Shown here: positions 1-64,000 of the stretch, one piece after another | Layout of the letters: the number at the start of each line of letters is the position of its first letter | Position numbering within the stretch: the stretch's first letter is position 1 | Source of the DNA: Natrinema longum | GTDB lineage: Archaea; Halobacteriota; Halobacteria; Halobacteriales; Natrialbaceae | Assembly (NCBI RefSeq): GCF_017352095.1 | Contig: NZ_CP071463.1 | Span: 744,001 to 808,000, forward strand | Direction of reading: 5' to 3' | Length of the DNA: 64,000 nt | Notes under the pieces: model-generated | Database searches by the model: none | Told to the model about the DNA's origin: nothing | Seen by the model: the letters and a program-made list of their open reading frames with translations, nothing else | Program-made: the position numbers and the translations under genes

Positions 1-48
1 TATTTCTTTGTAATAAACTATTGGTAATTATTATATATAGTCCTAGAT
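1..48. other. AT-rich leader at window edge
   Basis: The first 48 bases are strongly AT-rich (runs of TAAT/TATA) in an otherwise GC-rich region. They contain TATA-like words but no recognisable gene, so this could be a promoter for the following gene or the edge of something outside the window. Confidence 0.4.
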
Positions 49-128
49 GGCTGTCAGTGCACGGGTTCAGTTGCGGACGACGACCGGGATACCCAAACGC
101 TTCGTGAATGGCGGGGAATGGGTGTCGT

Positions 129-806
129 ATGCAGGAAGACGCCGGCGTTCACGTACTTCCGATTCCGGTCGAGTACGGCGGTAAGCAGTTGACGGTAACG
201 CCGACGATCGTCGAAACCGACCGCGGACTCGTGTTGCTCGACGTCGGGCCCCCCGGTGCCGTCGACGGGCTCGAGACCCACCTCCGGGCCCTCGAGTACG
301 ACCTCGATGACATCTGGCTGGTCCTCTTGACCCACCACGACGGGGACCACGCCGGCGGGCTCGCGGAACTGCTCGAGCGAGTCGACGCGGTCGTCGCGAC
401 CCACCGCGAGGAAGCGCCGTACGTGTCGGGCGATCGGGAGCCGATCAAAAGCGATGGGGACCGGTATCCCCCCGTCGATATCGATATCGAACTCGCTGAT
501 GGCGTTCGATTCCCGACGCTCGCAGGGCCGATGGCGGTCGTCGCCACACCGGGCCACGCGCCCGGCCACGTCTCGCTGTACTTCCCGACGGGGAAGCTGC
601 TCGTCGCCGGCGATGCGCTCGTCGCGGACGGGGAGGATCCCCTCGAGGGACCGAAACCACGCTTCACGCCGGAGCTGGACCGCGCGATCGACTCCGTCGG
701 CACCCTGGCGGCGCTCGAGATCGAGCACACCGTGTGCTATCACGGCGGCTACGTGGATCGCGGGACCGAGCGCATTCGGGAGCTTCACGAGCAGTTGCGA
801 GCTTAA
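129..806 (+). CDS. MBL-fold metallohydrolase
   Basis: A 225-residue metallo-beta-lactamase fold hydrolase, cytoplasmic, substrate unknown. The metal motif reads THHDGDHAGG, so the second His of the canonical HxHxDH is Asp. Later metal ligands are visible as GHAPGH, the Asp of LVAGDAL and the His of CYHGG near the C-terminus. An upstream in-frame start at 108 exists, but the ATG at 129 (MQEDAGVHVLP) is where homologous sequence should begin. It stands alone, followed about 110 bases later by an unrelated conserved gene. The fold assignment is secure; glyoxalase-like, lactonase or thioesterase activity cannot be told apart. Confidence 0.85.
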   Translation: MQEDAGVHVLPIPVEYGGKQLTVTPTIVETDRGLVLLDVGPPGAVDGLETHLRALEYDLDDIWLVLLTHHDGDHAGGLAELLERVDAVVATHREEAPYVSGDREPIKSDGDRYPPVDIDIELADGVRFPTLAGPMAVVATPGHAPGHVSLYFPTGKLLVAGDALVADGEDPLEGPKPRFTPELDRAIDSVGTLAALEIEHTVCYHGGYVDRGTERIRELHEQLRA

Positions 807-917
807 CTCGAGGCGGTCGGGCACACCGATTTCGCCGTCGTGGATCGCGACCGTGCGTTCCAAAACGGACGGGCAGAAGCGGAATTCTCATCGGTATCCA
901 ACCCCAATCGAGGGCTA

Positions 918-1358
918 ATGCGAATCGAACTCCGCGTCTGTCAGCACTGTCTCGACGGCGATCACGGCAACGAGCGCCGCACCGCGCTCCTCAACGACAT
1001 GGTCGACTGTGCCGAACGGATCAAGGAGTACAAGGAGGTCATCGACCTCGATGCGGTCCACATCCGCAAAGTCAGGGACGACGAACCGGGGAAGCCGGCG
1101 GCGCTCCCGGTCGTCTCGGCGACGATCCAGAACGACCAGGTCGTCCTGAACGACACGCAACTCGTCGCGGAAGGCCAGGACGGGAACATGCTGGTCTACA
1201 CCAGTCCCGACGACGTGCTGACCGTGCTTGCGGGGAACCTGGACGAGATCAGCAAGGCCGTCACCGACGACGTGACGATCGACCTCTCGCCCGTCGGCGC
1301 GGAGATCGTCTCCCAGGCCGATCTGGGTGCGAACCGCGACCGCGATCCCGATCGCTAA
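918..1358 (+). CDS. conserved haloarchaeal protein of unknown function
   Basis: A 146-residue acidic soluble protein that I cannot assign to a characterised family. It starts MRIELRVCQHC, with one CxxC pair at residues 8-11 that might bind metal or be redox active, followed by alternating strand/helix sequence and a charged Arg/Asp tail. The ATG at 918 is preferred to an in-frame ATG at 840 because the extra 26 residues are basic and low quality. It converges with the methyltransferase on the other strand, leaving only 63 bases between them. Confidence 0.7.
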   Translation: MRIELRVCQHCLDGDHGNERRTALLNDMVDCAERIKEYKEVIDLDAVHIRKVRDDEPGKPAALPVVSATIQNDQVVLNDTQLVAEGQDGNMLVYTSPDDVLTVLAGNLDEISKAVTDDVTIDLSPVGAEIVSQADLGANRDRDPDR

Positions 1359-1421
1359 CGCGCGCCGAGACCGTCTCCTGGGGCGAACGGCGACTCGCTC
1401 GAGAACCAGTCGAAACCGCCG

Positions 1422-2348
1422 TCACTGTCGGGTATCGGTGACACCCGTCCGCTCGTCGACGCGCCCCAGCACGTCCAGTTGATGCGTGAGATAGAGCAAC
1501 TCCCCGGCGTCGACCTGGGCCCGGCGACGGGCCAGCCACTCCTCGAGTCCCTCGAACTCCTCGCCGGCGATCTCGCCGACCGCTTCCTCGACGGTAGCGA
1601 GAATGTGACGGAGGAAGTACGCCTCGTCTCCGGGATAGCTGCCGTCGACCGGTCGGACGACCCAGTCCGAGCCCGCGACCCCGAGAAGCGAGACGCCGTC
1701 CATGCCCTGGAGTCGAACGAGGACGTCCCCACCGGCCTGACTGCTGCCGCCAGGTTTCGCATCCATGTGGTCGTGGTAGCGCCGTTCGACGTCGGGGTCG
1801 GCGGGATGGGTCGGCCGGAATCGGGTCGCCCCGTCGAACGTGATTGGGAAGTAGTAGAGTCCGCCGGGAGCGACCGCGCCGAGCAGCGGTCCCAGCGCCT
1901 CCAACTCGAGGATATCGAGCACGGCCGCGCCGACGAGGAGGTCGGACGCCGTCGCCGCGCGATCGGCGTAGGCCACCGCCTCCGCGACGACGGGTTCGAC
2001 CGCGATGCGTCGATCGGGCCCCTCGAGCGTGAGCACGTCGGTCCCGGACACCGAGACGGGGCGGTCCTCGGCCCACGCCCGGAGATGCCGGCGAAGTTCC
2101 GTCACGTTGTCCGACTCCAGGTCGACGGCGGTGTACCGGATCTCACCCGCGGGGAGCACGTCCCACTCGAGGAATCGAGTCACCATCGTCCCGATTCCGG
2201 CACCGATCTCGAGGACGCACAAGGGACCCTCGCTGGCTTCGTTACGGGACGCCAGCCGTTCGCGTAGCTGCTCGACCAGCCGTCGATCGAGCGAGCGGTC
2301 GTCGACCGTGCGTTTCGCCCGGAGGTAGCGCTGGAACCCGTCGGTCAC
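1422..2348 (-). CDS. class I SAM-dependent methyltransferase
   Basis: A 308-residue protein with the SAM-binding motif I as VLEIGAGIGTM near residue 46 and a motif II acidic residue in YTAVDLES. The C-terminal part is probably substrate-binding. GTG start. Its start overlaps the stop of the glycosyltransferase by four bases (GTGA), so it is the last gene of a five-gene minus-strand operon. The substrate is unknown; context suggests a small glycosylated or pterin-like molecule (inference). Confidence 0.85.
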   Translation of the reverse strand: MTDGFQRYLRAKRTVDDRSLDRRLVEQLRERLASRNEASEGPLCVLEIGAGIGTMVTRFLEWDVLPAGEIRYTAVDLESDNVTELRRHLRAWAEDRPVSVSGTDVLTLEGPDRRIAVEPVVAEAVAYADRAATASDLLVGAAVLDILELEALGPLLGAVAPGGLYYFPITFDGATRFRPTHPADPDVERRYHDHMDAKPGGSSQAGGDVLVRLQGMDGVSLLGVAGSDWVVRPVDGSYPGDEAYFLRHILATVEEAVGEIAGEEFEGLEEWLARRRAQVDAGELLYLTHQLDVLGRVDERTGVTDTRQ

Positions 2349-3412
2349 GTCACCACCCCCGCGCTCGGGGCGACGTCGGCGAGCAGGCGACGGACGCGAG
2401 CGGTCGTCTCCTCCCAGTCCGGGTGGCGTTCGTAGCGCCGTTTGGCGGCCCGCCCCATCGCGGCCAGCCGATCGGGATCGTTCGCGAAGGTCCGCAACGC
2501 CGCTGCGACGGCCGCCGGATCGTCGGGGTCGACCAGCAGCCCCGTCTCACCGTGGGTGACGACGTCGGTCGCGCCACCGGCCCGCGACGCGAGCGCCGGG
2601 AGCCCGAAGCTCATCCCCTCGAGATAGACGATGCCAAAGCCCTCGTATCGCGAGGGCACCGCGAGGACGTGGCTCGACCGGAGCGCGGTCTCGAGTTCCT
2701 CGTCGGTGAGTTCGCCAGTCATCGAGACGCGGTCCTCGAGGCTGTGCGTGCGAACGCTGCGGCGAACCGACGCGGCGTACTCCTCGTCGACGGATCGGCC
2801 GACGACGGTCAGTTCGGCGTCGGGTTCGGCGGCGGCCAGTCCCTCGACGAGCGTGTCCAGTCCCTTTCGGGGAGCGATGTTGCCGACAAATATCACTCGT
2901 AGCGGCTCCGCTCGAGCACGGCTGTCGATCGTCTCGGCGTCGACGGACGGGTCGAACCGGTCCCCTGCTGGCGGCGCGACGACGGTCCTGTCGGGATCGA
3001 CCCCGAGGTCGGTGACGGCCTCGCGCGTGACGGCGCTGTTACAGACCACGCCGTCGACGGTCGCGAGGTACCGGCGTTCGACCGCGCGGTACAGCGGGGC
3101 CAGCGGCCGCGGTTCGCTCGCCCGCAGGTGGTGGACGATGCTGACGACGGGATAGGGGAGCTGCCGGTTAGTGTGAACCAGCGAGGGGTGAGCGAGTTCG
3201 TCCTGGAGCATGACGTCGACGTCGACGCGGAGCCGCTTTCGAAGCGTCCGGGAACCGTTGTCGAGCAGGCCGCGATGATACGCCCGCCAGGGGAGTTCGA
3301 CGAGTTCGACGGCGTCGCCGGCTCGTCGGAGCCCCTCGAGGAGTTTCCGGTCGTAGCGGAACCCGCCGGATCGCTCGTCGATGCTCCCGTACAGCGTCAG
3401 CCCCACTCTCAT
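2345..3412 (-). CDS. GT4-family glycosyltransferase
   Basis: A 355-residue retaining glycosyltransferase with GT-B fold. The N-terminal acceptor domain runs to about residue 165. The C-terminal nucleotide-sugar domain starts near VIFVGNIAPRKG and carries the family EX7E motif in YEGFGIVYLEGMSFG, followed by GGATDVV. No signal peptide or membrane segment is seen. It shares a four-base ATGA overlap with the pterin-synthase homologue upstream and a GTGA overlap with the methyltransferase downstream, indicating translational coupling. Donor and acceptor are unknown. Confidence 0.9.
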   Translation of the reverse strand: MRVGLTLYGSIDERSGGFRYDRKLLEGLRRAGDAVELVELPWRAYHRGLLDNGSRTLRKRLRVDVDVMLQDELAHPSLVHTNRQLPYPVVSIVHHLRASEPRPLAPLYRAVERRYLATVDGVVCNSAVTREAVTDLGVDPDRTVVAPPAGDRFDPSVDAETIDSRARAEPLRVIFVGNIAPRKGLDTLVEGLAAAEPDAELTVVGRSVDEEYAASVRRSVRTHSLEDRVSMTGELTDEELETALRSSHVLAVPSRYEGFGIVYLEGMSFGLPALASRAGGATDVVTHGETGLLVDPDDPAAVAAALRTFANDPDRLAAMGRAAKRRYERHPDWEETTARVRRLLADVAPSAGVVT

Positions 3413-3786
3413 ACGGCGTCGTCGTAGGTGGCTGCGGCCTCCTCGTCCTCCCAGATCGTGACGGTCAGTTCGGTGACGGTGTCGTCGGTGACGACGTCGG
3501 TCACGCGCTCGAAGACGACGCGAGCGAACCGCTCGACGCTGGGATTGTCCCCTTCGAACTCCCGCAAATCGTTGAGCAACTCGTCGCGGTAGCGGTCGGC
3601 CAGCGATGCGAGCGCCGCCTCTGCGTCGTCGATATCAACGAGGTAGTCGTACTCGTTCAGTTCGGGGCCGCTGAACGTCAGTTCTACCTCGTAGTGATGG
3701 GAGTGGGGCTCGCCTTCCGGACCCGGGTTCGGGACGGTGAGGTAGTGCTGTGCCACGAAATCAGTTGCTACCGTGGTCGAGTACAC
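3409..3786 (-). CDS. 6-pyruvoyltetrahydropterin synthase/QueD-family protein, Cys-to-Glu variant
   Basis: A 125-residue COG0720-type protein. The zinc triad is His14 (FVAQHY) and His28/His30 (HSHH). The residue four before the first His of HxH, the catalytic Cys of CxxxHGH enzymes, is Glu24 here (PEGEPHSHH). The NPSVERFA segment matches the family's NPT.E motif. Glu substitution is characteristic of PTPS-III proteins, which can produce 6-hydroxymethyl-dihydropterin. The start is a GTG at 3786; a GTG at 3792 is also possible. It overlaps the glycosyltransferase by four bases, which ties it to small-molecule modification rather than to queuosine genes. Family sure, reaction uncertain. Confidence 0.85.
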   Translation of the reverse strand: MYSTTVATDFVAQHYLTVPNPGPEGEPHSHHYEVELTFSGPELNEYDYLVDIDDAEAALASLADRYRDELLNDLREFEGDNPSVERFARVVFERVTDVVTDDTVTELTVTIWEDEEAAATYDDAV

Positions 3787-3881
3787 AGCCACAGTATCGG
3801 TCGACAGACACCTAAATCCAGAGGGTGCTCGCGACTTCCCGTCCTCTCCCGGCGACCGCCGTGGGCGTCCGCTCTCGTGTG

Positions 3882-4871
3882 TCACTCGTAGGTAAGCGCG
3901 ACCTGAACCGCCTCGTTTCGACGCTCCGCGAGCAGGCGGTAGGCCTCGGCCGCCCGATCGATCTCGAAACGATGGGTGAGCAGCGCCGAGAGGTCGGTCT
4001 CGGCCAGCCAGGACCGGACGTAGGCCATCCGCCGGTCCTTGTCCCAGCGGTCGGCGTGGTCCGGATCGAGGCGGCTCACCTGGCTGCTTCGAACCCGGAC
4101 GTGGCTCCGGTGGTAGCTCTCCCCGAGTCCGAGTTCGACGTCTTTCGTCCCGTACCACGAGCCGACGATGACCTGCCCCGCGAAGCCGGTCGCCTCGATG
4201 GCGTCGTCGAGAGCGACCGGGTTTCCGGAGAGCTCGAACGTGATGTCGGCCCCGTCGGGAATCGCATCGTCGACGTCTTCGGGAGCCACTGACCGGTCGG
4301 CACCGAACGACCGCGAGAGGTCACGGCGGTTCGGATACTGATCGACCGTGACGAGTTCGGTGAGCGGAAACTCGGCGAGCAGAGCCGTCGTCAGCAAGCC
4401 GACCGGCCCCTGCCCGAAGACGACCACCCGCGCACCGATCCGCGGCCGTGCGTCCATGACGAAGTTGACCGCTGCTTCCGTGTTCGGAATGAAAAGCGCC
4501 CGTTCGGGCTCGAGCGTGGTCGGGACGAGCGTTTCGGGCTCCGCGACGAAGTGGCTCTCGTGGGGATTGAACGCGAACACCCGTCGATCGAGCCACTCGT
4601 CGTCGACGGCGTCTCCGGCGGCCGTCACGTGGCCGACGGCGGCGTAGCCGTACTGGAGCGGATACGAAAAGGTCCCCTCGAGTGCGTCGATCGTCTCGTC
4701 GGCGGCCATCTCCGGCGACAGCTCGCCGCGATACACCAACAGCTCGGTTCCCGGACTGATGCCGGAGCGTTCCACGCGAACCCGTACCTCCTCGGGACCC
4801 GGGTCGGGGACCGGCTGCTCGCGGACGGCGACGGACGTGGGGCCGGTGAAATACAGCGCCCGCCCGGTCAT
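3882..4871 (-). CDS. zinc-free MDR-family dehydrogenase
   Basis: A 329-residue medium-chain dehydrogenase/reductase. The N-terminal GroES-like part reads VRVRVERSGISPGTEL. The Rossmann dinucleotide site is VVVFGQGPVGLL. I see no Cys in the protein, so neither the catalytic nor the structural zinc site of alcohol dehydrogenases is present. This resembles the BchC-like and zinc-independent oxidoreductase branch. ATG at 4871 is chosen; in-frame starts upstream add a basic, improbable 36 residues. It sits 95 bases before the pterin-synthase homologue in the same operon. Substrate unknown. Confidence 0.85.
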   Translation of the reverse strand: MTGRALYFTGPTSVAVREQPVPDPGPEEVRVRVERSGISPGTELLVYRGELSPEMAADETIDALEGTFSYPLQYGYAAVGHVTAAGDAVDDEWLDRRVFAFNPHESHFVAEPETLVPTTLEPERALFIPNTEAAVNFVMDARPRIGARVVVFGQGPVGLLTTALLAEFPLTELVTVDQYPNRRDLSRSFGADRSVAPEDVDDAIPDGADITFELSGNPVALDDAIEATGFAGQVIVGSWYGTKDVELGLGESYHRSHVRVRSSQVSRLDPDHADRWDKDRRMAYVRSWLAETDLSALLTHRFEIDRAAEAYRLLAERRNEAVQVALTYE

Positions 4872-5012
4872 GGCTCGAGCCGGCGTCTCCGGGGTAGTGT
4901 CGGCGAACCGAACGCAGGGTCGATGCCGCATGGCTCGCAACGTGAGGGGCTCAGCTGGCGTTGCACGTCTTGCACGCAAGATTTTCCCAACTAAAAGCGT
5001 ACTCCCTGCTTA

Positions 5013-5897
5013 CTATAAATATCCAAGTGCGTCGAGTCGATCGCGGTCGGTCTCGGCCCCGTAGATCCGCGAAACCGGCAGCGGTTCCGGCGGGGAACGC
5101 GTCGGCTCGCGGGTCCCGCGGTCGGTTCCCGTCGTCTCCGCCCACGGGACGGTGAGCAACGCCGGCACCGGGGTCTGCATCGGGTGGCCGTACAGCCCCC
5201 ACTCCCCGAAGAGGTTCCCGTGGTCGGCGGTGATCGCGACCCGGCCGTCGACGTTCGCGACCAGCGTCGCCACCTCCGGGAGGACGTACCGGAGATTGGC
5301 CTCGTAGGCCTCCCAGACCCGCTCTCTCGTGACCGTGCCCCGGCGAAGCAACACCCACGGATTCCCGTCGTTGCTGTGGCTGCCGGTACGGGCCATGCCC
5401 TCGTCGCCCGTCAGCGGGTCCGGGACGAACGGATGGTGGGGTTGCATGTAGTGGACGACCAGCCGTTCGGGATCGCGGTCGCGTGCGAGCGCGACCGCCC
5501 GGTCGGTGATCGCCGCCGCCGGGACCGTCCCGAGGTCGTCGTCCCAGGCGTACTTCCAGACCTCGTCGAGTGCGGCGAAGGCGTCGGCCTCGAGATACCG
5601 ATCGGTCCACGTGTTGCCGGTTACCATCACCGTCCGGGACGTCTCGGGAGTCCCCTCGAACGTGTTCTCGAGCCACTCCGAGGAGGAACTGCCGACCGAC
5701 CGCATCGATGCCACGTCCTCGAGAACGTCGGTCTCGGCGGCGACCGACCGCAACAGATCCGCCCGGCAGGCGTCGAGGACGACGAGGACGTCCCACTCGC
5801 GCTCGTAGACGTTCGTCCCGTAGGCCAGCCGGCGGCCCAGCGCCTGCAGACACCGCAGGTAGGCCGTTCCGAGCCGACTCATTCCCGGTTCCGTCAC
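5013..5897 (-). CDS. alkaline phosphatase/sulfatase-superfamily hydrolase
   Basis: A 294-residue AlkP-superfamily protein. The first metal strand is VLVVLDACRAD; the C-terminal metal site is ITADHGNLFGEWG followed by YGHP. MVTGNTWTDRYL fits the family core. No CxPxR formylglycine site is apparent, so sulfatase activity is not assured; phosphatase or phosphotransferase activity is possible. No signal peptide. Start GTG 5897, with an ATG at 5882 as the alternative. It is the first gene of the minus-strand cluster and divergent from the Gfo-AKR fusion, sharing an intergenic region of about 70 bases. Confidence 0.85.
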   Translation of the reverse strand: MTEPGMSRLGTAYLRCLQALGRRLAYGTNVYEREWDVLVVLDACRADLLRSVAAETDVLEDVASMRSVGSSSSEWLENTFEGTPETSRTVMVTGNTWTDRYLEADAFAALDEVWKYAWDDDLGTVPAAAITDRAVALARDRDPERLVVHYMQPHHPFVPDPLTGDEGMARTGSHSNDGNPWVLLRRGTVTRERVWEAYEANLRYVLPEVATLVANVDGRVAITADHGNLFGEWGLYGHPMQTPVPALLTVPWAETTGTDRGTREPTRSPPEPLPVSRIYGAETDRDRLDALGYL

Positions 5898-5940
5898 GCC
5901 CGTCGTTCGGACCGAACGGACAAAACGGCACCGGCGAGAG

Positions 5941-5948
5941 AAATATAT
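5941..5948 (+). promoter_or_regulatory. TATA box for the Gfo-AKR fusion gene
   Basis: AAATATAT is centred 26-27 bases upstream of the GTG at 5971, the spacing expected for an archaeal TATA box and a leaderless transcript. It also overlaps an upstream ATG (5947), which argues against that ATG as the start. Being nearly palindromic, it may serve the divergent hydrolase gene as well. Confidence 0.6.
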
Positions 5949-5970
5949 GGATCGCCGTCCCGGTAGGATT

Positions 5971-7944
5971 GTGAACTGTCTGTTCGTGGGTGCGGGTGCG
6001 ATCGCAACCGAGTACGCAGCCGGTCTGGCGACGAGTCCGCTCTCGCTGGCCGGCGTCTGCGACCTCGACGGCGAACGGGCAACGGCCCTCGCGGAGGAAC
6101 ACGACTGTCCGTCGTTTACGGATCTGGAGACGGCGCTCGCGGCGGTCGACGCGCCCCTCGTCGTGAACCTGACGAGCCACGCCGCCCACGCGCCGGTGAC
6201 GCGGACGGCGCTGTCGGCCGACCGCCACGTCTACTCGCAAAAGCCCCTCGCGCTCGAGGCCGACATCGCCGAGGAGTTGCTGGCGATGGCACGGCGGCGG
6301 ACCCTCGCGCTGGGCTGTGCACCCGGAACGCCGCGGGCACCGTCTCAGCGGCGAGCGGGGCGACTGCTCGCGGACGGCCGGCTCGGCCCCGTCCGACTCG
6401 GCGCTGCACATGCCCACGTCGGCCGCGTGACCGACTGGCACGACCGGCCCGACTCGTTCCTCGAGATCGGTCCGTTGTACGACGGCGGCGTCTACCCGCT
6501 CGCGGTGCTCGTCTCGTGGTTCGGCCCCGTCGAGCGCGTTCGCGTCGCCGACAGTCTCGACGTCTGGCCCGACCGCGAATCACGAGCGCCGGCGGCCCCG
6601 AGTCACGTCGAGGCGACGCTCGAGTTCGCCGCGGGACCCATCGTCCGGCTGACCGCCAGTTTCTACGCGCCCCATCGCAGCCGCGAGTTCTACGGGCTGG
6701 AACTCTACGGCGACGACGGATCGCTGTATCTGCAGGGCACCGGCGCGATGGACACCGCGATCGACGACGTCCAGTTCGGCCGCGTGGGGCGAAACTACAC
6801 GACTGCACCGCCACAGTCGCCCAGCCAGCCCTACGCCTACGTCGACGCCCTCGAGGAGCTCGCGGCGAGCGTCGCGACCGGGGAGCCGTCTCGGGACACC
6901 GGCCGTCGCGGTGCACACGTCGTCGCGGTTTGCAACGCGATCGAAGCGGCCGCCGACGCTGGCGGCCCGATCGCCGTTCCCGACTACGGGGCGACGAGCG
7001 CTCCCGTTCCCGAGCCGACCGTCGCGCCGTCGGACCGCGTCCGGCGCGCGACGGGACGCCACTCGCTTCGACTCCCGCCCATCGGCTTTGGCTGTTCGCG
7101 CTACCGCGACGGGGAGTACGTCGACCGCGTGGACTCCATCGCGACGGCGCTGGACGCGGGCTATCGGCTGCTCGACAGCGCCGAACTGTACGGCAACGAA
7201 CACCGGATCGGCGACCTGCTGGCCGCGCCGGGCTCCGCCGACCGCGAGACCCTCTTTCTCGTCGGGAAAGTCTGGCGCACCAACCACCGCCGCGAACATC
7301 TCTTGAACGCGTGTGCGGGCAGCCGGGCGGAGCTGGGTATCGACGCCTTCGACTGCTACACGCTCCACTGGCCCGACGCCTGGGAGCATCGGGGCCGATT
7401 GGACCGACTGGCCGAGAAGCCGGTCGAACGCCAGGAGTCGCTGACGTTTCCCGAGGACGACGACGGCGAGATTCGGACGGCGGGGATCCCCCTCGAGACG
7501 GCCTGGAAAAACCTCGAGGCGGTGTTCGACCGCGGCTGGGCGCGCCGTCTCGGCCTCTGTAACGTCTCGCGGGCGCAACTCGAGCGGGTCCTCGAGGCGG
7601 GAACCGTCCGGCCCGCACTCGTCCAGATCGAACGCCACCCCTACCAGCCACGGAGTGACCTCGTCTCGTTTTGCCACGACCGTGGGATCCGGGTCGTCGC
7701 CCACTCACCGCTGTCGGCACCCGGCCTGCTGGACGAGCCCGTATTGCAGGAGATCGCGGCGGATCGCGACCTCTCGCCGGCCGGGGTCGTCCTTGCGTGG
7801 AACGTGACCCGAGGCGTCGTTCCCATCCCCGCCAGCACGACGCGGGCACACGTCGTCGCGAACCTGGCCGCGGCCGCCCAGAGACTGAGCGACGAGGAGT
7901 GTGCACGTCTCGAGACGCTCCGGAAGCCGGATTTCGAACGGTAA
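5971..7944 (+). CDS. Gfo/Idh/MocA oxidoreductase-aldo-keto reductase fusion
   Basis: A 657-residue two-enzyme fusion. Residues 1-340 are a Gfo/Idh/MocA NAD(P)-dependent sugar-type oxidoreductase: FVGAGAIATEYA dinucleotide site, the conserved Lys-Pro in SQKPLAL, and YDGGVYPL where the family usually has a catalytic His. Residues about 365-657 are an aldo-keto reductase with the full tetrad: Asp and Tyr in LLDSAELYGNE, Lys in LVGKVW, His in YTLHWP. Start chosen at GTG 5971 because a TATA box lies 26 bases upstream. It is divergent from the pterin/glycan cluster and probably acts in the same pathway. Two oxidoreductases in one chain suggest successive redox steps on a sugar or side chain. Confidence 0.88.
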   Translation: MNCLFVGAGAIATEYAAGLATSPLSLAGVCDLDGERATALAEEHDCPSFTDLETALAAVDAPLVVNLTSHAAHAPVTRTALSADRHVYSQKPLALEADIAEELLAMARRRTLALGCAPGTPRAPSQRRAGRLLADGRLGPVRLGAAHAHVGRVTDWHDRPDSFLEIGPLYDGGVYPLAVLVSWFGPVERVRVADSLDVWPDRESRAPAAPSHVEATLEFAAGPIVRLTASFYAPHRSREFYGLELYGDDGSLYLQGTGAMDTAIDDVQFGRVGRNYTTAPPQSPSQPYAYVDALEELAASVATGEPSRDTGRRGAHVVAVCNAIEAAADAGGPIAVPDYGATSAPVPEPTVAPSDRVRRATGRHSLRLPPIGFGCSRYRDGEYVDRVDSIATALDAGYRLLDSAELYGNEHRIGDLLAAPGSADRETLFLVGKVWRTNHRREHLLNACAGSRAELGIDAFDCYTLHWPDAWEHRGRLDRLAEKPVERQESLTFPEDDDGEIRTAGIPLETAWKNLEAVFDRGWARRLGLCNVSRAQLERVLEAGTVRPALVQIERHPYQPRSDLVSFCHDRGIRVVAHSPLSAPGLLDEPVLQEIAADRDLSPAGVVLAWNVTRGVVPIPASTTRAHVVANLAAAAQRLSDEECARLETLRKPDFER

Positions 7945-7994
7945 CTGATGTGTGGTAACAGTACACCTATGTGATTAAAACGCAAAGGAACTGT

Positions 7995-8378
7995 ATGGGA
8001 ACGGCGGAGACACAGCGGACGGCGCTTCACACGGAGTCGTTGACCGGGCTACACTGGATCGGCGTCGTCGCGACGCTCGTCACGGCCGCTGTCCACCTCT
8101 TTCTCGGCGTCCGAATGCTTCCGTCCGCGATGGGAGGAAGCTTCGTACTCGCGGGATTGGGCTTTCTGGGTGGGATCGGCCTCCTCCTACTCGACTACCG
8201 GCGGCGAACGGTCTACGCCGTGGGGGTGGTCTATACCCTCGTTCAGATACTCCTCTGGTACTGGGTCAACTTCGCGGCCGGGTCGAAATCGTTCCCGGCC
8301 GACGTCGGGACGCTCGGTGCCGTCGATAAAGTCGCACAGGTAGTGCTCGTCGCGATTCTCGTCGTATTGTTGCGGTAG
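7995..8378 (+). CDS. four-helix membrane protein of unknown function
   Basis: A 127-residue protein with four predicted membrane helices (about residues 18-40, 46-66, 71-92, 104-124) and short charged loops (DYRRR). This looks like a haloarchaea-specific membrane family; I know no function. ATG 7995 is chosen over 7971 because the region between is AT-rich and promoter-like. It follows the fusion gene by 50 bases on the same strand but probably has its own promoter. Confidence 0.7.
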   Translation: MGTAETQRTALHTESLTGLHWIGVVATLVTAAVHLFLGVRMLPSAMGGSFVLAGLGFLGGIGLLLLDYRRRTVYAVGVVYTLVQILLWYWVNFAAGSKSFPADVGTLGAVDKVAQVVLVAILVVLLR

Positions 8379-8564
8379 CGAGTCGGTATGGTGGGAAAAT
8401 CGCTGCGTAGTTTGGTCGTGTTTTTAATTCGGTACGGTCACTCTCCTCGAGACGAGTCTTCTGAATGAGCGATTCGAACGGACTCCGTGCACGGGCCCGG
8501 TTCGGGCCGGCGAACGCGCGCCGCCAGCACCGACACCAGGGGCGATACGGACCAGGAGGCATCG

Positions 8565-9350
8565 ATGGCCGGCCGCCAGCGTGACCAGTCGCCACACGGG
8601 TGGCTCCGTCTCGGTCTGCCGCTGGTCGGTGCGTTCTGTCTCGCCGCCCTGCTTCGGGAGCTGTTTCCCGCCGCCGGGATGACCCGCTGGGTGGTCCACC
8701 CGGCAGCCGTCGCCGGACTCTGCTGGGCGGGCCAGCTCTGGTACGTTGGCCGGAGCATCGACGCGAACCGGTTCGCCCGCGATCCGTGGCATCGCCCGTT
8801 CGGGCTGGCGAATACGCTGACGCTGCTCCGGGGCGGGCTCTACGCGGTCGTCGCCGGGTTCGTCGTCGTCCCAGCGACCACCGACCTCGCGTGGGTACCT
8901 GCGCTGTGCTACGGTAGCGGGGTCGTGCTCGACAAACTCGACGGCACCGTCGCCCGGACGGTCGGGCGGGAGACCGCCCTCGGCCGTCGCCTCGATATGG
9001 CGTTCGATACGTTCGGCTTCGTCGCCGCACCGGTAGTGGCAGTGCTGTGGGGCCAACTCCCCGTCTGGTACCTCTCGCTGTCGGCAGCCCGCTACGTCTT
9101 TCTCGCCGGCGTCTACTGGCGGCGAGTTCGTGGTCGACCGGTGTTCGACACGCCCGACAGTAACCTCGGGAAGTATCTGGCCGGCGTACAGATGGTATTC
9201 GTGACGATGGCGCTCGCCCCCGCAGTGTCGACGGCGCTCGTCTGGACCCTCGCACCCGCCGTCCTCGCGCCGTCGCTGGCGGTGTTCGCTCGCGACTTCC
9301 TCGCCGTCAGCGGCCGACTCCCCCACGTGATCCCGGGCGGACAGAACTGA
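8565..9350 (+). CDS. CDP-alcohol phosphatidyltransferase family protein
   Basis: A 261-residue integral membrane enzyme. The complete family signature D-x2-D-G-x2-A-R-x8-G-x3-D-x3-D is readable starting at DKLDGTVAR and ending in GRRLDMAFD. About six membrane helices. It transfers a phospho-alcohol from a CDP-activated lipid or onto an alcohol; substrate not determinable. ATG 8565 is preferred; an in-frame GTG at 8487 would add 26 basic residues. The next gene begins four bases after its stop, so the two are co-transcribed. Confidence 0.85.
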   Translation: MAGRQRDQSPHGWLRLGLPLVGAFCLAALLRELFPAAGMTRWVVHPAAVAGLCWAGQLWYVGRSIDANRFARDPWHRPFGLANTLTLLRGGLYAVVAGFVVVPATTDLAWVPALCYGSGVVLDKLDGTVARTVGRETALGRRLDMAFDTFGFVAAPVVAVLWGQLPVWYLSLSAARYVFLAGVYWRRVRGRPVFDTPDSNLGKYLAGVQMVFVTMALAPAVSTALVWTLAPAVLAPSLAVFARDFLAVSGRLPHVIPGGQN

Positions 9351-9353
9351 TAT

Positions 9354-9830
9354 GTGACCGCGACCGTAGTGACACTCGTGCTCTTCCCGACCCACCTCGT
9401 CGCGGCCGCACTCGTCGGGAGAGCGACGACGCTGTCGTCTCGCTGGCTGGTCGTCGGAGCGGCGCTTCCCGATCTCGTCGATAAACCCCTCGGGATGGTC
9501 GGCGTCGTCGAGCTCTATCACTCGATCGGACACAGCGCCATCCTCCTGATCGTGGCGCTCCCGCTCGCACGGCACAGCCGAGTCGGGGCAGCGGCGGCGG
9601 TCGGATGGGGATCACATCTCCTGCTCGATGCCCTCCACGTCGTCGTCAACGGCCGCCCCGGCGACGCCCTCTTCGTCGGCTGGCCGGTCGTCGTCCCGTC
9701 CGACCCGCTGGGGATCCCGCCCGGCTCGTTCGTCCTCCACTACCTCTGGACGCCGTCGTTTTTCCTCGAGGTCGGCGTCTGGCTCGTCCTGGGAGCGGTC
9801 CTCCTCGAGGATCGGATCGTCGGACGGTGA
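9354..9830 (+). CDS. YdjM-like membrane-bound metal-dependent hydrolase family protein
   Basis: A 158-residue membrane protein with four helices. The conserved polar residues of the YdjM/DUF457 group are present: PTHL near the N-terminus, LPDLVDKP, LYHSIGHSA and WGSHLLLDALH. GTG start at 9354, only three bases beyond the previous stop, so it is translationally linked to the CDP-alcohol phosphatidyltransferase. A role in lipid head-group or envelope metabolism is inference from that pairing. Confidence 0.75.
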   Translation: MTATVVTLVLFPTHLVAAALVGRATTLSSRWLVVGAALPDLVDKPLGMVGVVELYHSIGHSAILLIVALPLARHSRVGAAAAVGWGSHLLLDALHVVVNGRPGDALFVGWPVVVPSDPLGIPPGSFVLHYLWTPSFFLEVGVWLVLGAVLLEDRIVGR

Positions 9831-10084
9831 CTCGTCGGGCACGGCCGCTGACCGAGTTGGGCGCTACCGCTTCGGAGACGGGCCGCTGGACGAAGGAGTC
9901 CGTCGTTCCGACGCGTCCCTCTTGTGACAGTAGCTACAGGGGTCAGAGTGACCATGTATCGTCGGTCGGTATCCTCCGGGAGACGCACCTAGAACACGTC
10001 ATCGGCGAACTCGTCGAGCAGGTGCTTCGGATCGACGACCGCACGGTCGCGTTCGTCCCCCGTCGCTCGGAGGCGCTTCCGTTC

Positions 10085-10267
10085 GAACCGGTCGCCCTCC
10101 TCGCCGGACTGATCGCGTTCTCGCGGATCTACCTGGGAACGCATACCTCTCCGACACCGTGGTGGGCGTGGTGATCGGGATCCTGGCGTTCGTGGCCGCC
10201 CGGATCCTCCTCGAGCGCCTCGAGTCGACGGCGGTCGGTCGGAACGCCCTCGATCGGTTGCAGTGAA
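10085..10267 (+). pseudogene. remnant of a PAP2-family phosphatase (C-terminus, frameshifted)
   Basis: One frame reads VALLAGLIAFSRIYLGTH and the next continues YLSDTVVGVVIGILAF, together giving the typical third PAP2 motif (S-R-x-Y-L-G-x-H-Y-x-S-D). One base is missing between GGAACGCAT and ACCTCTCC. The upstream PSGH motif and N-terminal helices are absent, so only the C-terminal part survives. The remaining bases 9831-10084 and 10268-10370 hold no gene I can support. The remnant lies after two lipid-type membrane genes, where a PAP2 enzyme would fit. Confidence 0.6.
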
Positions 10268-10370
10268 GCGGGCCTCGAGTGCCGACGTACCCGTGTTCCG
10301 ACCTCGATTCGAGGGCCGTGAGAGCGACAGGTGATCGCACGGAGCGAGCTCTCGAGCGATAGCGAACCGG

Positions 10371-10394
10371 GTGAAAAACGCGAAAGCGGTCGTC
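10371..10394 (-). terminator. probable T-tract terminator after EF-1 beta
   Basis: Read on the minus strand, just after the EF-1 beta stop, the sequence contains CGCTTTCGCGTTTTTCACC. A run of five T after a GC-rich stretch fits archaeal intrinsic termination. No long hairpin is needed. Confidence 0.45.
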
Positions 10395-10661
10395 TTATAT
10401 CCGGCCGACGTTCTCGACTTCGACGCTTTCGACGCCGTCGACGTCGGCGAAGTTCTCCTCGACGGTCTCCGTCCCGCCCGTCCCGTCGGGGACGATTACG
10501 GTCGGGTAGAGCGCGACGAGTCCGAACGCGACTTCCTCACGTTCGACGCCATTGATCTTCGCACCTTCGGGGAGGGCGCTCTCGAGGCGCTCCTGAAGCG
10601 CGTCGAGGTCGATTTCGGGGCTGTCCGGCATGACCTTGATTTTGGCAGCTACTTTTCCCAT
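10395..10661 (-). CDS. ef1b: translation elongation factor aEF-1 beta
   Basis: An 88-residue protein matching the archaeal EF-1 beta guanine-nucleotide exchange factor for aEF-1 alpha. [12 protein letters not shown] start, the EFGLVAL-like segment AFGLVALYP and the [20 protein letters not shown]-like end are characteristic. Full family length. It lies 12 bases downstream of a small zinc-finger gene and is co-transcribed with it from a leaderless promoter. Confidence 0.95.
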
Positions 10662-10673
10662 GGTTGTCGTGTA

Positions 10674-10853
10674 TTAGGGTCCGGTGAACCCGCAGTCGGG
10701 GCACTCGTAGAGGTTGCTCTGTTTGCGACACTTGGCACAGCGGTAAATCTGCTGGCCACAGTCGGGACATTTGAACGCGGCGGCGTTCGTGCCCGCGATA
10801 TTGAGCCCGCAGGAGACACAGGAGCGTGTCTCTTGTTCCTCGATCGTACTCAT
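10674..10853 (-). CDS. 59-residue double zinc-finger protein (HVO_2753 type)
   Basis: A 59-residue protein beginning MSTIEEQETRSCVSCG. It carries four CxxC-type knuckles: CVSCG, CPDCG, CAKC and a final CPDCGFTGP, enough for two zinc-binding sites. Size, motif order and linkage to EF-1 beta match the HVO_2753 family of Haloferax, reported as a zinc micro-protein affecting swarming and biofilm formation. Ligands are intact. Leaderless start at 10853 with TATA box 26 bases upstream. Confidence 0.9.
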   Translation of the reverse strand: MSTIEEQETRSCVSCGLNIAGTNAAAFKCPDCGQQIYRCAKCRKQSNLYECPDCGFTGP

Positions 10854-10875
10854 ACCCCCTCTTTCCCGCCCGCCG

Positions 10876-10883
10876 TTTTTAAA
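10876..10883 (-). promoter_or_regulatory. TATA box of the zinc-finger/EF-1 beta operon
   Basis: On the minus strand, TTTAAAAA is centred 26 bases upstream of the ATG at 10853, which indicates a leaderless transcript for this two-gene operon. Confidence 0.65.
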
Positions 10884-11206
10884 CTACTCGATAACGGAAT
10901 CGGACGGGGAGGATGCCGCCATCGCTCGCCAGTAGCCGTTCGAGCATGGTGTCAGCGTACTATCCAGTTCCCGTGTCGGGTGAGCCACCGAATCGCAGGG
11001 CCCGGACGACTCATCGACTCCAGCGTCGCGAACCCGGCGCGTGCCACTGCAGGCGGCGTCTCGAGTCGGTCCGAACGGAGATCACCCGTCCGTATTCGGC
11101 ACCGTGGAACCGTCAACGACGGCCACTCGAGCCCGCGTATAAACGATCGTAATCCCGCCTCCGGTTCCCATACACCCAAAAGGGCCCGTTTCGTCTGTGT
11201 CTGACG
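10884..11206. other. intergenic region without recognised gene
   Basis: About 320 bases between divergent genes. Parts translate into text resembling that found across tRNA genes, but no T-loop (TTCRAAT) with a matching stem or cloverleaf could be built. Only the promoters of the flanking genes are expected here. Confidence 0.4.
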
Positions 11207-12208
11207 ATGACTGACAGAGATGTCCACCTGCCGGTGGCCGCACAGCCGACGATCGACTCGATCGTCGACTACGCACAGACTGCCGAAGACGGCGGCTACG
11301 ATTGCGCCTGGCTCCCCGAGACCTGGGGTCGTGACGGCGTGACCGTGTTGACGGCGATGGCCGAACGAACCGAGTCGATCGACATCGGCTCGAGCATCCT
11401 CAACACCTACTCGCGGTCGCCGGCCCTGCTGGGACAGACCGCGGCGACGCTCCAGGAGGTTTCCGAGGGGCGATTCCGACTGGGACTGGGCCCGAGCGGC
11501 CCGGTCGTCGTCGAGAACTGGCACGGCGTCGAGTACGGCAACCCGCTCAGGCGCACCCGAGAGACGGTCGAGATCGTCCGGCAGGTGCTCTCGGGCGAGC
11601 CCGTCGACTACGACGGCGACGACTTCGACCTCTCGGGGTTCCGGCTGCGCTGTGAGCCGCCGGAGACGCCGCCGCCGATCGAGGTCACCGGCATGGGTCC
11701 CAAAGCGGTCGAACTCGCGGGTCGCTTCGCCGACGGCTGGCACGGCATCATGCTCACCCCCGAGGGAACGGAAGACCGCCTCGAGGACATCGAGCGCGGT
11801 GCCGAGCTCGGCGACCGGGATCCCGACGACGTCCAGATCACCACGGGCGTCACCTGCTGTGCGCTCGACGATCCCGAGGAGGCCCGGCGACTCACCCGCC
11901 AGCACATCGGCTTTTACGTCGGCGGGATGGGGACGTTCTACCGCGACGCGCTCGAGCGACAGGGGTACGACGAAGCGACCGAGATCTACGATTCCTGGCA
12001 GGACGGCGACCGCGAACACGCCCTCGAGCTGGTCGAGGAAAACATCCTCGACGACCTCTGTGCCGCCGGCGATCCGGAAACCGCTCGTGAGAAGCTCGAG
12101 CGCTACGAGGCGGTCGACGGCCTCGACGCCCTCGCGGTCAGCTTCCCGCGTGGCGCGAGCGAGGAGCAGGTTCGGCAGACGATGGAAGCCGTCGCGCCCG
12201 ACGCCTGA
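11207..12208 (+). CDS. LLM-class F420-dependent oxidoreductase (TIGR04024-like)
   Basis: A 333-residue luciferase-like monooxygenase/F420 flavin-type oxidoreductase with TIM-barrel fold. Family features are LPVAAQPTIDSIVDYAQTAE at the N-terminus, AWLPETWGRDGV, IGSSILNTYSRSPALLGQTA and GPSGPVVVENWHG. The halophile-specific group of this family is close to methylenetetrahydromethanopterin-reductase-like proteins. It uses F420 or FMN for hydride transfer; the substrate is unknown. Single gene, with 194 bases before the next. Confidence 0.88.
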   Translation: MTDRDVHLPVAAQPTIDSIVDYAQTAEDGGYDCAWLPETWGRDGVTVLTAMAERTESIDIGSSILNTYSRSPALLGQTAATLQEVSEGRFRLGLGPSGPVVVENWHGVEYGNPLRRTRETVEIVRQVLSGEPVDYDGDDFDLSGFRLRCEPPETPPPIEVTGMGPKAVELAGRFADGWHGIMLTPEGTEDRLEDIERGAELGDRDPDDVQITTGVTCCALDDPEEARRLTRQHIGFYVGGMGTFYRDALERQGYDEATEIYDSWQDGDREHALELVEENILDDLCAAGDPETAREKLERYEAVDGLDALAVSFPRGASEEQVRQTMEAVAPDA

Positions 12209-12402
12209 GCGGCTCGAAATCGGTTCCGTTTCTCCGTCGCGGTCCTTGCCACTACGATAGCGACCCCGACAACCCGCGTTCGGGTGAAATACAAGCGACA
12301 TCGGGGCTTTCAGGCGATTCTGCTCGAGCGTCTCGTTGTGCGTCCGAAATCCTGTACCGATCCTTCGACAGCTACAAACGGCGCATCGTCCCAGTTCGTG
12401 GT

Positions 12403-13413
12403 ATGCCCGGCAAGGTGAGTCCGGACGACCTCCTCGCACACGTCTTCGAGCGGACCGGGGCGGCCGAGACGGATGAGACAGTACTACAGGGCCCGGCTGA
12501 CGGCGAGGACGCCGCCGCGATCGACTGGCCCGACGGCGAGGGGACGCTCGTCGTGAGTTCGGATCCGATCTCCCTGGCTGCGTCCCAGGTCGGCACCCTC
12601 GGCGTCGCCGTCGCCACCAACGACGTGGCGGTCTCGGGGGCCGATCCGCGCTGGCTAACGGCCGTCGTCTTGCTGCCGAGCGACGAGGGCGAAACGAGCG
12701 ACCCGCTCCTCGAGGAGATTTCACACGACCTCCACGAAGCCGCCCGCGAGATCGGCGCGTCGATCGTCGGCGGCCACTCGGAGTACGTCGACCAACTCGA
12801 GCGCCCGATTCTCTCGCTGACGGCGATGGGGGCGACCGACCGATTCGTCCCGACCGGCGGCGCGGAACCGGGCGACGCCGTTGTCCTCACCAAGGCGGCA
12901 GGGCTCGAGGGATCGGCCATCCTCGCGGCCGACTTCGGCGACGAACTCGGGGTCGACTCCGAAACCCGCGAGCGCACCGAGGGGTTCCTCGCGGAGATCA
13001 GCGTCGTTCCCGAAGCCCGGATCGTCCGCGAATACGCGACGGCGATGCACGACCCCACGGAGGGCGGTGTCGCCGCCGGCTTGCTCGAGGTCGCCCGCGC
13101 GTCGGACGTCCGACTCGAGGTCGATCGCGACGACGTCCCGATCCGCGAGGAGACCGCGACGCTGTGTGCCGCCGCGGGCGTCGACCCGCTCCGGATCTTC
13201 GGCTCCGGCGCGTTGCTCGCGACCGTCCCCGAAAGCGCGGCCGACGACTGTCTCGGGGCGCTCGCGGACGCGGGACTCGAGGCCGCGGTGATCGGAACCG
13301 TTCGGAACTGCGACGGCGGCGACGCCGAACTCCGTCTCGACGGTGCATCGATCACCGAGCCGATCGAGGACGAGCTCTACCCGCTCTGGGAACGGGCGGA
13401 CGCGGACGGCTGA
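12403..13413 (+). CDS. AIR synthase-family protein (HypE/PurM/ThiL-like)
   Basis: A 336-residue two-domain ATP-binding protein of the PurM superfamily. GPADGEDAAAI near residue 30 and VSSDPISL form the first conserved strand. GGHSEYVD, AMHDPTEGG (HypE/ThiL-like DPTEGG) and FGSGALLATVP are the later motifs. It is closest in layout to HypE-like archaeal proteins, but no hydrogenase genes are near and the C-terminus lacks the PRxC tail Cys of true HypE. Reaction unknown. A CTACAAAC TATA-like box lies about 26 bases upstream. Confidence 0.85.
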   Translation: MPGKVSPDDLLAHVFERTGAAETDETVLQGPADGEDAAAIDWPDGEGTLVVSSDPISLAASQVGTLGVAVATNDVAVSGADPRWLTAVVLLPSDEGETSDPLLEEISHDLHEAAREIGASIVGGHSEYVDQLERPILSLTAMGATDRFVPTGGAEPGDAVVLTKAAGLEGSAILAADFGDELGVDSETRERTEGFLAEISVVPEARIVREYATAMHDPTEGGVAAGLLEVARASDVRLEVDRDDVPIREETATLCAAAGVDPLRIFGSGALLATVPESAADDCLGALADAGLEAAVIGTVRNCDGGDAELRLDGASITEPIEDELYPLWERADADG

Positions 13414-13441
13414 TTTCCGTCGGCCTCGATTCCGAGACCGG

Positions 13442-14749
13442 TCAGGCGGAGACCCGCTCGAGGAACCGATCGAAGGCCCCGCTCTCGGGATGGACGTGGA
13501 CGTAGGTGCCGAGCGATTCGTGTGCGGTCAGGCCGTCGTGGTCGCCGTCGATGCCGTCGCCCCGAACCGTTTCGAACGCAAAGCGGGCGTCGCCGTCGAC
13601 GTCGGCGCTCGAGTAGTGGAACTCGTGACCGCGGATCTCCTCGCCGGCGGCCGCCGTCAGCGTCCCCTCGGTGGCCGCGAGTTCGACGTGGTCGAGCGCC
13701 TGGTAGCGGTCGTGCATGCTCACGTCCGCGGGCAAAACCCCGGCCATCTCGCTTCGCGTTCCGTCCGTGGTCGTCAGCGACCGACTCATCGCCATCAGAC
13801 CGCCACACTCGCCGAGAACCGGCAGTCCCGCGCTCGCCAGGTCACCGAGTTCCGCGAGCGTGCCGGCTGCCTCGAGGGTCTCGGCGTGGAGTTCCGGGTA
13901 GCCACCGGGGAGATAGACGGCGTCGCACGCGGGAACGGGATCTCCCGCGACCGGCGAGAACGTGACCAGCTCGGCACGCTCGCGGAACCGCTCGATCGTC
14001 GCCGGATACCGAAAGCAAAACGCGGCGTCGCTCGCGACGGCGATCGTGGCATCGACCGGCGCTCCGGGCTCGGTCGGGGAGTCGGGACCGGGCGGTTCGC
14101 GCGCGATGGCCGCTAGCCGATCGGCCTCGAGCGACTCGGCCGCCTCCCGGAGGGCCGCGGTCGGCAACGCCGCCTCCTCGCCCATCTCGAGTCCGAGATG
14201 GCGGTCGGGAATCTCGAGGTCGTCGTCCGGCGGGATTCGGCCGAAGAACTCGAGCCCGTCGGGCAAGGCGTCACGGATGCCCTGTGCGTGGCGACCGCCG
14301 TGAACCCGTTGGGCGACGACGCCGGCGACCTCGATGTCGCGGCCGATGGTGTCGGCGTACTCGCGGAACCCGAGCGCGGTCGCCGCGACGCTCTCCATCC
14401 CGGCCTTCGCGTCGACCACGAGGACGACCGGCAGCCCGAGCGATTCGGCGACCATCGCGGTGCTCGAACCGTCGCCGTCGTAGAGCCCCATCACGCCCTC
14501 GACGACACAGATGTCGCCCTCCCCACGTCGGTAGTTCCGACGGAGACCGTCCTCGCCACAGAGCCAGCTATCGAGCGTCCGGGACGGACGACCCGCGATC
14601 GCCTCGTGGTGGCTCGGGTCGATGAAGTCCGGACCCGCCTTCGCGGGCTGGACCGCGTAGCCAGCATCCTCGAGTGCCTGCACGATCGACAGCGTCGCGA
14701 CCGTCTTCCCGACGCCGGAACTGACGCCCCCGAGAACGAACCCCCTCAT
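13442..14749 (-). CDS. cbiA: cobyrinate a,c-diamide synthase
   Basis: A 435-residue ATP- and glutamine-dependent amidotransferase of the cobalamin pathway. It amidates the a and c side chains of cobyrinate or its hydrogen precursor. P-loop GGVSSGVGKT at residues 7-16, AKAGPDFIDPSHH next, and a C-terminal glutaminase-like domain with catalytic Cys in GECGGLMAMS and the His of GHEFHYSS. ATG at 14749 gives the usual family N-terminus; longer in-frame starts only add basic sequence. No other cob gene is adjacent, but a B12-dependent mutase subunit lies near 43 kb. Confidence 0.93.
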   Translation of the reverse strand: MRGFVLGGVSSGVGKTVATLSIVQALEDAGYAVQPAKAGPDFIDPSHHEAIAGRPSRTLDSWLCGEDGLRRNYRRGEGDICVVEGVMGLYDGDGSSTAMVAESLGLPVVLVVDAKAGMESVAATALGFREYADTIGRDIEVAGVVAQRVHGGRHAQGIRDALPDGLEFFGRIPPDDDLEIPDRHLGLEMGEEAALPTAALREAAESLEADRLAAIAREPPGPDSPTEPGAPVDATIAVASDAAFCFRYPATIERFRERAELVTFSPVAGDPVPACDAVYLPGGYPELHAETLEAAGTLAELGDLASAGLPVLGECGGLMAMSRSLTTTDGTRSEMAGVLPADVSMHDRYQALDHVELAATEGTLTAAAGEEIRGHEFHYSSADVDGDARFAFETVRGDGIDGDHDGLTAHESLGTYVHVHPESGAFDRFLERVSA

Positions 14750-15087
14750 GGTCGTCGCGATGGGACGACGGTGATCGTCCCGGGAATCAGTCGGCGTTCG
14801 ATGATAGCCGTCTCCACTAGTCTCATTGTATTTGCGTTCGTACAACTCGACTTGAATCCGTCGGTAGCGCCGACGCGAGCGGGCTCGCCAAGCACCAGTT
14901 CTCGAGCCCGGCCCGTGGACCCGCCGTTGCGATCGCCGGCGAGGCCTCGATATGGCCACCGCGTCCGGGCGCTCGAGGGCGACGATGGCGAACAGTTACC
15001 CACAGCGTGTTCGGATCGAATCCAGGCCGTACCGCGATCTAATTCAACGATGTCCCGCCACCACCTCGGCCCTCGAACGTGTGAAGA
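14750..15087. other. intergenic region without recognised gene
   Basis: 338 bases between the divergent cbiA and the DNA glycosylase. No ORF with haloarchaeal codon use, no tRNA and no clear hairpin were found. It probably carries both promoters. Confidence 0.4.
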
Positions 15088-15741
15088 GTGACCACTATCG
15101 AGATACCTTTGCCGTCTCGGTACTATCGTTCGGTCCACGAAATGATAGACGAGGCCGAACCTGTCCTGCAACGGGACCCCGTGATGGCGCGACTGATCGA
15201 GACGCACGATCCATACGTCGAGCCGGAGTGGGACGAGTTCGAGCGACTCTGCATTTCCATTATCAACCAGCAACTCTCGACGGCGAGTGCCAACGCAGTT
15301 CGGGAGCGGGTATTCGAGTCGTTCGGCGGCGAAGTCACTCCGGAAGCCGTCCTGGAGACAGCGGACGAGCCACTCCGCTCCGCCGGCCTCTCCCGAAGCA
15401 AAATCGAGTACATCCGCAACGCCGCTCGGGCGTTTCAGGAACAGGACCTCACTCGGGACGGGCTCGCGGAATACTCCAACGACGAGGTCATCGACACCCT
15501 CACCGAAATCAAAGGCATCGGAGACTGGACGGCGCGTATGTTCTTGTTATTCGTACTCGAGCGCGAGGACGTTCTCCCCCTCGGGGACCTCGCCGTCCGC
15601 CGTGGGATCGAGCAGTTGTATGGAAACGGTTACGAAACGGGGGAGATGTCACGTGCCGAGATGCGGGAGATCGCCGAGTCGTGGCGACCGTACCGGTCAG
15701 TGGCGACCCGGTACATCTGGGCCGAGTACGAGTCCGATTGA
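15088..15741 (+). CDS. alkA: DNA-3-methyladenine glycosylase, HhH-GPD family
   Basis: A 217-residue base-excision repair glycosylase that removes alkylated purines. The helix-hairpin-helix is LTEIKGIGDWTARM (about residues 138-151) and the catalytic Asp is Asp167 in PLGDLAVRRG. SIINQQLSTASA matches the N-terminal core of AlkA/Mag proteins. No iron-sulphur Cys cluster, which excludes endonuclease III and MutY. GTG start at 15088. Confidence 0.9.
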   Translation: MTTIEIPLPSRYYRSVHEMIDEAEPVLQRDPVMARLIETHDPYVEPEWDEFERLCISIINQQLSTASANAVRERVFESFGGEVTPEAVLETADEPLRSAGLSRSKIEYIRNAARAFQEQDLTRDGLAEYSNDEVIDTLTEIKGIGDWTARMFLLFVLEREDVLPLGDLAVRRGIEQLYGNGYETGEMSRAEMREIAESWRPYRSVATRYIWAEYESD

Positions 15742-15931
15742 CCGACCGCTCTGTCCGCGTAATAGCTGATTGTGGCCGCTGTCGGTTCCCATCGAAACGG
15801 ACGGATCGATCACAATACGGGATTACCCCCAGGAGTATGCAGGCAATACGAGGCGACTCGAGAAAGGAGACACTGACCGGATGGGATGACCCCGACGACT
15901 CAAGTGCAGGTCGGTCGCATGACCGACCGAG

Positions 15932-17203
15932 ATGGCAAACGACAGATCCTCGAGTGAGACGGACGCAGCCGAGCAGCGACGAATGACCTCCGATCCCGAG
16001 CGAATCAGGGAGTGGGCTGAGGCTCGCGATGCCGTCCCGGTCGGGATCAGCGACAGCGAGGGCCACGGTCACACGTTCGCTCACCGGGACGAACTGGGTG
16101 CGGATCACGAGGAGTATACCTGGGCGGAGTTCGAGGACCGGTTCGACGACGAGGACCTCGTGTTCGTCTACCACGAGGAGGAACCGGCCGGGGAAGGGCT
16201 GGGCTTCTTCGAGATCGTCGACCGCGAGCGGGCCTTCGATCGGGCGGATCTCGGCCGGGACGAACTCGAGGACTCGCTGCGTCGCGGCGAGACGGTAACG
16301 ACCGAAATCGTCGAGACGCAAGTCGTCGAGCGGGAGATCGTCGAGCGGGACACGATCGAGAGCGAAGTGATCGACACGGATCTGGTCGAACGGGAGGTCG
16401 TCGACTCCGAACTGCTGAGCCGCGAGATCGTCGAGACGGAGTTCGTCGCCGACGACGTAATCGAGGTCGCCGTCGACGAGACTCGCCTGGACACGATCGA
16501 GGAGATCGAGCGCTACACCGTCGAGAGCCGCGTCGTCGACGTCGACATCGAACAGGACGAACAACTCGAGCGCGACGAGATCGAGACGGACATCGAACTC
16601 GAGAGCGTCCAGCGATCGATCCTCGAGAGCGACATCATCCGCTCGAGCGTGACGCCCGACGACGTGGTCGAACAGGAAGTGATCCAGAGCCAGCGGGCCG
16701 AAGGCGACGCCGTTCACAGCGAACTCATCGAACGCAGGACGATCGAAGAGGAGCTACGCGAGCAGCGGCGGATGCAATACGTGCTCGAGGACTCCGAACT
16801 GATCGAGTCGGAGGTCATCACCAGCGAGGTTCTCGAAGGCGAGATCATCGACATCGAGGAGTACGGAGCGATGGCGGGAGGCGACGTGGAAGCCACGAGT
16901 GGCGAGGCGACGACGAGTGCCGGCTCCGACGCCGAGATGGGAGCGACGGAGGAACCGGTGGCGTCGTCGGTCGAACTCACTCACGAGGATCAGGGAAAGG
17001 ACGTCGTCGACGAATCGGGCCAGCAGATCGGAATGGTCGCCGAAGTCGAGGGCCAGACGGCCTACATCGACCCCGAACCCGGGCTGACCGACCGCCTCAA
17101 AGCGCGGCTGGACTGGGGCGGCCACGGTGACGACGACTACCCCGTCGACGCGGCTCAGGTAACCGAGATTACGGACGACGAGATCGTCATCCGAAGCGAG
17201 TAA
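15932..17203 (+). CDS. acidic pentad-repeat protein with C-terminal PRC-barrel
   Basis: A 423-residue, very acidic protein of unknown function. Residues 20-95 form a small domain (RIREWAEARDA, YTWAEFEDRFDDEDLVFVYH) seen in haloarchaeal hypothetical proteins. Residues 124-310 are built from five-residue units of the form x-[DE]-hydrophobic-[VIL]-[DE], such as TEIVE, REIVE, SEVID and TDLVE. After an Ala/Gly/Ser linker, residues about 348-423 read as a PRC-barrel (GKDVVDESGQQIGMV, AQVTEITDDEIVIRS). No signal peptide or membrane segment. The five-residue period suggests a beta-helix (inference). Confidence 0.8.
   Translation: MANDRSSSETDAAEQRRMTSDPERIREWAEARDAVPVGISDSEGHGHTFAHRDELGADHEEYTWAEFEDRFDDEDLVFVYHEEEPAGEGLGFFEIVDRERAFDRADLGRDELEDSLRRGETVTTEIVETQVVEREIVERDTIESEVIDTDLVEREVVDSELLSREIVETEFVADDVIEVAVDETRLDTIEEIERYTVESRVVDVDIEQDEQLERDEIETDIELESVQRSILESDIIRSSVTPDDVVEQEVIQSQRAEGDAVHSELIERRTIEEELREQRRMQYVLEDSELIESEVITSEVLEGEIIDIEEYGAMAGGDVEATSGEATTSAGSDAEMGATEEPVASSVELTHEDQGKDVVDESGQQIGMVAEVEGQTAYIDPEPGLTDRLKARLDWGGHGDDDYPVDAAQVTEITDDEIVIRSE
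16301..16861 (+). repeat. coding five-residue repeat tract
   Basis: This part of the acidic PRC-barrel gene encodes at least eleven uninterrupted pentads in residues 124-178, then looser units up to residue 310. The DNA repeats are diverged, so the period is kept by selection on the protein rather than by recent tandem duplication. Confidence 0.7.
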
Positions 17204-17293
17204 CGCGAGACTCCGGTCGGGCCGACCGGTCGACCGATGGGGCAGCGAAAGCGGTCGGTGGCTCCCTCGATCAGCCTCGTCGCGCCACCTCGA

Positions 17294-19558
<2,265 letters not shown>

Positions 19559-19891
19559 CTACGATGGGAAGATTGGATTGTGGAATAATAGATGTATCGA
19601 TGAGAACCTCAGTTTTGGGTTTAGGATACTATATTTCCGATATGGGAAACGGAGCCGACCGATCACGGCCAGCGATCCGATCGGGTTCGTCGCTGGTACC
19701 AGCGGTACGAGACGAACGAAGGCGACGGCTGGCCGTCTCTCGACTATCCGTTGTCACGCTTCCACCACCACCACCGTTCTCGAGTGGGCCGCCCGTCGTC
19801 GAACTCGCGTTCGACGCGACCGGCGACGTGACTCGACGGGTCGATCCGACGGGGCCCAAGGCGGGTGGCTCGGCGTCGAGCACGGGGGATT

Positions 19892-19953
19892 CAGACGGTC
19901 TCCCGTCCGTCAATGCCGGTGGGACCGGGACATCGGGACGGCAAACCGTCTCA
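19892..19953 (-). repeat. stop-anchored hairpin element, copy 1
   Basis: Read with the PRC-barrel gene, the element starts at that gene's TGA stop and runs TGAGACGGTTTGCCGTCCCG, ending GGGAGACCGTCTGA. It has inverted ends (GACGGT/ACCGTC) and inner arms CCGTCC/GGACGG. This copy lacks about 16 central bases compared with the copies near 44.4 and 50.9 kb and lies in the opposite polarity relative to its gene. The remaining bases up to 19548 hold no recognised gene. Confidence 0.75.
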
Positions 19954-20199
19954 GTCGCGTTTCGTCCGGTCGACGATCAGGTAATCGTCGATGTCGCTCA
20001 GACAGTGGGCGGGGACGACGATCTTTCCGTCGTCGTTCCTGTCGAACCCCCTGACGGTGTCGGCAGTTGGGGTAACGAGTACGTGTCGGAGCGCTCCGGT
20101 TTCGACGTTCATCGTCACGTTGTGAACCGTTCCGATCTCCGTTCCGTCTGCTCCCATCACTGGCGTCTCGGAGAGCGTGGAGGCGAGGACCGTTGTCAT
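19951..20199 (-). CDS. PRC-barrel domain protein
   Basis: An 82-residue single-domain PRC-barrel protein (MTTVLASTLSETPVMGADGT, GTVHNVTMNVETG, IVVPAHCLSDIDDYLIVDR). Small proteins of this type occur throughout haloarchaea, and one subgroup (CdpB) acts at the division site with SepF and FtsZ. This sequence alone does not place it in that subgroup. Its stop codon is the end of a dispersed hairpin element. Confidence 0.88.
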   Translation of the reverse strand: MTTVLASTLSETPVMGADGTEIGTVHNVTMNVETGALRHVLVTPTADTVRGFDRNDDGKIVVPAHCLSDIDDYLIVDRTKRD

Positions 20200-20302
20200 G
20201 CGAGTACACGTTCGGACAACAAGTCAATAAATTAATCGGACCATCGGGCGTCGGGTCACGAGTCGCCGTTCCGAGATCGGTTCACCGATCCGTGCCAGCC
20301 GA

Positions 20303-21643
20303 TTACTCTTCTTCTTCCGGCGTGTCGGCTGCCTCGCTGTCGATCCGACGGCTGACGTCGACCTGGTAGTTCTCGAGGATATCCCGGCCGAGCAGGACCG
20401 GGTAGTCCATGTGGCTGCGGTCCTCGACGCTGGCCGTGACCGTATGCTGGTTGCCGCCGACGCCGACGACCACGTCGACGACGGGACGGCTTTTCGATTG
20501 CTTGCTGCTCCCGGATCTGATGCGGGTGATGGATTTGATCGGGCCGGCACCGATGTCGGCTGCGAGGCCGGTGTCGATGCTCGTCCGCGTCGCACCGGTG
20601 TCGGACTTCGCGAGCACCGATTTCGAGCCGCTGGTCCCCGAGAGGACGACCTCTTCGGTGTAGCCGATCACCGCGTGCTCCGTCTCCGTGGTCATCGCTG
20701 CGGGCTGGGCGGTCGGTCGGGAATCGTCGAGGACGGTCGATATATCTCGCACTCGGGAGTCGTCGACCTCGCCGCCTGCACGTTCGATCGCCAACTTCGC
20801 GATGTACGGTGCCGGGCTTACCTGTGTTGCCTCGTAGAGCCCTTTGAACCCTGCCGTCGGGTTGACCTCGAGGACGAACCAGCCTTCGTCCCCTTCGACG
20901 AGGTCGACACCCGCGTAATCGAGACCGACGATGTCGGCCGCCTTGCGGGCCATCTCGCGGGCCTCCTCGGGAAGATCCTCGGTCGCGTCCTCGACGGAGC
21001 CGCCGAGTGCGACGTTGGTTCGCCAGTCGTTGTCCGGCGCGTAGCGGTACATCGCGGCGACGACCTCGCCGCCGACGACGTAGACGCGCAGGTCGCGGTG
21101 GCGGACGTCTTCCATATCGACGAGTTCCTGCAGGAAGGCATAGCGGTTGCCCACCTTCGCGTTGATGGGATCGTCGGGGCCGACCTTCCACGTCCCGCCG
21201 CCGTGGGTCCCGATCGCAGTCTTGTACACCGCCTCTTCGCCGTACCGATCCCGTGCGGCGTTCAATCGATCGCCGCTGAGCGCGAGCGTGACGTCGGGCG
21301 TCCTGATATCGTTCGCCGCCAGTGCGGTCGCCGTCGACAGCTTGTGAATCGCAGTCAACACCGCGTTCGGTTCGTTGAGCGTCGGCACCAGCTGGGAGAA
21401 CGTGTTCGCGAGCCCGAGTTCCTCCGCGGGCTGTTCGGTGTTCGACAGCAACATTCGATTCGCGATCACGTCGACGTCGGGCTCGAGGACGGGACTTCCG
21501 TCAGCGACGCTGACCGACGTGTTCTCGTTGCGAAGCCACTCGGTGTCGTGTCCGAGTTCTTCGACGGCGTTGAGAATCGCCTTGGTTTCCTTACTTGTAT
21601 GAAGACTCAATACCCCGACGGTTACGGGATCGGCACCGGCCAT
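20303..21643 (-). CDS. RimK-type ATP-grasp glutamate ligase fused to RimB-like retropepsin domain
   Basis: A 446-residue fusion. Residues 1-300 are a RimK-like ATP-grasp ligase (HKLSTATALAANDI, IGTHGGGTWKV, LRVYVVGGEVVAAM, and the metal motif FVLEVNPTAGF). Residues about 317-446 are a RimB/ATP-dependent zinc protease-type domain with the aspartyl-protease signature Asp-Thr-Gly at 348-350 (SDTGATRTS) and the C-terminal VLLGRDILENY. In Pseudomonas, separate RimK and RimB add and trim glutamates on ribosomal protein S6. The archaeal target is unknown. ATG 21643 is chosen over an in-frame start at 21709. A flippase gene ends about 90 bases upstream. Confidence 0.85.
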   Translation of the reverse strand: MAGADPVTVGVLSLHTSKETKAILNAVEELGHDTEWLRNENTSVSVADGSPVLEPDVDVIANRMLLSNTEQPAEELGLANTFSQLVPTLNEPNAVLTAIHKLSTATALAANDIRTPDVTLALSGDRLNAARDRYGEEAVYKTAIGTHGGGTWKVGPDDPINAKVGNRYAFLQELVDMEDVRHRDLRVYVVGGEVVAAMYRYAPDNDWRTNVALGGSVEDATEDLPEEAREMARKAADIVGLDYAGVDLVEGDEGWFVLEVNPTAGFKGLYEATQVSPAPYIAKLAIERAGGEVDDSRVRDISTVLDDSRPTAQPAAMTTETEHAVIGYTEEVVLSGTSGSKSVLAKSDTGATRTSIDTGLAADIGAGPIKSITRIRSGSSKQSKSRPVVDVVVGVGGNQHTVTASVEDRSHMDYPVLLGRDILENYQVDVSRRIDSEAADTPEEEE

Positions 21644-21735
21644 ACGGGATAAACGCCAACCCGTCGGATAAGTATTGGCAGTTCGGTCGGTTGTGACAGT
21701 CGCTCCCACCGGGTAAGTGTAATACGCCGTATGTA

Positions 21736-23205
21736 TCAGCTGATAACAGATCGAACCTGTCCCGGATCGACCAACCCGCTCAGCACGGCCAGGACGGCCC
21801 AGGTGATCGTGCCGACGGCGATCGCTCCGAACAACATGAGCAGGTTCGAAACCAACGGCGTCACCACGAGTACGGAGACGGCCATCACACCAGTGATCCC
21901 ACAGATCAGTCCCGTCCTGCGGGCGATCCGCGCGACGTTCAGGCCGAGTTCGGTGTGGACGATATAGAGGTTGACCGCCACGTAGACCGAGTGCGTCGCC
22001 ACCGTGGCGATCGCGGCACCGACGACCCCGATCGTCGGAATCAACACGACGTTCAACCCGAAGTTGGCGACGGCCGTCCCGCCTTTGGCCATCGCGCGTG
22101 CTCGAGCGCGCCCCAGATAATCCAAGCTATCGCTCGTCAGGTTCGTGATCGCCTGCAACACGACGAACCCGGCGAGGACCTGCAACACGGGTACCGCGGC
22201 CGCGTAGTCGGTTCCAAAGACCAGCGTCAGGAACGGCCTCGCGACGATCGCCAGGCCGACCGCCGCGGGGATGTAGAGCAACAGGACGTTCGTCAGCGAC
22301 GTTTGGTAGATCTGCCGGGCGCTTTCGAGTTCCCCGGCGGCCTTCTGTTCGCCGAAGTTCGGTGAGATCGTAAACCCGAGCGATTCGGCGGGTGCGAGAA
22401 CGAAGTCGGTGATCTGCTTCGCGAGGGTGTAGAACGCGACCGCCGCGGGATTGATGAAGAAACCGACCAGAACGATATCGATCTGTTTGTCGATGACGTT
22501 CGCGCTCTGTGTCGCCGTCAGCGGGACGCTGTACTCGAGCAGCCTGCGCGAGAGCCCCTCCTCGTATTCCTCGGCCGTCTCGTACCGTCTGTAGAATCCA
22601 TAGTAGAGGATTCCGACTCCGATCGCAGCGGCGATGGCGTAGCCGACGATGTAGCCGAAGAACGCGCCGAGCGCGCCGAGGCCGGCGAGGACGAACGCGA
22701 CGGCGAAGACGAGCCTGCCGATCCCGCTGACGGCCTGAACGATGGCGCTGTAGCCGAGGTGATTGAATCCCTGGAGTGCGACCTGCGAAAACGTGCTCGC
22801 GGAAAACGCCAGGAGATAGAGGGCCCCCGCTGCGAGAAACGGGACGGCTCCCGGCTCACCGAGCGCGAGCGCGAGCCGCTCGTGAAAGAGCACCAGCACG
22901 TACCCGACGACCGTGATCAACACGAGTTTCGCCGTAACCGTCGTTCTGAGTAGGTGTGGTACCTGTCCGGGATCCGTCTCCCGGTACTCGGAGATGTACC
23001 GCGCGACGGACCGCGAGAGCCCGAGATCCGCGAACAGTTGGATGATCGCCAACACACCGATGGCCCAGTACAGCGCGCCGTAGCCGTCCGGATCGAGCAG
23101 ATACCGTGCCAGGACGAAGAGTAAGAGCGCGCTCGAGAGCATGTAGGTCGCGCGCGCAATGAGCGTTGCTTTGAAGCCGTCGACGATGTGGTCCTCCCTG
23201 TTCAT
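21736..23205 (-). CDS. Wzx/RfbX-like polysaccharide flippase
   Basis: A 489-residue, 12-14 helix membrane protein of the oligosaccharide/lipid flippase (MVF) superfamily. The N-terminus VDGFKATLIARATYMLSSAL and the segments LGLSRSVARYISEY and ALQGFNHLGYSA are typical. It would flip lipid-linked glycans across the membrane for N-glycosylation or surface polysaccharide. ATG 23205 is taken; ATG 23223 is also possible. No glycosyltransferase is adjacent; the only GT in the window is near 2.9 kb. Confidence 0.88.
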   Translation of the reverse strand: MNREDHIVDGFKATLIARATYMLSSALLLFVLARYLLDPDGYGALYWAIGVLAIIQLFADLGLSRSVARYISEYRETDPGQVPHLLRTTVTAKLVLITVVGYVLVLFHERLALALGEPGAVPFLAAGALYLLAFSASTFSQVALQGFNHLGYSAIVQAVSGIGRLVFAVAFVLAGLGALGAFFGYIVGYAIAAAIGVGILYYGFYRRYETAEEYEEGLSRRLLEYSVPLTATQSANVIDKQIDIVLVGFFINPAAVAFYTLAKQITDFVLAPAESLGFTISPNFGEQKAAGELESARQIYQTSLTNVLLLYIPAAVGLAIVARPFLTLVFGTDYAAAVPVLQVLAGFVVLQAITNLTSDSLDYLGRARARAMAKGGTAVANFGLNVVLIPTIGVVGAAIATVATHSVYVAVNLYIVHTELGLNVARIARRTGLICGITGVMAVSVLVVTPLVSNLLMLFGAIAVGTITWAVLAVLSGLVDPGQVRSVIS

Positions 23206-23430
23206 AGTTCGGCGATGGGACACTCGTGACTGTCGACGCAGCGGTCGAAAGCGGCCAACGTACTCGTCGAATCGGGCGATCGATCAATTGTAATGGGGGG
23301 ACAACAGCGCGAAGGCACACGTAACAGGACCGAGGACGGCCGGCCGCCGGACCGGACCGTTCTGCCGGGGAAATCCCGGTACGAGCGGGTACAGACTGGG
23401 CTGTAGCGTCACCTAACTAGCCGAACGGCG

Positions 23431-23460
23431 TCCGTACAGCAGGCAAACTGCCCGTACGGA
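23431..23460 (-). terminator. hairpin downstream of the GNAT gene
   Basis: Arms TCCGTAC and GTACGGA, with inner pairs GCAG/CTGC around a five-base loop, form an almost perfect hairpin 52 bases beyond the stop of the minus-strand acetyltransferase gene. A T/C-rich stretch lies between the two. It could be a terminator, though archaea do not require hairpins for this. Confidence 0.45.
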
Positions 23461-23511
23461 GTGGAACTGGCGGACCAAACGACGAGAAAGAGGGGAACTG
23501 GCGGCTCGACC

Positions 23512-24264
23512 CTACAGGTACGACGAGTCCCACCGCGTCGCTTTCCGCCGGTTGCCGCAGTTGTTACACTCGATTCGCCCCATCGCGTCCATCGCGTTGT
23601 CGATCGAGTCGCAGTTGCCACAGAACCAGGCGTACTGGTCGTGTCGGTCCTCGCTCTTGTAGGCCGTGTAAAACGGCGATCGACTCCCGCGGGCGGCCTC
23701 TCCGTAGCTCACGTAGATCGTCTCGCCGTCGACCGTGAGCTCGTCGATCGCGCCCCATTCGCCGTCGTCGTCGAGGTCGCACTCGATGTAGACGTTCTCG
23801 GTAAACGTTTCGTCGCCGATCTCGACCTCGCGCTGGCCGGCCTGCTCGAAGCCGTGGTTTCGGTAGAACTCGTTGCCGCCCTCGTTGTCCGCGAGGACGA
23901 AACACTGGATCCCCGTCGCGCCCTCCTCGAGCAACCGCTCGCGAGTGCGAACGAGCAGTCGCACGCCCGTTCCGCCGTCGCGGTGGTCGGGGTGGACGTG
24001 CAGCCAGAGGAGGTGGCCGATGGTAGCCGGCTGGCCGACGAGTTCGCTCTGGGAGAAGCCGGCGATCTCGCCGTCGCGTTCGACGACCAGAAAGAGCGAC
24101 CGGTCGTCGGCGAGTTCGTCGGCGATGGAGTCACCGTACCACTGCTCGATCGCATCGTCGATGGTCGCTTCCTCGAGGAAGGCCGTGTACGTGGAGTTGA
24201 GCGAATCGTGAGCGATCGAGCGAATCGCTTCGACGTCGGCGTCGGTGGCCTCTCGAATTTCCAT
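23512..24264 (-). CDS. GNAT acetyltransferase with C-terminal zinc ribbon
   Basis: A 250-residue protein. Residues 1-165 are a GNAT N-acetyltransferase: IREATDADVEAI start and the acetyl-CoA pyrophosphate loop in HPDHRDGGTGVRLL. After a linker, the last 40 residues form a two-knuckle zinc ribbon (WFCGNCDS, IECNNCGNRRKA). The ribbon suggests that it recognises nucleic acid, ribosome or a specific protein. ATG 24264 is chosen; an in-frame ATG at 24291 adds nine residues. It lies between the flippase and a divergent M14 deacylase. Confidence 0.85.
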   Translation of the reverse strand: MEIREATDADVEAIRSIAHDSLNSTYTAFLEEATIDDAIEQWYGDSIADELADDRSLFLVVERDGEIAGFSQSELVGQPATIGHLLWLHVHPDHRDGGTGVRLLVRTRERLLEEGATGIQCFVLADNEGGNEFYRNHGFEQAGQREVEIGDETFTENVYIECDLDDDGEWGAIDELTVDGETIYVSYGEAARGSRSPFYTAYKSEDRHDQYAWFCGNCDSIDNAMDAMGRIECNNCGNRRKATRWDSSYL

Positions 24265-24451
24265 GGGGGAGTGTAACACTGCCAGATACAAAACGTATGC
24301 CCACAGTCCCAGATTTTGCTTGCCGGTGTTCGATCGAACGCGGCGTTCTCCGGAAGAACCGACATGTTGAGGATGCGTGCACGCGTAACAGGGGCACCCC
24401 CGGAGCTACCCAAGGGAGAAGATTCACGGTGGTTGCCCCGGAGAAGGGTAT

Positions 24452-25546
24452 ATGACCGACAACGCGGCCAGCGAGCCACCCGATCAGTCGGATAGCTCCG
24501 AACCGATGGCGGAGGCGTTCACGTACAACGGGGGTCGAGTCGACCCCGGCGAGTCGGCGAACATCCGCTATGGAATCAGCGAAACGTATCTCGGCGATCC
24601 CGTCAGAATCCCCGTGACGGTGATCAACGGCGAGCAACCGGGGCCGACCGTGTTCCTCTCCGCGGCGGCCCACGGCGACGAATTGAACGGCATCGAGGTC
24701 GTCCGGGAAGTCGCCCACGACTGGGATCACTCGATTCTCCACGGGACGCTCGTTTGCCTCCCCGTGATGAACGTTCCCGGATTCCTCGCTCAGGAGCGGT
24801 ATCTGCCGATCTACGACCGGGACCTGAACCGATCGTTCCCCGGCCGCGAAGGATCGACCAGCGCCAGGCGGATGGCCCACCAGATCTACACGAACTTCAT
24901 CGAGCCCTGTGACATCGGGCTCGACTTCCACACCTCGACGCGCGGACGGACGAACATGATCCACGTCCGGGCGAACATGGAGCGCTCCAACGTAGCCCGC
25001 CTCGCCAAGGCGTTCAGCTCCAACGTCATCATCGCGGGCGAAGGGCCCTCGGGCACGCTCCGCCGGGAGGCGACCGAGGCCGGGATCCCCACGATCACCA
25101 TCGAGATGGGCGAAGCCCACCGGTTCCAGCGACGCCTGATCGACCAGGCACTCACCGGCGTCGCGAGCGTACTCGCCGAGTTCGGGCTCCATCGGGACTC
25201 CTCGGTCCACTGGCCCGGCTGGCGAACCGTCATCGACGACGACAACGAGAAGACCTGGCTTCGCGCGGACGCTGGCGGCATCGTCGACATGAAACGCGGC
25301 CGCGGTGCGCTCGTCGAGGAGGGGGAGGTCATCTGTACGATCACGAACCCGTTCAAAGAGGAGGAGGACATCGTCACCGTCGAGGCACCGTTTACCGGCC
25401 TCATCGTCGGCGTCCTCGAAAACCCCGTCGTCTACCCGGGGAACCCGCTCTGTCACCTCGTCGGCCTCTCGCCGGATACACTCACCGCCCTCGAGCGCGA
25501 GCGGCTGACGGAGCGATCGCGGTCGGAACTCCGGCGAAACGACTGA
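24452..25546 (+). CDS. succinylglutamate desuccinylase/aspartoacylase-family M14 metallo-deacylase
   Basis: A 364-residue zinc hydrolase. Zinc ligands are His and Glu in AAAHGDELNG and the distal His in GLDFHTSTRG; the catalytic Glu is in TITIEMGEAHRF. The C-terminal 100 residues form the beta-barrel-like AstE/lipoyl-type extension (ALVEEGEVICTI, VEAPFTGLIVGV). Enzymes of this group cleave N-acyl or amide bonds of amino acids or glutamyl side chains. The gene stands 2.8 kb from the RimK-RimB fusion, hinting at removal of added glutamate (inference only). Confidence 0.85.
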   Translation: MTDNAASEPPDQSDSSEPMAEAFTYNGGRVDPGESANIRYGISETYLGDPVRIPVTVINGEQPGPTVFLSAAAHGDELNGIEVVREVAHDWDHSILHGTLVCLPVMNVPGFLAQERYLPIYDRDLNRSFPGREGSTSARRMAHQIYTNFIEPCDIGLDFHTSTRGRTNMIHVRANMERSNVARLAKAFSSNVIIAGEGPSGTLRREATEAGIPTITIEMGEAHRFQRRLIDQALTGVASVLAEFGLHRDSSVHWPGWRTVIDDDNEKTWLRADAGGIVDMKRGRGALVEEGEVICTITNPFKEEEDIVTVEAPFTGLIVGVLENPVVYPGNPLCHLVGLSPDTLTALERERLTERSRSELRRND

Positions 25547-25660
25547 CCGATCGCCGGGTCCCCACGCTCGGTGGCTGCCTTCCGAACCCGTTCGGGAGTT
25601 CGTCACACGAACTGATTTCTTTCTGTAGGGATTCGTCGGGAGGGAAACCGAGTTGGGCGA

Positions 25661-25668
25661 GATAAAAG
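25661..25668 (+). promoter_or_regulatory. probable TATA box of the sdh operon
   Basis: GATAAAAG lies about 45 bases upstream of the sdhC ATG, which predicts transcription start near 25690 and a leader of about 20 bases. The leader contains a four-codon ATGAGCGCATGA overlapping the sdhC ATG, possibly a minimal coupling frame. Confidence 0.45.
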
Positions 25669-25709
25669 TAACTTCTATACCGCCACGGTCAAACGGTCCA
25701 CATGAGCGC

Positions 25710-26138
25710 ATGAGTCAGTCTTACAATCGCGGTCTCATCGAGGACTTCGGTCGCTGGAAGGAGTTCTCGGCCGGCATGTGGGCGTGGATCTTCCACAAGT
25801 TCACCGGATGGGTCCTGATCGGCTACCTGTTCACCCATATCGCCGTGCTGAGTACGTCTATCGGCGCAGCAAGTGAAAGCACGGATGTCATCCAGGCACA
25901 AAACGACGTCTACACCACGACGCTACAGGGACTCGAGGGCCTGTTCCTGATCCGATTGCTCGAGATCGGTCTGCTCGCGGTGGCCGTCTTCCACATCCTG
26001 AACGGCCTCCGCCTGCTGATGGTCGATCTCGGGATCGGGCTCGAGTCACAGGACAAGAGTTTCTACGCCTCGCTGGTGTTGACGGGCGCGATCACCGTCG
26101 CGAGCGTCCCGACCTTCCTCACGGGGGTGACGCTCTAA
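25710..26138 (+). CDS. sdhC: succinate dehydrogenase cytochrome b subunit
   Basis: A 142-residue membrane anchor with three helices (about residues 30-50, 83-108, 118-139). His in [16 protein letters not shown] and VFHILNGLR are candidate heme ligands. It anchors the succinate:quinone oxidoreductase and passes electrons to menaquinone. ATG 25710 is the operon's first start. Its TAA overlaps the ATG of sdhD by one base (TAATG). Confidence 0.92.
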
Positions 26139-26503
26139 TGGCGGAACGATACTCCTCGTTTACGCCCGGTGGCACCGGCTGGTTCCTCCAGCGAATCACG
26201 GCGGCGTTTCTCGTCGTCGTTCTCGCCTTCCACTTCTTCCTCCTCCACTTCGTCAACCACGCGTACGAGGTAACCTTCTTGCAGACGCAGGTCCGAATGC
26301 AGAACATCGGGTATTTCCTCACGATGGTCCTGTTTCTGGTGACCGCCGCGTTCCACGGCGTCAACGGCGTCTACAACGCTCTGGTCAATCAGGGCCTCGA
26401 GGGAACCCAGAAGAAGGTCGTGCTGGCGGTGCTGACCATCGCCGGCGTCGGACTCGTCGCACAGGGAATCTACGTCGCACTCACGATGAACGGGATGATC
26501 TAA
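26138..26503 (+). CDS. sdhD: succinate dehydrogenase membrane subunit
   Basis: A 121-residue second membrane anchor with three helices. The N-terminus SSFTPGGTGWFLQRITAAFL and His in AFHFFLLHFVNHAY are typical of haloarchaeal SdhD. It starts within the stop codon of sdhC and ends one base before the sdhB ATG, so the order sdhCDBA is tightly coupled. Confidence 0.92.
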   Translation: MAERYSSFTPGGTGWFLQRITAAFLVVVLAFHFFLLHFVNHAYEVTFLQTQVRMQNIGYFLTMVLFLVTAAFHGVNGVYNALVNQGLEGTQKKVVLAVLTIAGVGLVAQGIYVALTMNGMI

Positions 26504-26504
26504 C

Positions 26505-27383
26505 ATGAGTACACAACAAGCCGAACCCGAGAGCCAGGAGGCACCGGAAGATCCGGAGATGAAAGGCGCGGAGTCGCCCCAGGAGCGGCGACTCGAGGAG
26601 AAAGACGACGGGATGGTCGACGAACGCGCCGAGAAAACGGCCGAACTCGAGGGGGAGACGGTCCTCATCAAGGTGTTCCGTTACGACCCTGAGGTCGCGG
26701 ACAAGCAAGAGCCCCGGTTCGACGACTTCCACGTGCCGTTCACCAAGGGGATGACCGTCCTCGACGCGGTCATGTACGCGCGTGACGAGTACGACTCCTC
26801 GCTTACCTTCCGTCACTCCTGTCGGCAGGCCGTCTGTGGTTCCGACGCCTTCTTCGTCAACGGCAGGCAGCGGCTGGGTTGCAAGACCCAGATCTCGGAC
26901 CTCGAACAGCCGGTTCGCATCGAGCCGCTTCCCCACCAGGAGGTCGTCAAGGATCTGGTCGTCGACATGGACCACTTCTACGACCAGATGCATACGGTCG
27001 AACCCTACTTCCAGGACGAGGACACGCCGCCCGTCGAGGACCTCGAAGAACAGCGCCAGAGTCCGGAAAACCGCGAGAAGATCAAGATGTCCTCCCGGTG
27101 TATCTGGTGTGGCGCGTGTATGTCTAGTTGTAACATCGCGGCCGGCGACAACGAGTATCTGGGCCCCGCGGCGATCAACAAGGCCTACAAGTTCGCGATG
27201 GACGACCGCGAGGGCGAAGAGATCAAAGAGCACCGACTCCGCATTCTCGAGCAGGAACACGGCGTCTGGCGGTGCCAGACCCAGTTCTCCTGTACCGAGG
27301 TGTGTCCGAAAGACATTCCGCTCACCGAGCACATTCAGGAGCTCAAGCGGGAAGCAGTCAAGAAGAACCTGAAATTCTGGTAA
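26505..27383 (+). CDS. sdhB: succinate dehydrogenase iron-sulphur subunit
   Basis: A 292-residue electron-transfer subunit. The 2Fe-2S site uses Cys106, Cys111, Asp114 and Cys126 (SCRQAVCGSD, RLGCK), as in other SdhB. The C-terminal half has CIWCGACMSSCN and CTEVCPKDIP for the 4Fe-4S and 3Fe-4S centres. An acidic 45-residue extension precedes the ferredoxin domain, a halophile feature. The sdhA ATG follows two bases after its stop. Confidence 0.95.
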   Translation: MSTQQAEPESQEAPEDPEMKGAESPQERRLEEKDDGMVDERAEKTAELEGETVLIKVFRYDPEVADKQEPRFDDFHVPFTKGMTVLDAVMYARDEYDSSLTFRHSCRQAVCGSDAFFVNGRQRLGCKTQISDLEQPVRIEPLPHQEVVKDLVVDMDHFYDQMHTVEPYFQDEDTPPVEDLEEQRQSPENREKIKMSSRCIWCGACMSSCNIAAGDNEYLGPAAINKAYKFAMDDREGEEIKEHRLRILEQEHGVWRCQTQFSCTEVCPKDIPLTEHIQELKREAVKKNLKFW

Positions 27384-27385
27384 CT

Positions 27386-29224
27386 ATGCACGAACACGAC
27401 GTTATCGTGGTCGGCGCCGGCGGCGCCGGCCTCCGGGCCGCGATCGCAGCGCACGAAGCGGGAGCCGACGTGGCGATGGTCTCGAAGCTCCACCCCGTCC
27501 GCAGCCACACCGGCGCGGCCGAAGGTGGCATCAACGCCGCGCTCCAGGAGGGTGACGACTGGGAACTCCACGCCTACGACACCATGAAGGGGTCGGACTA
27601 CCTCGGCGACGCGCCGGCAGTCGAGACCCTCGCTCAGGACGCCCCCGAAGAGACGATCAACTTAGAGCACTGGGGGATGCCCTTCTCCCGCGAGGAGGAC
27701 GGCCGGGTCTCCCAGCGACCGTTCGGCGGCCTCTCGTACCCGCGGACGACCTACGCCGGTGCGGAGACGGGACACCACCTGCTCCACACCATGTACGAGC
27801 AGGTCGTCAAGCGAGGTATTCAGGTCTACGACGAGTGGTACGTGATGGACCTCGCGACGACCGACGAAGCCGACCCCAACGACCGCGAGTGTCACGGCGT
27901 CGTCGCCTACGACGTTCAGTCCGGACAGATTGAAGGCTTCAAGGCCAACCAGGGCGTCGTCCTCGCGACCGGCGGCCCCGGGCAGGCGTTCGACCACACC
28001 ACCAACGCCGTCTCCTGTACCGGCGACGGCCACGCGATGGCCTATCGCGCGGGTGCACCGCTCGAGGACATGGAGTTCATCCAGTTCCACCCCACGTCGC
28101 TGCCGTCGACGGGCGTCCTCATCTCCGAGGGGGTCCGCGGCGAAGGCGGCATCCTCTACAACAGCGAGGGCGAGCGGTTCATGTTCGAACACGGCTACGC
28201 GAACAACTCCGGCGAACTCGCTTCGCGGGACGTCGTCGCCCGCGCCGAGCTCACCGAGGTCGACGAGGGCCGGGGCGTCGAGGACGAGTACGTCCACCTC
28301 GACATGCGCCACCTCGGCGAGGAACGCATCATGGACCGCCTCGAGAACATCCTCCACCTCGCGGAGGACTTCGAGGGCGTCGACGGCCTCGTCGAGCCGA
28401 TGCCGGTCAAGCCCGGCCAGCACTACGCGATGGGCGGCATCGAAGTCGACGAGAACGGCCAGACCTGCGTCGACGGCCTCTACGCCGCCGGCGAGTGTGC
28501 CTGCGTCTCCGTCCACGGCGGTAACCGACTCGGCGGGAACGCCCTGCCGGAACTGATCGTCTTCGGCAAGCGCGCCGGCCGCCACGCCGCCGGCGACGAC
28601 CTCGGCGAGCCGAAGATTCGGACCGGCTACGGCGACGACGTCGAGGACGAAACGGAGACCGAACTCCCCGTCGCGCCAGGCGAAGCGGGACTCGGCACGA
28701 GCGGCGGCGTCGCCGCGGACGGCGGCGTCACTGCCGACGCCGAGGGGATTCTCGAACGAACCGTCGAGACGGCTCGCGAGCGCGTCGACCGCCTGATGGA
28801 CAAAGACGACGGCGTCCAACACGCCGAAATCCGCGCGAAACTCCAGCAGGCGATGACCGACTACGTCAACGTCTTCCGAACCGAGGAGGGCGTCAAGAAG
28901 GCCCTGAAGATCATCCGCGAGTGCCGCCAGGAGTACCAGGACGTCTACGTCGACGATCCTTCCCGGACCTTCAACACGGACCTCCAGCAGACGATCGAGA
29001 CGCGGAACCTGATCGACGTCGCGGAGTCGATCGCGCTCGGCGCGCTCGTGCGCGACGAGTTCCGCGGCGCACACTGGCGCAAGGAACACCAGGAACGCAA
29101 AGACGACGAGTGGCTCAAGCACACGCTCATCTCCTGGGACGACGGCGAACCCTCGATCTTCTACCGGCCGGTGATCCTCGAGGGACAGGAGAAGACCTAC
29201 GAGCCGAAAGAGCGCAGCTACTGA
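27386..29224 (+). CDS. sdhA: succinate dehydrogenase/fumarate reductase flavoprotein subunit
   Basis: A 612-residue catalytic subunit. The FAD fold is VIVVGAGGAGLRAA, covalent flavin attachment is at His41 (VRSHTGAAEGG), and the substrate-binding motif is HGGNRLGGNALPE. It oxidises succinate to fumarate in the citric acid cycle. A Gly/Asp-rich insertion (about residues 425-450) precedes the C-terminal helical domain, as in other halophiles. ATG 27386 follows sdhB directly; an in-frame start inside sdhB is a shadow. Confidence 0.95.
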   Translation: MHEHDVIVVGAGGAGLRAAIAAHEAGADVAMVSKLHPVRSHTGAAEGGINAALQEGDDWELHAYDTMKGSDYLGDAPAVETLAQDAPEETINLEHWGMPFSREEDGRVSQRPFGGLSYPRTTYAGAETGHHLLHTMYEQVVKRGIQVYDEWYVMDLATTDEADPNDRECHGVVAYDVQSGQIEGFKANQGVVLATGGPGQAFDHTTNAVSCTGDGHAMAYRAGAPLEDMEFIQFHPTSLPSTGVLISEGVRGEGGILYNSEGERFMFEHGYANNSGELASRDVVARAELTEVDEGRGVEDEYVHLDMRHLGEERIMDRLENILHLAEDFEGVDGLVEPMPVKPGQHYAMGGIEVDENGQTCVDGLYAAGECACVSVHGGNRLGGNALPELIVFGKRAGRHAAGDDLGEPKIRTGYGDDVEDETETELPVAPGEAGLGTSGGVAADGGVTADAEGILERTVETARERVDRLMDKDDGVQHAEIRAKLQQAMTDYVNVFRTEEGVKKALKIIRECRQEYQDVYVDDPSRTFNTDLQQTIETRNLIDVAESIALGALVRDEFRGAHWRKEHQERKDDEWLKHTLISWDDGEPSIFYRPVILEGQEKTYEPKERSY

Positions 29225-29238
29225 CGACGGCGCAGTCG

Positions 29239-29250
29239 TTTTCGTTTTCC
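29239..29250 (+). terminator. T-rich terminator of the sdh operon
   Basis: TTTTCGTTTTCC begins 15 bases after the sdhA stop, a typical archaeal T-tract termination signal. Confidence 0.5.
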
Positions 29251-29315
29251 AGTAATCGAACCGGTGCTCGCTGCGAGTAGAATCCCTTAAACCGTTTCCG
29301 ACTCATGCCATCCGT

Positions 29316-29465
29316 ATGAGTACCGTTTCACTGCTCGTCGTCGCGTCTTTCCTGGGCAACTCCGTTCTGGCCGGCCCGCTGCTGTTCATAGCGGTAGTGT
29401 TCTCGCCGGCGGCGGTCCTGCTGACGCTCTGGATCCTCATGCAATTCTTTTTCAGTAGCGAGTAA
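29316..29465 (+). CDS. 49-residue membrane micro-protein
   Basis: Reads MSTVSLLVVASFLGNSVLAG and continues hydrophobic through LLTLWILMQFF to a short SSE end: essentially two membrane helices with a Gly-Pro turn. A CTTAAA box centred about 27 bases upstream of the ATG supports a leaderless gene. No family recognised. It converges with the XapX-type gene. Confidence 0.5.
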   Translation: MSTVSLLVVASFLGNSVLAGPLLFIAVVFSPAAVLLTLWILMQFFFSSE

Positions 29466-29503
29466 GCAGCCTGAGGACGCGGCCAGCGGACACTACTCGA
29501 TCC

Positions 29504-29698
29504 CTACAGTCCGAGCACCTCGAGCAGATCGACGCCGACATCGAAATACTCGATTATCCTGTAGCCGACGTAGATCCCGACGATTCCCATGATTCCGGGG
29601 AATTCAGGTGGTGCGGGGATCGGAACGTTGAAGAACCGGAACAGTGCGCCGGTCAACAACCCAGTTAGCAGCGCGAGAACGGTGATTTGCGTCGACAT
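29504..29698 (-). CDS. XapX-domain small membrane protein
   Basis: A 64-residue protein with two membrane helices around the conserved VPIPAPPEFPGIMGIVGIY, diagnostic of the XapX family. The function of the family is unknown. ATG 29698 gives the standard N-terminus (MSTQITVLALLTGLLTGA); the upstream in-frame start at 29731 adds 11 residues. The region 29699-29913 upstream contains no other gene. Confidence 0.8.
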   Translation of the reverse strand: MSTQITVLALLTGLLTGALFRFFNVPIPAPPEFPGIMGIVGIYVGYRIIEYFDVGVDLLEVLGL

Positions 29699-29913
29699 TG
29701 CGTGCGCTAGTGTTCCCGAGTGAGTCCACAAAAGCAGTCCGTCCGAGTCACCCCCGTGCAGCGAGTTTGCAATGTGTTAGCATGAACTATCCGTCACGAC
29801 GATTGCCTATACCCGAGAACGGCCACTCGAGACACCAACTCGCAGTTCCGGCGGACATTCGACGATCGACGCATCTCGTCTCGACAAGCCAAGAAGCCGT
29901 CGTCCCGCCCGGT

Positions 29914-29953
29914 TTTCGACGATCGTTGTAGATGACTTTTATTATCGTCGAAA
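29914..29953 (+). promoter_or_regulatory. operator and TATA box of the winged-helix gene
   Basis: TTTCGACGAT (29914-29923) and ATCGTCGAAA (29944-29953) form a perfect 10-bp inverted repeat with 20 bases between. The TATA-like TTTTATTA (29937-29944) lies at its inner edge, 27 bases upstream of the ATG at 29968. A third half-site, TTCGACGAT, is at 29859-29867. The layout suggests a regulator, probably the gene's own product, blocking TBP/TFB binding. Confidence 0.65.
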
Positions 29954-29967
29954 GACAGGCGTGGAGT

Positions 29968-30192
29968 ATGAATCGAACAGCAACGACGGACCTCGACGTA
30001 TCGATTCCAACCGATCTCGATTCCGCACGAGCGAAACTCGTCTACTTATACGTGGCTGCAGGGAACGGTGCAACCGCGGACGAACTCCGTGACGATCTGG
30101 CAGTCACGAAAGGGACGGTTCTCTCGATTACCGGCACGCTTCGGGAGCACGGGTATCTCGAGCAGCGAGACGGGCGGTACGAACTCGCCTGA
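29968..30192 (+). CDS. small winged helix-turn-helix transcription regulator
   Basis: A 74-residue DNA-binding protein: KLVYLYVAA, then ATADELRDDLAVTKGTVLSI as the recognition helix-turn-helix and GYLEQRDGRYELA as the wing. This is the MarR/TrmB-like wHTH fold in minimal form without an effector domain. The ATG at 29968 is fixed by the TATA box 27 bases upstream. The inverted repeat spanning that TATA box suggests autoregulation. It is followed by a hairpin array rather than a gene. Confidence 0.8.
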   Translation: MNRTATTDLDVSIPTDLDSARAKLVYLYVAAGNGATADELRDDLAVTKGTVLSITGTLREHGYLEQRDGRYELA

Positions 30193-30224
30193 GTGTGGGA
30201 ACCGTCTAGATCGAACGGCCGGGA

Positions 30225-30511
30225 GCGAGTTCCGAGCGTTGCGAGGAACTCGCGACTCGGGGGAGGGCAGGCTCTTCACCGAAGCCCACCGCGAGTGAGC
30301 GAAGCGAACGAGCGGGCCGACGACCGATGTGGAGAGCGCGAAGCGCTCGGAACGGGGAGGAGTGCTCTCGTGAACGGAGTGAACGAGAGGTCAGAAGACG
30401 CGGAGCGTCTTCCGGTGCTTTTGATCGAAACTGAGCGGGATCGAAGATCCCGCGAGGTCGTCGGCGCTTCGCGCTCTTTTGAAGATTTCACCGAGGGAGC
30501 GGCGAAGCCGC
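30225..30511. repeat. array of short hairpins with GNA-type loops
   Basis: At least six hairpins in 290 bases. GCGAGTTCC/GGAACTCGC is at 30225-30253. GAGCGC-GAA-GCGCTC is at 30334-30348. CTCTCGT/ACGAGAG is at 30365-30389. GAAGACGC-GGA-GCGTCTTC is at 30394-30412. GCGGGATC-GAA-GATCCCGC is at 30435-30453. GCGGC-GAA-GCCGC is at 30499-30511. A weaker GCGC/GCGC with TTC loop is at 30464-30474. Arms differ in sequence, so these are not copies of one unit. No ORF of coding quality fills 30193-30534. Confidence 0.75.
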
Positions 30512-30534
30512 GACCGCAGCGTAACATTTCGTTG

Positions 30535-31350
30535 TTAGAGCTCGATCCGCTCGACCAACTGCTCGTGGTTTTCGTTCGTGTTGAGCGCGACGATCCGGAT
30601 CTGGTCTTCGAGCCCGGAATCCTCGAGTTTGGCCTTGAGGAGGTTGTCGACCTGGTAGACGCCGGCGGCGTTGGTCATCGCGATCTCGACCATGACTGGG
30701 GTGGTGTCGCCGGGCTGGAGCGAGACGCGCTTGATCGCCTGGCTCGAGAGGGTGTTGATGCCGCGACCGCCGTACTCGTAGGGGATCCGCGAGCGACCGC
30801 TTTCCATGTCGAGGGCGTCGGCGACGCGGATGACGCCCGCCTCGGTGGTCAGCGGCGTCTCGGCGGTGTGGTGACAGAGGATCGCGTGGAGGACTTCGCC
30901 TTTCATCCGGACGGTCTCGGCGACGTCGTAGAACTCGGGGAGGACTCGATCGAGGATATCAGCGGCCAGCGGGATCGAGTAGTAGGCGTGGCTATCGCGG
31001 TGGACGACGTGGCCGACGTCGTGTAAGGTGGCCGCAAGCGCGATGATGACCGATTCGTCCTCCTCGTCGAGCCCCTGCTGGCGCGCGCCGTTGAAATCGA
31101 CGTCGCCCGCCTTGAGCAGGTCGTAGAGACACAGCGCCCGGTTGCGGACGATCTCGATGTGTTTCGTCCCGTGATCGTTGTACTGCATCCGATCGACCGC
31201 GTTGACGTTCTGTGCCTCGAGGTAGGTCGTGATCTCCTCGTCGTCTTCGATGAACTCGAGAACGGTATTCAGTTTGTCGTCGGGAAAGTCGTGATCGGCG
31301 TCGGGAGCATAGACACGGCGGGAGGCCTCATCGGCGGCAGAGTCGCTCAT
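30535..31350 (-). CDS. HD-domain phosphohydrolase family protein
   Basis: A 271-residue HD-superfamily protein. The metal motif is ALAATLHDVGH preceded by HGTKHIEIVRNRA and followed by VVHRDSHAYYSIPLA, HAILCHH and IRVADALDM. These proteins hydrolyse phosphate esters of nucleotides or related compounds; the substrate here is unknown. ATG at 31350 gives a sensible acidic N-terminus (MSDSAADEASRRVY). The hairpin array lies immediately downstream. Confidence 0.85.
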   Translation of the reverse strand: MSDSAADEASRRVYAPDADHDFPDDKLNTVLEFIEDDEEITTYLEAQNVNAVDRMQYNDHGTKHIEIVRNRALCLYDLLKAGDVDFNGARQQGLDEEDESVIIALAATLHDVGHVVHRDSHAYYSIPLAADILDRVLPEFYDVAETVRMKGEVLHAILCHHTAETPLTTEAGVIRVADALDMESGRSRIPYEYGGRGINTLSSQAIKRVSLQPGDTTPVMVEIAMTNAAGVYQVDNLLKAKLEDSGLEDQIRIVALNTNENHEQLVERIEL

Positions 31351-31426
31351 ACGTGACCCTCGGTTGCTGACTAAAAAAGCCCTGCGACGGGGGCGAGAAA
31401 GGGTCGTCGTCGGTATCGACGCTGCG

Positions 31427-31906
31427 TTAGGAGAGGTCCTCGACCGCAGCCTGGACCTCGTCGTACTCGGGTTCGACGCCGGGGTCGTCGCTGACCCACG
31501 AGTACGCGATCTGGCCGTCACCGTCGACGACGAACACCGATCGCTTGGAGACACCGTAGACGCCGAGATCGGCGAAGTCCATCGCGATCCCGTAGTCGTC
31601 GATGACGTCCTGGTTGTAGTCACTGAGCAGGCCGAACTCGAGGTCGTTTTGCTCGCGGAACTCGTTGAGCGTGAACGGCGAGTCGCGGCTGACCCCGTAG
31701 ACGGTGGCATCGAGATCGTTGAAGCCGGCCAGTCGGTCCTGGAACGCACACATTTCGGTTGTACAGACGCTGGTGAACGCACCGGGGAAGAACGCGAGGA
31801 CGATCGGTGCTTCCGCCTCGAGGCGCTCCGACAGCGAAAACTCCTCGATGTCGCCGTTTGCGAGCGGTACGGTGAAGTCGGGGGCAGCGTCTCCAGTTGT
31901 TACCAT
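31427..31906 (-). CDS. peroxiredoxin (AhpC/TSA, BCP-like)
   Basis: A 159-residue thiol peroxidase. The peroxidatic Cys48 is in PGAFTSVCTTEMC, with Cys53 five residues later as a possible resolving Cys (atypical 2-Cys, BCP-like). VYGVSRDSPF and RSVFVVDGDGQIAY complete the fold. It reduces peroxides in the cytoplasm. ATG 31906 is chosen; the longer open frame upstream is not coding-like. Located between an HD gene and a BsuPI-domain gene on the same strand. Confidence 0.92.
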   Translation of the reverse strand: MVTTGDAAPDFTVPLANGDIEEFSLSERLEAEAPIVLAFFPGAFTSVCTTEMCAFQDRLAGFNDLDATVYGVSRDSPFTLNEFREQNDLEFGLLSDYNQDVIDDYGIAMDFADLGVYGVSKRSVFVVDGDGQIAYSWVSDDPGVEPEYDEVQAAVEDLS

Positions 31907-32136
31907 CGACCGATCGTTGTGTGCAAGCCGGAAAGACAGTTTCGTTTGCGGAACAGTTCGGGGCTCGACGAGATACCCGCCGGTGGAGTCGACTGGAATC
32001 GTGACAGGACTCACGCCAGATCGACAGTCCCCGTGCCCGCATTGGCTGTGGGCCGTCGAAACGCGGCGACGTGTGTGCGTTCCCCCGACGGGTACGTACG
32101 AGCGACGACACGCCGAAGTACGTGCCAGCGGCGATA

Positions 32137-32481
32137 CTACGGCGGAACCGACACGTCGGCCCTCGCCTCGCAGGTCTCGTCTCGCGCTCGCAACGTCGCG
32201 ACGGCGGTATACTCCCCCGGCACCGGATCGGACCACTCCGCTTCGTAGGTCGTCTCGTCACCCGGCGCGAGGGTTTCGGAACTGAGCATCTGTGCGAATA
32301 CCCGCCCATCGCTGAACCGCCAGACTTCCTCGTCGCCGTCCTCGAGTACGAACTCCGCGTTGCAAGCGTCCGAAAACTGGAGCGTGACTCGTTCGGTGCC
32401 CGAATTGGTGACGGTGAAGACGAACAACACGGCGTCTCTGGGATCGTCGCCCGCCGTCTCGAGCGTTCCCTCGAGGGTCAT
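32137..32481 (-). CDS. BsuPI-domain protein (intracellular proteinase inhibitor-like)
   Basis: A 114-residue all-beta protein. FVFTVTNSGTERVTLQFSDA, VWRFSDGRVFAQ and the PGDETTYEAEW stretch match the BsuPI domain, named after the Bacillus intracellular proteinase inhibitor. Whether it inhibits a protease is unknown. The start MTLEGTLE at 32481 is the domain start; an in-frame start at 32538 exists. Divergent from the DUF2797 gene. Confidence 0.78.
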   Translation of the reverse strand: MTLEGTLETAGDDPRDAVLFVFTVTNSGTERVTLQFSDACNAEFVLEDGDEEVWRFSDGRVFAQMLSSETLAPGDETTYEAEWSDPVPGEYTAVATLRARDETCEARADVSVPP

Positions 32482-32601
32482 GTCGGGGCATTCGACCCCT
32501 TCGCGGATAGGTCTTCCCTCGGCCGAGTGATCGGCCATGGCAGCGGCCGGCCGTCGCCGGAGAGCGCTACGTCTATCCGTCCCTGGTCCCTACCTGCCCC
32601 C

Positions 32602-33366
32602 GTGCAACTGGTCGGCTACGAGCCGAGCGGACGGGGATCGTCGCTGCTGGTGAGCTCCGGCAGTGGCGACGTCGACCGCCGTCCGCTCGAGCCCGGAGAC
32701 GACCTCGCCTACGCCCTCGGAGACCGCCACTGTGCCGGGACCATCGACGACGGCGAACACGTCTCCTGTAACCGGCCGTCGACACCCTACTGTGAGTATC
32801 ACACGAGCACGTGGGTCTGTGCCCGCTGTACCGGCACCTGCCTGAAAGACGAGATGGACTGTTACGAGGACCACGCGGTCTACATCGCGGCCTTCGCTCC
32901 CGACACGTTCAAGGTCGGCGTCACGAAGCACCGACGCCTCGAAACCCGCTTGCGTGAACAGGGCGCGGATCGTGGAGCTCACGTCCATACCGTCTCGAAC
33001 GGCCGGATCGCCCGGGAGCTCGAGGCCGAAATCGCGACGCAGTTGGTCGACCGCGTTCGAACGGGGCCGAAGGTCGCGTCGCTCGCGGCGACGGTCGACG
33101 AGCCCGCCTGGACGTCCGTCCTCGCGGAGTTCGACGTGATCGACCGGTTCCGATTCGATTACGGGATCGACCTCGAGGCTCGACCGGTCCGTGAGACGAT
33201 CGCGTCGGGACGGGTCGTCGGCGTCAAGGGACGGCTGTTGGTCCTCGAGAACGGCGGGACGACCTACGGCGTCGACATGCGGGATCTGGTCGGCCACGAC
33301 ATCGAAGCGGGACGGACGGATCGCGACCTCCAGTCGTCACTTGGGTCGTTCGGATCGCAGCCATAG
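32602..33366 (+). CDS. DUF2797 protein with Cys/His cluster
   Basis: A 254-residue protein of the DUF2797 family. A probable zinc cluster is spread over HCAGT, VSCNRPSTPYCEYH, VCARCTGTCL and MDCYEDH. This is followed by VYIAAFAPDTFKVGVTKHRR, whose strand-Lys-Val-Gly pattern recalls GIY-YIG folds. No catalytic Tyr pair is apparent. GTG start at 32602 (VQLVGYEPSG). Function unknown; a nucleic-acid-related role is inference. Confidence 0.8.
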   Translation: MQLVGYEPSGRGSSLLVSSGSGDVDRRPLEPGDDLAYALGDRHCAGTIDDGEHVSCNRPSTPYCEYHTSTWVCARCTGTCLKDEMDCYEDHAVYIAAFAPDTFKVGVTKHRRLETRLREQGADRGAHVHTVSNGRIARELEAEIATQLVDRVRTGPKVASLAATVDEPAWTSVLAEFDVIDRFRFDYGIDLEARPVRETIASGRVVGVKGRLLVLENGGTTYGVDMRDLVGHDIEAGRTDRDLQSSLGSFGSQP

Positions 33367-33495
33367 TCCGGGGAGTCGGCTCGCAGCGATCGTTTCCAAC
33401 GGCGATCCCCGAGGGGGAATCGTGTCACGATAGCAACCGGCACGGTCATCCGAGACATGGCAACCCTTTTCCCCGACGCAACAGAATCCGTTGGT

Positions 33496-33888
33496 ATGAC
33501 GGACGAAAACGAATCCACCGACGAAAACGCAGGCGACGACAGCGAGGAGAAATCCTTCCGCGAGCGAGTCGAGGAAATCCGCGAGAAGCGAGCCGAAGAA
33601 GGTGAGGGCGAAGGAGAACCCCCCGAAAGCCCGTTCGGCGGCGGCGGTGGCGGCCCCGGTGGCATGGGTGGCAACCCGTTCGCGCAGATGATGGGCGGGA
33701 TGATGGGCGGTGGCCCCGGTGGCCCGGGTGCGGGCGGTCCAGGCGCGGGCGGGCCGGGTGCGGGCGGCCCCAGCGCCAAGGAGGAGAGCAACGAGGAACT
33801 CGTCCGCGAAGTCCGACAGCTCCGGGACGAAATGCGTGACCAGACCCGTGCGCTAAAGCGCATCGCCGACGCGCTCGAGGACCAGTAA
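33496..33888 (+). CDS. Gly/Pro/Met-rich linker protein with charged ends
   Basis: A 130-residue low-complexity protein. The acidic N-terminus contains a helix (FRERVEEIREKRAEEG). The middle is a Gly/Met/Pro block (GGMGGNPFAQMMGGMMGG) with a five-residue unit GGPGA repeated three times. The C-terminal 40 residues form a coiled-coil-like helix (EELVREVRQLRDEM). I recognise no family. ATG 33496; a T-rich terminator follows the stop. Confidence 0.65.
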   Translation: MTDENESTDENAGDDSEEKSFRERVEEIREKRAEEGEGEGEPPESPFGGGGGGPGGMGGNPFAQMMGGMMGGGPGGPGAGGPGAGGPGAGGPSAKEESNEELVREVRQLRDEMRDQTRALKRIADALEDQ

Positions 33889-33900
33889 CGACGACCCGTT

Positions 33901-33920
33901 CCGTTTTGCAGCGTTTTCGC
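33901..33920 (+). terminator. T-rich terminator
   Basis: CCGTTTTGCAGCGTTTTCGC, with two T4 runs, follows the Gly-rich protein's stop by about a dozen bases. Confidence 0.45.
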
Positions 33921-33954
33921 TCACGACCAGTGAGACAGCCCGGATCGACGGGGC

Positions 33955-35733
33955 TCACTGTCTGGCCCGAAGCCGGCCCTGATCGTCGTATCTGAACCCC
34001 GCCGCTTCGAACGCGGATTTGGCCGAACTGACGTCGACCTCCCCATCCGAGCCCAGAAACGGCGTTTCCGGGTCGTATCCGTCCCACTCGAGCTCCGCCG
34101 GCGTCCACTCGTCGGGGACCGGGCTCGCGATGGGGCGGGCACGACCGGCGAATATCTCGTCGCAGAGCCACTCCTTGTCGATCAGTTGTGCGACGACGCG
34201 ACGGAACTGAAAGTTCCCGAACGGCGGTTTGCGCGTGTTGAACCCGAGGAAGTAGAACGTCCACGAGGGGGACTCGAGCAGGCGAACGTCGTCCGATTCG
34301 GTGACGGTATCGACGAGGGAGGCACGCAGCGGCAGACTCGTGACGTCGGCAGTCCCCTCCTGGACGACCCGAGCCGCCCCCGTGCTGTCCGGATGGATCC
34401 TGAAACGGCACTCGTCGACCGTCGGCTCCGGAAGATCGACGTCCAGGCGGCGGGTGAAGTGGTCGTCGAACCGCGTGAGTACCAGCAAGTCACCCTCGGT
34501 TCGCCGTTCGAACCGGAAGGGGCCGCTCCCGATCGGGGGAACGTTGTTGGCAACGACGCCTTCGGTAGTGCCCTGGGCGATAGTCGGTCCACCGGGACCC
34601 ATCACGTCGCCCGCTCGCTCCCGCCAGACGTGTGCAGGCAGGATCGGCACGAGAAACGCGCGTTCGCCGACCGTGCGGTTCGTATCCATCGTCATCTCGA
34701 GGCGGCTGCCGTGAACGACATCGATCGTCTCGATCGCGTCGGCTTGGGCTCGAAACCGGGGGGCAGGAGAGGGAGCTTCGTGATTCCCGAGGGAGAGATC
34801 CTGCAGGAACCGATAGGTAAAGGCGACGTCGCCTGCAGTGACCGGTTCACCGTCGTGGAACGTACAGTTCTCGCGCAGGTCGACGCTAACCGTGTTATCA
34901 TCCCACTCCCAGGAACTGGCCAGCCACGGCTGGAGTGCGTTCGTCCCGTTTTGTGTCGCCACGGAGTCGTATACCAACTCGGTGATCGCCCCGCGACCAC
35001 GGTAGTCGGCTGCGATCGGGTTGAGGTTTTCAGTCGGTCTCGAGTCCGTGTGTGCAACGTTCAGTCGTTCGGCGTCCGCTATCGGGTCGAGGCCGAGATA
35101 GCCGTGGCGTGTCGCGAGATGACCCGCCTCCCAGTCGTCGAACCGATCCGTTCTGACCACCCGATGTTCTTCGGGGATGCAGATCGGAACGAACGGCTGG
35201 TCAGTTGCGATCGCGTCGAGAACCTCGGTGACGACCTTGCGACGGTTGTCCCCGTCGGCGTTCCGTTGTGCATCGAGGAGTTCGTCGATATCCTGATCGG
35301 CGAATCCGAAGGGGTTTTGCCACCCCGATTCGTCGGCATACCGGGAGTACAACGCTTCGTAGAGGAAGTCGGGATCGGTTCCTCCCGGATGCCGACCGAT
35401 GCAGATGTCGAACTCGTGATCGTACAGGACCGTGCGACGAAATTCGATTTCCGAGCGGACGTCGATGGAGGCGTCGATTCCGACCGCTTCGAAGGCGTCC
35501 TCGAGTCGACCGGCGATCCGAACGCCCTGTCTGTCGGCATCCGCTGGAAGCGTGGTGATCGTCACGGAGAGCTGTTTGATGTTGTCCGGCACGACGATGT
35601 CCCGAACCTGTCGAAGGCAGCCACTGGTCGAGAGTGTCGCTCCGGCCGTCGCCGCCAGCATCGCCCGGCGACTGAGGGGGCCGCGGTCGTCGCTGCGACT
35701 ACGGTGGTTCGGGGCGGCCCGTCTCCTATTCAT
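33955..35733 (-). CDS. family 5 ABC solute-binding lipoprotein (Tat), paralogue A
   Basis: A 592-residue extracellular solute-binding protein of the peptide/nickel (SBP family 5) class. A Tat signal LSRRAMLAATAG is followed by the lipobox STSGC, so it should be exported folded and lipid-anchored. The body shows ENCTFHDGEPVTAGDVAFTY, the family signature. It is paralogous to the gene at 36716-38512 throughout, including the N-terminal ITTLPADADRQ motif. No permease or ATPase gene is adjacent. Confidence 0.88.
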   Translation of the reverse strand: MNRRRAAPNHRSRSDDRGPLSRRAMLAATAGATLSTSGCLRQVRDIVVPDNIKQLSVTITTLPADADRQGVRIAGRLEDAFEAVGIDASIDVRSEIEFRRTVLYDHEFDICIGRHPGGTDPDFLYEALYSRYADESGWQNPFGFADQDIDELLDAQRNADGDNRRKVVTEVLDAIATDQPFVPICIPEEHRVVRTDRFDDWEAGHLATRHGYLGLDPIADAERLNVAHTDSRPTENLNPIAADYRGRGAITELVYDSVATQNGTNALQPWLASSWEWDDNTVSVDLRENCTFHDGEPVTAGDVAFTYRFLQDLSLGNHEAPSPAPRFRAQADAIETIDVVHGSRLEMTMDTNRTVGERAFLVPILPAHVWRERAGDVMGPGGPTIAQGTTEGVVANNVPPIGSGPFRFERRTEGDLLVLTRFDDHFTRRLDVDLPEPTVDECRFRIHPDSTGAARVVQEGTADVTSLPLRASLVDTVTESDDVRLLESPSWTFYFLGFNTRKPPFGNFQFRRVVAQLIDKEWLCDEIFAGRARPIASPVPDEWTPAELEWDGYDPETPFLGSDGEVDVSSAKSAFEAAGFRYDDQGRLRARQ

Positions 35734-35843
35734 TTCGTTCGTTTATCATAGTGACGTGCCGCGATATAACAGTATTGCGCTCGACTCGAGCGAGGGCTCC
35801 TCGGGTCGATGGCCGTACGGACGCCGCTGGCGAGGCTCGATCG

Positions 35844-36707
35844 TCACTCGTTTCCGTTCGATCCCGGTATCCGATCCTCGAACTGCTGTAACCGGTCCCC
35901 GAGCAGTTCCGACAGCGACCAGCGACCGACGAGTCGATCCGAGAGCACGACACAGAGCGCCGCGAGCAACAGTCCTGCGACCACGTCGATCCCCCAGTGA
36001 ATCCCCAGGAACATCGTCGAAATCGCGACGCTGGCCGCCAGTACGACGGCGAGTGGGAACCACTTCGGGAACGTCGATCGGGTTATCGCTGCGAACGTCG
36101 CGACCGTCGCCGACAGCGAGGTGTGCAACGACGGGAAGACGTTGGTGTTGCTGTTGACTTCCCGGGTCAGGTACTGATATTGCGGATTCGTATCGTATAG
36201 CATCGTTTCCGCGACTTCAGCCGGCATTACGTTTCGGGGACCGTACGCGATGACGAGAATGTAGAGGACGAGCCCGATGGCGTAGTTGAGCGCGTACGCC
36301 GTCAACAACCGCCGAAATATCCGTGTATCGGAGAGGGTAAAGTAGAGGATGACCGGGAAGATCAGCAGGAACGTATAGCCATAGACGTAGATACTCGAGA
36401 AGTATGCGGTCGTCTCCGGGTTCGCGATCGACTGGAAGATCAGGATGAACTCCCCCTCGATATTGTAGAACGTCGCAGTCAGATGGTGTCCGACCTCTCG
36501 GGAGAGTCGCGGCGCTTGCTGCCTGGCGACCCGATTGATCAGCAAGACCACGAGCAACACGGCGATCGTCGGCGCGGTCGTCCTGAGTCGGCTTCGCCAC
36601 TCGGCGTGGGTTCGGACGAGGCGCTCACGGCCGATGAAAACGACGATCGAAATCGGGAGCAATAGCCCGATAACGATAACGAGCTGAGTCAGCACCTCGG
36701 CGAGCAT
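35844..36707 (-). CDS. PAP2-superfamily membrane phosphatase
   Basis: A 287-residue, six-helix membrane protein. PAP2 motif II is NVFPSLHTSLSA and motif III is FLGIHWGIDVVAG, placing the catalytic His residues outside or at the membrane face. The motif I Lys/Arg region is less clear. It belongs to the inositol-phosphorylceramide-synthase/lipid-phosphatase type. It starts eight bases after the stop of the upstream solute-binding gene and precedes its paralogue by 110 bases, so all three are probably one unit. Confidence 0.85.
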   Translation of the reverse strand: MLAEVLTQLVIVIGLLLPISIVVFIGRERLVRTHAEWRSRLRTTAPTIAVLLVVLLINRVARQQAPRLSREVGHHLTATFYNIEGEFILIFQSIANPETTAYFSSIYVYGYTFLLIFPVILYFTLSDTRIFRRLLTAYALNYAIGLVLYILVIAYGPRNVMPAEVAETMLYDTNPQYQYLTREVNSNTNVFPSLHTSLSATVATFAAITRSTFPKWFPLAVVLAASVAISTMFLGIHWGIDVVAGLLLAALCVVLSDRLVGRWSLSELLGDRLQQFEDRIPGSNGNE

Positions 36708-36715
36708 CGCATCTA

Positions 36716-38512
36716 CTAGCCCTCAAGCAGCCGCCCGTTATCATCGTACCGAAACCCGGCGCGCTCGAACGCTGCCTTCGCTGCCTCGACGTTGAGGTCG
36801 CCATCCGAGCTGGGGAACGGCGTCACCGGATCTTCACCGCCCCACTCGAGACTCGACGGGAGCCACTCGCCGGTGACCGGCGTCGCGGCGGGCGTCGCGT
36901 TCCCGTAGAACACCTCCTCGACGATCGCTTCTTTGTCGAGCAACTGTGTGATCGCCCGGCGGAAATGCGAGTTGCTGAACGGTGCATTGCGAACGTTAAA
37001 TCCGACGTGATAGAAGGTTCGAGACGGCGATTGCAGCCGTTCGACGGCCGATGAATCGGGGATCGCGGGGAGCGAGTGGGTACTAAGCATCGACGCGGTC
37101 ACGTCCGCATCGCTGTCCGCTACCCGGCCGATCGAAGCGGCGCTGCTCGGCTCGACGGTAAAGCGCAGTTCGTCGACGGTCGCCTCGGGCAACGCGACGT
37201 CGTCCCGTTGCGTGAAGTGCTCGTCGAATCGCGTGAGAACGAGGGACTCGTCCTCGGTCCGCTCGTCGAACTGGAACGGCCCGCTACCGACGGGCGGAAT
37301 ATTGTCCGCGGTAACGACGGCCCACTCTCCTTGCGGTGCAGTGAAGTCGCTGTCACTGGCGTACTGATTGACTCGCTCCCTCCAGACGTGTTCGGGCAAG
37401 ATCGGAACGGTAAATGCCCGTTCGCCGACCGCTTGCTCGCCAGTGATAGTGATCGTCAACTCGTCGTCGCTCTCGACCGTGATCTCGTCGACGATGTCGA
37501 CGTGACCCCGATACCGCGTCGCCGGTGACTGGATCGGGGCCCGTCCCAGCGACGTGTCCGCGAGGAAGCGGTACGTGAACGCGACGTCGTGGGCGGTCAC
37601 GGGTTCGCCGTCGTGGAACTGACACTCCTCCTGAAGCGTGATCGTCGCCGTCCGCGTTGCCGGACGCTCCGATGTGGCGGTCGCTGCGTCCCCCGATTCT
37701 TCGGTCCACTCCCAGGACGTGGCGAGCCACGGTGTCACCTCGCCGCCGTGTTCGGTTCCCAACGAATCGTAGAGCAAGTCGATAGTCGTCCCTCGGTTCC
37801 GGAACGGCGCTGAAAGCGGATTGAGGTTCGTCGTGAGCCGGCTGTCGGTCACGAGCGCGTGGAGGTCGTCGACGTCCTCGGCCGGCTCGAGTCCCAGATA
37901 GCCGTATCGGGTGGCGATATCACCCTCTTCCCAGCCATCGAACCGATCGGTGCTGGCGACGCGATATTCGTCGGGAACGCAGATCGGTTCGAACGGTTTC
38001 TCGCGTGCCAGTCCCCACAGGATCGACTCGATGCGTCGGTTCCGTTTCTCGCCCTCGAGCTGACGCTGTTCCTCCAGGAGCCGATCGAAGTACAGACGGG
38101 TGAATCCGAAGGGGTTTTGCCACCCGGCTTCGCTGGCAAACGTCGAGTGGAGGCTCTCGTAGAGGAAATCAGGGTCGTAATCCGCCGGATGATGCCCGAC
38201 GTAGATATCGAAATCGTGGTCGATCAGGACCGCGCTCAACATCTCCGATCGGGACCGCATATCGATCGAGACGCCGATTCCGACCTGCTCGAGGTGGTCC
38301 TTGAGTCGATTGGCGATTCTGACGTTCTGTCTGTCCGCGTCCGCTGGAACCGTCGTGATAGACACCGAGAGTTGATTGCTTCCGGCCTGCCCGACGACGC
38401 TTTGGACGCGATCGATACAGCCACCCGTGGTAACGGCGGCTCCCGTCGCTCCGGCGGCGAGGAACGAGCGTCTGCTGAGACCGGCGTCAGGTGGAGAGGG
38501 GGACCAATTCAT
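36716..38512 (-). CDS. family 5 ABC solute-binding lipoprotein (Tat), paralogue B
   Basis: A 598-residue lipoprotein with Tat motif LSRRSFLAAGATG and lipobox VTTGGC. The body matches paralogue A almost end to end (SVSITTVPADADRQNVRIA, GWQNPFGF, CQFHDGEPVTAHDVAFTY). It has first position in the three-gene unit. ATG 38512 has a perfect Shine-Dalgarno (GGAGGTG) 12 bases upstream, but a GTG at 38527 within that sequence is also in frame and fits a TATA box (CAATATTG) 26 bases upstream. The start is therefore uncertain by five residues. Confidence 0.87.
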   Translation of the reverse strand: MNWSPSPPDAGLSRRSFLAAGATGAAVTTGGCIDRVQSVVGQAGSNQLSVSITTVPADADRQNVRIANRLKDHLEQVGIGVSIDMRSRSEMLSAVLIDHDFDIYVGHHPADYDPDFLYESLHSTFASEAGWQNPFGFTRLYFDRLLEEQRQLEGEKRNRRIESILWGLAREKPFEPICVPDEYRVASTDRFDGWEEGDIATRYGYLGLEPAEDVDDLHALVTDSRLTTNLNPLSAPFRNRGTTIDLLYDSLGTEHGGEVTPWLATSWEWTEESGDAATATSERPATRTATITLQEECQFHDGEPVTAHDVAFTYRFLADTSLGRAPIQSPATRYRGHVDIVDEITVESDDELTITITGEQAVGERAFTVPILPEHVWRERVNQYASDSDFTAPQGEWAVVTADNIPPVGSGPFQFDERTEDESLVLTRFDEHFTQRDDVALPEATVDELRFTVEPSSAASIGRVADSDADVTASMLSTHSLPAIPDSSAVERLQSPSRTFYHVGFNVRNAPFSNSHFRRAITQLLDKEAIVEEVFYGNATPAATPVTGEWLPSSLEWGGEDPVTPFPSSDGDLNVEAAKAAFERAGFRYDDNGRLLEG

Positions 38513-38834
38513 AGCGGGTTGTAGCACCTCCTTTCATAGTATATATATCAATATTGCGTACTACAAGCAGCGACGTATAGGGTAATGAAAGTTTTCACTC
38601 ACTGAGGGCATCGCCTTAATACCGGCTGTCGCCTGATATTAGGTCACACGGTTCCTGCCGTCCTCGAATCGCCCATCGGAACGAACGCAATAGGCCAAGA
38701 GGGAGCGAACTCGCGCCCATTGCCGGCACTGACGGTCACGGGGAGACGCTTGCTCCTCGCCGTCGGTTCTCCACAGCGATCCGATTCCGTCCCGGGAGCG
38801 CAACATCAATACGGCGACCGACGAAAAGACGGGT
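38513..38834. other. intergenic region with AT-rich promoter and a partial hairpin element
   Basis: It contains an AT-rich stretch (38532-38556, TATATATA and CAATATTG) that should drive the leftward solute-binding unit. Near 38721-38748, CCGGCACTGACGGTCACGG resembles half of the stop-anchored hairpin element, without its other arm. No gene recognised. Confidence 0.45.
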
Positions 38835-39113
38835 ATGGACGTTGCCGCCGAGCGAATCGAACGGCTTCACGACCTCGCTCGAGCGGCGGCAGCCGACGGC
38901 GCGGACGATCGGGCTCGCTACTACGTTCGTCTCGCGCGGCGAGTCGCGGAGCGAAACCGACTGACGCTCCCACGGGAGTTCCGTCGATTTACCTGCGATC
39001 GGTGTGATGCGTACCTCCGGCCGGGAGCGAACGCTCGCGTCAGATTGCAGGACGGCCACGTCGTGATCACCTGTGATTGCGGTGCCCACGCCAGATACCC
39101 CTACGAGGAGTGA
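38835..39113 (+). CDS. rnp4: ribonuclease P protein component 4
   Basis: A 92-residue Rpr2/Rpp21 homologue. The helical N-terminus (IERLHDLARAAAADG, YVRLARRVAERN) is followed by a zinc ribbon using CDRC and CDCG. It assists the RNase P RNA in 5' processing of pre-tRNA. First gene of a probable unit with the YhbY-type RNA-binding protein and MscS. Confidence 0.95.
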   Translation: MDVAAERIERLHDLARAAAADGADDRARYYVRLARRVAERNRLTLPREFRRFTCDRCDAYLRPGANARVRLQDGHVVITCDCGAHARYPYEE

Positions 39114-39207
39114 GCCACGCATCTGGCCAGTGTCGACGTGATCGGTCTCTCGAGTTGAAGCGTCCGAATCGGGAAGATTGAAGCCGCTTGATTCGTTACT
39201 CGGGGCC

Positions 39208-39456
39208 ATGGATACACAGGAGCGCAAGCAACGAGCACACGATCTCGATGTGACCGTCTGGGTCGGGAAAAGCGGCATCGAGTCGGTGGTCGACGAACTC
39301 GACGCTCAACTCTCGGATCGGGACCTCGTCAAAGTGAAATTCCTCCGTGCTGCTCGAGCGGGAAGTTCGACCGAGGAGAAGGCGGCCGACCTCGCTGACC
39401 GCGTCGATGCCGAACTGTTCGAGACGCGGGGCCACACGGCAGTGGTCTACCGATGA
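39208..39456 (+). CDS. YhbY/CRM-domain RNA-binding protein
   Basis: An 82-residue CRM-domain protein. The diagnostic loop VWVGKSGIESVVDEL and the VKVKFLRAAR strand are present. It binds RNA, in bacteria associated with the pre-50S ribosome; the archaeal role is unknown. ATG 39208; an upstream TTG frame at 39178 is unlikely. Four-base ATGA overlap with mscS. Confidence 0.9.
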   Translation: MDTQERKQRAHDLDVTVWVGKSGIESVVDELDAQLSDRDLVKVKFLRAARAGSSTEEKAADLADRVDAELFETRGHTAVVYR

Positions 39457-40376
39457 GCGTCGGGGCCGGGTCCGCCCCGCTGCAGGCGACGGCGCTCGGT
39501 CCGATCGGCAGCGCACTCGAGAACGCGGGACTGACCGCAGCACAGGCCGGAACGGCCGAGGGAGCGATCCGGTTCGTCATCGCGCTGGTCGCGATCTGGG
39601 TCGTCGGCCGGCTCCTCGTCGTGCCACTCGTTACGCGGGCCATGAACAGGCGGGAGCTGGACGAACACGCCCAGAACCCGCTGTTGATGCTTACCAAGTT
39701 CGGCATCGCGTTTCTCGCGTTCGCGGTCGCGTTCGGCTTCGCTGGCTACGGGAGCTTCCTCGTCTCGATGGCGGGCATCGCGGCGGCCGGGGCGCTCGCG
39801 ATCGGGTTCGCCATGCAGGACGTGATCGCTAATTTCGTCGCCGGCGTGTTCATCTACACGGACAAACCGTTCCGCATCGGCGACTGGATCGAGTGGGACG
39901 ACGGCACGTACTCGGGCACCGTCGAGGACATCAGCCTCCGCGTGACCCGCGTGCGAACGTTCGACAACGAACTGCTGACCGTCCCGAACTCGGCGTTGAC
40001 CGACGGCGTTCTCAAGAACCCCGTCGACGCCGACAAGCTCCGTCTGAAGTTCGTCTTCGGGATCGGCTACGACGACGACATCGACCGCGCAACCGAGATC
40101 ATCGTCGACGAAGCCAAGCGCCATCCGGATATCATGGACGATCCCGCACCCTCCGTCCGGCTGACGGAACTCGGCGACTCCGACGTCGGCCTCCAGTCGC
40201 GGTTCTGGATCTCGAACCCCTCCCGCGCCGACTTCGTTCGGACACGCGGGGAGTACGTCACCGCAGTCAAACGCCGGTTCGACGAGGAAGGAATCGACAT
40301 CCCCTACCCCGTCCGGACGCTCGAGGGCGGGCTCGCACTCGAGAGCGGCCAGAGCATCGTACAGCCGGCCGAATAA
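39453..40376 (+). CDS. MscS-family mechanosensitive channel
   Basis: A 307-residue channel. Three membrane helices lie in residues 38-130, with the pore helix AAGALAIGFAMQDVIANFVAG. The cytosolic beta-barrel is VFIYTDKPFRIGDWIEWDD and TVPNSALTDGVLKN. It releases solutes during osmotic downshock, relevant to a halophile. It is translationally coupled to the RNA-binding gene by an ATGA overlap. Confidence 0.92.
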   Translation: MSVGAGSAPLQATALGPIGSALENAGLTAAQAGTAEGAIRFVIALVAIWVVGRLLVVPLVTRAMNRRELDEHAQNPLLMLTKFGIAFLAFAVAFGFAGYGSFLVSMAGIAAAGALAIGFAMQDVIANFVAGVFIYTDKPFRIGDWIEWDDGTYSGTVEDISLRVTRVRTFDNELLTVPNSALTDGVLKNPVDADKLRLKFVFGIGYDDDIDRATEIIVDEAKRHPDIMDDPAPSVRLTELGDSDVGLQSRFWISNPSRADFVRTRGEYVTAVKRRFDEEGIDIPYPVRTLEGGLALESGQSIVQPAE

Positions 40377-40508
40377 CGCGACGAAACGGTTTCTCTTCGG
40401 CGACGGGAATTGCGTTCCCGGCGCGTGTCAAGGACTGGGGGCGACCGTCCGAAGACGGACAAGATCCAGAACACGGTTGTTAAGCCCGTCCGCCCGTAAC
40501 GACGCCGT

Positions 40509-40883
40509 ATGAGTCTCGAGACGATGCGGCCGAACCCGACCTGGGACGCGGCGTCCTACGAGGCGGCGGTCGAGACGCTCACGGCACACAACGACGAACT
40601 GCGATACAAGATCTGGGGCGGCGACTGGTGTAAGGACTGTCGCGCCCTGTTGCCCGATTTCGGCGCGGCCCTCGAGGCGGCCGCCGTCCCCGACGACCGA
40701 ATCGAGGAGTTCGCCCTCGACGAGGACAAACAGGGGCCCGGCGTCGAGGAGTACGACATCGAGTTGATCCCGACGATCGTCGTCGAAGACGACGACGGCC
40801 GGGAGATCACTCGCTTCGTCGAGGAGGAGGACGTGCCTCCGGCCGTCTGGATCGCAGCGGAACTCGAGTCGGCGCTGTCATAG
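40509..40883 (+). CDS. thioredoxin-family protein with WCKDC site
   Basis: A 124-residue thioredoxin-fold protein with redox pair Cys41/Cys44 in GGDWCKDCRALLP. The cis-Pro is in ELIPTIVVED. The CKDC sequence differs from classic CGPC, so the partner is likely specialised. Cytoplasmic. ATG 40509. Confidence 0.88.
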   Translation: MSLETMRPNPTWDAASYEAAVETLTAHNDELRYKIWGGDWCKDCRALLPDFGAALEAAAVPDDRIEEFALDEDKQGPGVEEYDIELIPTIVVEDDDGREITRFVEEEDVPPAVWIAAELESALS

Positions 40884-40983
40884 CGGAGCCGGTCGACGAG
40901 GAGCCGGCCGTGTCCCGCTGAGAGACTGTCAGTCCGACCGGCAACATGGTTTCATGCCGGTCGTCGGTGTGGGACGTGCTGGT

Positions 40984-41856
40984 ATGTACGACAGCGGCGA
41001 CGAGTCGATCGTGTCCCGACGGGCACTGTTGCGGGCGTCGGCGGGGACGGCCGCACTTGGGGCCGTCGGCAGTGTCCGAGCCGACGACAGTGGGGGCCGA
41101 GGTGAGACGGCCCGACGGTTCGATGGGGACTGTCCTGACGCGACCATCGAGCCCGGAATGACCCACTGCGAGGGGGCGAGCATGGACGGCTGTACGGACG
41201 ACCACCCGGCGACGGTCGAACTGCAGTCGGCGGTCGCCGACGCCCTCGAGCGTCGGTATCCCGACGCGGACGCGCTGATCGATGCGGGGTTCAAGCCGTA
41301 TTTCGACACGCTCGAAACGGAGGACGACAGCTGGTCACACTGGCTCAGTCCCACGTACATCGGGGACGACGCGGTGCTCGATCCCGAGCGGCCGGAGTCG
41401 GTCCTCGTCGACAACGACTCCTGGCGATCGATCGGCGTCATGTTCATTGCGACCGATGGCGGGGAGCCGGTCGAACCGCCGGCGGTCTACGGCACGGACG
41501 AGTCCGAGGAGCTGTGTTCGCCGTGGCACGCACATACGGGTCTTCCCGGACGGTTCGCGTGGTGGTACTACCGACAGGCCTACGAGCGCGATTTCGAAGA
41601 GGGAGACCTCGAGTTTCCCTGTCGGACGCCCTGTATGTTACACGTCTGGACCGTCGATCACCCAGCGAGCGTCTACGCACACGACGCGCCCCCGGCGGAC
41701 GCTCGCGACCTGCCGCCCGCGGACGACCCCGCGTTCGAGACCGATGGAGTCCCCGGCGAGGACGAACTCGACTGGGACGTCCTGCCGGACGAACTGGTCC
41801 CGGAACGAACACCCGAGTCCATCGCCCGCCCGTTCGGGCTCGATCTCGGACGATAA
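40984..41856 (+). CDS. Tat-exported protein of unknown function
   Basis: A 290-residue exported protein. The Tat motif SRRALLRASAGTAALGAVGS lies at residues 11-30, with no lipobox, so it is secreted or processed by signal peptidase. The mature part has paired Cys (DCPDATI, HCEGASMDGC, CRTPCMLHVW) and an HAH near CSPWHAHTGLPG that could bind metal. Family not recognised. ATG 40984 is chosen over 40954. Confidence 0.7.
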   Translation: MYDSGDESIVSRRALLRASAGTAALGAVGSVRADDSGGRGETARRFDGDCPDATIEPGMTHCEGASMDGCTDDHPATVELQSAVADALERRYPDADALIDAGFKPYFDTLETEDDSWSHWLSPTYIGDDAVLDPERPESVLVDNDSWRSIGVMFIATDGGEPVEPPAVYGTDESEELCSPWHAHTGLPGRFAWWYYRQAYERDFEEGDLEFPCRTPCMLHVWTVDHPASVYAHDAPPADARDLPPADDPAFETDGVPGEDELDWDVLPDELVPERTPESIARPFGLDLGR

Positions 41857-41924
41857 CGGCAACGAAAAACAGCAGTGCACGCTCGAGGGCGTGGTCCCCG
41901 CTGATCGACGTCTGGACGGGACCG

Positions 41925-43040
41925 TTACTCCACGCTCGAGCCGTCGACGCCGGTCTCGAGGTGCTCGACGCCGGTCTCGAGGTGCTCGACGCAGGCCTCG
42001 ACGGGCGCGAGCACGTCGCTGGCGATGGAGTACGGATCGGTCTCGCCTTGCCGGACGGCTTCGGCGAGTTCGTCGACGCCGCCGCTGTCGGCGAGTTCCG
42101 TCTCGAGCAGGGAGTGGACGTCCTCTCGCAGCAGCGTGCGGATTTCCTCGGCGTAGCGCTGGCGGACCTTCTCCGCGCGGGTGCCCGAATCCACGAGGTA
42201 CGTTCGGTGATTCGCGAGTTCGTCGATGAAGCGCTCGACGCCGGTCCCCTTCGTGGCGACCGTTTCGACGATGGGCGGGGTCCAGCTCTCGTCTTCGTCG
42301 TCTCCGTCGTCGGTGGCTCCCCAGTCGTCACCACCGCCGCCCATCGCACCGACGCCGTGGTGGCCGCCACCGCCGGGACCGCTCTCCTCGCCGAGGTGGA
42401 CCATCTCCCGCAGTTCCTGGACGGTCCGGTCGGCTCCATCGCGGTCGGCCTTGTTGACGACGAAGACGTCGGCGATCTCGAGGATGCCCGCTTTCAGCGT
42501 CTGGATGTCGTCGCCCGACCCCGGCGGGACGAGCACGGCGACGGTGTCTGCAGTCCGGACGATGTCGATCTCGTTTTGCCCGGCACCGACGGTCTCGATG
42601 ATGATCTTGTCCTTTCCGAAGGCGTCCATCGCCTTGACCGCGTCCGCCGTCGCCGTCGAGAGCCCGCCTAAGGTGCCTCTGGCGCTCATCGACCGGACGA
42701 AGACGTCCATGTCGCCGACCGTGGAGGCCATCCGGATCCGATCGCCGAGGACGGCCCCGCCGGTAAAGGGCGAGGAGGGATCGATCGCGATGATCCCGAC
42801 CGTCTCGCCGCGGTCGCGGTACTCCTCTGCGAGCTTGTCGACCAGCGTCGACTTGCCCGCACCCGGCGAGCCGGTAATCCCGATCACGTCGGCGTCGCCC
42901 GTGTGGGCGTACAGTTCCGAGACGAGGTCGCGGTATCCCGGTGCCCGGTTCTCGATCTTCGAAATGACGCGGGCGAGCGCGCGGTGTTCACCCGCCAGTA
43001 ACGCCTCGAGCAGCGATTCGTCGTCCGAATCCATGCTCAT
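41925..43040 (-). CDS. meaB: methylmalonyl-CoA mutase-associated GTPase
   Basis: A 371-residue G3E GTPase that protects and reloads B12-dependent mutase. Walker A is GSPGAGKST, G3-like IETVGAGQNE, and NKAD is the guanine-specificity motif. A 45-residue Gly/His/Asp-rich insertion (GPGGGGHHGVGAMGGGG) after NKAD is unlike bacterial MeaB. The C-terminus contains a tandem EHLETGV repeat from a 21-base duplication (41946-41987). Start ATG 43040 overlaps the mutase subunit stop by four bases. Confidence 0.93.
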   Translation of the reverse strand: MSMDSDDESLLEALLAGEHRALARVISKIENRAPGYRDLVSELYAHTGDADVIGITGSPGAGKSTLVDKLAEEYRDRGETVGIIAIDPSSPFTGGAVLGDRIRMASTVGDMDVFVRSMSARGTLGGLSTATADAVKAMDAFGKDKIIIETVGAGQNEIDIVRTADTVAVLVPPGSGDDIQTLKAGILEIADVFVVNKADRDGADRTVQELREMVHLGEESGPGGGGHHGVGAMGGGGDDWGATDDGDDEDESWTPPIVETVATKGTGVERFIDELANHRTYLVDSGTRAEKVRQRYAEEIRTLLREDVHSLLETELADSGGVDELAEAVRQGETDPYSIASDVLAPVEACVEHLETGVEHLETGVDGSSVE

Positions 43041-43453
43041 CGCTGGGGCGCGTTCTCGCGGACGAACTCGATGGTCTCCTCGATCGAGGTGCCGGGGCCG
43101 AAGATCGCCGAGACACCGGCTTCCTCGAGTCCCGGACGGTCCTCCTCGGGGATGACGCCCCCGGCGAGGACGAGCGTGTCTTCTTTGGCACCGTACTCTT
43201 CGAGCCCGTCCATGATCTTCGGGACGAGCGTATCGTGGGCACCCGAGAGAATGGAGATGCCGAGCACGTCGACGTCCTCCTGAACCGCTGCCTGGACGAT
43301 TTCTTCGGGGGCTTTGTGTAATCCGGAGTAAATGACCTCGAACCCGGCGTCCCGGAACGCTCGAGCGATGACGTGGGCACCGCGATCGTGACCGTCGAGA
43401 CCCACTTTGGCGACGAGACATCGGATCGACTCCGCTTCCTGTTCGCTGCTCAT
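43037..43453 (-). CDS. mcmB: methylmalonyl-CoA mutase cobalamin-binding subunit
   Basis: A 138-residue B12-binding domain. GLDGHDRGAHVIARA carries the DxHxxG cobalt-ligand motif, and ISILSGAHDTLVPKI and LVLAGGVIPEED the later conserved loops. It pairs with a separate large subunit, not in this window, to interconvert methylmalonyl-CoA and succinyl-CoA. First gene of the mcmB-meaB pair; the cbiA gene near 14 kb serves the same cofactor. Confidence 0.93.
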   Translation of the reverse strand: MSSEQEAESIRCLVAKVGLDGHDRGAHVIARAFRDAGFEVIYSGLHKAPEEIVQAAVQEDVDVLGISILSGAHDTLVPKIMDGLEEYGAKEDTLVLAGGVIPEEDRPGLEEAGVSAIFGPGTSIEETIEFVRENAPQR

Positions 43454-43696
43454 ACCTCTCCGTTCCAGAGCCGACTGTTTGACTTTAACGGAAAATGGTG
43501 GGCTTGCGACGGTCGACCCGCGGGTTTTCGGGTGCCAACCGTCAACCGAGCGGCGAGTGGCTGTCGGTCAGCCCCGTCACATATTCATCCGTGACTATCA
43601 CGTCTCATCGAAACCGGTCCGAACCAAAGGCTAAAGAACGAAACGACCGAACATTCCGTTAATGACTATCGTTCGTCTATTGCGGAGGGATCTATC

Positions 43697-44371
43697 GTGG
43701 GCGTTGAAATAAAGGAAACGCGAGTGACCGACGCGGAGTTCGAAGAGATGCAAGGGTTCGTCTTCGAGTATCTCGCCGCCAGCGTCGAAAAGGAAGAGGA
43801 AGGGGGTCGCATGCGCTGGTACCCCTGGCACTCCGCGGAATACCGGCACAACCACATCCTCAACGTGGTCGACCTCGCGACGGAAATCGCCGAGAAGGAG
43901 GGTGCCGACGTCGACGTCACCCGCGTCGCCGCCCTCTTCCACGACGTCGCCAAACTCGAGACCGATCAGGAACTCCACGCCGAGGCCGGCGCTCGCGTCG
44001 CCCGCGAGTACCTCGAGTCCCGCGCCAACTACCCCGAATCGTTCATCCAACAGGTGTGTCGCGCCATCGAACACCACTCCTATCAGGGCGATCTGACCGA
44101 CGTCGCACTCGAGACGCAGTGTCTCATCGAAGCCGACATGCTCGACAAGGTCGGCGCGAACGGCACCGCACTGATGCTGTTGCGGATGGGGTATGAGTCA
44201 CGCACCCACATGGACTGCGACGAGATGATCGAGCGGGTCCTCGAACGCGGGTACGACGCCGCCTCGCGCGTCCAGAGCGATACCGCCGAGAGCATCGCCC
44301 ACCAGCGCCTGAAACGCGTCAAGTGGTTCCGCGAGTGGCTCGAGGACGAGATCGCCGCGCTCGGCGAGTAG
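43697..44371 (+). CDS. HD-domain protein (RNase Y/YfbR-like fold)
   Basis: A 224-residue HD phosphohydrolase. HNHILNVVDLATEIA, ALFHDVAKLE and AIEHHSYQGD give the metal His/Asp set, and LIEADMLDKVGANG a later motif. GTG start at 43697. The substrate is unknown; such HD proteins act on nucleotides or small phosphodiesters. It converges with the lysE-type gene, with a hairpin element between. Confidence 0.85.
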   Translation: MGVEIKETRVTDAEFEEMQGFVFEYLAASVEKEEEGGRMRWYPWHSAEYRHNHILNVVDLATEIAEKEGADVDVTRVAALFHDVAKLETDQELHAEAGARVAREYLESRANYPESFIQQVCRAIEHHSYQGDLTDVALETQCLIEADMLDKVGANGTALMLLRMGYESRTHMDCDEMIERVLERGYDAASRVQSDTAESIAHQRLKRVKWFREWLEDEIAALGE

Positions 44372-44407
44372 CCGCCGGACGCAGTCGGTCGTGCCATCGG
44401 TCCCGCT

Positions 44408-44489
44408 CGTACGGTTTGCCGTCCCGATTGACCGGAGAGACCGCAGGGCAGTCGGTCCCACCGGCACTGACGGACAGGAGACCGTATCA
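44408..44489 (-). repeat. stop-anchored hairpin element, copy 2
   Basis: Read with the LysE-type gene, it begins at that gene's stop: TGATACGGTCTCCTGTCCG, then CAGTGCCGGTGGGACCG, a variable centre, CCGGTCAATCGGGACGG and CAAACCGTA. Arms ACGGT/ACCGT, TGTCC-CCGG and their partners fold into an interrupted hairpin. It is nearly identical to the copy at 50.9 kb except for its centre. Confidence 0.8.
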
Positions 44490-45167
44490 GAGGAGTCTGA
44501 GTGTCCCCAACGCGAGAAAGAGGAGCCCAAAGCCGACGAGGACGACCGCGCTCAGTGTGGCAACGGCGGGCGCAAAGGCGTCGACACGTCGACCCGCCGC
44601 GTCCAGCGCGGCCGGATAGGTGACGATCCAGACGGCGATTCCGCCAAAGAAGCCGATCAGTAGCGCCGGCGAACCGGTCTGGACGACCAACGTCCCGGCG
44701 AGTGCCTGCCCCACGGCCGGTGCGTACGCGAGGACGTCGAGGGTTCCCGGCTCGAGGAGGCCGACGCCGACGGTGAGCCAGAAGCCGATCTGGTAGGGGT
44801 TAGTCAACGAGAGGACGAACGTCTTGCGAAACCCCGTCGCTGCGGCCCGGCTGGCGTCGGTAAACGACGTGGCAGCCCTCGCGTCGCCGATCGCACCGAC
44901 CGCGAAGTACAACATGAGACAGCCCCCGGCCAGATAGAGCGCGGGTCGAACGGCCGGAACGCGATCGAGGACGGCCACGATGCCGCCCAGCGCGAGGACG
45001 AAGAAGATCGCGTCCGCGAGCATCGCACCGAGCCCGGCCCGGAAGCCGGCCCGCCAGCCCCGGACGACGCTTTCCTCGGCGATGATCGCGTTCATCGGCC
45101 CCGGCGGGGCCGCGAGTGCGAGGCCGAAGATCACGCCAGCCAGTGCCGTGACGACGAGGGACGCCAT
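44487..45167 (-). CDS. LysE-family amino-acid exporter/translocator
   Basis: A 226-residue, six-helix membrane protein. GLALAAPPGPMNAIIAEES is the LysE/RhtB N-terminal signature, and FRKTFVLSLTNPYQIGFW the second conserved block. It exports amino acids or similar metabolites. ATG 45167; the open frame continues upstream but without coding character. The stop codon is the first codon of a dispersed hairpin element. Confidence 0.88.
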   Translation of the reverse strand: MASLVVTALAGVIFGLALAAPPGPMNAIIAEESVVRGWRAGFRAGLGAMLADAIFFVLALGGIVAVLDRVPAVRPALYLAGGCLMLYFAVGAIGDARAATSFTDASRAAATGFRKTFVLSLTNPYQIGFWLTVGVGLLEPGTLDVLAYAPAVGQALAGTLVVQTGSPALLIGFFGGIAVWIVTYPAALDAAGRRVDAFAPAVATLSAVVLVGFGLLFLALGTLRLL

Positions 45168-45325
45168 GGGTCTCGTCTCGGCACCGAAGTGTGAAAAACG
45201 CAGCGAACTGCCCCGAGAACGCCAGTAGGGGAGGAAATATCGTCGCGTCGCCGCTCGTGAGAGCGCTCTCGAAAGACCGGGCCAGCGCCTCGCCGTCCGA
45301 AAACTGGTTCGTGGAGCGGCGTGTC

Positions 45326-45964
45326 TCAGCGAGACGTGCTGTCCGAGTCGGCGACGGACTCGTTCGGATACGACTGCCGACCACCGCTCGAGCGTCGCGC
45401 GACGAGCGTCGCGACGGCGATCGTCTCGTCGGCGTCGCCCGCGATCGGCCGCCGTCGTTCCTCGTAGGAGAGGATCGTCAGGTCGAGACAGGCCCGCAGC
45501 AGGTCGTTCGATCGATACCGGTACCGATCGCTCGAGGGGCCGGCGACGGGGTCGCTCGAACGCAGGTGGTGTTCGGAGAGCAAGACGCCGCCGGGGGCGA
45601 GCGCGTCCTTGAGATCGGGCAGCCACTCGAGGGCGGCGAAGAAGCTCACGGTGATCAGGTCGTAGCGCTGGCAGCCGGGATCGAAATCGGCCACGTCCGC
45701 ACGGATCCAGTTCACGTCGACGCTCCGGTCGGCGGCCCGATCGCGGGCACGCTCGAGTGCCACGTCGGACACGTCGACCGCGTCCACCTCGTACCCGTGT
45801 TCGGCGAGGAAGACGGCGTTTCGGCCGGTTCCCGTCGCGACGTCGAGCGCGCGACCGTCCGGAAGCGTCGACAGTCGGCCCTCGAGTTCCGGAACGGGAT
45901 CGTCGGGAAATTCGGCGGTAGGCCCTTCGTATCGCTCGTTCCACCGGTCGCGTGGGTCGGTCAT
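45326..45964 (-). CDS. class I SAM methyltransferase (TehB-like)
   Basis: A 212-residue methyltransferase. The start DPRDRWNERYEGP, motif I LDVATGTGRNAVFL, motif II DAVDVSD and motif IV YDLITVSFFAALEW fit the TehB/thiopurine-type group. The substrate is unknown. ATG 45964 (MTDPRD); an in-frame start at 45976 is possible. Its C-terminal 20 residues are Ser/Asp-rich. Confidence 0.85.
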   Translation of the reverse strand: MTDPRDRWNERYEGPTAEFPDDPVPELEGRLSTLPDGRALDVATGTGRNAVFLAEHGYEVDAVDVSDVALERARDRAADRSVDVNWIRADVADFDPGCQRYDLITVSFFAALEWLPDLKDALAPGGVLLSEHHLRSSDPVAGPSSDRYRYRSNDLLRACLDLTILSYEERRRPIAGDADETIAVATLVARRSSGGRQSYPNESVADSDSTSR

Positions 45965-46191
45965 GGGTCCACACACGGCCGAGATCGGTTTAGTTCACCT
46001 GGCTCGAGACGGCCCAGCGACCCCCGTTGGGTTCGCGCGCCGATCGACTCGCGTCCAGCGAGACGCCGTCGAGGCGCTCGCCGTCGTCGGTTCGGCCGCG
46101 TGCCTCGGCACACTGCCGTGGTCTCGCTACTCGCAACTGCCCGCCGTCTTCTCCGAGAAAGGGTTCAAACCGTCAAAACGCAGGTCCGAAC

Positions 46192-48723
46192 CTACGCCTT
46201 CGCCTGCCAACTTCGAATGCGATCGGCGCTGACGCCCTCGACGTCGTCCGCGACCGCGTCGGGATCCGCCTCGGTCAGATCCTCGAGGTCCTCGATCCCC
46301 GCGTCGGCGAGTTTTTCGACGGTCTTCGCGCCGACGCCGTCCAGCGCCTCGAGGTCGGAGCCCGACTCGCTCTCGCGGGCCTGGAACTCCTGGTAGTTAC
46401 AGATCGGACAGCCCAGTTCCCAGGGCTCGTCGCCGCTGTGGACGACGAGTTCGGGCAGGTCGTGTTCCTCACAGTGCTCGTCGGTGACCTCGATCTCGCC
46501 GCGGCGGGGCAGGGGCAGCGAGTACTCGCAGTCGGGGTAGCGCGTACAGCCGACGAGTCGCGACCCGCTCTGGAGCGTTTTGACCGCCAGTTCGCCGCCG
46601 TGCTCGTCGCCACACTCCGGACATGTACCCAGCACCGGCCCCTCACCGGCATCCTCGGCCTTACAGAGCGGGCAGCCGTGGACGAACGTCTGTCGGCCCG
46701 CGAGCATCTTGACCTCGTTCAGGCCGTGTTCCTCGCACTCTTCCTCGAGAATGAGCGGTTTGCCGGTCGATGGCAGCGGCAGCGTGTTCTCGCAGTCGGG
46801 ATAGCCGTCGCAGCCGATGAAGTAGGAGCCGTGGCGGCTCCGCCGGACGAGCAGGTCCTCGCCACACTCGGGACAGGGGCCGAGTCGCTTGTCGTCTTTC
46901 AGCGACTTCCGGAGGTGATCGCCGATCTCCTCGCGGGAGTCCGCGAGGTTCTCGAAGATCTCCTCGAGCATCTCGCGCGATTCGTCGGTCACGTCGTCGA
47001 GCGTCGCCTCGCCGTTCGCGATGGCGTCCATGTCGGCCTCGAGTTGGGCGGTCATCTCCTCGCTGACGACGCGGTCGGCGTAGTTCTCGGCCGCGTCGAC
47101 GACGGCCATCGCGAGTTTGGTCGGGCGCGGCGGATCGCTCTCGATGTAGCCCCGATCGTAGAGCTTCTCCAACGTGTTGTGGCGGGTCGACTTCGTCCCG
47201 ATCCCCATCTCCTCCATGGTCTCGATGAGCCGCGACTGGCCGTAGCGACGGGGCGGCTGGGTCTGTTTGGCCTCGAGTTCGACGTCGGAGAGCGCCAGTT
47301 CCTCGCCCTCGTCGACGTCGGGGACGTAGTTCTCGGTCGTGGAGAAGTACGGGTAGACGTCGTGGTAGCCGGGCTCGACGAGGCGCTTGCCGTTTGCCTT
47401 GAGCCGGTAGTCGTCGACCTCGGCGACGACCTTGAGGTGTTCCCAGATCGCAGCCTCGGCGACGGTCGCGTAGAACCGCCGGACGACGAGTTCGAAGACC
47501 TCCCACTCGTCGTCGCCCACGTCGCCGCGGCTCGGGATCTCGCCCGTCGGGTGAATGGGTGGGTGGTCGGTCGTCTCCTCGTCGCCCTCCGTCGGAACGA
47601 TCTCGTCGGCCTCGAGCAGCGACTCGGCGGACTCACCGAGCGAGGAGTGGCCGACGAACTCGTCTAAGAGCTCCCCGGGGTCCAGGTCGTCGGGGTAGAC
47701 GGTGTTGTCGGTCCGCGGATACGTTATGTAGCCGGCGGTGTAGAGGTCCTCGGCGATCGACATCGCCCGCTTGGCCGAGTAGCCGATGGCACCGGCCGCG
47801 CGGATGAACTGGGTCGTGTTGAACGGCTCCGGCGGCGTGTCGGTGCGGGTCCGCCGATTGACGTCGACGACGGTCGCGGCGTCGCGGTCGGCGAGCGTCT
47901 CGTAGACCTCGTCCGCGGTGGCTTCCTCCCAGACGCGCTCGGCCTCGTTGTCGTCCTCGTCGCGGTAGAAGTACTGGGACTCGAAGGCGGTGTCGTCGTC
48001 TCGCGGTTCCTCACCGCTCGACGTCTCCGAGGCGCGTTGCGCCTCGCTCTTCGCGAGGTCCGCGAAGATCTCCCAGTAGTCCTCGGGATCGAAGGCTTCG
48101 ATCTCGCGCTCGCGGTCGACGATCAACTTCAGCGTCGGCGACTGCACCCGGCCGACGGAGATGAAGTCGTTGCCCAGCTGGCCTGCGGACAGTGAGAGAT
48201 AGCGAGTCAGCGCGGCCCCCCAGATGAGGTCGATGATCTGGCGGGCTTCGCCGGCAGCCGCGAGGTCGAAATCGAGCTCGTCGGGCTCGTCGAAGGCGTT
48301 CTGGACCTCGTTTTCCGTGATCGAAGAGAACCGAACCCGGCGAATGGGGACGTCGTCGTCGACGTTCCGAACGATGTCGTAGGCCTCCTTGCCGATCAGT
48401 TCCCCCTCGCGGTCGTAGTCGGTCGCGATCGTCACGCGCTGGGCGCGACGGGCCAACAGCCGTAACGTTGCGACGATGTTCTCCTTCGTCGCCGTCTTCT
48501 CGACGTCGGCGTCGATCAACTCGACGGGCTCGACGTCCCGCCAGTCGGAGTACTCCGAGGGGAAGTCCACGCCGACGACGTGCCCCGACAGCCCCACGCA
48601 TCGCTTGCCGCCCCACTCGTAGACGTTGACGCCGTTCTCGCGGCTCGAGTCGTAGGTGCCGCCGCTCAGGATGTCGGCGATCCGGCGGGCCGCGTTGTCC
48701 TTCTCCGTGATTATCAGTTCCAC
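46192..48723 (-). CDS. topA: DNA topoisomerase I (type IA)
   Basis: An 843-residue enzyme that relaxes negative supercoils. The Toprim domain shows LIITEKDNAARRIA and the acidic TDYDREGELIG. The active-site Tyr lies in AGYITYPRTDNT. Three C-terminal zinc ribbons follow (CPECGEDLL...YPDC, CEEHGLNEV...CPLC, CPECGDEHG...YPDC). A last helix-hairpin-helix tail is LEALDGVGAKTVEKLADAGI. The tail is a haloarchaeal add-on also seen in other DNA-binding proteins. An alternating purine-pyrimidine tract lies about 120 bases upstream of the start. Confidence 0.95.
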   Translation of the reverse strand: MELIITEKDNAARRIADILSGGTYDSSRENGVNVYEWGGKRCVGLSGHVVGVDFPSEYSDWRDVEPVELIDADVEKTATKENIVATLRLLARRAQRVTIATDYDREGELIGKEAYDIVRNVDDDVPIRRVRFSSITENEVQNAFDEPDELDFDLAAAGEARQIIDLIWGAALTRYLSLSAGQLGNDFISVGRVQSPTLKLIVDREREIEAFDPEDYWEIFADLAKSEAQRASETSSGEEPRDDDTAFESQYFYRDEDDNEAERVWEEATADEVYETLADRDAATVVDVNRRTRTDTPPEPFNTTQFIRAAGAIGYSAKRAMSIAEDLYTAGYITYPRTDNTVYPDDLDPGELLDEFVGHSSLGESAESLLEADEIVPTEGDEETTDHPPIHPTGEIPSRGDVGDDEWEVFELVVRRFYATVAEAAIWEHLKVVAEVDDYRLKANGKRLVEPGYHDVYPYFSTTENYVPDVDEGEELALSDVELEAKQTQPPRRYGQSRLIETMEEMGIGTKSTRHNTLEKLYDRGYIESDPPRPTKLAMAVVDAAENYADRVVSEEMTAQLEADMDAIANGEATLDDVTDESREMLEEIFENLADSREEIGDHLRKSLKDDKRLGPCPECGEDLLVRRSRHGSYFIGCDGYPDCENTLPLPSTGKPLILEEECEEHGLNEVKMLAGRQTFVHGCPLCKAEDAGEGPVLGTCPECGDEHGGELAVKTLQSGSRLVGCTRYPDCEYSLPLPRRGEIEVTDEHCEEHDLPELVVHSGDEPWELGCPICNYQEFQARESESGSDLEALDGVGAKTVEKLADAGIEDLEDLTEADPDAVADDVEGVSADRIRSWQAKA

Positions 48724-48843
48724 CGCGGCTCACCTCCGGGTCGGCCGTCCGGTCGCGGTCGTCGCGGACGAGTGTCGGTCATCGTCGCTCGGTACGACTG
48801 AAGATCTGATAACGCTTTCGCCGAAAACCCGGGTACTGCGCGG

Positions 48844-48877
48844 GTGTGCGTGCGTTCGTGCGTCGCGTGTGTGCGTG
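48844..48877. other. alternating purine-pyrimidine (RY) tract upstream of topA
   Basis: GTGTGCGTGCGT, then CGTGCGT and CGCGTGTGTGCGTG form 34 bases that alternate R and Y with only three breaks. Such GT/GC tracts can adopt left-handed DNA under negative supercoiling. It lies in the 294-base gap between topA (leftward) and the YgaP-like gene (rightward). GAGCGCGCGAGCG follows nearby. No gene is recognised in the gap. Confidence 0.6.
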
Positions 48878-49017
48878 AGGGATCTATGCACAGCACACCG
48901 GCAGTGGGGACGGCTCGCTCGAGCGCGCGAGCGAATACCATGTGGTGTGCTACCGGATGTGTTATTTCCGCTCGAGTCATAGAGGGAACCGCGTGAACTC
49001 ACGCGGAGAATACCAAA

Positions 49018-49284
49018 ATGGAACAAACTCTCAGTGGATTCGATCGCGCCTGGCGCTTGGTCGGTGGCGCGCTCGTCGCATTCGTCTTCATCGCCTCCTT
49101 CGTCGGCCTCGTCTCGATCGGGATCGCCCTGACTGTGGTTCTGATCGTCGCCGTTCCGGTGGCCCTCTCTACCGGTACCCGTCGGCGGCGCGTCGTCAAC
49201 CGGTTCCCGGGGATCGACACCTTCCGCGGCTTCCGGGCGGGGACAGGCCAGACAGACAACGTATCGATAGAACGACCGCGCTAA
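49018..49284 (+). CDS. YgaP-like (DUF2892) small membrane protein
   Basis: An 88-residue protein with two adjacent membrane helices. The N-terminal SGFDRAWRLVGGAL and C-terminal NRFPGIDTFRGFR match the DUF2892 pattern (G-x-D-R...R-L-V-x-G and G-I-D-T-x-R). The usual Cys before the second motif is missing. Function unknown. It is divergent from topA across the RY tract. Confidence 0.75.
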   Translation: MEQTLSGFDRAWRLVGGALVAFVFIASFVGLVSIGIALTVVLIVAVPVALSTGTRRRRVVNRFPGIDTFRGFRAGTGQTDNVSIERPR

Positions 49285-49426
49285 CCGACCGACTGGATCT
49301 TCGATCCCCGAGCGGCGCGGAATCATTGCCAGAAGCGGATGAGCATCGTCGGCTCCGGAACCGGCAACGGCTCCCGCGAGCCGATCCCTTTTGTTGTACC
49401 TGACTGAGATTCACACACGAGACTTC

Positions 49427-50926
49427 GTGGCAGCGACGGATCCCGAGCGCAAGCGCGTCGACATGACGACGGGGGCGATCTCCCCCAAGCTCCTCCGCCT
49501 CGCGTGGCCGCTGGTCCTGGGGAACCTCCTCCAGACCGTTTACAACCTCGCCGATATGTTCTGGGTCGGCCGCGTGAGCAGTGACGCCGTCGCCGCCGTC
49601 TCCCTGATGTTCCCCCTCTCCTGGCTGTTCGTCTCGACCGCGATGGGGATCACCGCCGCCACCATCGCGCTGGTCTCCCAGTACGTCGGTGCCGGCGACG
49701 ACCGGACGGCCGACCGCGTCGTCGCTCAGACGATCCTGCTCACGCTCGCCGTCTCGACGGTCCTCGCAGCGCTGGGATACGCCGTCCGGCGACCGCTGCT
49801 CGAGTTGATCGGCGCTCGAGGCCCGGTCTTCCTCGAAGCGCTCGCCTACATCGAAGTGATCTTCCTCGCCTTGCCCTTTACCTTCCTCTTCTTCGCCTTC
49901 CGAGCCTCGCTGCAGGGTGCGGGCGACACGAAGACGGCCATGTGGCTCGTCTTCGTCTCGGCGGGATTCAACGTCGTCTTCGATCCGTTTCTCGTCCTCG
50001 GCTGGGGCCCGTTCCCCGCGATGGGGACGCGGGGCGCGGCCATCGCGACGTTCCTCTCGCGCGGGCTCGCGACCGCCGCGGGGATCGCGATTCTCCTCGA
50101 TGGGGGATTCGGCGTTCGGCTGCGACTCGGGGATCTCACGCCCGATCGGACACTTCTCGCGCGACTGGTCCACATCGGCTACCCCGCCACGTTCGACGGC
50201 TGGGCCCGCAGCTTCGCGGCGGTGGCGATGGCCGGGTTCGTCGCCCGCTTCGGGGCCGCGCCCACCGCGGCGTACGGGATCGGTATCCGGCTGATGTCGG
50301 TAACATGGGCCGTCGCCGGGGCCGTCGGCCAGGCGACCGCGACCGGCGTCGGCCAGAACCTCGGCGCGGAGACGCCCGATCGGGCGGTCGCCGTCGCGCG
50401 AACGGCCACCGCGGCGACGATGGCGTTCATCTTCGTCGTCGCGGCCATCCTGTTCGCGTTTCCGGCGGCGGCTTTGCGACTCTTCGTCGCCGATCCCGCC
50501 GTCGTCACCGAGGGGATCGACTTCCTGCGAATCACCGCCCCCTTCTGGGCGCTTTTCGCCGGCGTGATGGTCATCCAGGGCGCGTTCCGCGGGGCCGGGA
50601 ACACCCGCGAGGCCATGATCCTCTCGATCCTCTCGCGGTGGGTCTTCCGGATCCCCCTCGTCGTCGTCCTCGCCTTTTCGTGGTCCGTGACGCTCCCCGG
50701 AATCGGCGTGACGGTCGCCGCCCTCGAGTGGGGCGTCGCGGGGATCTGGTGGGCGTTTGCCGTCGGCATGGTCGCGGCCTTCGTCGTGGCTGTCGCCTGG
50801 TTCCGGCTCGGAACGTGGGCCGAAGGCGTCATCGACGATAGCAGTACCGAGCCCCCCGGTGGTGGCGGGACTCGAGACGGGCCGGCTTCCGGCACCGAGA
50901 GCGAGACGGATTTCGTCGACGACTGA
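49427..50926 (+). CDS. MATE-family efflux transporter
   Basis: A 499-residue, 12-helix multidrug/toxin exporter, cation-coupled. LAWPLVLGNLLQTVYNLADM and FWVGRVSSDAVAAVSL form the first block, and FRASLQGAGDTKTAMW and GAFRGAGNTREAM the repeated loop motifs of both halves. GTG 49427 is taken; ATG 49463 (MTTGAISPKL) is the alternative and TTG 49391 less likely. The TGA stop is the start of a hairpin element. Confidence 0.92.
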   Translation: MAATDPERKRVDMTTGAISPKLLRLAWPLVLGNLLQTVYNLADMFWVGRVSSDAVAAVSLMFPLSWLFVSTAMGITAATIALVSQYVGAGDDRTADRVVAQTILLTLAVSTVLAALGYAVRRPLLELIGARGPVFLEALAYIEVIFLALPFTFLFFAFRASLQGAGDTKTAMWLVFVSAGFNVVFDPFLVLGWGPFPAMGTRGAAIATFLSRGLATAAGIAILLDGGFGVRLRLGDLTPDRTLLARLVHIGYPATFDGWARSFAAVAMAGFVARFGAAPTAAYGIGIRLMSVTWAVAGAVGQATATGVGQNLGAETPDRAVAVARTATAATMAFIFVVAAILFAFPAAALRLFVADPAVVTEGIDFLRITAPFWALFAGVMVIQGAFRGAGNTREAMILSILSRWVFRIPLVVVLAFSWSVTLPGIGVTVAALEWGVAGIWWAFAVGMVAAFVVAVAWFRLGTWAEGVIDDSSTEPPGGGGTRDGPASGTESETDFVDD

Positions 50927-51002
50927 GACGGTCTCCCGTCCGTCAGTGCCGGTGGGACCGTCCTGCAGTCTCACCGGTCAATCGGGACGGCAAACCGTAT
51001 GA
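50924..51002 (+). repeat. stop-anchored hairpin element, copy 3
   Basis: Starts with the MATE stop: TGAGACGGTCTCCCGTCCG, then TCAGTGCCGGTGGGACCG, centre TCCTGCAGTCT, CACCGGTCAATCGGGACGG and CAAACCGTATGA. Outer arms ACGGT/ACCGT, middle CCGTCC/GGACGG and inner CCGGTG/CACCGG pair. This is the best-preserved copy with the clearest hairpin. Confidence 0.8.
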
Positions 51003-51112
51003 ATCGTCGAGTCGGTCCTCGGACGGCCGAACCGCGGGTCTTCGACGACGACGCGTTCGTCGCCGAACGTATTCCTCCGCGAGAATCCCACGAAAGTTGA
51101 TTATATCTTCGA

Positions 51113-51138
51113 TAGTGGCTACGATAGACTTAACACTA
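51113..51138 (+). promoter_or_regulatory. promoter region of thi4 with short inverted repeat
   Basis: GACTTAAC (51127-51134) sits about 30 bases before the thi4 ATG and is a likely TATA box, giving a nearly leaderless transcript. TAGTG (51113-51117) and CACTA (51134-51138) bracket it as a 5-bp inverted repeat, a candidate site for the thiamine regulator found at 56.3 kb. No THI-box riboswitch is visible. Confidence 0.35.
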
Positions 51139-51160
51139 CTGAGTAATACCACCTAGTTGT

Positions 51161-52090
51161 ATGAGCGAATTCGAGCAGTTCAGCCAGGTCGGCGAAGCAG
51201 ACGTGACGCGTGCGATCGGACAGGAGTGGACCGAGGAGTTCATGGACTTCTCGGACTCGGACGTCATCATCGTCGGCGGGGGTCCTTCGGGGTTGACGGC
51301 CGCGAAGGAACTCTCCGAACGCGGCGTGAAGGTGATGGTCGTCGAGAAGAACAACTACCTCGGCGGCGGGTTCTGGCTCGGCGGCTTCCTGATGAACAAG
51401 GTCACGGTCCGGGATCCCGCCCAGCAGGTCCTCGACGAACTCGACGTCTCCTACAAGGAGTCCCAGGACAGCGAGGACCTCTACGTCGCCAACGGCCCCG
51501 AGGCCTGTTCCGGCCTCATCAAGGCCGCCTGTGACGCAGGCGCGAAGATGCAGAACATGACCGAGTTCACGGACATCGTCATCCGCGAGGACCACAAGGT
51601 GTCCGGTATCGTCATGAACTGGACCCCGGTCCACGCGCTGCCCCGGGAGATCACCTGCGTCGACCCGATCGCCGTCGAGGCCGATCTGGTCATCGACGCC
51701 ACCGGCCACGACGCGATGGCGGTCAAGAAACTCGACGAGCGGGGCGTCCTCGACGCACCCGGCATCGCCGACGCCGAGGAATCCGCGACGGGAATGGACC
51801 AGACCGACGCCGATACGTACGGCGCACCCGGCCACGACTCGCCCGGTCACGACTCGATGTGGGTCGGCAAGAGCGAGGACGCCGTCGTCGAGCACACCGG
51901 CCTCGTCCACGACGGCCTCGTCGCGACCGGGATGGCGACCGCGACGACCTACGGGCTCCCGCGGATGGGCCCGACCTTCGGTGCCATGCTCGTCTCGGGG
52001 AAACGCGCCGCGCAGGTCGCACTCGACGAACTCGAGGTCGACGCCGATCCCGTCGAGTTGACGTCGCGGGCCGCACCGGCCGACGACTGA
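51161..52090 (+). CDS. thi4: thiazole synthase Thi4 (ribulose-1,5-bisphosphate-type family, Cys form)
   Basis: A 309-residue FAD/NAD-fold enzyme forming adenosine diphosphate thiazole for thiamine. [15 protein letters not shown] binds the nucleotide, and [17 protein letters not shown] and [14 protein letters not shown] are family blocks. Cys166 in [10 protein letters not shown] sits where the sulphur-donating Cys of yeast Thi4 and Haloferax Thi4 lies; methanogen enzymes have His there. This suggests a single-turnover, self-sacrificing enzyme. An in-frame GHDSPGHDS repeat occurs in a loop near residue 228. Confidence 0.94.
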
Positions 52091-52107
52091 ACACGGTACC
52101 GTTCCGC

Positions 52108-52869
52108 ATGGTCGAACGAGTCATCTGCTATCGCGCGCCGTCGACGGTCGCCGAGGTCGACGCAGTCGCCGACTGGCTGGGAGCGCGGATCGACGCGGAC
52201 GTGGCCGTCCGGGAGCGGTTCCTCGACGTCCACCGCATCGACGACCTCCCGGAACGCTTCGCCGAGGCGCGGGTTCCCTCGCCCTACGAGCGCGAGACGG
52301 GCACCACGATGCTGGGGACGATCCGCTACGAGGAGCGCGCCCTCGAGCACCCCGAACGCGAAGGCGGCGTCCTCTACGACGGCGTGGGGATCCAGCGGGC
52401 ACTCAACGCCGCCCTCCCCGAAGACGAACGGGGCCTCGAGACGCTCCACGTCCCGATCCTCGATCGAGCCATCGGAACGTGGGGCGACCACGACGGCCGC
52501 TGGCACAAGCGCGTCACCGTCCTCGGACAGCCGGGACTCGTTTCGGTGCCCGGCCTCTACGAGGCTCCCGCAAAGCCCGAGGCATACTACAAGGAAAAGC
52601 AACGCCACGCCCTGCTCTCCGGCGACGCCCCGCCGCGGGAGGTCCTCGAGAACCAGGTCGAGGGCGACTTTCTGGTCGAGAACGACCCGCGAACGACCGA
52701 CGCGCTGAAAGGGTACGTCCTGCAGACGTACCACTACCTCGAGACCGGCGAGGCGTTCTGCGATCGGGAGGTGTGTCGGCTGTTCAACGCCCACTACCAC
52801 GAGGACCTGATCGACGCACAGCTTCGCGAGCCGGCGTTCTGTAGCGAACACGCGCGGCTGTACGAGTGA
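52108..52869 (+). CDS. conserved protein of unknown function, C-terminal Cys/His cluster
   Basis: A 253-residue soluble protein starting 17 bases after thi4 on the same strand, so probably co-transcribed. The C-terminus is rich in candidate metal ligands: AFCDREVCRLFNAHYHEDLI and EPAFCSEHARLYE. The middle contains WGDHDGRWHKRV. This could be a zinc-dependent peptidase-like protein, but no HExxH is present and I do not assign it. ATG 52108. Confidence 0.7.
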   Translation: MVERVICYRAPSTVAEVDAVADWLGARIDADVAVRERFLDVHRIDDLPERFAEARVPSPYERETGTTMLGTIRYEERALEHPEREGGVLYDGVGIQRALNAALPEDERGLETLHVPILDRAIGTWGDHDGRWHKRVTVLGQPGLVSVPGLYEAPAKPEAYYKEKQRHALLSGDAPPREVLENQVEGDFLVENDPRTTDALKGYVLQTYHYLETGEAFCDREVCRLFNAHYHEDLIDAQLREPAFCSEHARLYE

Positions 52870-52945
52870 CGACAGAGCGGCCCGGTGAATACGGAACGTT
52901 TTCTCTCGGTTTCAGTTGCCGAACCGATCTGCGGTGGCGCGCACT

Positions 52946-53165
52946 GTCGGCTGGCTGAGCGCTAGCGAAGGCAGCCGACGATACTGCGCGAGGTCCTCGC
53001 GAGTTTACGAGCGAGGGCCTGTCAGAGTTCGCTCTGACAGTGGATGAGCGAAGGAATAGCGCGGGACCGTCGGTCCCGCGAACCATACGAATAGTGCGAG
53101 ACCGGAGGTCTCGCATACCACGTGAACAGGCGAAGCCCGTAAACAGACGGACGCTTCGCGTCCGT
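52946..53165. repeat. second array of short perfect hairpins
   Basis: Six hairpins in 220 bases. GTCGGCTG/CAGCCGAC is at 52946-52979. GCGAG-GTC-CTCGC is at 52988-53000. CTGTCAGAG-TTCG-CTCTGACAG is at 53019-53040. CGCGGGACC-GTC-GGTCCCGCG is at 53060-53080. TGCGAGACC-GGA-GGTCTCGCA is at 53095-53115. ACGGACGC-TTC-GCGTCCGT is at 53147-53165. Stems of 8-9 bp are perfect though their sequences differ. The gap 52870-53335 has no gene. Confidence 0.78.
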
Positions 53166-53335
53166 GAGTAGAGACCGGCTGGGGAGGGCGTGACAACTCG
53201 CTGTTGCCACGATAGCAGAGGGCTCTCCTCAATATACGATACCCGTCTCTCCGGCCACTCTCTTGCTCTGGATCAGTAGTACCGACTACCCGAATCGGTA
53301 CGTATTTTCGTCTCAGTCTGCTCGGAAAACACACA

Positions 53336-53746
53336 ATGAGTGCTGAGTTTACCGTCGACGTCCCCGTTCGCTTCCGCGATCTCGATCCGATGAACCACGT
53401 CAACCACGCCGTCTACGCGAGCTACCTCGAGGCCGGCCGGACCGACTACCTCCGGGACGTGGCTGGACTCGCCGACGAGGAGATATCCTTCGTCATCGTC
53501 ACCCTCGAGATCTCCTACGAGCGTCCGATCACCAAAGGCGACGACCCCACGGTCGCGCTCTCGGTCACCCGGCTCGGCGACTCGAGTTGTACGATGGACT
53601 ACGAGGTCCGCGTCGACGGCGACGTGGCGGCGACGGCCGAGACGACGATCGTCCACATCGACCCCGAGACGGAGCGGCCGAGCCCGATTCCCGACGCGGT
53701 GACCCAGCGGATTCGGGAGTACGAAGGGCTCGAGGCCGTAGCGTGA
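53336..53746 (+). CDS. 4-hydroxybenzoyl-CoA thioesterase-type hotdog protein
   Basis: A 136-residue acyl-CoA thioesterase. RFRDLDPMNHVNHAVYASYL carries the catalytic Asp of the 4HBT family, followed by the long hotdog helix and ISYERPITKGD. It hydrolyses acyl-CoA or acyl-aryl-CoA esters; the substrate is unknown. Full family length. It is preceded by the hairpin array. Confidence 0.9.
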   Translation: MSAEFTVDVPVRFRDLDPMNHVNHAVYASYLEAGRTDYLRDVAGLADEEISFVIVTLEISYERPITKGDDPTVALSVTRLGDSSCTMDYEVRVDGDVAATAETTIVHIDPETERPSPIPDAVTQRIREYEGLEAVA

Positions 53747-53982
53747 GCGGCCAGAACGACGGGATACCGCTCGTCGTACTCGAGTCGACCGTTGGGGGTG
53801 TCGTAAAACGAACCGAGGGGAGCAACTGTAACGATTCACACACTGATCGCATAGCCGTCGTGCGATCTGGTGTGCAATGACTTACAGTGGCTACGATAAC
53901 CGGCTCGTTCCGTCCGGGTTTCGCAGAACCGAGCGATACGGGGGCGTGCAAACCACCGGAATTTCTGGCGGAGATTGGTCGT

Positions 53983-54076
53983 ATTCCTCGAGCCATGCGA
54001 GATACACAGCGCAGATCTCGTACAGATATAGGCCACTATCGTGGAGCCGCACGGCGAGACGGATTTCGACCGAGAC
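53983..54076 (-). pseudogene. possible remnant of a transposase N-terminus
   Basis: On the minus strand, VEIRLAVRLHDSGLYLYEI and CAVYLAWLEEY resemble the N-terminal helix-turn-helix of haloarchaeal DDE transposases (RxAVRLxDSGLSLRE...AVLxWLGV). It is degraded and has no catalytic part. The surrounding 53747-54196 (450 bases) has lower GC than its neighbours and no intact gene, in line with old mobile DNA. Confidence 0.3.
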
Positions 54077-54196
54077 ATGACGGGTGGCGTGGGTATGGAG
54101 ATCGAGCAAACGATACCAGTTCCGGTGATGTGTGTTCGTGAGCCGAAATCTAGCGGGTGACAAACCATTTGACGGGGATTCACGTAATTACTCGAT

Positions 54197-55066
54197 ATGT
54201 ACGAGGACATTCTGCTCCCGTTCGACGGAAGCGATGGTGCTGCGGAGACACTACATCACGCTGCCGAGATCGCACACTGGGCCGATGCCACGATCCACGT
54301 TCTGTTTGTCGCGGATACGACACGCGATAGCGTCACCGTCGTCGAAAAACGAGTCGTTGACGCACTTGTTCGGGAAGGCAAGGGCATCGTCGAAGAGGCG
54401 GAAAAGACACTGGACACACTCGGTGTAGACTACGATTCCGACGTCGTCCAGGGGAATCCAGCGCCGACGGTCGTCGAATACGCTGAACGATACGACTACG
54501 ACGTGATCGTAATGCCGACGCACGGTCGGGAGGGGGTGTCACGATACCTCATCGGAAGCGTCACGGAGAAGGTCATCCGGCTGTCTTCCGTCCCCGTTCT
54601 GACGGCACGGATGCAGCCCGACGAACGATTGGTGTTCCCCTACGAGGACATCCTCCTACCGACCGACGGGAGTGCTACTGCAACTCATGCTGCCGAGCAT
54701 GGCCTCTCGTTCGCAGCGGCTCTCGATGCGACTGTTCACGTGCTGTCTGTCGTCGACGATACGTCGCTGAATCTGGACGTTCGCTCGACTGTTTCGGGAC
54801 GGAACAGTGAACAGGCTGGGACCGATGCCGTTGACGACCTCGTGTCCGAGGCGGAGACACGCGGCGTTTCCAACACTGTTCGGCACGTCGAACACGGATC
54901 TCCTATCGAGGTGATACTCGACACTATCGAATCGAACGAGATCCACGCCGTCGTGATGGGAACGACCGGGAGGCGCGGAAGTGATCGAATACTACTCGGG
55001 AGCGTCGCTGAAAAGACCGCCCGCTCAGCGCCGGTTCCCGTCATCACAGTGAGACGCGACGAGTAA
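54197..55066 (+). CDS. tandem UspA universal stress protein
   Basis: A 289-residue protein with two UspA domains (about residues 1-142 and 148-289). Each starts YEDILLP.DGS and ends with the ATP-binding pattern G-x2-G-x9-GS: MPTHGREGVSRYLIGSV in the first, GTTGRRGSDRILLGSV in the second. Both ATP sites look intact. Codon use is less GC-biased than in the flanking genes. ATG 54197. Confidence 0.93.
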   Translation: MYEDILLPFDGSDGAAETLHHAAEIAHWADATIHVLFVADTTRDSVTVVEKRVVDALVREGKGIVEEAEKTLDTLGVDYDSDVVQGNPAPTVVEYAERYDYDVIVMPTHGREGVSRYLIGSVTEKVIRLSSVPVLTARMQPDERLVFPYEDILLPTDGSATATHAAEHGLSFAAALDATVHVLSVVDDTSLNLDVRSTVSGRNSEQAGTDAVDDLVSEAETRGVSNTVRHVEHGSPIEVILDTIESNEIHAVVMGTTGRRGSDRILLGSVAEKTARSAPVPVITVRRDE

Positions 55067-55145
55067 CTCGAAAGGAATGGCGTTATTTGGCTCCTCAGTC
55101 CGTATTCGGTCTCAGCGGCTCTACTCCGTACACGGCGCTCGTTTA

Positions 55146-55433
55146 TTACTCTATTTCTAGCTGGCCGCTCCCGCTATCACCCTCACTGCCGTTCTCGTCC
55201 CACTCGAGTTCGAACTCGATACTCAATGCACCGGATCCTCCTGTCGGCCCCTCGCGTTCGGCTTTAACCTCGAACGTCGTACGAGCCGGTGGCTCCATCG
55301 TCACGGACTCGGCCCCCGATGTTAGCGTGATCGGGTCCCCTCGTTCCAACTTCTCGGCGACACGGCGAAGATACGCGGCGATCTCCTTTCGACTCTGATC
55401 GCGTTCCGATTTGAACAGCACTTCTTCGGGCAT
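55146..55433 (-). CDS. amphi-Trp domain-containing protein
   Basis: A 95-residue protein. EEVLFKSERDQSRKEIAAYL followed by VAEKLERGDPITL is the amphi-Trp domain opening, and EPPARTTFEVKAER and SIEFELEWDE its end. Function unknown; common in haloarchaea as a short stand-alone protein. ATG 55433 is chosen; an ATG at 55445 is also in frame. Convergent with the UspA gene. Confidence 0.85.
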   Translation of the reverse strand: MPEEVLFKSERDQSRKEIAAYLRRVAEKLERGDPITLTSGAESVTMEPPARTTFEVKAEREGPTGGSGALSIEFELEWDENGSEGDSGSGQLEIE

Positions 55434-55636
55434 GGATCGATACACACTGCCGATACTGATAACTGTACTCTACTGTCGGAATCGTTCCGCTGAATAGCCG
55501 CTCTGTGTTCAGCACGCTATTTTCACCGGCTATCGGAGAGGGAGATCACCACTCGGGTAACGCCGTCTCTGTACTGACCGGCTCTCTGAGAGCACGACGG
55601 GAACCGAGACGCGTTCGATGACGATCGAAGGGCTCG

Positions 55637-56323
55637 CTACTCGAGTCGCCCGCCGGTCAGCCGGACGACGCCCAAGACGTGGGTTTCGTCCGCGACGGCG
55701 ACGGCACGCTCGCGGAGGCGGGCGTGTGCGGCGTCGATCTTCTCGTCGAGACGCACGTGAGGGGCGTCCGTGTAGCGAAGTTTCGCCGTCGGCGGCGTCG
55801 AGAGGACGACGATCGCCCGGAAGACGGCGTTGACCGGCGGCGCGTACCACGCCTCGCTTCGGGCGGCGTTCGCGAGGACGACGGTGCCGTCGGGACCGAC
55901 GAGGTCACACCAGTCGTCGACCGCGCCGGCCGGGTCCGCGAGCATCCCCACGACGAACGTCGCCAGCACGGCGTCGATGGCACCGTCCGTTGCCGTCGAT
56001 ACGGGCTCACCGACCGGCGGTCGCGTCGCGTCCCCCTGCAGGACGTGGACGTTGTCGTCGGCCGCGGTCGCGGCTCGCGCCCGTTCGAGCACGGGCCGGG
56101 TGAAATCGATCCCGATCACGGTCCCCGCTGGGCCGACCTGCTCGCGGAGATACGGAAGGTTCGCGCCGGTCCCACAGCCCATCTCGACGACGGTGTCGCC
56201 GGGCTCGAGGCGGCAGGCGGCAGCCGCCCGTCGACGCAGCCGGGCGATCCCCGGCGTCTCGCGCGCGATCAGGTCGTAGAGGCGGGCCCAGCGGCCGTAG
56301 AACTCCTGTGCGGATTCGGCCAT
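55637..56323 (-). CDS. class I SAM methyltransferase (UbiE-like)
   Basis: A 228-residue methyltransferase. EFYGRWARLYDLIARETPG opening, motif I VVEMGCGTGANLPYL, IGIDFTRPVLERA as motif II and a LANAARSE loop. The layout is like small lipid/quinone methyltransferases, but the acceptor is unknown. It follows the ThiR gene by 15 bases on the same strand and may share its transcript. Confidence 0.87.
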   Translation of the reverse strand: MAESAQEFYGRWARLYDLIARETPGIARLRRRAAAACRLEPGDTVVEMGCGTGANLPYLREQVGPAGTVIGIDFTRPVLERARAATAADDNVHVLQGDATRPPVGEPVSTATDGAIDAVLATFVVGMLADPAGAVDDWCDLVGPDGTVVLANAARSEAWYAPPVNAVFRAIVVLSTPPTAKLRYTDAPHVRLDEKIDAAHARLRERAVAVADETHVLGVVRLTGGRLE

Positions 56324-56338
56324 CGAGTACTCACCACA

Positions 56339-57238
56339 TTAGACGAGGGAGCGAATCGTCTCCGCGACCGACTCCGCGTCCGGCCCGAGGACGTAGATCA
56401 GCGGCTCGATCCCCATCCCGCCGGTCTGATAGAGCACCGTCGCGTCGGGTTCGTCCTCGATCGCCGCGCCGACGCTCGAGGCGACGTCCCCGGACTCGTC
56501 GAATTCGGCGGCGACGTGGCCCCGCTCGATCAGTTCGTCGACCAGTTCGGGCTCGTAGGTGATGTTGATCGCCGCCGTGGCGGCCCCACCGTGTCGGCGC
56601 GTGGCCAGTACCACTCGAGCGACGTGTTCGGAGACGCCGAACTCGGGATCCGCCGGGACGGTCGTCCGACCCTTGACGTCGAAGATCCGCCCGGGGACGC
56701 CCGCGACGTCGTCGACGTCCTCCGCGTCCGGGATGCACGCGACCAGGTTCGATCCGACGGCGGGGATCAGCCCCGTAAATCCGCTCGTGGTCTCGAGCAT
56801 GCCCAACCCACGCCGGAGCGAGGAGAGGACTCGCTCGCTGGTCCGGAGGTCGCTCTCGGGGTCGTGCACCCGGAAGCTCGAGCCGTGATCGGCGAGTTCC
56901 GGCACCGCTTCCTCGTGGAGCTGTGCGAGGAGGTCACCGCCGGACTCGAACTCGCGGATCAGGATCTCGAGTTCGATCAACGCCTGGACCGGCGAGATCT
57001 CGCCGGCCGCCAGCCCCGTTCCGAGCTCGTCGACGAGGTCCTGGACGCGCTCGTCCGCGGCGATGCGCTCGTTGACGGTCACGTCGCCGTGGGCGTATTT
57101 CGAGACGGCACTCTGGCTGATTCCGAGTACCTCGGCGACCTCGCTCTGCGTGAACCCCCGATCCCGGAGATCGCCGGCGAGGAGCGACCGGACGGTCGGG
57201 AGGAACTCGTCTACGACGATTTCTTCGACGAATTGCAT
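56339..57238 (-). CDS. thiR: thiamine regulator ThiR (HTH + ThiN domain)
   Basis: A 299-residue regulator. Residues about 28-52 form a Xre-like helix-turn-helix (FTQSEVAEVLGISQSAVSKY), followed by a helical linker. Residues about 130-299 form a ThiN domain (GLGMLETTSGFTGLIPAVGS, AAINITYEP, GIEPLIYVLGPDA). Archaeal proteins of this layout repress thiamine genes in response to thiamine phosphate. No ThiD part is present, which excludes the bifunctional kinase-synthase. ATG 57238 has an AAGTTATCC TATA-like box about 34 bases upstream. The likely target, thi4, is 5 kb away. Confidence 0.88.
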   Translation of the reverse strand: MQFVEEIVVDEFLPTVRSLLAGDLRDRGFTQSEVAEVLGISQSAVSKYAHGDVTVNERIAADERVQDLVDELGTGLAAGEISPVQALIELEILIREFESGGDLLAQLHEEAVPELADHGSSFRVHDPESDLRTSERVLSSLRRGLGMLETTSGFTGLIPAVGSNLVACIPDAEDVDDVAGVPGRIFDVKGRTTVPADPEFGVSEHVARVVLATRRHGGAATAAINITYEPELVDELIERGHVAAEFDESGDVASSVGAAIEDEPDATVLYQTGGMGIEPLIYVLGPDAESVAETIRSLV

Positions 57239-57362
57239 TCGTTGCTCGAGCGTACGGCAGGCGAGGGGATAACTTGTCGGGGCCGACGATCGACCGCTCT
57301 CTCGACCCGGAGACGCGGCTCTCGGACGACGGTTTTTGTGGGAACGGACCCAATGGCGACCA

Positions 57363-58601
57363 ATGAAGATTATCAAGGACAGCGTCCACGACCACATTCA
57401 GGTCGATGGCGTCGCCCGCGACCTCCTCGATACGCCGGCGGTACAGCGGTTACGCCACATTAGCCAGCTCGGGACCGTCTCGGTGGTGTATCCCTCCGCG
57501 AACCACACTCGCTTCGAACACAGTCTCGGCGTCTATCACCTCGCCTGCGAAGCCCTCGAGCAACTCGGGGTCGAGGGGAAGCGAGCCGAGCGCGTTCGCG
57601 CTGGGGCCTTGCTCCACGACGTCGGCCACGGCCCCTTCAGTCACAACCTCGAGTCGCTGACCTACCGCCGGACGGGACGCTACCACGACGACGTTCACGA
57701 CCTGCTCGCGGACGGGGCGGTCGGCGACGTGTTGCGAGCGCACGACCTCGAGCCGGCGGCGGTCGCGGATCTGGTCGCCGGCGAGGGCCGGTTCGGCCAG
57801 CTCGTGTCAGGCGAACTCGACGTCGATCGGATGGATTACCTGGTTCGGGACGCCCACCACACCGGCGTTCCCTACGGAACGATCGACCACGGTCGACTCG
57901 TCCGGGAACTCACGTTCGCCAACGGCGAACTCGTCCTCGACGAGGGAAACGTCCAGACCGCCGAGAGTCTGCTGGTCGCGCGGGCACTGATGAACCCGAC
58001 CGTCTACAGCCACAGCGTCGCCCGAATCAGCAAGGCGATGCTTCGGCGAGCATCCGAACGGCTGCTCGAGGCCCCTGCCACGGCTCTCGACGCCGAGACG
58101 CTCCAGCGGATGGACGACCCGGATCTGATCGTCGCGCTGCGGTCGTGTGACGCGACCAGCGAGTTCTCCCGACGGCTGGACCACCGCGACCTGTTCAAGC
58201 GGGCGGTGTGGGCCGAGATCGACGACGTTCCGGGCGGGATCATCGAGTCCGATCACGGGACGATCCGAGAGTTCGAACGCGAGATCGCTGCCGCGGCGGA
58301 CGTCGATCCGGAACACGTGATCCTCGACGTGCCGAGTCGCCCGTCGATGACGGAGTCGACCTCGCGCGTGATGGTCAACGGCGAGATCCGTCGACTCGAC
58401 CAGCAGTCGCCGCTGGTCGAGGCGCTGCGTGCAGCCCAGTACTCCCAGTGGCGACTCGGCGTCTACTCGCCGCCCGCCCTGCGCGATCGAGTCGGCCGGG
58501 CAGCGGTCGACACCCTCGGCCTGGATATCGACGGTGCCCTGGTCAGCGACGTCCGAAACGGACTCGACGCCACGCTGGATCAGTTCCTCGAGGACGGATG
58601 A
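57363..58601 (+). CDS. HD-domain nucleotide phosphohydrolase (YwfO/SAMHD1-like)
   Basis: A 412-residue HD protein. MKIIKDSVHDHIQVD is the typical family start, RFEHSLGVYHLA the first metal His, ALLHDVGHGPFSH the HD pair and DVDRMDYLVRD the second Asp. In other organisms such proteins hydrolyse dNTPs; activity here is untested. ATG 57363; it is divergent from thiR across 124 bases. Confidence 0.9.
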   Translation: MKIIKDSVHDHIQVDGVARDLLDTPAVQRLRHISQLGTVSVVYPSANHTRFEHSLGVYHLACEALEQLGVEGKRAERVRAGALLHDVGHGPFSHNLESLTYRRTGRYHDDVHDLLADGAVGDVLRAHDLEPAAVADLVAGEGRFGQLVSGELDVDRMDYLVRDAHHTGVPYGTIDHGRLVRELTFANGELVLDEGNVQTAESLLVARALMNPTVYSHSVARISKAMLRRASERLLEAPATALDAETLQRMDDPDLIVALRSCDATSEFSRRLDHRDLFKRAVWAEIDDVPGGIIESDHGTIREFEREIAAAADVDPEHVILDVPSRPSMTESTSRVMVNGEIRRLDQQSPLVEALRAAQYSQWRLGVYSPPALRDRVGRAAVDTLGLDIDGALVSDVRNGLDATLDQFLEDG

Positions 58602-58745
58602 CGTCGCCACGCGGGTTCGTTCGCGCCCGCTCCCCCGATCGCCGTCCGTCCCCCTGCCCGAGAGCGCCGACGGTTCGGACCGCGCTCTCGTCCGGAATCG
58701 ATCTCAGCCCGAACGGTTGAAGGGACTGACCGCGAACTGACGCGT

Positions 58746-59792
58746 ATGGAACGAACGGGGACCATTCTCCGGGGCCGCGAGTTCGAGCCCGTCGAGGGGC
58801 GAGTGGTCATCGACGACGACGGCCGCATCGAGGCCATCGAAGAAGGAGCAGTCGAGAGCGACGACATCGTTCTCCCGGCGTTCGTCAACGCTCACACCCA
58901 CATCGGCGACTCGATCGCCAAGGAAGCCGGCGGCGGCCTCACGCTCGAGGAGCTCGTCGCCCCGCCGGACGGGCTGAAACACCGACTGCTCCGGGACGCG
59001 TCTCGAGACGAACTCGTGAGCGCGATGACCCAGTCACTGCGATTCATGCAACGCGCCGGTACGGCCGCCTGTCTGGACTTTCGCGAGGGCGACGTCGCGG
59101 GCGTTCGCATGCTCGAGGACGCCGCCGACGGGCTCGGGATCGATTCCCTATCGTTCGCTCGCGGGTCCGTCGACGCGATGCACGCGGGCGACGGGTTCGG
59201 CGCGAGCGGGGCAAACGATGCGAACTTCGATCGAGAACGGGAGGCGACCCGCGAGGCGGGGAAACCCTTCGGCATCCACGCGGGCGAGGTCGACGAAAGC
59301 GATATCAATCCGGCCATGGACCTCGACCCGGACTTCCTGGTGCACATGGTTCACCCCGAACGGGTCCACCTGGAGCGGCTCGCCGACAGCGAACTCCCGA
59401 TCGTCGTCTGTCCGCGCTCGAACCTCGTGACCGACGTCGGACTGTCGCCGTACGAGGAACTCCACGAGCGGACGACGCTCGCGCTGGGGACGGACAACGT
59501 GATGCTCAACTCGCCGTCGATGTTCCGGGAGATGGAGTTCCTCGCGAAGCTCTCGGACCTCCCGGCCGACGCGATCCTCCGGATGGCCACGATCAACGGT
59601 GCCGAGATCGCCGGCCTCGAGTACGGGCTGGTCGAACCCGGACGGGAGGCACGGCTGCTCGTCCTCGATGGCGACTCGAACAACCTCGACGGAGCGCGGG
59701 ATCCGGTCCGGGCCGTGGTTCGCCGAGCGGGCGTCGACGACGTTCGCGAGGTCGTCTTCGGTGCGGACGCCGCCGGCGAGCACGTCGAGTGA
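58746..59792 (+). CDS. amidohydrolase-superfamily protein
   Basis: A 348-residue metal-dependent deaminase/hydrolase. LPAFVNAHTHIGDS is the first metal motif, GIHAGEVDE and VHMVHPERV carry later His ligands, and LGTDNVMLN the Asp. It belongs to the SsnA/TrzA-like cluster of the superfamily acting on ring or amide C-N bonds; the substrate is unknown. The stop lies 20 bases before the convergent hairpin element. Confidence 0.87.
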   Translation: MERTGTILRGREFEPVEGRVVIDDDGRIEAIEEGAVESDDIVLPAFVNAHTHIGDSIAKEAGGGLTLEELVAPPDGLKHRLLRDASRDELVSAMTQSLRFMQRAGTAACLDFREGDVAGVRMLEDAADGLGIDSLSFARGSVDAMHAGDGFGASGANDANFDREREATREAGKPFGIHAGEVDESDINPAMDLDPDFLVHMVHPERVHLERLADSELPIVVCPRSNLVTDVGLSPYEELHERTTLALGTDNVMLNSPSMFREMEFLAKLSDLPADAILRMATINGAEIAGLEYGLVEPGREARLLVLDGDSNNLDGARDPVRAVVRRAGVDDVREVVFGADAAGEHVE

Positions 59793-59810
59793 GCCGATCG
59801 CGGCGGCGGA

Positions 59811-59891
59811 CTGACTCCTGCCCGTCAATGACGGCCCAACCGCAGGGCGGGTCGCGGGTGCGTCGGTTCGTCGGGACAGGGGACCGTCTCA
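59811..59891 (-). repeat. stop-anchored hairpin element, copy 4 (degenerate)
   Basis: Read with the carbonic anhydrase gene it starts at its stop: TGAGACGGTCCCCTGTCCCG. It shares GACC-GCCCTGCGGT in the centre and CCGTCA near the end with copy 2, but the second arm is diverged. It occupies the whole 96-base gap between two convergent genes. Confidence 0.6.
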
Positions 59892-60389
59892 GTCGATGCG
59901 GTCCGACGTCTCCGCGTGTTTTTTCGCGAGTTCGACGTAGCGATCGGCCGTCGCCTCGAGGGCCGGGTCGTCGATCTCGGTTTTCGGTTCCGCGGGCGTC
60001 CCCGCGACGAGCGTGGATGCCGGGACCTCGGTGCCTTCGGTGACGACGCTGCCGGCCGCGACGACCGCCCCCTCGCCGACGTGCGCGCCATCGAGGACCA
60101 CCGCGTTCATGCCGATCAGCGCGCGCTCGGCGACGGTGGCGTTGTGGACGATCGCGCTGTGACCGACCGTCGCGTGGGGCTCGAGTGTGGCCGTCTCGTG
60201 GAGGACGGCGTTGTCCTGGACGTTGGCTCCCTCGCCGACGACGATCCGGCCGTGATCGCCACGAAGGGTGGTGTTTGGCCAGACGCTCGCGTCGGCTTCG
60301 ACGACGACATCGCCGATGACGACCGCGGCGTCGTCGACGTACGCGGAGTCGGCAACCTGGGGTTCGGTTCCGTCGAACGATCGTAGCAT
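59889..60389 (-). CDS. gamma-class carbonic anhydrase-like protein
   Basis: A 166-residue left-handed beta-helix (hexapeptide) protein. Zinc His positions are visible as VLHETATL and VGHSAIVHN, and RGDHGRIVVGEGANVQDNA is the family core. It would hydrate CO2 or act as a related acyltransferase-like protein. ATG 60389 gives the standard start (MLRSFDGTEP). An ATG at 60428 overlaps the DUF3006 stop as ATGA and may be the real coupled start. Last gene of a three-gene minus unit. Confidence 0.87.
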   Translation of the reverse strand: MLRSFDGTEPQVADSAYVDDAAVVIGDVVVEADASVWPNTTLRGDHGRIVVGEGANVQDNAVLHETATLEPHATVGHSAIVHNATVAERALIGMNAVVLDGAHVGEGAVVAAGSVVTEGTEVPASTLVAGTPAEPKTEIDDPALEATADRYVELAKKHAETSDRID

Positions 60390-60424
60390 AGCCGTTGGTG
60401 GCTCGAGAATCGTCTTGAAACTGC

Positions 60425-60709
60425 TCATTCGTCGGTTCGATCCCGATCCGACAATCGCTCGGAAAGTCGGTCGAACCGCTCGCGGGTCGATTCCCGTCGC
60501 TCTCGTTCGATGTCCGCGCGATAAGTCGTCTCGCGTACTGTCCCCGCGTCGGTGACCGTCTCGAAGACGGCACCCTCGTGTCGGCCGTCTTCGGGCAGGC
60601 GCTCGAGGGCGAGAAGTTGCTCGTCGACCACGTCGCCGTCGTCCTCCAGCAGGAGGACCGCCGTCTCGTCGACGATGCGGTCGACGACCCCGATCTGTGT
60701 GTCGCTCAT
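60425..60709 (-). CDS. DUF3006 family protein
   Basis: A 94-residue acidic protein. IGVVDRIVDETAVLLLEDDG is the DUF3006 core, and the C-terminal ERFDRLSERLSDRDR a charged helix. The family is usually encoded next to ComEC-like MBL proteins, as here: the MBL gene ends six bases upstream. Its role is unknown. Confidence 0.83.
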   Translation of the reverse strand: MSDTQIGVVDRIVDETAVLLLEDDGDVVDEQLLALERLPEDGRHEGAVFETVTDAGTVRETTYRADIERERRESTRERFDRLSERLSDRDRTDE

Positions 60710-60715
60710 CGGTTC

Positions 60716-61765
60716 TCACCCCCGACTAGGTGTGGCAGCGCCATCAATCGATGGCCGGTCGCGGTCGACCGATAGCCCCTCAGGTACGGACTGGGGTTTC
60801 GATGGCCCCTCGAGTGCGGAGTGGGTTTCCGTTCGCTCGAGCAGGGCACCCGGGTCGGTCGTCGCGTCGCGTTCCGTGTTGACCGTGATATCGCTCCCGT
60901 CGCTCGTGAGGACGATATCGCCGTGAACGCCGGTCCAGTAGGTCTCGATTCCCCGATCGTCGAAGGCCTCGAGGACCTCGTCGTGTGGATGACCGTACTG
61001 GGAGTCGCGCGCGCTGGAGACGATCGCAACGGCGGGATCGACGGTCTCCAGGAACGGTGCGCTCGAGGAGGTCGACGAGCCGTGGTGGCCCGCCTGGTAG
61101 GCGTCGGCCGCGAGGTCGTCGCCGTGATTCTCGACCAACCGTCGTTCGGTTTCCGCGCCGATGTCGCCGGTCGTCAGGTACGTGAACCCGCCGAACGCGA
61201 TCGACAGCACGACGCCGTTCTCGTCGACGCCATCCCCCTGCCCGTCCTCGGGCGGGTTCAGAACCGTCGCCTCGAGGGCGTCGTCCTCGAGGGGCAGGGT
61301 ATCGCCCGCGACGACCTCGAAGAGCCGGACGTCGTAGGCCTCGATCGCGTCGAGATAACCGTCGTAGGTCGCCGTCGTGTGGGGGACGCCGGAGTCGTAG
61401 GCCGCGCCGACTCCTTCGCCCTCTTCCTCGAGGTATTCGACGACCTCGGGGTGGCCGCCGATGTGATCGGCGTGGCCGTGGGTCGCGACCAGATGATCGA
61501 TGCGGTCGATATCGTGAGTCTCGAGGTAGTCGATGACTGCCTGTCCGTCGTCGCGGTACTCACCCGTATCGATCAGGATCGTCTCGTCGGCGGGGGTAAC
61601 GACGAGCGTCGAATCGGCCTGCCCGGCGTCGATGTGGTGGATCTCGAGGTCGCCGCTGACGTCGCTCGTCGGTCCGCCGTTGCCCCTCGACTCGTCGAAC
61701 CCGCTGCTACAGCCCGCGAGGACGAGTACTCCGGCGACCGCCACGACCAGCGCGGTTCGTCGCAT
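60716..61765 (-). CDS. ComEC/Rec2-like MBL-fold lipoprotein
   Basis: A 349-residue exported hydrolase. A signal peptide with lipobox VLVLAGCSS (no twin Arg, so Sec) anchors it. The MBL metal motif is VATHGHADHIGGH, with LTTGDI and AGHHGSSTSS as later ligands. This is the extracellular domain type of ComEC, which in bacteria is implicated in degrading DNA during uptake; no membrane channel part is attached. Start ATG 61765. First gene of the unit with DUF3006 and carbonic anhydrase. Confidence 0.87.
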   Translation of the reverse strand: MRRTALVVAVAGVLVLAGCSSGFDESRGNGGPTSDVSGDLEIHHIDAGQADSTLVVTPADETILIDTGEYRDDGQAVIDYLETHDIDRIDHLVATHGHADHIGGHPEVVEYLEEEGEGVGAAYDSGVPHTTATYDGYLDAIEAYDVRLFEVVAGDTLPLEDDALEATVLNPPEDGQGDGVDENGVVLSIAFGGFTYLTTGDIGAETERRLVENHGDDLAADAYQAGHHGSSTSSSAPFLETVDPAVAIVSSARDSQYGHPHDEVLEAFDDRGIETYWTGVHGDIVLTSDGSDITVNTERDATTDPGALLERTETHSALEGPSKPQSVPEGLSVDRDRPSIDGAATPSRG

Positions 61766-61968
61766 CGTGTTCCGGCGAGGCACCCCATGGATATGTCCGT
61801 TGTGGCCCACACGAGGGCCTGAAAGTGGATTTTTCTAACAGGTTGCAGTCGCGTCGATGGGCATCGTTGGCCGGGAGCCAGCCGACGATGTCTGGTCGGT
61901 GAAAAACGGACGGGACCCACCACCCCCATCGTAACTGTCCGGACCGTCCGGAGTCGGCGTCGCCGCTC

Positions 61969-62364
61969 TCAGAACGCGTCCCCTTCGAAGTTCGTGTCGG
62001 CGTGGAGGCTCTCTTTGAGCGCGTCGTGGACCTTGCAGAGTTCGAACGCGCGCTCGAGGATCTCCTCGCCGGTGTCGTCGTCGACGTCCGCCTCGACGCG
62101 GATGTCGAACGCGACCGACTCGAGTTTGTCGTCGTCGTTGAGTTCGCCGCTGGTCTCGATCTCGATCCGGCCGAGGTCGTCGGCTCCCCGCTGTTGGCCG
62201 CCGACCCGCAACGCAGGGACGTAACAGGAGCCGTACGCCGCCAGCAGCGTCTCGAGCGTGTCGGGGGCGTCCTCGCCGTTGGCGTCGATCGTCGTCTCGA
62301 AGTCCCGAATCTCGTTCGTCGCGCTGTACCCCTCGTCTGAAACGGTCGTGACCTGTTTCGCCAT
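61969..62364 (-). CDS. OsmC-family peroxide reductase-like protein
   Basis: A 131-residue OsmC/Ohr-fold protein. Candidate redox Cys lie in LAAYGSCYVPALRVG and AFELCKVHDAL; the spacing matches the OsmC pair. It reduces organic peroxides or acts on thiol compounds. ATG 62364 (MAKQVTTVSD). Confidence 0.88.
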   Translation of the reverse strand: MAKQVTTVSDEGYSATNEIRDFETTIDANGEDAPDTLETLLAAYGSCYVPALRVGGQQRGADDLGRIEIETSGELNDDDKLESVAFDIRVEADVDDDTGEEILERAFELCKVHDALKESLHADTNFEGDAF

Positions 62365-62744
62365 GGCAGTCGAGACGTCCACGAGCGACGGTGTAAACGT
62401 TGTCCCGTCGGTGTGACAGTCCGGAGTGCGACGGACGGACTCGCGTCGGCTCGATTCGCACCGAGTCGTTAGGACAGGCACCGTCGACTCCGCTCACGGG
62501 CGTGCGGTCGGCGCTCGAGATCGTCGCAAAAACGTTTCGACGGCCTGACTCATCGTGCGCTCGAGTCGTGCTTCGAGGGGTAACTCGGCGGCGGGATGCA
62601 CCGAGTTCGGACGGCTCGTCAGCCACACGGGCGCGTTCCGTTCGAAAACCCCGGCCGTCGTCGGATAGGGCTGGGACCGTCGGTCCCCTGCGTCTGCAGT
62701 GGGATGCGATTTATCCGTCGCGCCGGGAGGATTACGAACAGCAC
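62365..62744. other. intergenic region with isolated palindrome
   Basis: 380 bases without recognisable gene. GGGACC-GTC-GGTCCC at 62673-62687 is a perfect palindromic hairpin identical to the core of the fourth hairpin of the array near 53.07 kb. A GATTTATCC TATA-like box (about 62708-62716) precedes the next small gene. Confidence 0.45.
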
Positions 62745-62939
62745 ATGTCGAGTTTCAACAGCGGGTCGGCAAACAAGCTCAGTATCGTTTCGACCCTGAT
62801 AGACAGCGCAATGGAGTTCCGGCGCGGGCGTCGGAAGAGCGGGATGTTGCTCCTCGGGGCAGCCGCGCTTTCGTCCCGAATTCCCGGTCTCGGGACGGCC
62901 GTCTCGCTGTTACTCCGACTGATTCGGCGACTCCGCTAA
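62745..62939 (+). CDS. 64-residue basic membrane protein
   Basis: Reads MSSFNSGSANKLSIVSTLID, then FRRGRRKSGMLLLGAAALSS and an end LLLRLIRRLR. It has a possible membrane or amphipathic helix between two Arg-rich patches, unusually basic for a halophile. A TATA-like box about 30 bases upstream supports a leaderless start. No family recognised. The next gene starts 12 bases after its stop. Confidence 0.55.
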   Translation: MSSFNSGSANKLSIVSTLIDSAMEFRRGRRKSGMLLLGAAALSSRIPGLGTAVSLLLRLIRRLR

Positions 62940-62951
62940 CTCGAGCGATCG

Positions 62952-63551
62952 ATGGTCGACGTCACTGGCCACCTCGGGATGGCGCTGTTGTTCGCCGCGC
63001 CGGCGTGGATGGTCTGGGGGCGACGCGGCTCCCTCGCGTTCACGGGATTCGCGTTAGTGACGGCGATGCTCCCGGATACCGACTTGGTCCTCCAGGGGTA
63101 CCTCCCGGTCACCCACCACGGGGTGACCCACACCGTCCTGTTCGTCGTTCTGATGAGCATCCTCGCTGGGGTACTCGCTGCCAGATACCTCACCGACTGG
63201 TTCAACGCCACTCGTAGGATCCGAAGCTCCGAAATCGCGGGCGAGACGGTGTTCGTCTTCGCGACGGCGGGATTGATCGTCGGCGGACTTAGCCACCTGT
63301 TTGCGGACGTCCTATCCGCACCCGATATCGCGGCCCCGCTCTCGCCGTTCTGGCCCGTCTATTCCGAGGCGATAATCGTCGACGTCATCTACTACGACTC
63401 GCCGATCTGGAATTTCGGACTGCTCGCCGTCGCCGTCGGTCTCCATCTGGTGCTCGCTCGACGCGAGCGGTACCCACTCGAGACGCGTTATCGGATCGGT
63501 GCCCGAACGGAGACCGGCGAGCGCCAGTACAGTGGGGCGAACGAGGAGTAA
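62952..63551 (+). CDS. YdjM-like membrane-bound metal-dependent hydrolase family protein
   Basis: A 199-residue, four- to five-helix membrane protein. VDVTGHLGMALLFAAPAW, MLPDTDLVL, VTHHGVTHTVLF and GGLSHLFADVL are the YdjM/DUF457 His/Asp motifs. A second member of this family is at 9354-9830. Substrate unknown. Confidence 0.82.
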   Translation: MVDVTGHLGMALLFAAPAWMVWGRRGSLAFTGFALVTAMLPDTDLVLQGYLPVTHHGVTHTVLFVVLMSILAGVLAARYLTDWFNATRRIRSSEIAGETVFVFATAGLIVGGLSHLFADVLSAPDIAAPLSPFWPVYSEAIIVDVIYYDSPIWNFGLLAVAVGLHLVLARRERYPLETRYRIGARTETGERQYSGANEE

Positions 63552-63619
63552 GGCCCCACGAGATCCGACTTCGTCCGCTCGAACCGTCGAAAACCGTCCG
63601 TTCTATCCGACGTCGACGC

Positions 63620-64000
63620 TCAGGACTCGAGTTCGAACGGCTCGTCGGCCTCGAGGGCGTGGACCGCGGCGTCGCTGCCGGTCCCGCGAACCTCGCTGGC
63701 GAAGTCCTCGGGATCCTGCTCGATCGGCGGGAACGTATCGTAATGCTGTGGGAAGGCGTGGTCGACGTCGAGCCAGTCGACGGCGATGGCTGCCTGCATC
63801 GGCCCCATGGTGAAGTGGTCGCCGATCGGCACTGCGGCGGCATCGGGCTCGAGGTACGGGCCGACGACCTCGCGCATCTCGGTCATGAGGCTGGTGTCAC
63901 CGGCGTTGTAGAACGTCGTCGACTCCTCGTCGCTGACCTGCGTCGGCTTCGTATCCGAGATGACGAAGCCGGCGGGCATGCCGCCGCTCGCGTCGTTTTC
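63620..64000 (-). CDS. UPF0173 MBL-fold metal-dependent hydrolase (partial)
   Basis: C-terminal 126 residues only; the gene runs off the right edge, so its start is not in the window. [26 protein letters not shown] and [19 protein letters not shown] are diagnostic of UPF0173 hydrolases of the beta-lactamase superfamily. Function unknown. Confidence 0.88.

Follow-up and report, generated by a model that had tools for sequence, protein, structure and literature searches.

What does a PTPS/QueD homologue that has lost its catalytic cysteine do in the company of a dehydrogenase, a glycosyltransferase and a methyltransferase? The question is raised by a gene cluster within a 64,000-nucleotide stretch of the Natrinema longum chromosome (NZ_CP071463.1, positions 744,001 to 808,000; the window), for which a sequence-only reading had proposed a methylated pterin glycoside as product. 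The six genes on which that proposal was built are arranged as it described, five on the minus strand facing a fusion of a Gfo/Idh/MocA oxidoreductase with an aldo/keto reductase (5947–7944, plus strand; PF01408, PF22725, PF00248). The 4-base overlaps said to run through the five minus-strand genes occur at two of the four junctions, methyltransferase/glycosyltransferase (2345–2348) and glycosyltransferase/PTPS (3409–3412); with the MDR start set at the ATG at 4871, the PTPS–MDR junction is an 89-base gap and the MDR–hydrolase junction a gap of about 140 bases. Four of the genes form a core in the order MDR–PTPS–GT4–methyltransferase on one strand (4871 to 1422, minus), the arrangement taken here to define the operon. 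On the plus strand the locus continues with a DUF7475 membrane protein (7971–8378; PF24287; four TM-like segments by hydropathy), a membrane protein of the CDP-alcohol phosphotransferase family (8487–9350; PF01066, 1.2e-15) and a small membrane protein (9354–9830), all of which recur with the operon. The last of these has a homologue in locus L136 and gave no match over cut-off in a Pfam profile search; its counterpart in Haloarcula GH36 carries the annotation "metal-dependent hydrolase".

The first core gene (3882–4871, minus strand) encodes an MDR dehydrogenase with a PF00107 domain, BchC-like in NCBIfam with TIGR01202 below its cut-off. A zinc-dependent MDR alcohol dehydrogenase was rejected, as the ligand Cys and the GHE motif are missing, with SGIS and YGY/GYA in their place; the description of the enzyme as zinc-free is thereby upheld. 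The signature YGY/SWYG/SSQV is common to haloarchaea, bacteria and other archaea, YGY itself being present in 82/82 haloarchaeal, 76/76 bacterial and 5/5 other archaeal members. The PTPS homologue, core gene 2 (3409–3792, minus strand), has a GTG start and 127 residues and is assigned by PF01242 (93 bits), its structure and a residue table. It is followed by a GT4-family glycosyltransferase (2345–3412, minus strand; PF00534, 2e-37, among other profiles) and a class I SAM-dependent methyltransferase (1422–2348, minus strand) with a VLEIGAGIG motif. Pfam recognises the methyltransferase weakly, yet its AF2 model (pLDDT 94.9) folds confidently as a class I methyltransferase, with 3mgg as the best match and methyltransferases as the other matches. 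The accessory gene upstream of the MDR gene (5013–5897, minus strand), named earlier simply as a hydrolase, can be described only as sulfatase/alkaline-phosphatase-superfamily-like, its match to PF00884 (2.5e-4; 20.9 bits) lying below the cut-off of 25.

Across 97 orthologous haloarchaeal loci, the MDR gene is present in 82, the glycosyltransferase in 86 and the methyltransferase in 75, a recurrence that is not due to chance. A PTPS gene found mostly apart from its neighbours, the outcome named beforehand as contrary to a cluster, was not what these loci contained. The co-occurrence of all six genes across Halobacteria, proposed with that reading as a check, holds for MDR, PTPS, glycosyltransferase and methyltransferase but not for the hydrolase (16/97) and the Gfo/AKR fusion (21/97), which rank as accessory together with the CDP-alcohol phosphotransferase (49), DUF7475 (40) and the small membrane protein (14). 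At the cut-off used, no cluster PTPS is seen in 79 of the 175 genomes of haloarchaea. In Haloarcula, a cultivated and genetically workable genus, relatives bear the operon on plasmids; in H. marismortui ATCC 43049 the PTPS gene is frameshifted.

The same core extends into bacteria, where 79 of 80 loci have the glycosyltransferase and 69 the methyltransferase, with identical gene order on annotated plasmids and in most of the 80 loci. Its holders are soil and water bacteria among Alpha-, Beta- and Gammaproteobacteria and Streptomyces. The CDP-alcohol phosphotransferase occurs in three of four annotated bacterial plasmid loci but in only 2/80 bacterial loci by profile searches (the tblastn neighbour scan missed this family), so that its bacterial link is weak outside the plasmid records. 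In S. fungicidicus, a close relative of SCO6650 lies between the MDR and GT4 genes, with a creatininase, ribA and a CDP-alcohol phosphotransferase nearby. The neighbours of a Rhizobium locus include a sulfatase, LPG-synthase-TM and FkbM. The operon copy in the window was probably acquired horizontally.

The active site of the PTPS homologue departs from that of QueD in a way that the sequence-only reading had partly recognised. In the motif region, read as NPGPEGEPHSH or, slightly further on, as PEGEPHSHHY, Glu occupies the QueD Cys site; the residue is Glu in 95/96 haloarchaeal orthologues and Cys in 15/15 QueDs. The preceding G and P are kept in 87/96 and 83/96 haloarchaeal orthologues, with E where bacteria have A, and four other archaeal sequences read FGPET. 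The QueD catalytic triad is wholly replaced, and the base-binding Glu115 is invariant. Haloarchaeal members keep all three His zinc ligands; in bacterial members, with two His, the third ligand is Ala, which makes a single, common zinc-dependent ring closure doubtful.

QueD (PTPS-I) shares the fold and the base-anchoring Glu with the window protein, but has a catalytic Cys and an Asp–His pair, which the latter lacks, and different neighbours; ExxxHSH replaces CxxxHGH, the NCBIfam QueD equivalog score is 44 bits against a cut-off of 89.25, and a separate QueD adjoins QueE in the genome, so that this class was rejected, the genus g25 discussed below excepted. PTPS-II (biopterin synthesis, CxxxxxHGH) was rejected in the absence of any Cys before HSH. 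The Glu had been called the hallmark of PTPS-III (Plasmodium, archaeal folate/methanopterin type), in which an acidic residue near the active site likewise replaces Cys, but the published motif is ExxHGH, with Glu three residues before the first His (PMC5041015), one residue later than here; the window protein and 83/96 orthologues have Gly at −3 and Glu at −4, and Plasmodium structures match less well (Z 14.7–14.8). The closest solved structure, also the best PDB profile match, is SCO6650 of Streptomyces coelicolor (3d7j; Z 18.6, rmsd 1.7 over 127 residues), which shares the T-fold at 28% identity. SCO6650, reportedly without zinc and PTPS activity, has, with the bacterial group, Ala at both the Cys site and the third zinc His, where the window protein has Glu at the Cys site.

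These relatives point to PTPS-IV, a subfamily of COG0720 with an FGPAQ signature, present in SCO6650, and with GTP cyclohydrolase II and RibD_C as neighbours (PMC5445326, PMC5041015). PTPS-IV resembles the bacterial members of the operon in neighbours and order and shares with the window protein the GP before the Cys site and the loss of the catalytic Cys. The window protein does not carry FGPAQ: haloarchaea have GPExxxHSH instead, keep the zinc ligands and, in 37/97 loci, have cyclohydrolase III replacing II; "PTPS-IV-like T-fold protein" is the term used here. A PTPS tree of three unrooted groups places the window protein outside QueD rather than within it, but, being unrooted, it does not demonstrate the archaeal and bacterial PTPS-IV-like proteins as sisters apart from QueD. 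A structure (2008) and the gene neighbours of PTPS-IV are published, with no demonstrated reaction or product found; searches on the cluster, phosphohalopterin and SCO6650 gave nothing useful in the literature collection covered.

Evidence on the precursor comes from enzymes recruited next to the operon. In 37/97 haloarchaeal loci a GTP cyclohydrolase III gene is encoded on the operon's strand no more than 6 kb away. These loci represent 8 families and 18 of the 39 genera, where chance would give about 0.4 loci; the Poisson value assumes independent loci and is read only as "far from chance". The enzyme occurs in 168/175 haloarchaeal genomes, and a second copy accompanies the cluster PTPS in 15/96 genomes versus 3/79 without it (p = 0.012, hand counts). 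Its tree contains a cluster-only clade (11 rows, 100/100) and several further recruitments. In the remaining 60/97 loci, the window among them, it is not nearby; the only cyclohydrolase III gene of the window genome is at C1:438836, and its only RibD_C gene is also away from the operon. Among the 80 bacterial loci, GTP cyclohydrolase II is found in 27 and RibD_C proteins in 36, and cyclohydrolase II also accompanies the operon in two archaea outside the haloarchaea, one of which has it fused in frame to the MDR (602 aa).

Gene content and order, conservation across the two domains, the association with cyclohydrolases II/III and the active-site substitutions are observed. Built on these, with a probability of roughly 0.55, is the reading that the cluster is the haloarchaeal form of a cross-domain biosynthetic operon centred on a PTPS-IV-like T-fold protein. 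At these slightly better than even odds we infer that it starts from GTP, passes through a formamido- or diaminopyrimidine and ends in a pteridine-like compound that is methylated, carries a sugar and may be tied to a lipid. GTP would be opened to a formamido-/diaminopyrimidine ribotide by a cyclohydrolase of the riboflavin type, which is form III in haloarchaea and form II in bacteria and the other archaea; in the window genome this step may fall to its one cyclohydrolase III gene, which lies away from the operon. The PTPS-IV-like protein probably binds the pyrimidine intermediate and closes or reshapes it to a pteridine-like ring, whose side chain the zinc-free MDR and other reductases may then adjust; the GT4 enzyme would add a sugar and the methyltransferase would cap the product. 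Attachment of the end product to a phospholipid is suggested by the frequent CDP-alcohol phosphotransferase.

The substrate named in the sequence-only reading, dihydroneopterin triphosphate, finds no support among these neighbours. MptA is encoded in the window genome, the glycosyltransferase and methyltransferase are core, and pteridine glycosides exist elsewhere, such as solfapterin of Sulfolobus and cyanopterin with its O-methylated sugar (PMC3546692), so a methylated pterin glycoside made from MptA-derived dihydroneopterin triphosphate is conceivable. Were the product such a glycoside, the cyanobacterial cyanopterin/BH4-glucoside glycosyltransferases and Sulfolobus solfapterin would be working analogues (PMC3546692). 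But the Cys/Asp/His triad used on that substrate is replaced, and when sequences from the window genome were used to search the haloarchaeal loci, disregarding matches to other reading frames of the MptA locus (L073, L102), MptA was not found beside the cluster, where ring-opening cyclohydrolases II/III recur; we regard this route as improbable. Equally improbable is a role outside pterin chemistry, in which the protein would bind another purine-like ligand and the cluster would build a modified surface glycan or phospholipid head group: the frequent CDP-alcohol phosphotransferase, the membrane proteins, the sugar oxidoreductases and the genes beside the Rhizobium operon would fit, but the repeated recruitment of GTP cyclohydrolases and the cyclohydrolase II–MDR fusion would be left unexplained.

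A substitute for QueD in archaeosine synthesis, or a source of the folate pterin precursor in haloarchaea, is still less credible. It is in the genus g25 that this explanation has its best case, the PTPS gene there being the only one of its family in the genome and adjoining QueC and QueE, without MDR or methyltransferase; in the same search of haloarchaeal loci, QueE lay beside the cluster in seven g25 loci only. In the class sample, 15/37 cluster-bearing genomes have no other PTPS-family gene, but 7/22 cluster-free genomes have none at all, so that no clear link joins the absence of QueD to the cluster. The window genome has its own QueD elsewhere, and the cluster protein is devoid of the Cys and triad and scores below the equivalog cut-off. 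Least probable is a branch of F420 or riboflavin synthesis: early enzymes of that type are neighbours and a remark citing unpublished data connects PTPS-IV with F420 (PMC5041015), but no CofD, which F420 synthesis requires, turned up in any of 10 operon-bearing bacterial genomes, the cluster PTPS is missing from those 79 haloarchaeal genomes although nearly all of the 175 have cyclohydrolase III, and neither cofactor, as known, needs such a glycosyltransferase or methyltransferase.

Returning to the PTPS-IV-like operon, a bolder and rather speculative extension would see in it a split GTP cyclohydrolase I, in which opening GTP and releasing the pyrimidine ribotide would fall to cyclohydrolase II or III, and the T-fold protein would carry out the Amadori-type rearrangement and close the ring. 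The pathway would feed a new reduced pteridine glycoside or glycophospholipid, shared by archaea and bacteria as a result of horizontal transfer. The haloarchaeal version of the operon offers a testable precursor for the PTPS-IV subfamily. It also reveals one operon type that recruits two different GTP ring-openers in two domains of life, once fused to the dehydrogenase; its product, if found, would add a new molecule of cofactor-like or lipid-linked type.

The five minus-strand genes at 1422-5897 encode, in order of transcription, a sulfatase-like hydrolase, a zinc-free MDR dehydrogenase, a PTPS-superfamily protein (3409-3792, 127 aa), a GT4 glycosyltransferase and a methyltransferase, the predicted fold of the last being backed by a confident structure model. 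They face a divergent plus-strand Gfo/Idh-aldo/keto-reductase fusion (5947-7944), as the sequence-only reading had described, although the 4-base overlaps it reported between the minus-strand genes occur at two junctions and are absent from the other two. Past the cluster as delimited there, the plus strand carries genes for a DUF7475 protein, a CDP-alcohol phosphotransferase and a small membrane protein, all recurrent in related loci. A luciferase-like monooxygenase, an AIR-synthase-related protein and a CobB/CobQ-type amidotransferase are encoded downstream, at 11207-14959.

A QueD identity of the PTPS homologue is ruled out: the Natrinema longum genome holds a separate QueD with CxxxHGH, adjoining QueE; the window protein falls below the NCBIfam cut-offs for QueD (44 vs 89 bits) and for a broader PTPS subfamily (20 vs 125 bits); and its catalytic triad is replaced. 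In alignments, the cysteine site, correctly recognized earlier as Glu, is Glu in 95 of 96 haloarchaeal orthologues (Asp in one) and in 6/6 related sequences of other archaea, Ala in 83/84 bacterial relatives and Cys in 15/15 QueDs, while the Asp-His pair of QueD has become Arg/Asp in most haloarchaea and Asn/Tyr in most bacteria. Nearly every archaeal member retains the zinc ligands; throughout the bacterial ones, Ala stands in place of the third. Glu115, the counterpart of the Glu that holds the base in known PTPS structures, is invariant in all archaeal and bacterial members and in all QueDs covering the position. Since this anchor is kept and the triad is replaced, a pterin-like or pyrimidine base could still be bound by the protein, which, judging from its residues, cannot perform QueD chemistry via the known triad.

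The same Glu had been taken as the hallmark of PTPS-III, an assignment that fails because the window motif, ExxxHSH, places it one residue further from the His than the published ExxHGH (PMC5041015). The AlphaFold model (pLDDT 95) places the protein closest in fold to SCO6650, a Streptomyces coelicolor PTPS homologue (PDB 3d7j; Z 18.6, rmsd 1.7, 127 residues; Foldseek TM 0.90), with QueD behind at Z about 16, and a haloarchaeal PTPS profile searched against the PDB ranks SCO6650 first (3.2e-16; QueD 4.9e-10). SCO6650 carries FGPAQ, the published PTPS-IV signature (PMC5445326). Bacterial members read FGPAQRLHGA, whereas haloarchaeal members have GPEGExHSH, and four sequences from other archaea are intermediate, with FGPETRLHGH or nearly so. 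The window protein lacks the strict FGPAQ motif, yet by structure, neighbours and gene order it is the PTPS-IV counterpart, and is therefore labelled PTPS-IV-like.

The operon is real and widely conserved. A PTPS orthologue occurs in 96/175 genomes of the order, and the conserved co-occurrence proposed earlier as a check holds for the core genes: among 97 fetched haloarchaeal loci, the MDR is present in 82, the glycosyltransferase (GT) in 86 and the methyltransferase (MT) in 75, the MDR lying directly upstream of the PTPS gene in 67 and the GT directly downstream in 74. The order MDR-PTPS-GT-MT recurs on plasmids of Methylosinus, Streptomyces, Thiodictyon and Rhizobium and in most members of a taxonomically narrow, mainly alphaproteobacterial set of bacterial loci, the 80 highest-scoring among at least 574 matches; GT and MT are fused in one bacterial locus, L198. 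The CDP-alcohol phosphotransferase is found in 49/97 haloarchaeal and 3/4 plasmid loci, but in only 2 of these 80 bacterial loci. Haloarchaeal (82), bacterial (76) and other archaeal (5) MDRs carry identical substitutions at the zinc-ligand positions, which bear out the zinc-free character already noted, and have YGY, SWYG and SSQV motifs in common; by these sequence features, the MDR family is itself specific. Two loci have a frameshifted PTPS gene but keep the genes around it (L135:10990-11400, Haloarcula marismortui pHMA411; L053:7986-8270, one copy in genome G120). In 21 haloarchaeal loci a further gene family lies close to the operon, mostly on the same strand (e.g., L070:9649-10275); its products, about 200 aa long, conserve the motif DGN(H/Y)RA and have no match in Pfam or NCBIfam.

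In 37/97 haloarchaeal loci (18/39 genera, 8 families), against about 0.4 loci expected by chance, a GTP cyclohydrolase III gene is found on the same strand no more than 6 kb away, at varying positions relative to the core. A tree of 59 cyclohydrolase III sequences puts 11 cluster-linked copies in a clade of their own (100/100), with other cluster copies interspersed among housekeeping ones; eight changes are needed, at least three of them forced by well-supported branches. Of the 80 bacterial loci, 27 carry GTP cyclohydrolase II and 36 RibD_C proteins. Cyclohydrolase II adjoins the MDR in two archaeal loci from outside the haloarchaea but within their phylum in the case of L240; there (L240:1915-3720), cyclohydrolase II (residues 13-235) and MDR (261-601) share one open frame of 602 aa, a fusion to be read with caution because the assembly is 61% complete. 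The cluster cyclohydrolase II of L142, L144, L153 and other alphaproteobacterial loci is extended at the N-terminus by about 170-200 residues, without a Pfam match in the one member scanned (L133:8694-9800). What cyclohydrolases II and III release is the open pyrimidine of riboflavin synthesis rather than dihydroneopterin triphosphate; S. coelicolor SCO6655 is presumably a cyclohydrolase II halting at the formamidopyrimidine, the product of cyclohydrolase III. No cyclohydrolase lies near the window cluster, the genome's only cyclohydrolase III gene being at C1:438836. The biochemical class first proposed, a pterin-glycoside pathway, stays plausible; its PTPS subfamily was wrong, and a GTP-derived pyrimidine is the better-supported precursor.

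Some observations agree poorly with this reading. A link of PTPS-IV to F420 comes from unpublished data cited in PMC5041015; against it, a search of ten operon-bearing bacterial genomes found no CofD. In the haloarchaeal genus g25, the gene order is cyclohydrolase III-PTPS-GT, close to genes for QueC, QueE and a CobT-family protein; MDR and MT are absent from these loci (L058, L059, L063, L070, L075, L076, L078), and the PTPS-like gene is the sole PTPS-family member of the genomes. Here its product may serve queuosine or archaeosine synthesis.

The window PTPS groups with two families, f4 and f5, at about 75-86% identity (L033-L042, L065, L066, L068), sampled genomes of its own genus have a 57% version (three) or none (four), and plasmid-borne copies occur in Haloarcula and other haloarchaea. 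Such sequence affinities, together with plasmid carriage, indicate that the window cluster (1422-9830) was probably acquired horizontally.

From the parts of the operon, observed as gene content and residue patterns only, we infer a route in which ring opening would turn GTP into a formamido- or diaminopyrimidine ribotide, the PTPS-IV-like protein would close the ring or reshape the side chain, the MDR and accessory reductases would carry out redox steps, and glycosylation and then methylation would follow, the CDP-alcohol phosphotransferase possibly moving the product onto lipid. The operon is a variant of the gene neighbourhood already published for PTPS-IV.

Follow-up and report, generated by a model that had tools for sequence, protein, structure and literature searches.

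A haloarchaeal RimK–RimB fusion and its M14 hydrolase partner form a putative system for building and removing glutamate chains

The window analyzed here, a 64,000-nucleotide stretch of the Natrinema longum genome, carries a gene in which a RimK ligase is fused to a RimB-type protease, together with an M14 hydrolase on the opposite strand and two genes lying between them. The features of the locus, in window coordinates, are:

20303..21709 (−): RimK–RimB fusion gene, 468 aa from a GTG start or 446 aa from an ATG at codon 23
20819..21346 (−): RimK ATP-grasp domain, residues 122–297 (Pfam RimK, E 3.6e-23)
20306..20677 (−): RimB-type retropepsin domain, approximately residues 345–468 (Pfam match and structural model)
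20594..20602 (−): DTG catalytic motif, D370–G372 (alignment of fusions)
21736..23223 (−): MOP-type flippase, separating fusion from M14 only in the window's family
23512..24291 (−): GNAT with a C-terminal DUF5816 zinc ribbon (CxxC...CxxC), inserted in the window's family only
24452..25546 (+): M14 hydrolase of AstE/AspA type, partner of the fusion (PF24827, 165.9 against a gathering cut-off of 25)
25653..29224 (+): presumably succinate dehydrogenase (sdh) genes, a name we assigned from sequence and gene order; beyond the M14 gene, a landmark of the ancestral locus outside the module

The neighbors are those that the first-pass annotation of this DNA described, namely an aspartoacylase-like M14 enzyme, a GNAT with a ribbon and an intervening flippase. 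Two further ORFs were named by eye from their translations: a 423-aa protein that combines long repeats rich in Glu and Val with a PRC-barrel-like end (15932–17203, +), and, immediately downstream of the fusion, a small ORF that is likewise PRC-barrel-like (19951–20199, −).

The start of the fusion gene is uncertain between the GTG and the ATG, the latter giving the 446-residue length originally reported, and conservation runs from about residue 32 onward. As first read, ligase and retropepsin share a single chain: besides the Pfam RimK match, Zn_protease/DUF785 (PF05618) matches residues 390–455 with 43.2 bits against a gathering cut-off of 27. The fusion exceeds the curated cut-off of the general RimK family alpha-L-glutamate ligase model (TIGR00768, 157.8 against 143.4 bits) and reaches none of the specific RimK-class equivalog cut-offs, scoring 70.8 against 331 for the 30S ribosomal protein S6-glutamate ligase (NF007764), 119.2 against 275.6 for LysX, 51 against 300 for CofF and 123.3 against 350 for MptN. 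In one locus (L092), the LysX cut-off is exceeded by a different gene of the same genome (291.2). The archaeal RimB domain stays far under the RimB equivalog cut-off of 200 (NF052261, 17.4), which the RimB of a Salinivibrio operon, at 136.8, does not reach either. A model of residues 337–468, built from an alignment that included 28 bacterial RimB rows, has a mean pLDDT of 85, and a Foldseek search with it returns RloA2 (9g59, E 1.4e-8) first, followed by RloA (9g58) and DUF785 (2pma), and then by HIV-1 protease and Ddi1. These fold matches, together with the DTG/DSG motif described below, place the C-terminal domain among the retropepsins (A2-like).

The fusion is nearly universal in the window's class, Halobacteria, where it is matched at E < 1e-100 in 131 of 145 genomes; the remaining 14 yield no fusion match better than 1.6e-28. 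This frequency, which the first-pass annotation had left to be checked, means that the fusion is not a chance arrangement. Of the 109 loci with fusion matches, we excluded five that contain in-frame stops and collapsed identical sequences; the resulting 90 fusions, that of the window included, divide into a main set of 74 and 16 second-copy loci. The ligase residues K163, Q194, R208, R222, R230, D269, E281 and N283 are invariant in all 90. All 74 main-set fusions keep a DTG or DSG motif with D370 and G372 invariant, so that the conservation in question at the outset is borne out.

The residues expected to hold a glutamate chain are retained as well. In the available text of PMC12239564, K46, R114 and R137 of the Pseudomonas aeruginosa protease RloA contact octaglutamate in that study's model, R114A and R137A weaken the enzyme most strongly, and the three positions are common to RimB. 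Counting positions along the aligned RloA chain, they correspond to K368, R408 and R431 of the fusion, which are invariant in 74/74 main-set proteins. The polyglutamate-binding lysine and two arginines of RimB/RloA proteases thus appear conserved in the fusion, whose cleavage of such chains is a prediction.

Fusions of this kind have been described before, and the suggestion that the archaeal one would be new does not hold. According to the available text of PMC2530865 (2008), DUF785 follows RimK on its carboxy-terminal side in Halobacteria (Q5V351), as it does in some marine phage-like contigs, whereas in Synechococcus it is amino-terminal to RimK. Q5V351 has the class and domain order of the window's fusion and belongs to the same protein family; the available account of the archaeal protein gives neither function, partner nor active-site conservation, the latter two of which are analyzed here. 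A RimBK hybrid of Desulfotalea psychrophila (PMC11957791, 2025, in its available text) likewise joins both activities in one chain, but with RimB N-terminal rather than C-terminal; its RimB part cuts polyglutamylated RpsF, while the assayed hybrid gave no glutamylation of RpsF. The survey in that text took in bacterial accessions only, and neither "succinylglutamate" nor "archaea" occurs in the main text of the paper. The RimABK system of Pseudomonas combines the same ligase and endopeptidase, but from separate genes, and its target RpsF belongs to a family that is absent from the Natrinema longum genome. RloABC of P. aeruginosa pairs a retropepsin carrying the same polyglutamate-binding residues with an ATP-grasp protein, but differs in its secreted proteases and its membrane protein RloB, and the available text of PMC12239564 mentions no M14 enzyme. 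The fusion is therefore ordinary and already in print, whereas its link to an M14 hydrolase has apparently been overlooked: we found no report tying M14 to RimK or RimB in the literature searched, although the 2009 amidoligase survey by Iyer and colleagues may contain one.

The M14 enzyme carries H74, E77, H160 and E218, which we take to be the zinc-ligand and active-site set of the AstE/AspA type, and these residues are invariant in 64/64 sequences along with N126-R127 and R204. It falls short of the DoeB (96.8 against 402.7), AstE (25.1 against 305.65) and aspartoacylase (37 against 180) equivalog cut-offs, and its single-sequence structure prediction has a mean pLDDT of 34. Across 61 loci (60 genome stretches and the window), the M14 gene lies head-to-head with the fusion in 53, a conservation of neighborhood that the first-pass annotation had asked about: in 35 at under 400 bp, and in 18 at a wider spacing (two plain, 15 with GNAT and flippase between, one with GNAT only). 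One further locus has a different arrangement and seven lack the M14 gene inside the stretch. The 16 loci that carry insertions all come from the window's family (in L037, one of the 15 with both genes, the flippase match is merely 28%), and outside that family the M14 gene usually adjoins the fusion head-to-head. Since the insertions are confined to this family, the ancestral order was probably fusion, M14, sdh, with flippase and GNAT as later arrivals. The same divergent pair occurs on a Halolamina plasmid, and where the fusion is a paralogous one, in L141, L142 and L144, the M14 gene paired with it is a paralogue too.

Fusion and M14 are also lost together. Of the 14 fusion-less genomes, 13 have no M14, whereas none of the 131 with a fusion lacks it (best E < 1e-145 where found). 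The Fisher p of 1e-17 is overstated, because the genomes are related and because several of the co-losses probably reflect one deletion spanning adjacent genes. Two fusions (G123 and G130) are only about 48% identical; if they are scored as absent, M14 is lacking in 13 of 16. The sole exception, G109, retains M14 beside a 70-residue fusion remnant, and G113, without a fusion, holds a 62-residue M14 remnant. The strongest case is G051, in which katG, a PRC gene, the flippase, the GNAT and sdh are all kept in window order, with only a decayed fusion N-terminus on one side of the two inserted genes and M14 undetectable on the other: two losses flanking a retained pair of genes. Nothing of the set is missing in its congener G084. 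By eye, eight genomes (G028, G044, G063, G074, G092, G123, G130 and G135) keep both fusion and M14 at widely separated sites.

The retention of flippase and GNAT in G051 also marks these two genes as bystanders. We considered both as components of the system and rejected them, so that the GNAT part of the original grouping falls away: they are inserts of the window's family, and genomes that lack the fusion also have GNAT homologues. Both can be set aside in the window.

A similar association exists in bacteria. A profile scan with M14 gave 80 loci, chiefly from marine and halophilic gammaproteobacteria plus one Methanolobus, and the examined flank held RimK in 52 and RimB in 48; in 46 of the 80, the order RimB–RimK–M14 runs on a single strand, often with overlapping genes. 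Annotated operons of this type are found in Salinivibrio, Vibrio, Acaryochloris and Phaeobacter. In the examined regions of Leisingera, Thioclava, Vibrio sp. HDW18, Azospirillum and Pseudomonas veronii, no M14 gene is annotated beside RimK or RimB, and two more regions carry no annotation. Among 114 gammaproteobacterial genomes sampled regardless of M14 and tallied by eye, PF05618 is present in 51 and M14 in 32; PF05618 accompanies M14 in 30 of the latter, against 21 of the 82 genomes without M14, and the two lie within about 3 kb in 25 of the 32. Since RimK is absent from the flank of 28 of the 80 M14 loci, and M14 from 21 of the 51 genomes with PF05618, each can act alone. The RimK of the single bacterial operon scanned scores 469 with the S6-glutamate ligase model, above its cut-off of 331. 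In a quick tree, whose branches are long, the haloarchaeal M14 enzymes join the bacterial rim-linked ones, far from two other M14 proteins of the window's own genome. The haloarchaeal unit would be a derived, fused form of the bacterial RimB–RimK–M14 operon, with transfer presumably from bacteria. We note that the Methanolobus locus (L227) shows RimB, RimK and M14 genes together in a methanogen, a bacterial-type arrangement in an archaeon, and that a mechanosensitive channel, a magnesium transporter and universal stress genes stand beside the bacterial trio at L149, L150 and L160.

In sum, synteny, co-occurrence and bacterial operons turn the earlier tentative grouping with M14 into a well-supported partnership, with M14 as the true partner of the fusion.

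As to what the partners do, the fusion probably both builds and cuts glutamate chains, and we consider it reasonably likely that the three activities form a polyglutamate cycle. The RimK domain would attach alpha-linked glutamates to a carboxylate, be it that of free glutamate or of a protein C-terminus. Working as a retropepsin dimer, the RimB half of the fusion would cut long chains, and from whatever short chains or caps this endopeptidase leaves, the M14 enzyme would remove glutamate. RloA is ineffective when the run has six glutamates or fewer (PMC12239564, available text), so that short chains would remain after the action of a similar endopeptidase. In the M14 enzyme, the invariant R204 aligns with an Asp in DoeB. 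DoeB releases a basic amino acid, and on this one alignment an M14 enzyme releasing an acidic one might complete chain removal. The substrates of M14 family members are N-acyl amino acids, which counts against an M14 step on glutamate chains. The low RimB equivalog score of the archaeal domain, the lack of RpsF glutamylation by the assayed bacterial hybrid, the second-copy fusions that have lost DTG, the M14 retained in G109, and the bacterial M14 and PF05618 genes that occur without each other or without RimK also weigh against the cycle.

That the chains consist of glutamate agrees with the class of the RimK domain, with the clamp residues kept in the fusion and with biochemical results from bacteria; we infer glutamate as the residue added in archaea, the action of M14 on the same chains and the nature of the target. 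A ribosomal target of the bacterial kind, raised in the first-pass annotation, drops out in Natrinema longum, whose genome lacks bS6 (Ribosomal_S6, PF01250, 0/1, found in 10 of 14 controls). The polyglutamate cycle predicts that nearly all haloarchaea write and erase glutamate chains, though the genome holds no known bacterial ribosomal target, and it adds M14 to the RimK/RimB system as a third enzyme, apparently overlooked so far and testable in Haloferax and Vibrio.

Other readings of the same genes fare less well. In a small-molecule route modeled on mammalian NAT8L, RIMKLA and ASPA, RimK would join glutamate onto an N-acyl amino acid, with M14 as the deacylase, yielding an N-acylated acidic dipeptide as solute. 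The AstE/AspA type of the M14 enzyme suits this route, as does the alignment of R204 and of the GEAxRF arginine of rim-linked M14 enzymes with an Asp and a non-Arg residue, respectively, in DoeB, which fits an acidic leaving group; the GNAT lies between fusion and M14 in the window, but it is found at the locus in one family only and persists where both partners are lost. A conserved polyglutamate clamp and an endopeptidase are, moreover, ill-suited to a dipeptide, and we regard this route as unlikely.

Quite unlikely, in our estimate, is an osmotic polyanion buffer of halophilic archaea and marine bacteria, in which poly-alpha-glutamate made by RimK would be returned to free glutamate by RimB and M14, shifting osmolarity while charge is kept, with protein tagging as a side branch.

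The fusion could also set the glutamate tail of F420, folate or a pterin, to be trimmed by RimB and M14, and two RimK homologues of Methanocaldococcus jannaschii do serve coenzyme biosynthesis (PMC11957791, available text); the fusion nevertheless lies under the CofF and MptN cut-offs and the RimK of the scanned bacterial trio is S6-type, making such cofactor glutamylation very improbable. Just as improbable is that the M14 gene merely belongs to the sdh region while the fusion acts alone: sdhB is present in 46 of the 61 loci and five loci (L123, L124, L125, L127 and L128) have M14 with sdh and the fusion elsewhere, but M14 adjoins the fusion without sdh in others (e.g., L054, L064 and L072), on the plasmid and, with RimK and RimB, in bacterial operons, and all 14 fusion-less genomes keep sdhB while 13 of them lack M14.

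The second copies behave differently from the main copy, which is never motif-less in the set analyzed. In 6 of the 16 second-copy loci, the D, T/S or G of the DTG motif is lost along with clamp residues, while the ligase residues are intact, which indicates that a second copy can turn into a ligase lacking an eraser. The six (L135, L136, L137, L140, L143 and L145, with motifs such as EPV, NPA or DTA) are candidates for this role. Around 19 second-copy loci, the neighbors conserved across genera are M14 pairs alone; otherwise, synteny is local to a single genus.

A close-relative search of IMG/VR confirmed no viral relatives of the fusion. More distantly, an ORF of Yersinia phage vB_Yru_GN1 annotated as a structural protein (L156:2617–4038) matches fusion residues 111–450, with RimK followed by a RimB-like domain carrying DTG, and Yersinia phage YerA41 also carries a distant RimK and RimB-like ORF.

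Follow-up and report, generated by a model that had tools for sequence, protein, structure and literature searches.

A near-perfect 77-bp palindrome abuts the stop codon of a LysE gene in Natrinema longum, and its position raises the question of how such an element comes to lie exactly at the end of a gene, and whether the stop codon belongs to the element or to the gene. The locus is in the window, the whole stretch of 64,000 nucleotides analysed here, which corresponds to positions 744001–808000 of a genome of 3,588,874 bp in one contig. The preliminary description reported four copies in the window, each with a TGA that is the actual stop codon of the adjacent gene (PRC-barrel, LysE, MATE and gamma-CA). 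All four copies are present, and the stop coordinates match in every case. Genes were called by a codon-usage caller trained on the window, and these calls are computational. The features are as follows, in window coordinates.

19891–19893, no strand: distal duplication copy, TCA
19894–19950, − strand: element copy, 57 bp, with an internal deletion
19951–19953, − strand: TCA, the TGA stop codon of the PRC-barrel gene (19951–20199, − strand)
38722–38738, + strand: possible relic, a piece that matches the element's right arm, in a spacer and away from a stop codon
44407–44409, no strand: distal duplication copy; has decayed to TCG, whereas N. ejinorense retains TCA
44410–44486, + strand: the element copy under study, 77 bp
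44487–44489, − strand: TCA, the TGA stop codon of the LysE gene (44487–45167, − strand); gene-side duplication copy
50924–50926, + strand: TGA stop codon of the MATE gene (49391–50926, + strand); gene-side duplication copy
50927–50999, − strand: element copy, 73 bp, with a precise empty site in N. ejinorense
51000–51002, no strand: distal duplication copy, TGA
59815–59888, + strand: degenerate element copy that has lost its left end (intact in N. ejinorense)
59889–59891, − strand: TCA, the TGA stop codon of a hexapeptide-repeat gene of the gamma-CA type (59889–60389, − strand)

The palindrome reads KACGGTTTGCTGTCC...GGACAGGAGACCGTM, and the family consensus is K ACGGTTTGCTGTCCCGATGTCCCGGTGGGACCGCAGGGCGGTCCCGGTCCCACCGGCACTGACGGACAGGAGACCGT M. 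It is a short non-coding element with terminal inverted repeats and 24–26 paired positions, and many copies carry internal deletions. No credible Rfam match was found at the intact copies at 44.4 and 50.9 kb (window positions 44300–51200). A half-copy had also been suspected at 38721–38748. Its first part, 38722–38738, does match the right arm (no equivalent in 100 shuffles), and this match is a fragment only, with no tie to a stop codon. Half-copies at positions 202722, 153809 and 3044824 of the genome, on the other hand, also begin at a stop codon.

The family is far larger than the four copies in the window. A BLAST search of the genome with the 44.4-kb copy as query gives at least 40 matches, and a covariance model built from 40 copies gives at least 146, though many of these are a single copy hit on both strands. 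The model missed the fourth window copy; when that copy is included, the 3.59-Mb genome has at least 99 distinct copies. The terminal repeat pattern TSAKACGGTNTNCNGTCC matches 224 ends in this genome, compared to 5 for the reversed control.

A 3-bp direct repeat, TSA (TGA or TCA), borders the element on both sides. The repeat is exact in 66 of the 99 copies (35 TCA, 29 TGA, 1 TAA and 1 CGA), and where both flanks read TSA they are identical in 64 of 66 copies (p = 6e-17). The triplet is independent of the orientation of the element and therefore derives from the target. The genome of N. ejinorense JCM 13890, which is conspecific and 97% identical over the locus, contains the corresponding empty sites. 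Nine insertions of N. longum, six of them at stop codons, are matched there by a site with a single TSA. For the 50.9-kb copy, N. longum has ttcgtcgacgacTGA-element-TGAatcg, and the empty site in N. ejinorense is ttcgtcgacgacTGAaccg. There is also one reverse case, occupied in N. ejinorense and empty in N. longum. Both strains carry the 44.4-kb insertion, and in N. ejinorense its TCA/TCA duplication is intact. Elsewhere in the genus, LysE-type genes lack the element and terminate at, or close to, this position.

The 3-bp duplication and the precise empty sites identify a MITE-like mobile element. The earlier proposal that the element moves or is copied is thus borne out by occupied and empty alleles in a conspecific genome, with the element itself being non-autonomous. 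The companion proposal, that it brings its own stop codon, has to be abandoned: the triplet follows the strand of the gene, is repeated on both flanks and is already present in the empty sites. The stop codon is part of the target, and the duplication restores it.

For 80 of the 99 copies, the TSA triplet coincides exactly with the stop of a called gene. The gene-side triplet is a stop in all of 79 such copies (TGA in 75, TAA in 4), and the distal triplet has decayed in 28 (CGA in 16, TGG in 4, and others), as expected if selection acts on one copy of the duplication alone. TGA ends 75 of these 79 genes, compared to 227 of 447 other genes (p = 1.5e-15). The same position is seen elsewhere. In N. 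ejinorense it applies to 24 of 30 copies, and among the 29 best copies found in other genomes, which belong mostly to this genus, to 21. The gene-side classification relies on exact stop coordinates, which public annotation confirms for a few plasmid cases only: of the three plasmid regions inspected, those of N. thermotolerans and Natronorubrum bangense have a stop annotated exactly at the edge of the element, and in the third (Halomontanus rarus) the copy is away from an annotated stop.

The idea that the element targets gene ends is therefore upheld in its main part. Copies do not always abut stop codons, however, as 19 of the 99 have no called stop; these may include cases next to unrecognised small genes. 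Stop codons are strongly preferred, yet not obligatory. Seven copies are found in divergent (promoter) spacers, for example at genome positions 206712–206798, 2407658–2407744 and 1991218–1991303. Some of these have empty alleles in N. ejinorense, and they could alter promoters.

A bias of this kind could arise with no targeting at all, if insertion were random among TSA sites and only insertions at stop codons survived. None of the 99 copies lies inside a called gene, and a TGA stop is a self-healing target, as this explanation would have it. However, spacers contain several TSA sites on average, and among 78 copies in spacers that hold a TGA stop, 76 are at the stop, compared to 43.3 expected for a uniform choice among TSA sites (p about 1e-24). 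The excess is also found in convergent spacers, which have no promoter to break, with 33 of 33 copies at a stop and 25.3 expected. Moreover, the flanks carry a symmetric motif: the reconstructed targets form a mirror-symmetric 11-bp palindrome, about CGnCTSAGnCG. Insertion without any targeting is thus very improbable.

Haloarchaeal stop codons that follow GAC often resemble this motif. When the TSA sites are weighted by the motif, learned from the non-coding side only, the expectation in the same spacers rises to 61.6, compared to the 76 of 78 observed (p = 3e-12), and in convergent spacers to 29.8, compared to 33 of 33 (p = 8e-4). The motif, together with purifying selection that removes insertions which break genes, accounts for much of the stop bias, though not all of it. 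The residual excess could reflect a better motif, selection or a true preference for gene ends.

This excess is what would be expected if stops were recognised by something beyond the DNA motif, with integration coupled to gene ends, for example through convergent transcription or the termination of transcription or translation. We consider such coupling unlikely. The weighting treats motif positions as independent and may understate the strength of the motif, 19 copies are away from called stops, and residual selection is inseparable from a coupling effect. A related and rather doubtful idea is that the mobilising machinery reads gene ends as such, beyond CGnCTSAGnCG. The family, which has persisted across genera of the Natrialbaceae with no autonomous partner detected, would then follow a dedicated 'safe-site' strategy in which the stop is re-created by the 3-bp duplication.

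The observations are very probably explained by a non-autonomous, MITE-like element of about 77 bp that is mobilised in trans by a predicted transposase, most likely of the DDE type. This enzyme would cut a palindromic target of about CGnC-TSA-GnCG with a 3-bp stagger, which would leave the TSA duplicated on either side of the insertion. TGA stops in the N. longum genome often lie in a ...CGAC TGA G.CG context and would be suitable targets. An insertion there would do no damage, since after the duplication the gene still ends in an intact stop at its original position, and insertions into coding sequences would be lost.

Some of the evidence counts against this model. No autonomous partner was found in the sets searched (see below), and 19 of 99 copies are off called stops. 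The stems also covary between subfamilies over nearly their full length, with 15 of 26 pairs changed on both sides, which exceeds the need of a simple terminal-repeat element. Covariation of this kind means that the palindrome either matters or undergoes continual repair; RNA, cruciform DNA and strand-switch correction all fit. In one example, the arms change from CTGTCC/GGACAG to CTGTAA/TTACAG.

The covariation has also to be considered with respect to function, as the element was suggested to be a mobile transcription terminator or 3'-UTR hairpin, selected at gene ends for its effect on the formation or stability of mRNA 3' ends. The location of 80 of 99 copies at stop codons would suit this role. 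So would the predicted RNA fold, with an energy of −51.3 kcal/mol compared to a mean of −32.5 kcal/mol for shuffled sequences (z = −5.9), and the covarying stem pairs, though strand-switch repair of palindromes would be expected to produce covariation as well. The hairpin ends in ACCGT-M-TSA, however, and no T-run follows it. The orientation of the element relative to the gene shows no significant bias (44 against 35, p = 0.37), although in the case of a palindrome this argument is a weak one. Orthologous copies in N. longum and N. ejinorense are 92% identical and their flanks 95%, so the copies diverge at least as fast as the flanks, and nothing in the sequences points to conservation of the element once it has inserted. 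The many internally deleted copies, and the lack of any detectable copy in some members of the genus, also argue against such a role. A terminator or 3'-UTR function is unsupported by the sequence data, and we regard it as quite unlikely. For the 44.4-kb copy, about 10% of the element's positions differ between the two genomes, despite identity over the 200 bp to its left.

For the MITE-like model, a source of the transposase was sought in related genomes. In five genomes, with 30 transposase loci, the DDE_Tnp_1 (PF01609) insertion sequences that could be resolved have ends unlike those of the element, and PF13340 has no match in the genus. Of the five, one relative is far richer in PF01609 than the rest, with 79 matches. 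The searches revealed no longer element sharing these ends: the terminal repeat matches in 16 low-copy relatives, including one from a divergent genus, are all short elements, several of them exactly at stop codons, and a loose scan for long pairs of terminal repeats returned only noise. The element is present in four records of the plasmid collection and in no record of the phage collection.

The element has the features by which a MITE can be recognised, parent aside. It is short and non-coding with terminal inverted repeats, it duplicates its target site, and it is mobile with many dispersed copies. Bacterial and archaeal MITEs, such as RUP of Streptococcus pneumoniae and Correia/NEMIS of Neisseria, are short, mostly intergenic sequences with a foldback structure, and the classic bacterial ones are A+T-rich and duplicate TA (PMC2229807). 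The element shares with them the inverted repeats, the foldback structure, the target-site duplication and the high copy number. In contrast to the classic bacterial MITEs, it duplicates TSA, is G+C-rich, is located at stop codons and has no known parent insertion sequence.

REP/BIME palindromes, which are mobilised by RAYT transposases, are also short and extragenic, with about 100 copies per genome. A 3-bp duplication and precise empty sites are not expected from a single-strand Y1 mechanism, and both are found for the Natrinema element, which thus differs from the REP/RAYT systems. Mobilisation of the Y1/IS200 type was rejected as the main mechanism, as the triplet is duplicated and its G/C position varies in concert on both sides. 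A 3-bp duplication of the form TNA in a palindromic target recalls the enzymes of the IS5 superfamily. IS5-superfamily and PIF-Harbinger transposons produce 3-bp TNA or TWA duplications inside a palindromic target. This likeness is a lead only; no matching transposase was found among the PF01609 elements of the five genomes or with PF13340.

Among haloarchaeal elements, SMR-A and SMR-B of Haloquadratum walsbyi are about 80–110 bp long and non-coding, with terminal inverted repeats and tens of copies (PMC3119063). The ends of SMRs are unrelated to known transposons and their target preference is strong; they are reported to make no target duplications and to target other mobile elements (PMC3119063). 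The Natrinema element is similar in size, terminal repeats, absence of coding capacity, strong target preference and type of host. However, it duplicates TSA and targets the stops of ordinary genes, which sets it apart from the SMRs as described. No description of such stop-codon targeting was found in a search of literature mostly from outside the subscription journals.

The family is a clean case of a mobile element that can insert at a stop codon without harm to the protein, owing to the combination of its target choice and duplication length. The finding of safe sites by selfish DNA in compact genomes becomes directly testable. In addition, about 80 genes gain a predictable 3' hairpin, and their occupied and empty alleles can be compared.

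The named carriers are all Natrialbaceae (Natrinema, Natrialba, Natronorubrum, Natronolimnohabitans and Natrarchaeobius). Matches outside this family are weak, and a single match in a Bacteroidales contig is within the estimated number of chance matches for a pattern of this short length. Another genus of the Natrialbaceae has a diverged version, TACGGTTTGCTGTAACTTTT..., of which several copies begin at called stops.
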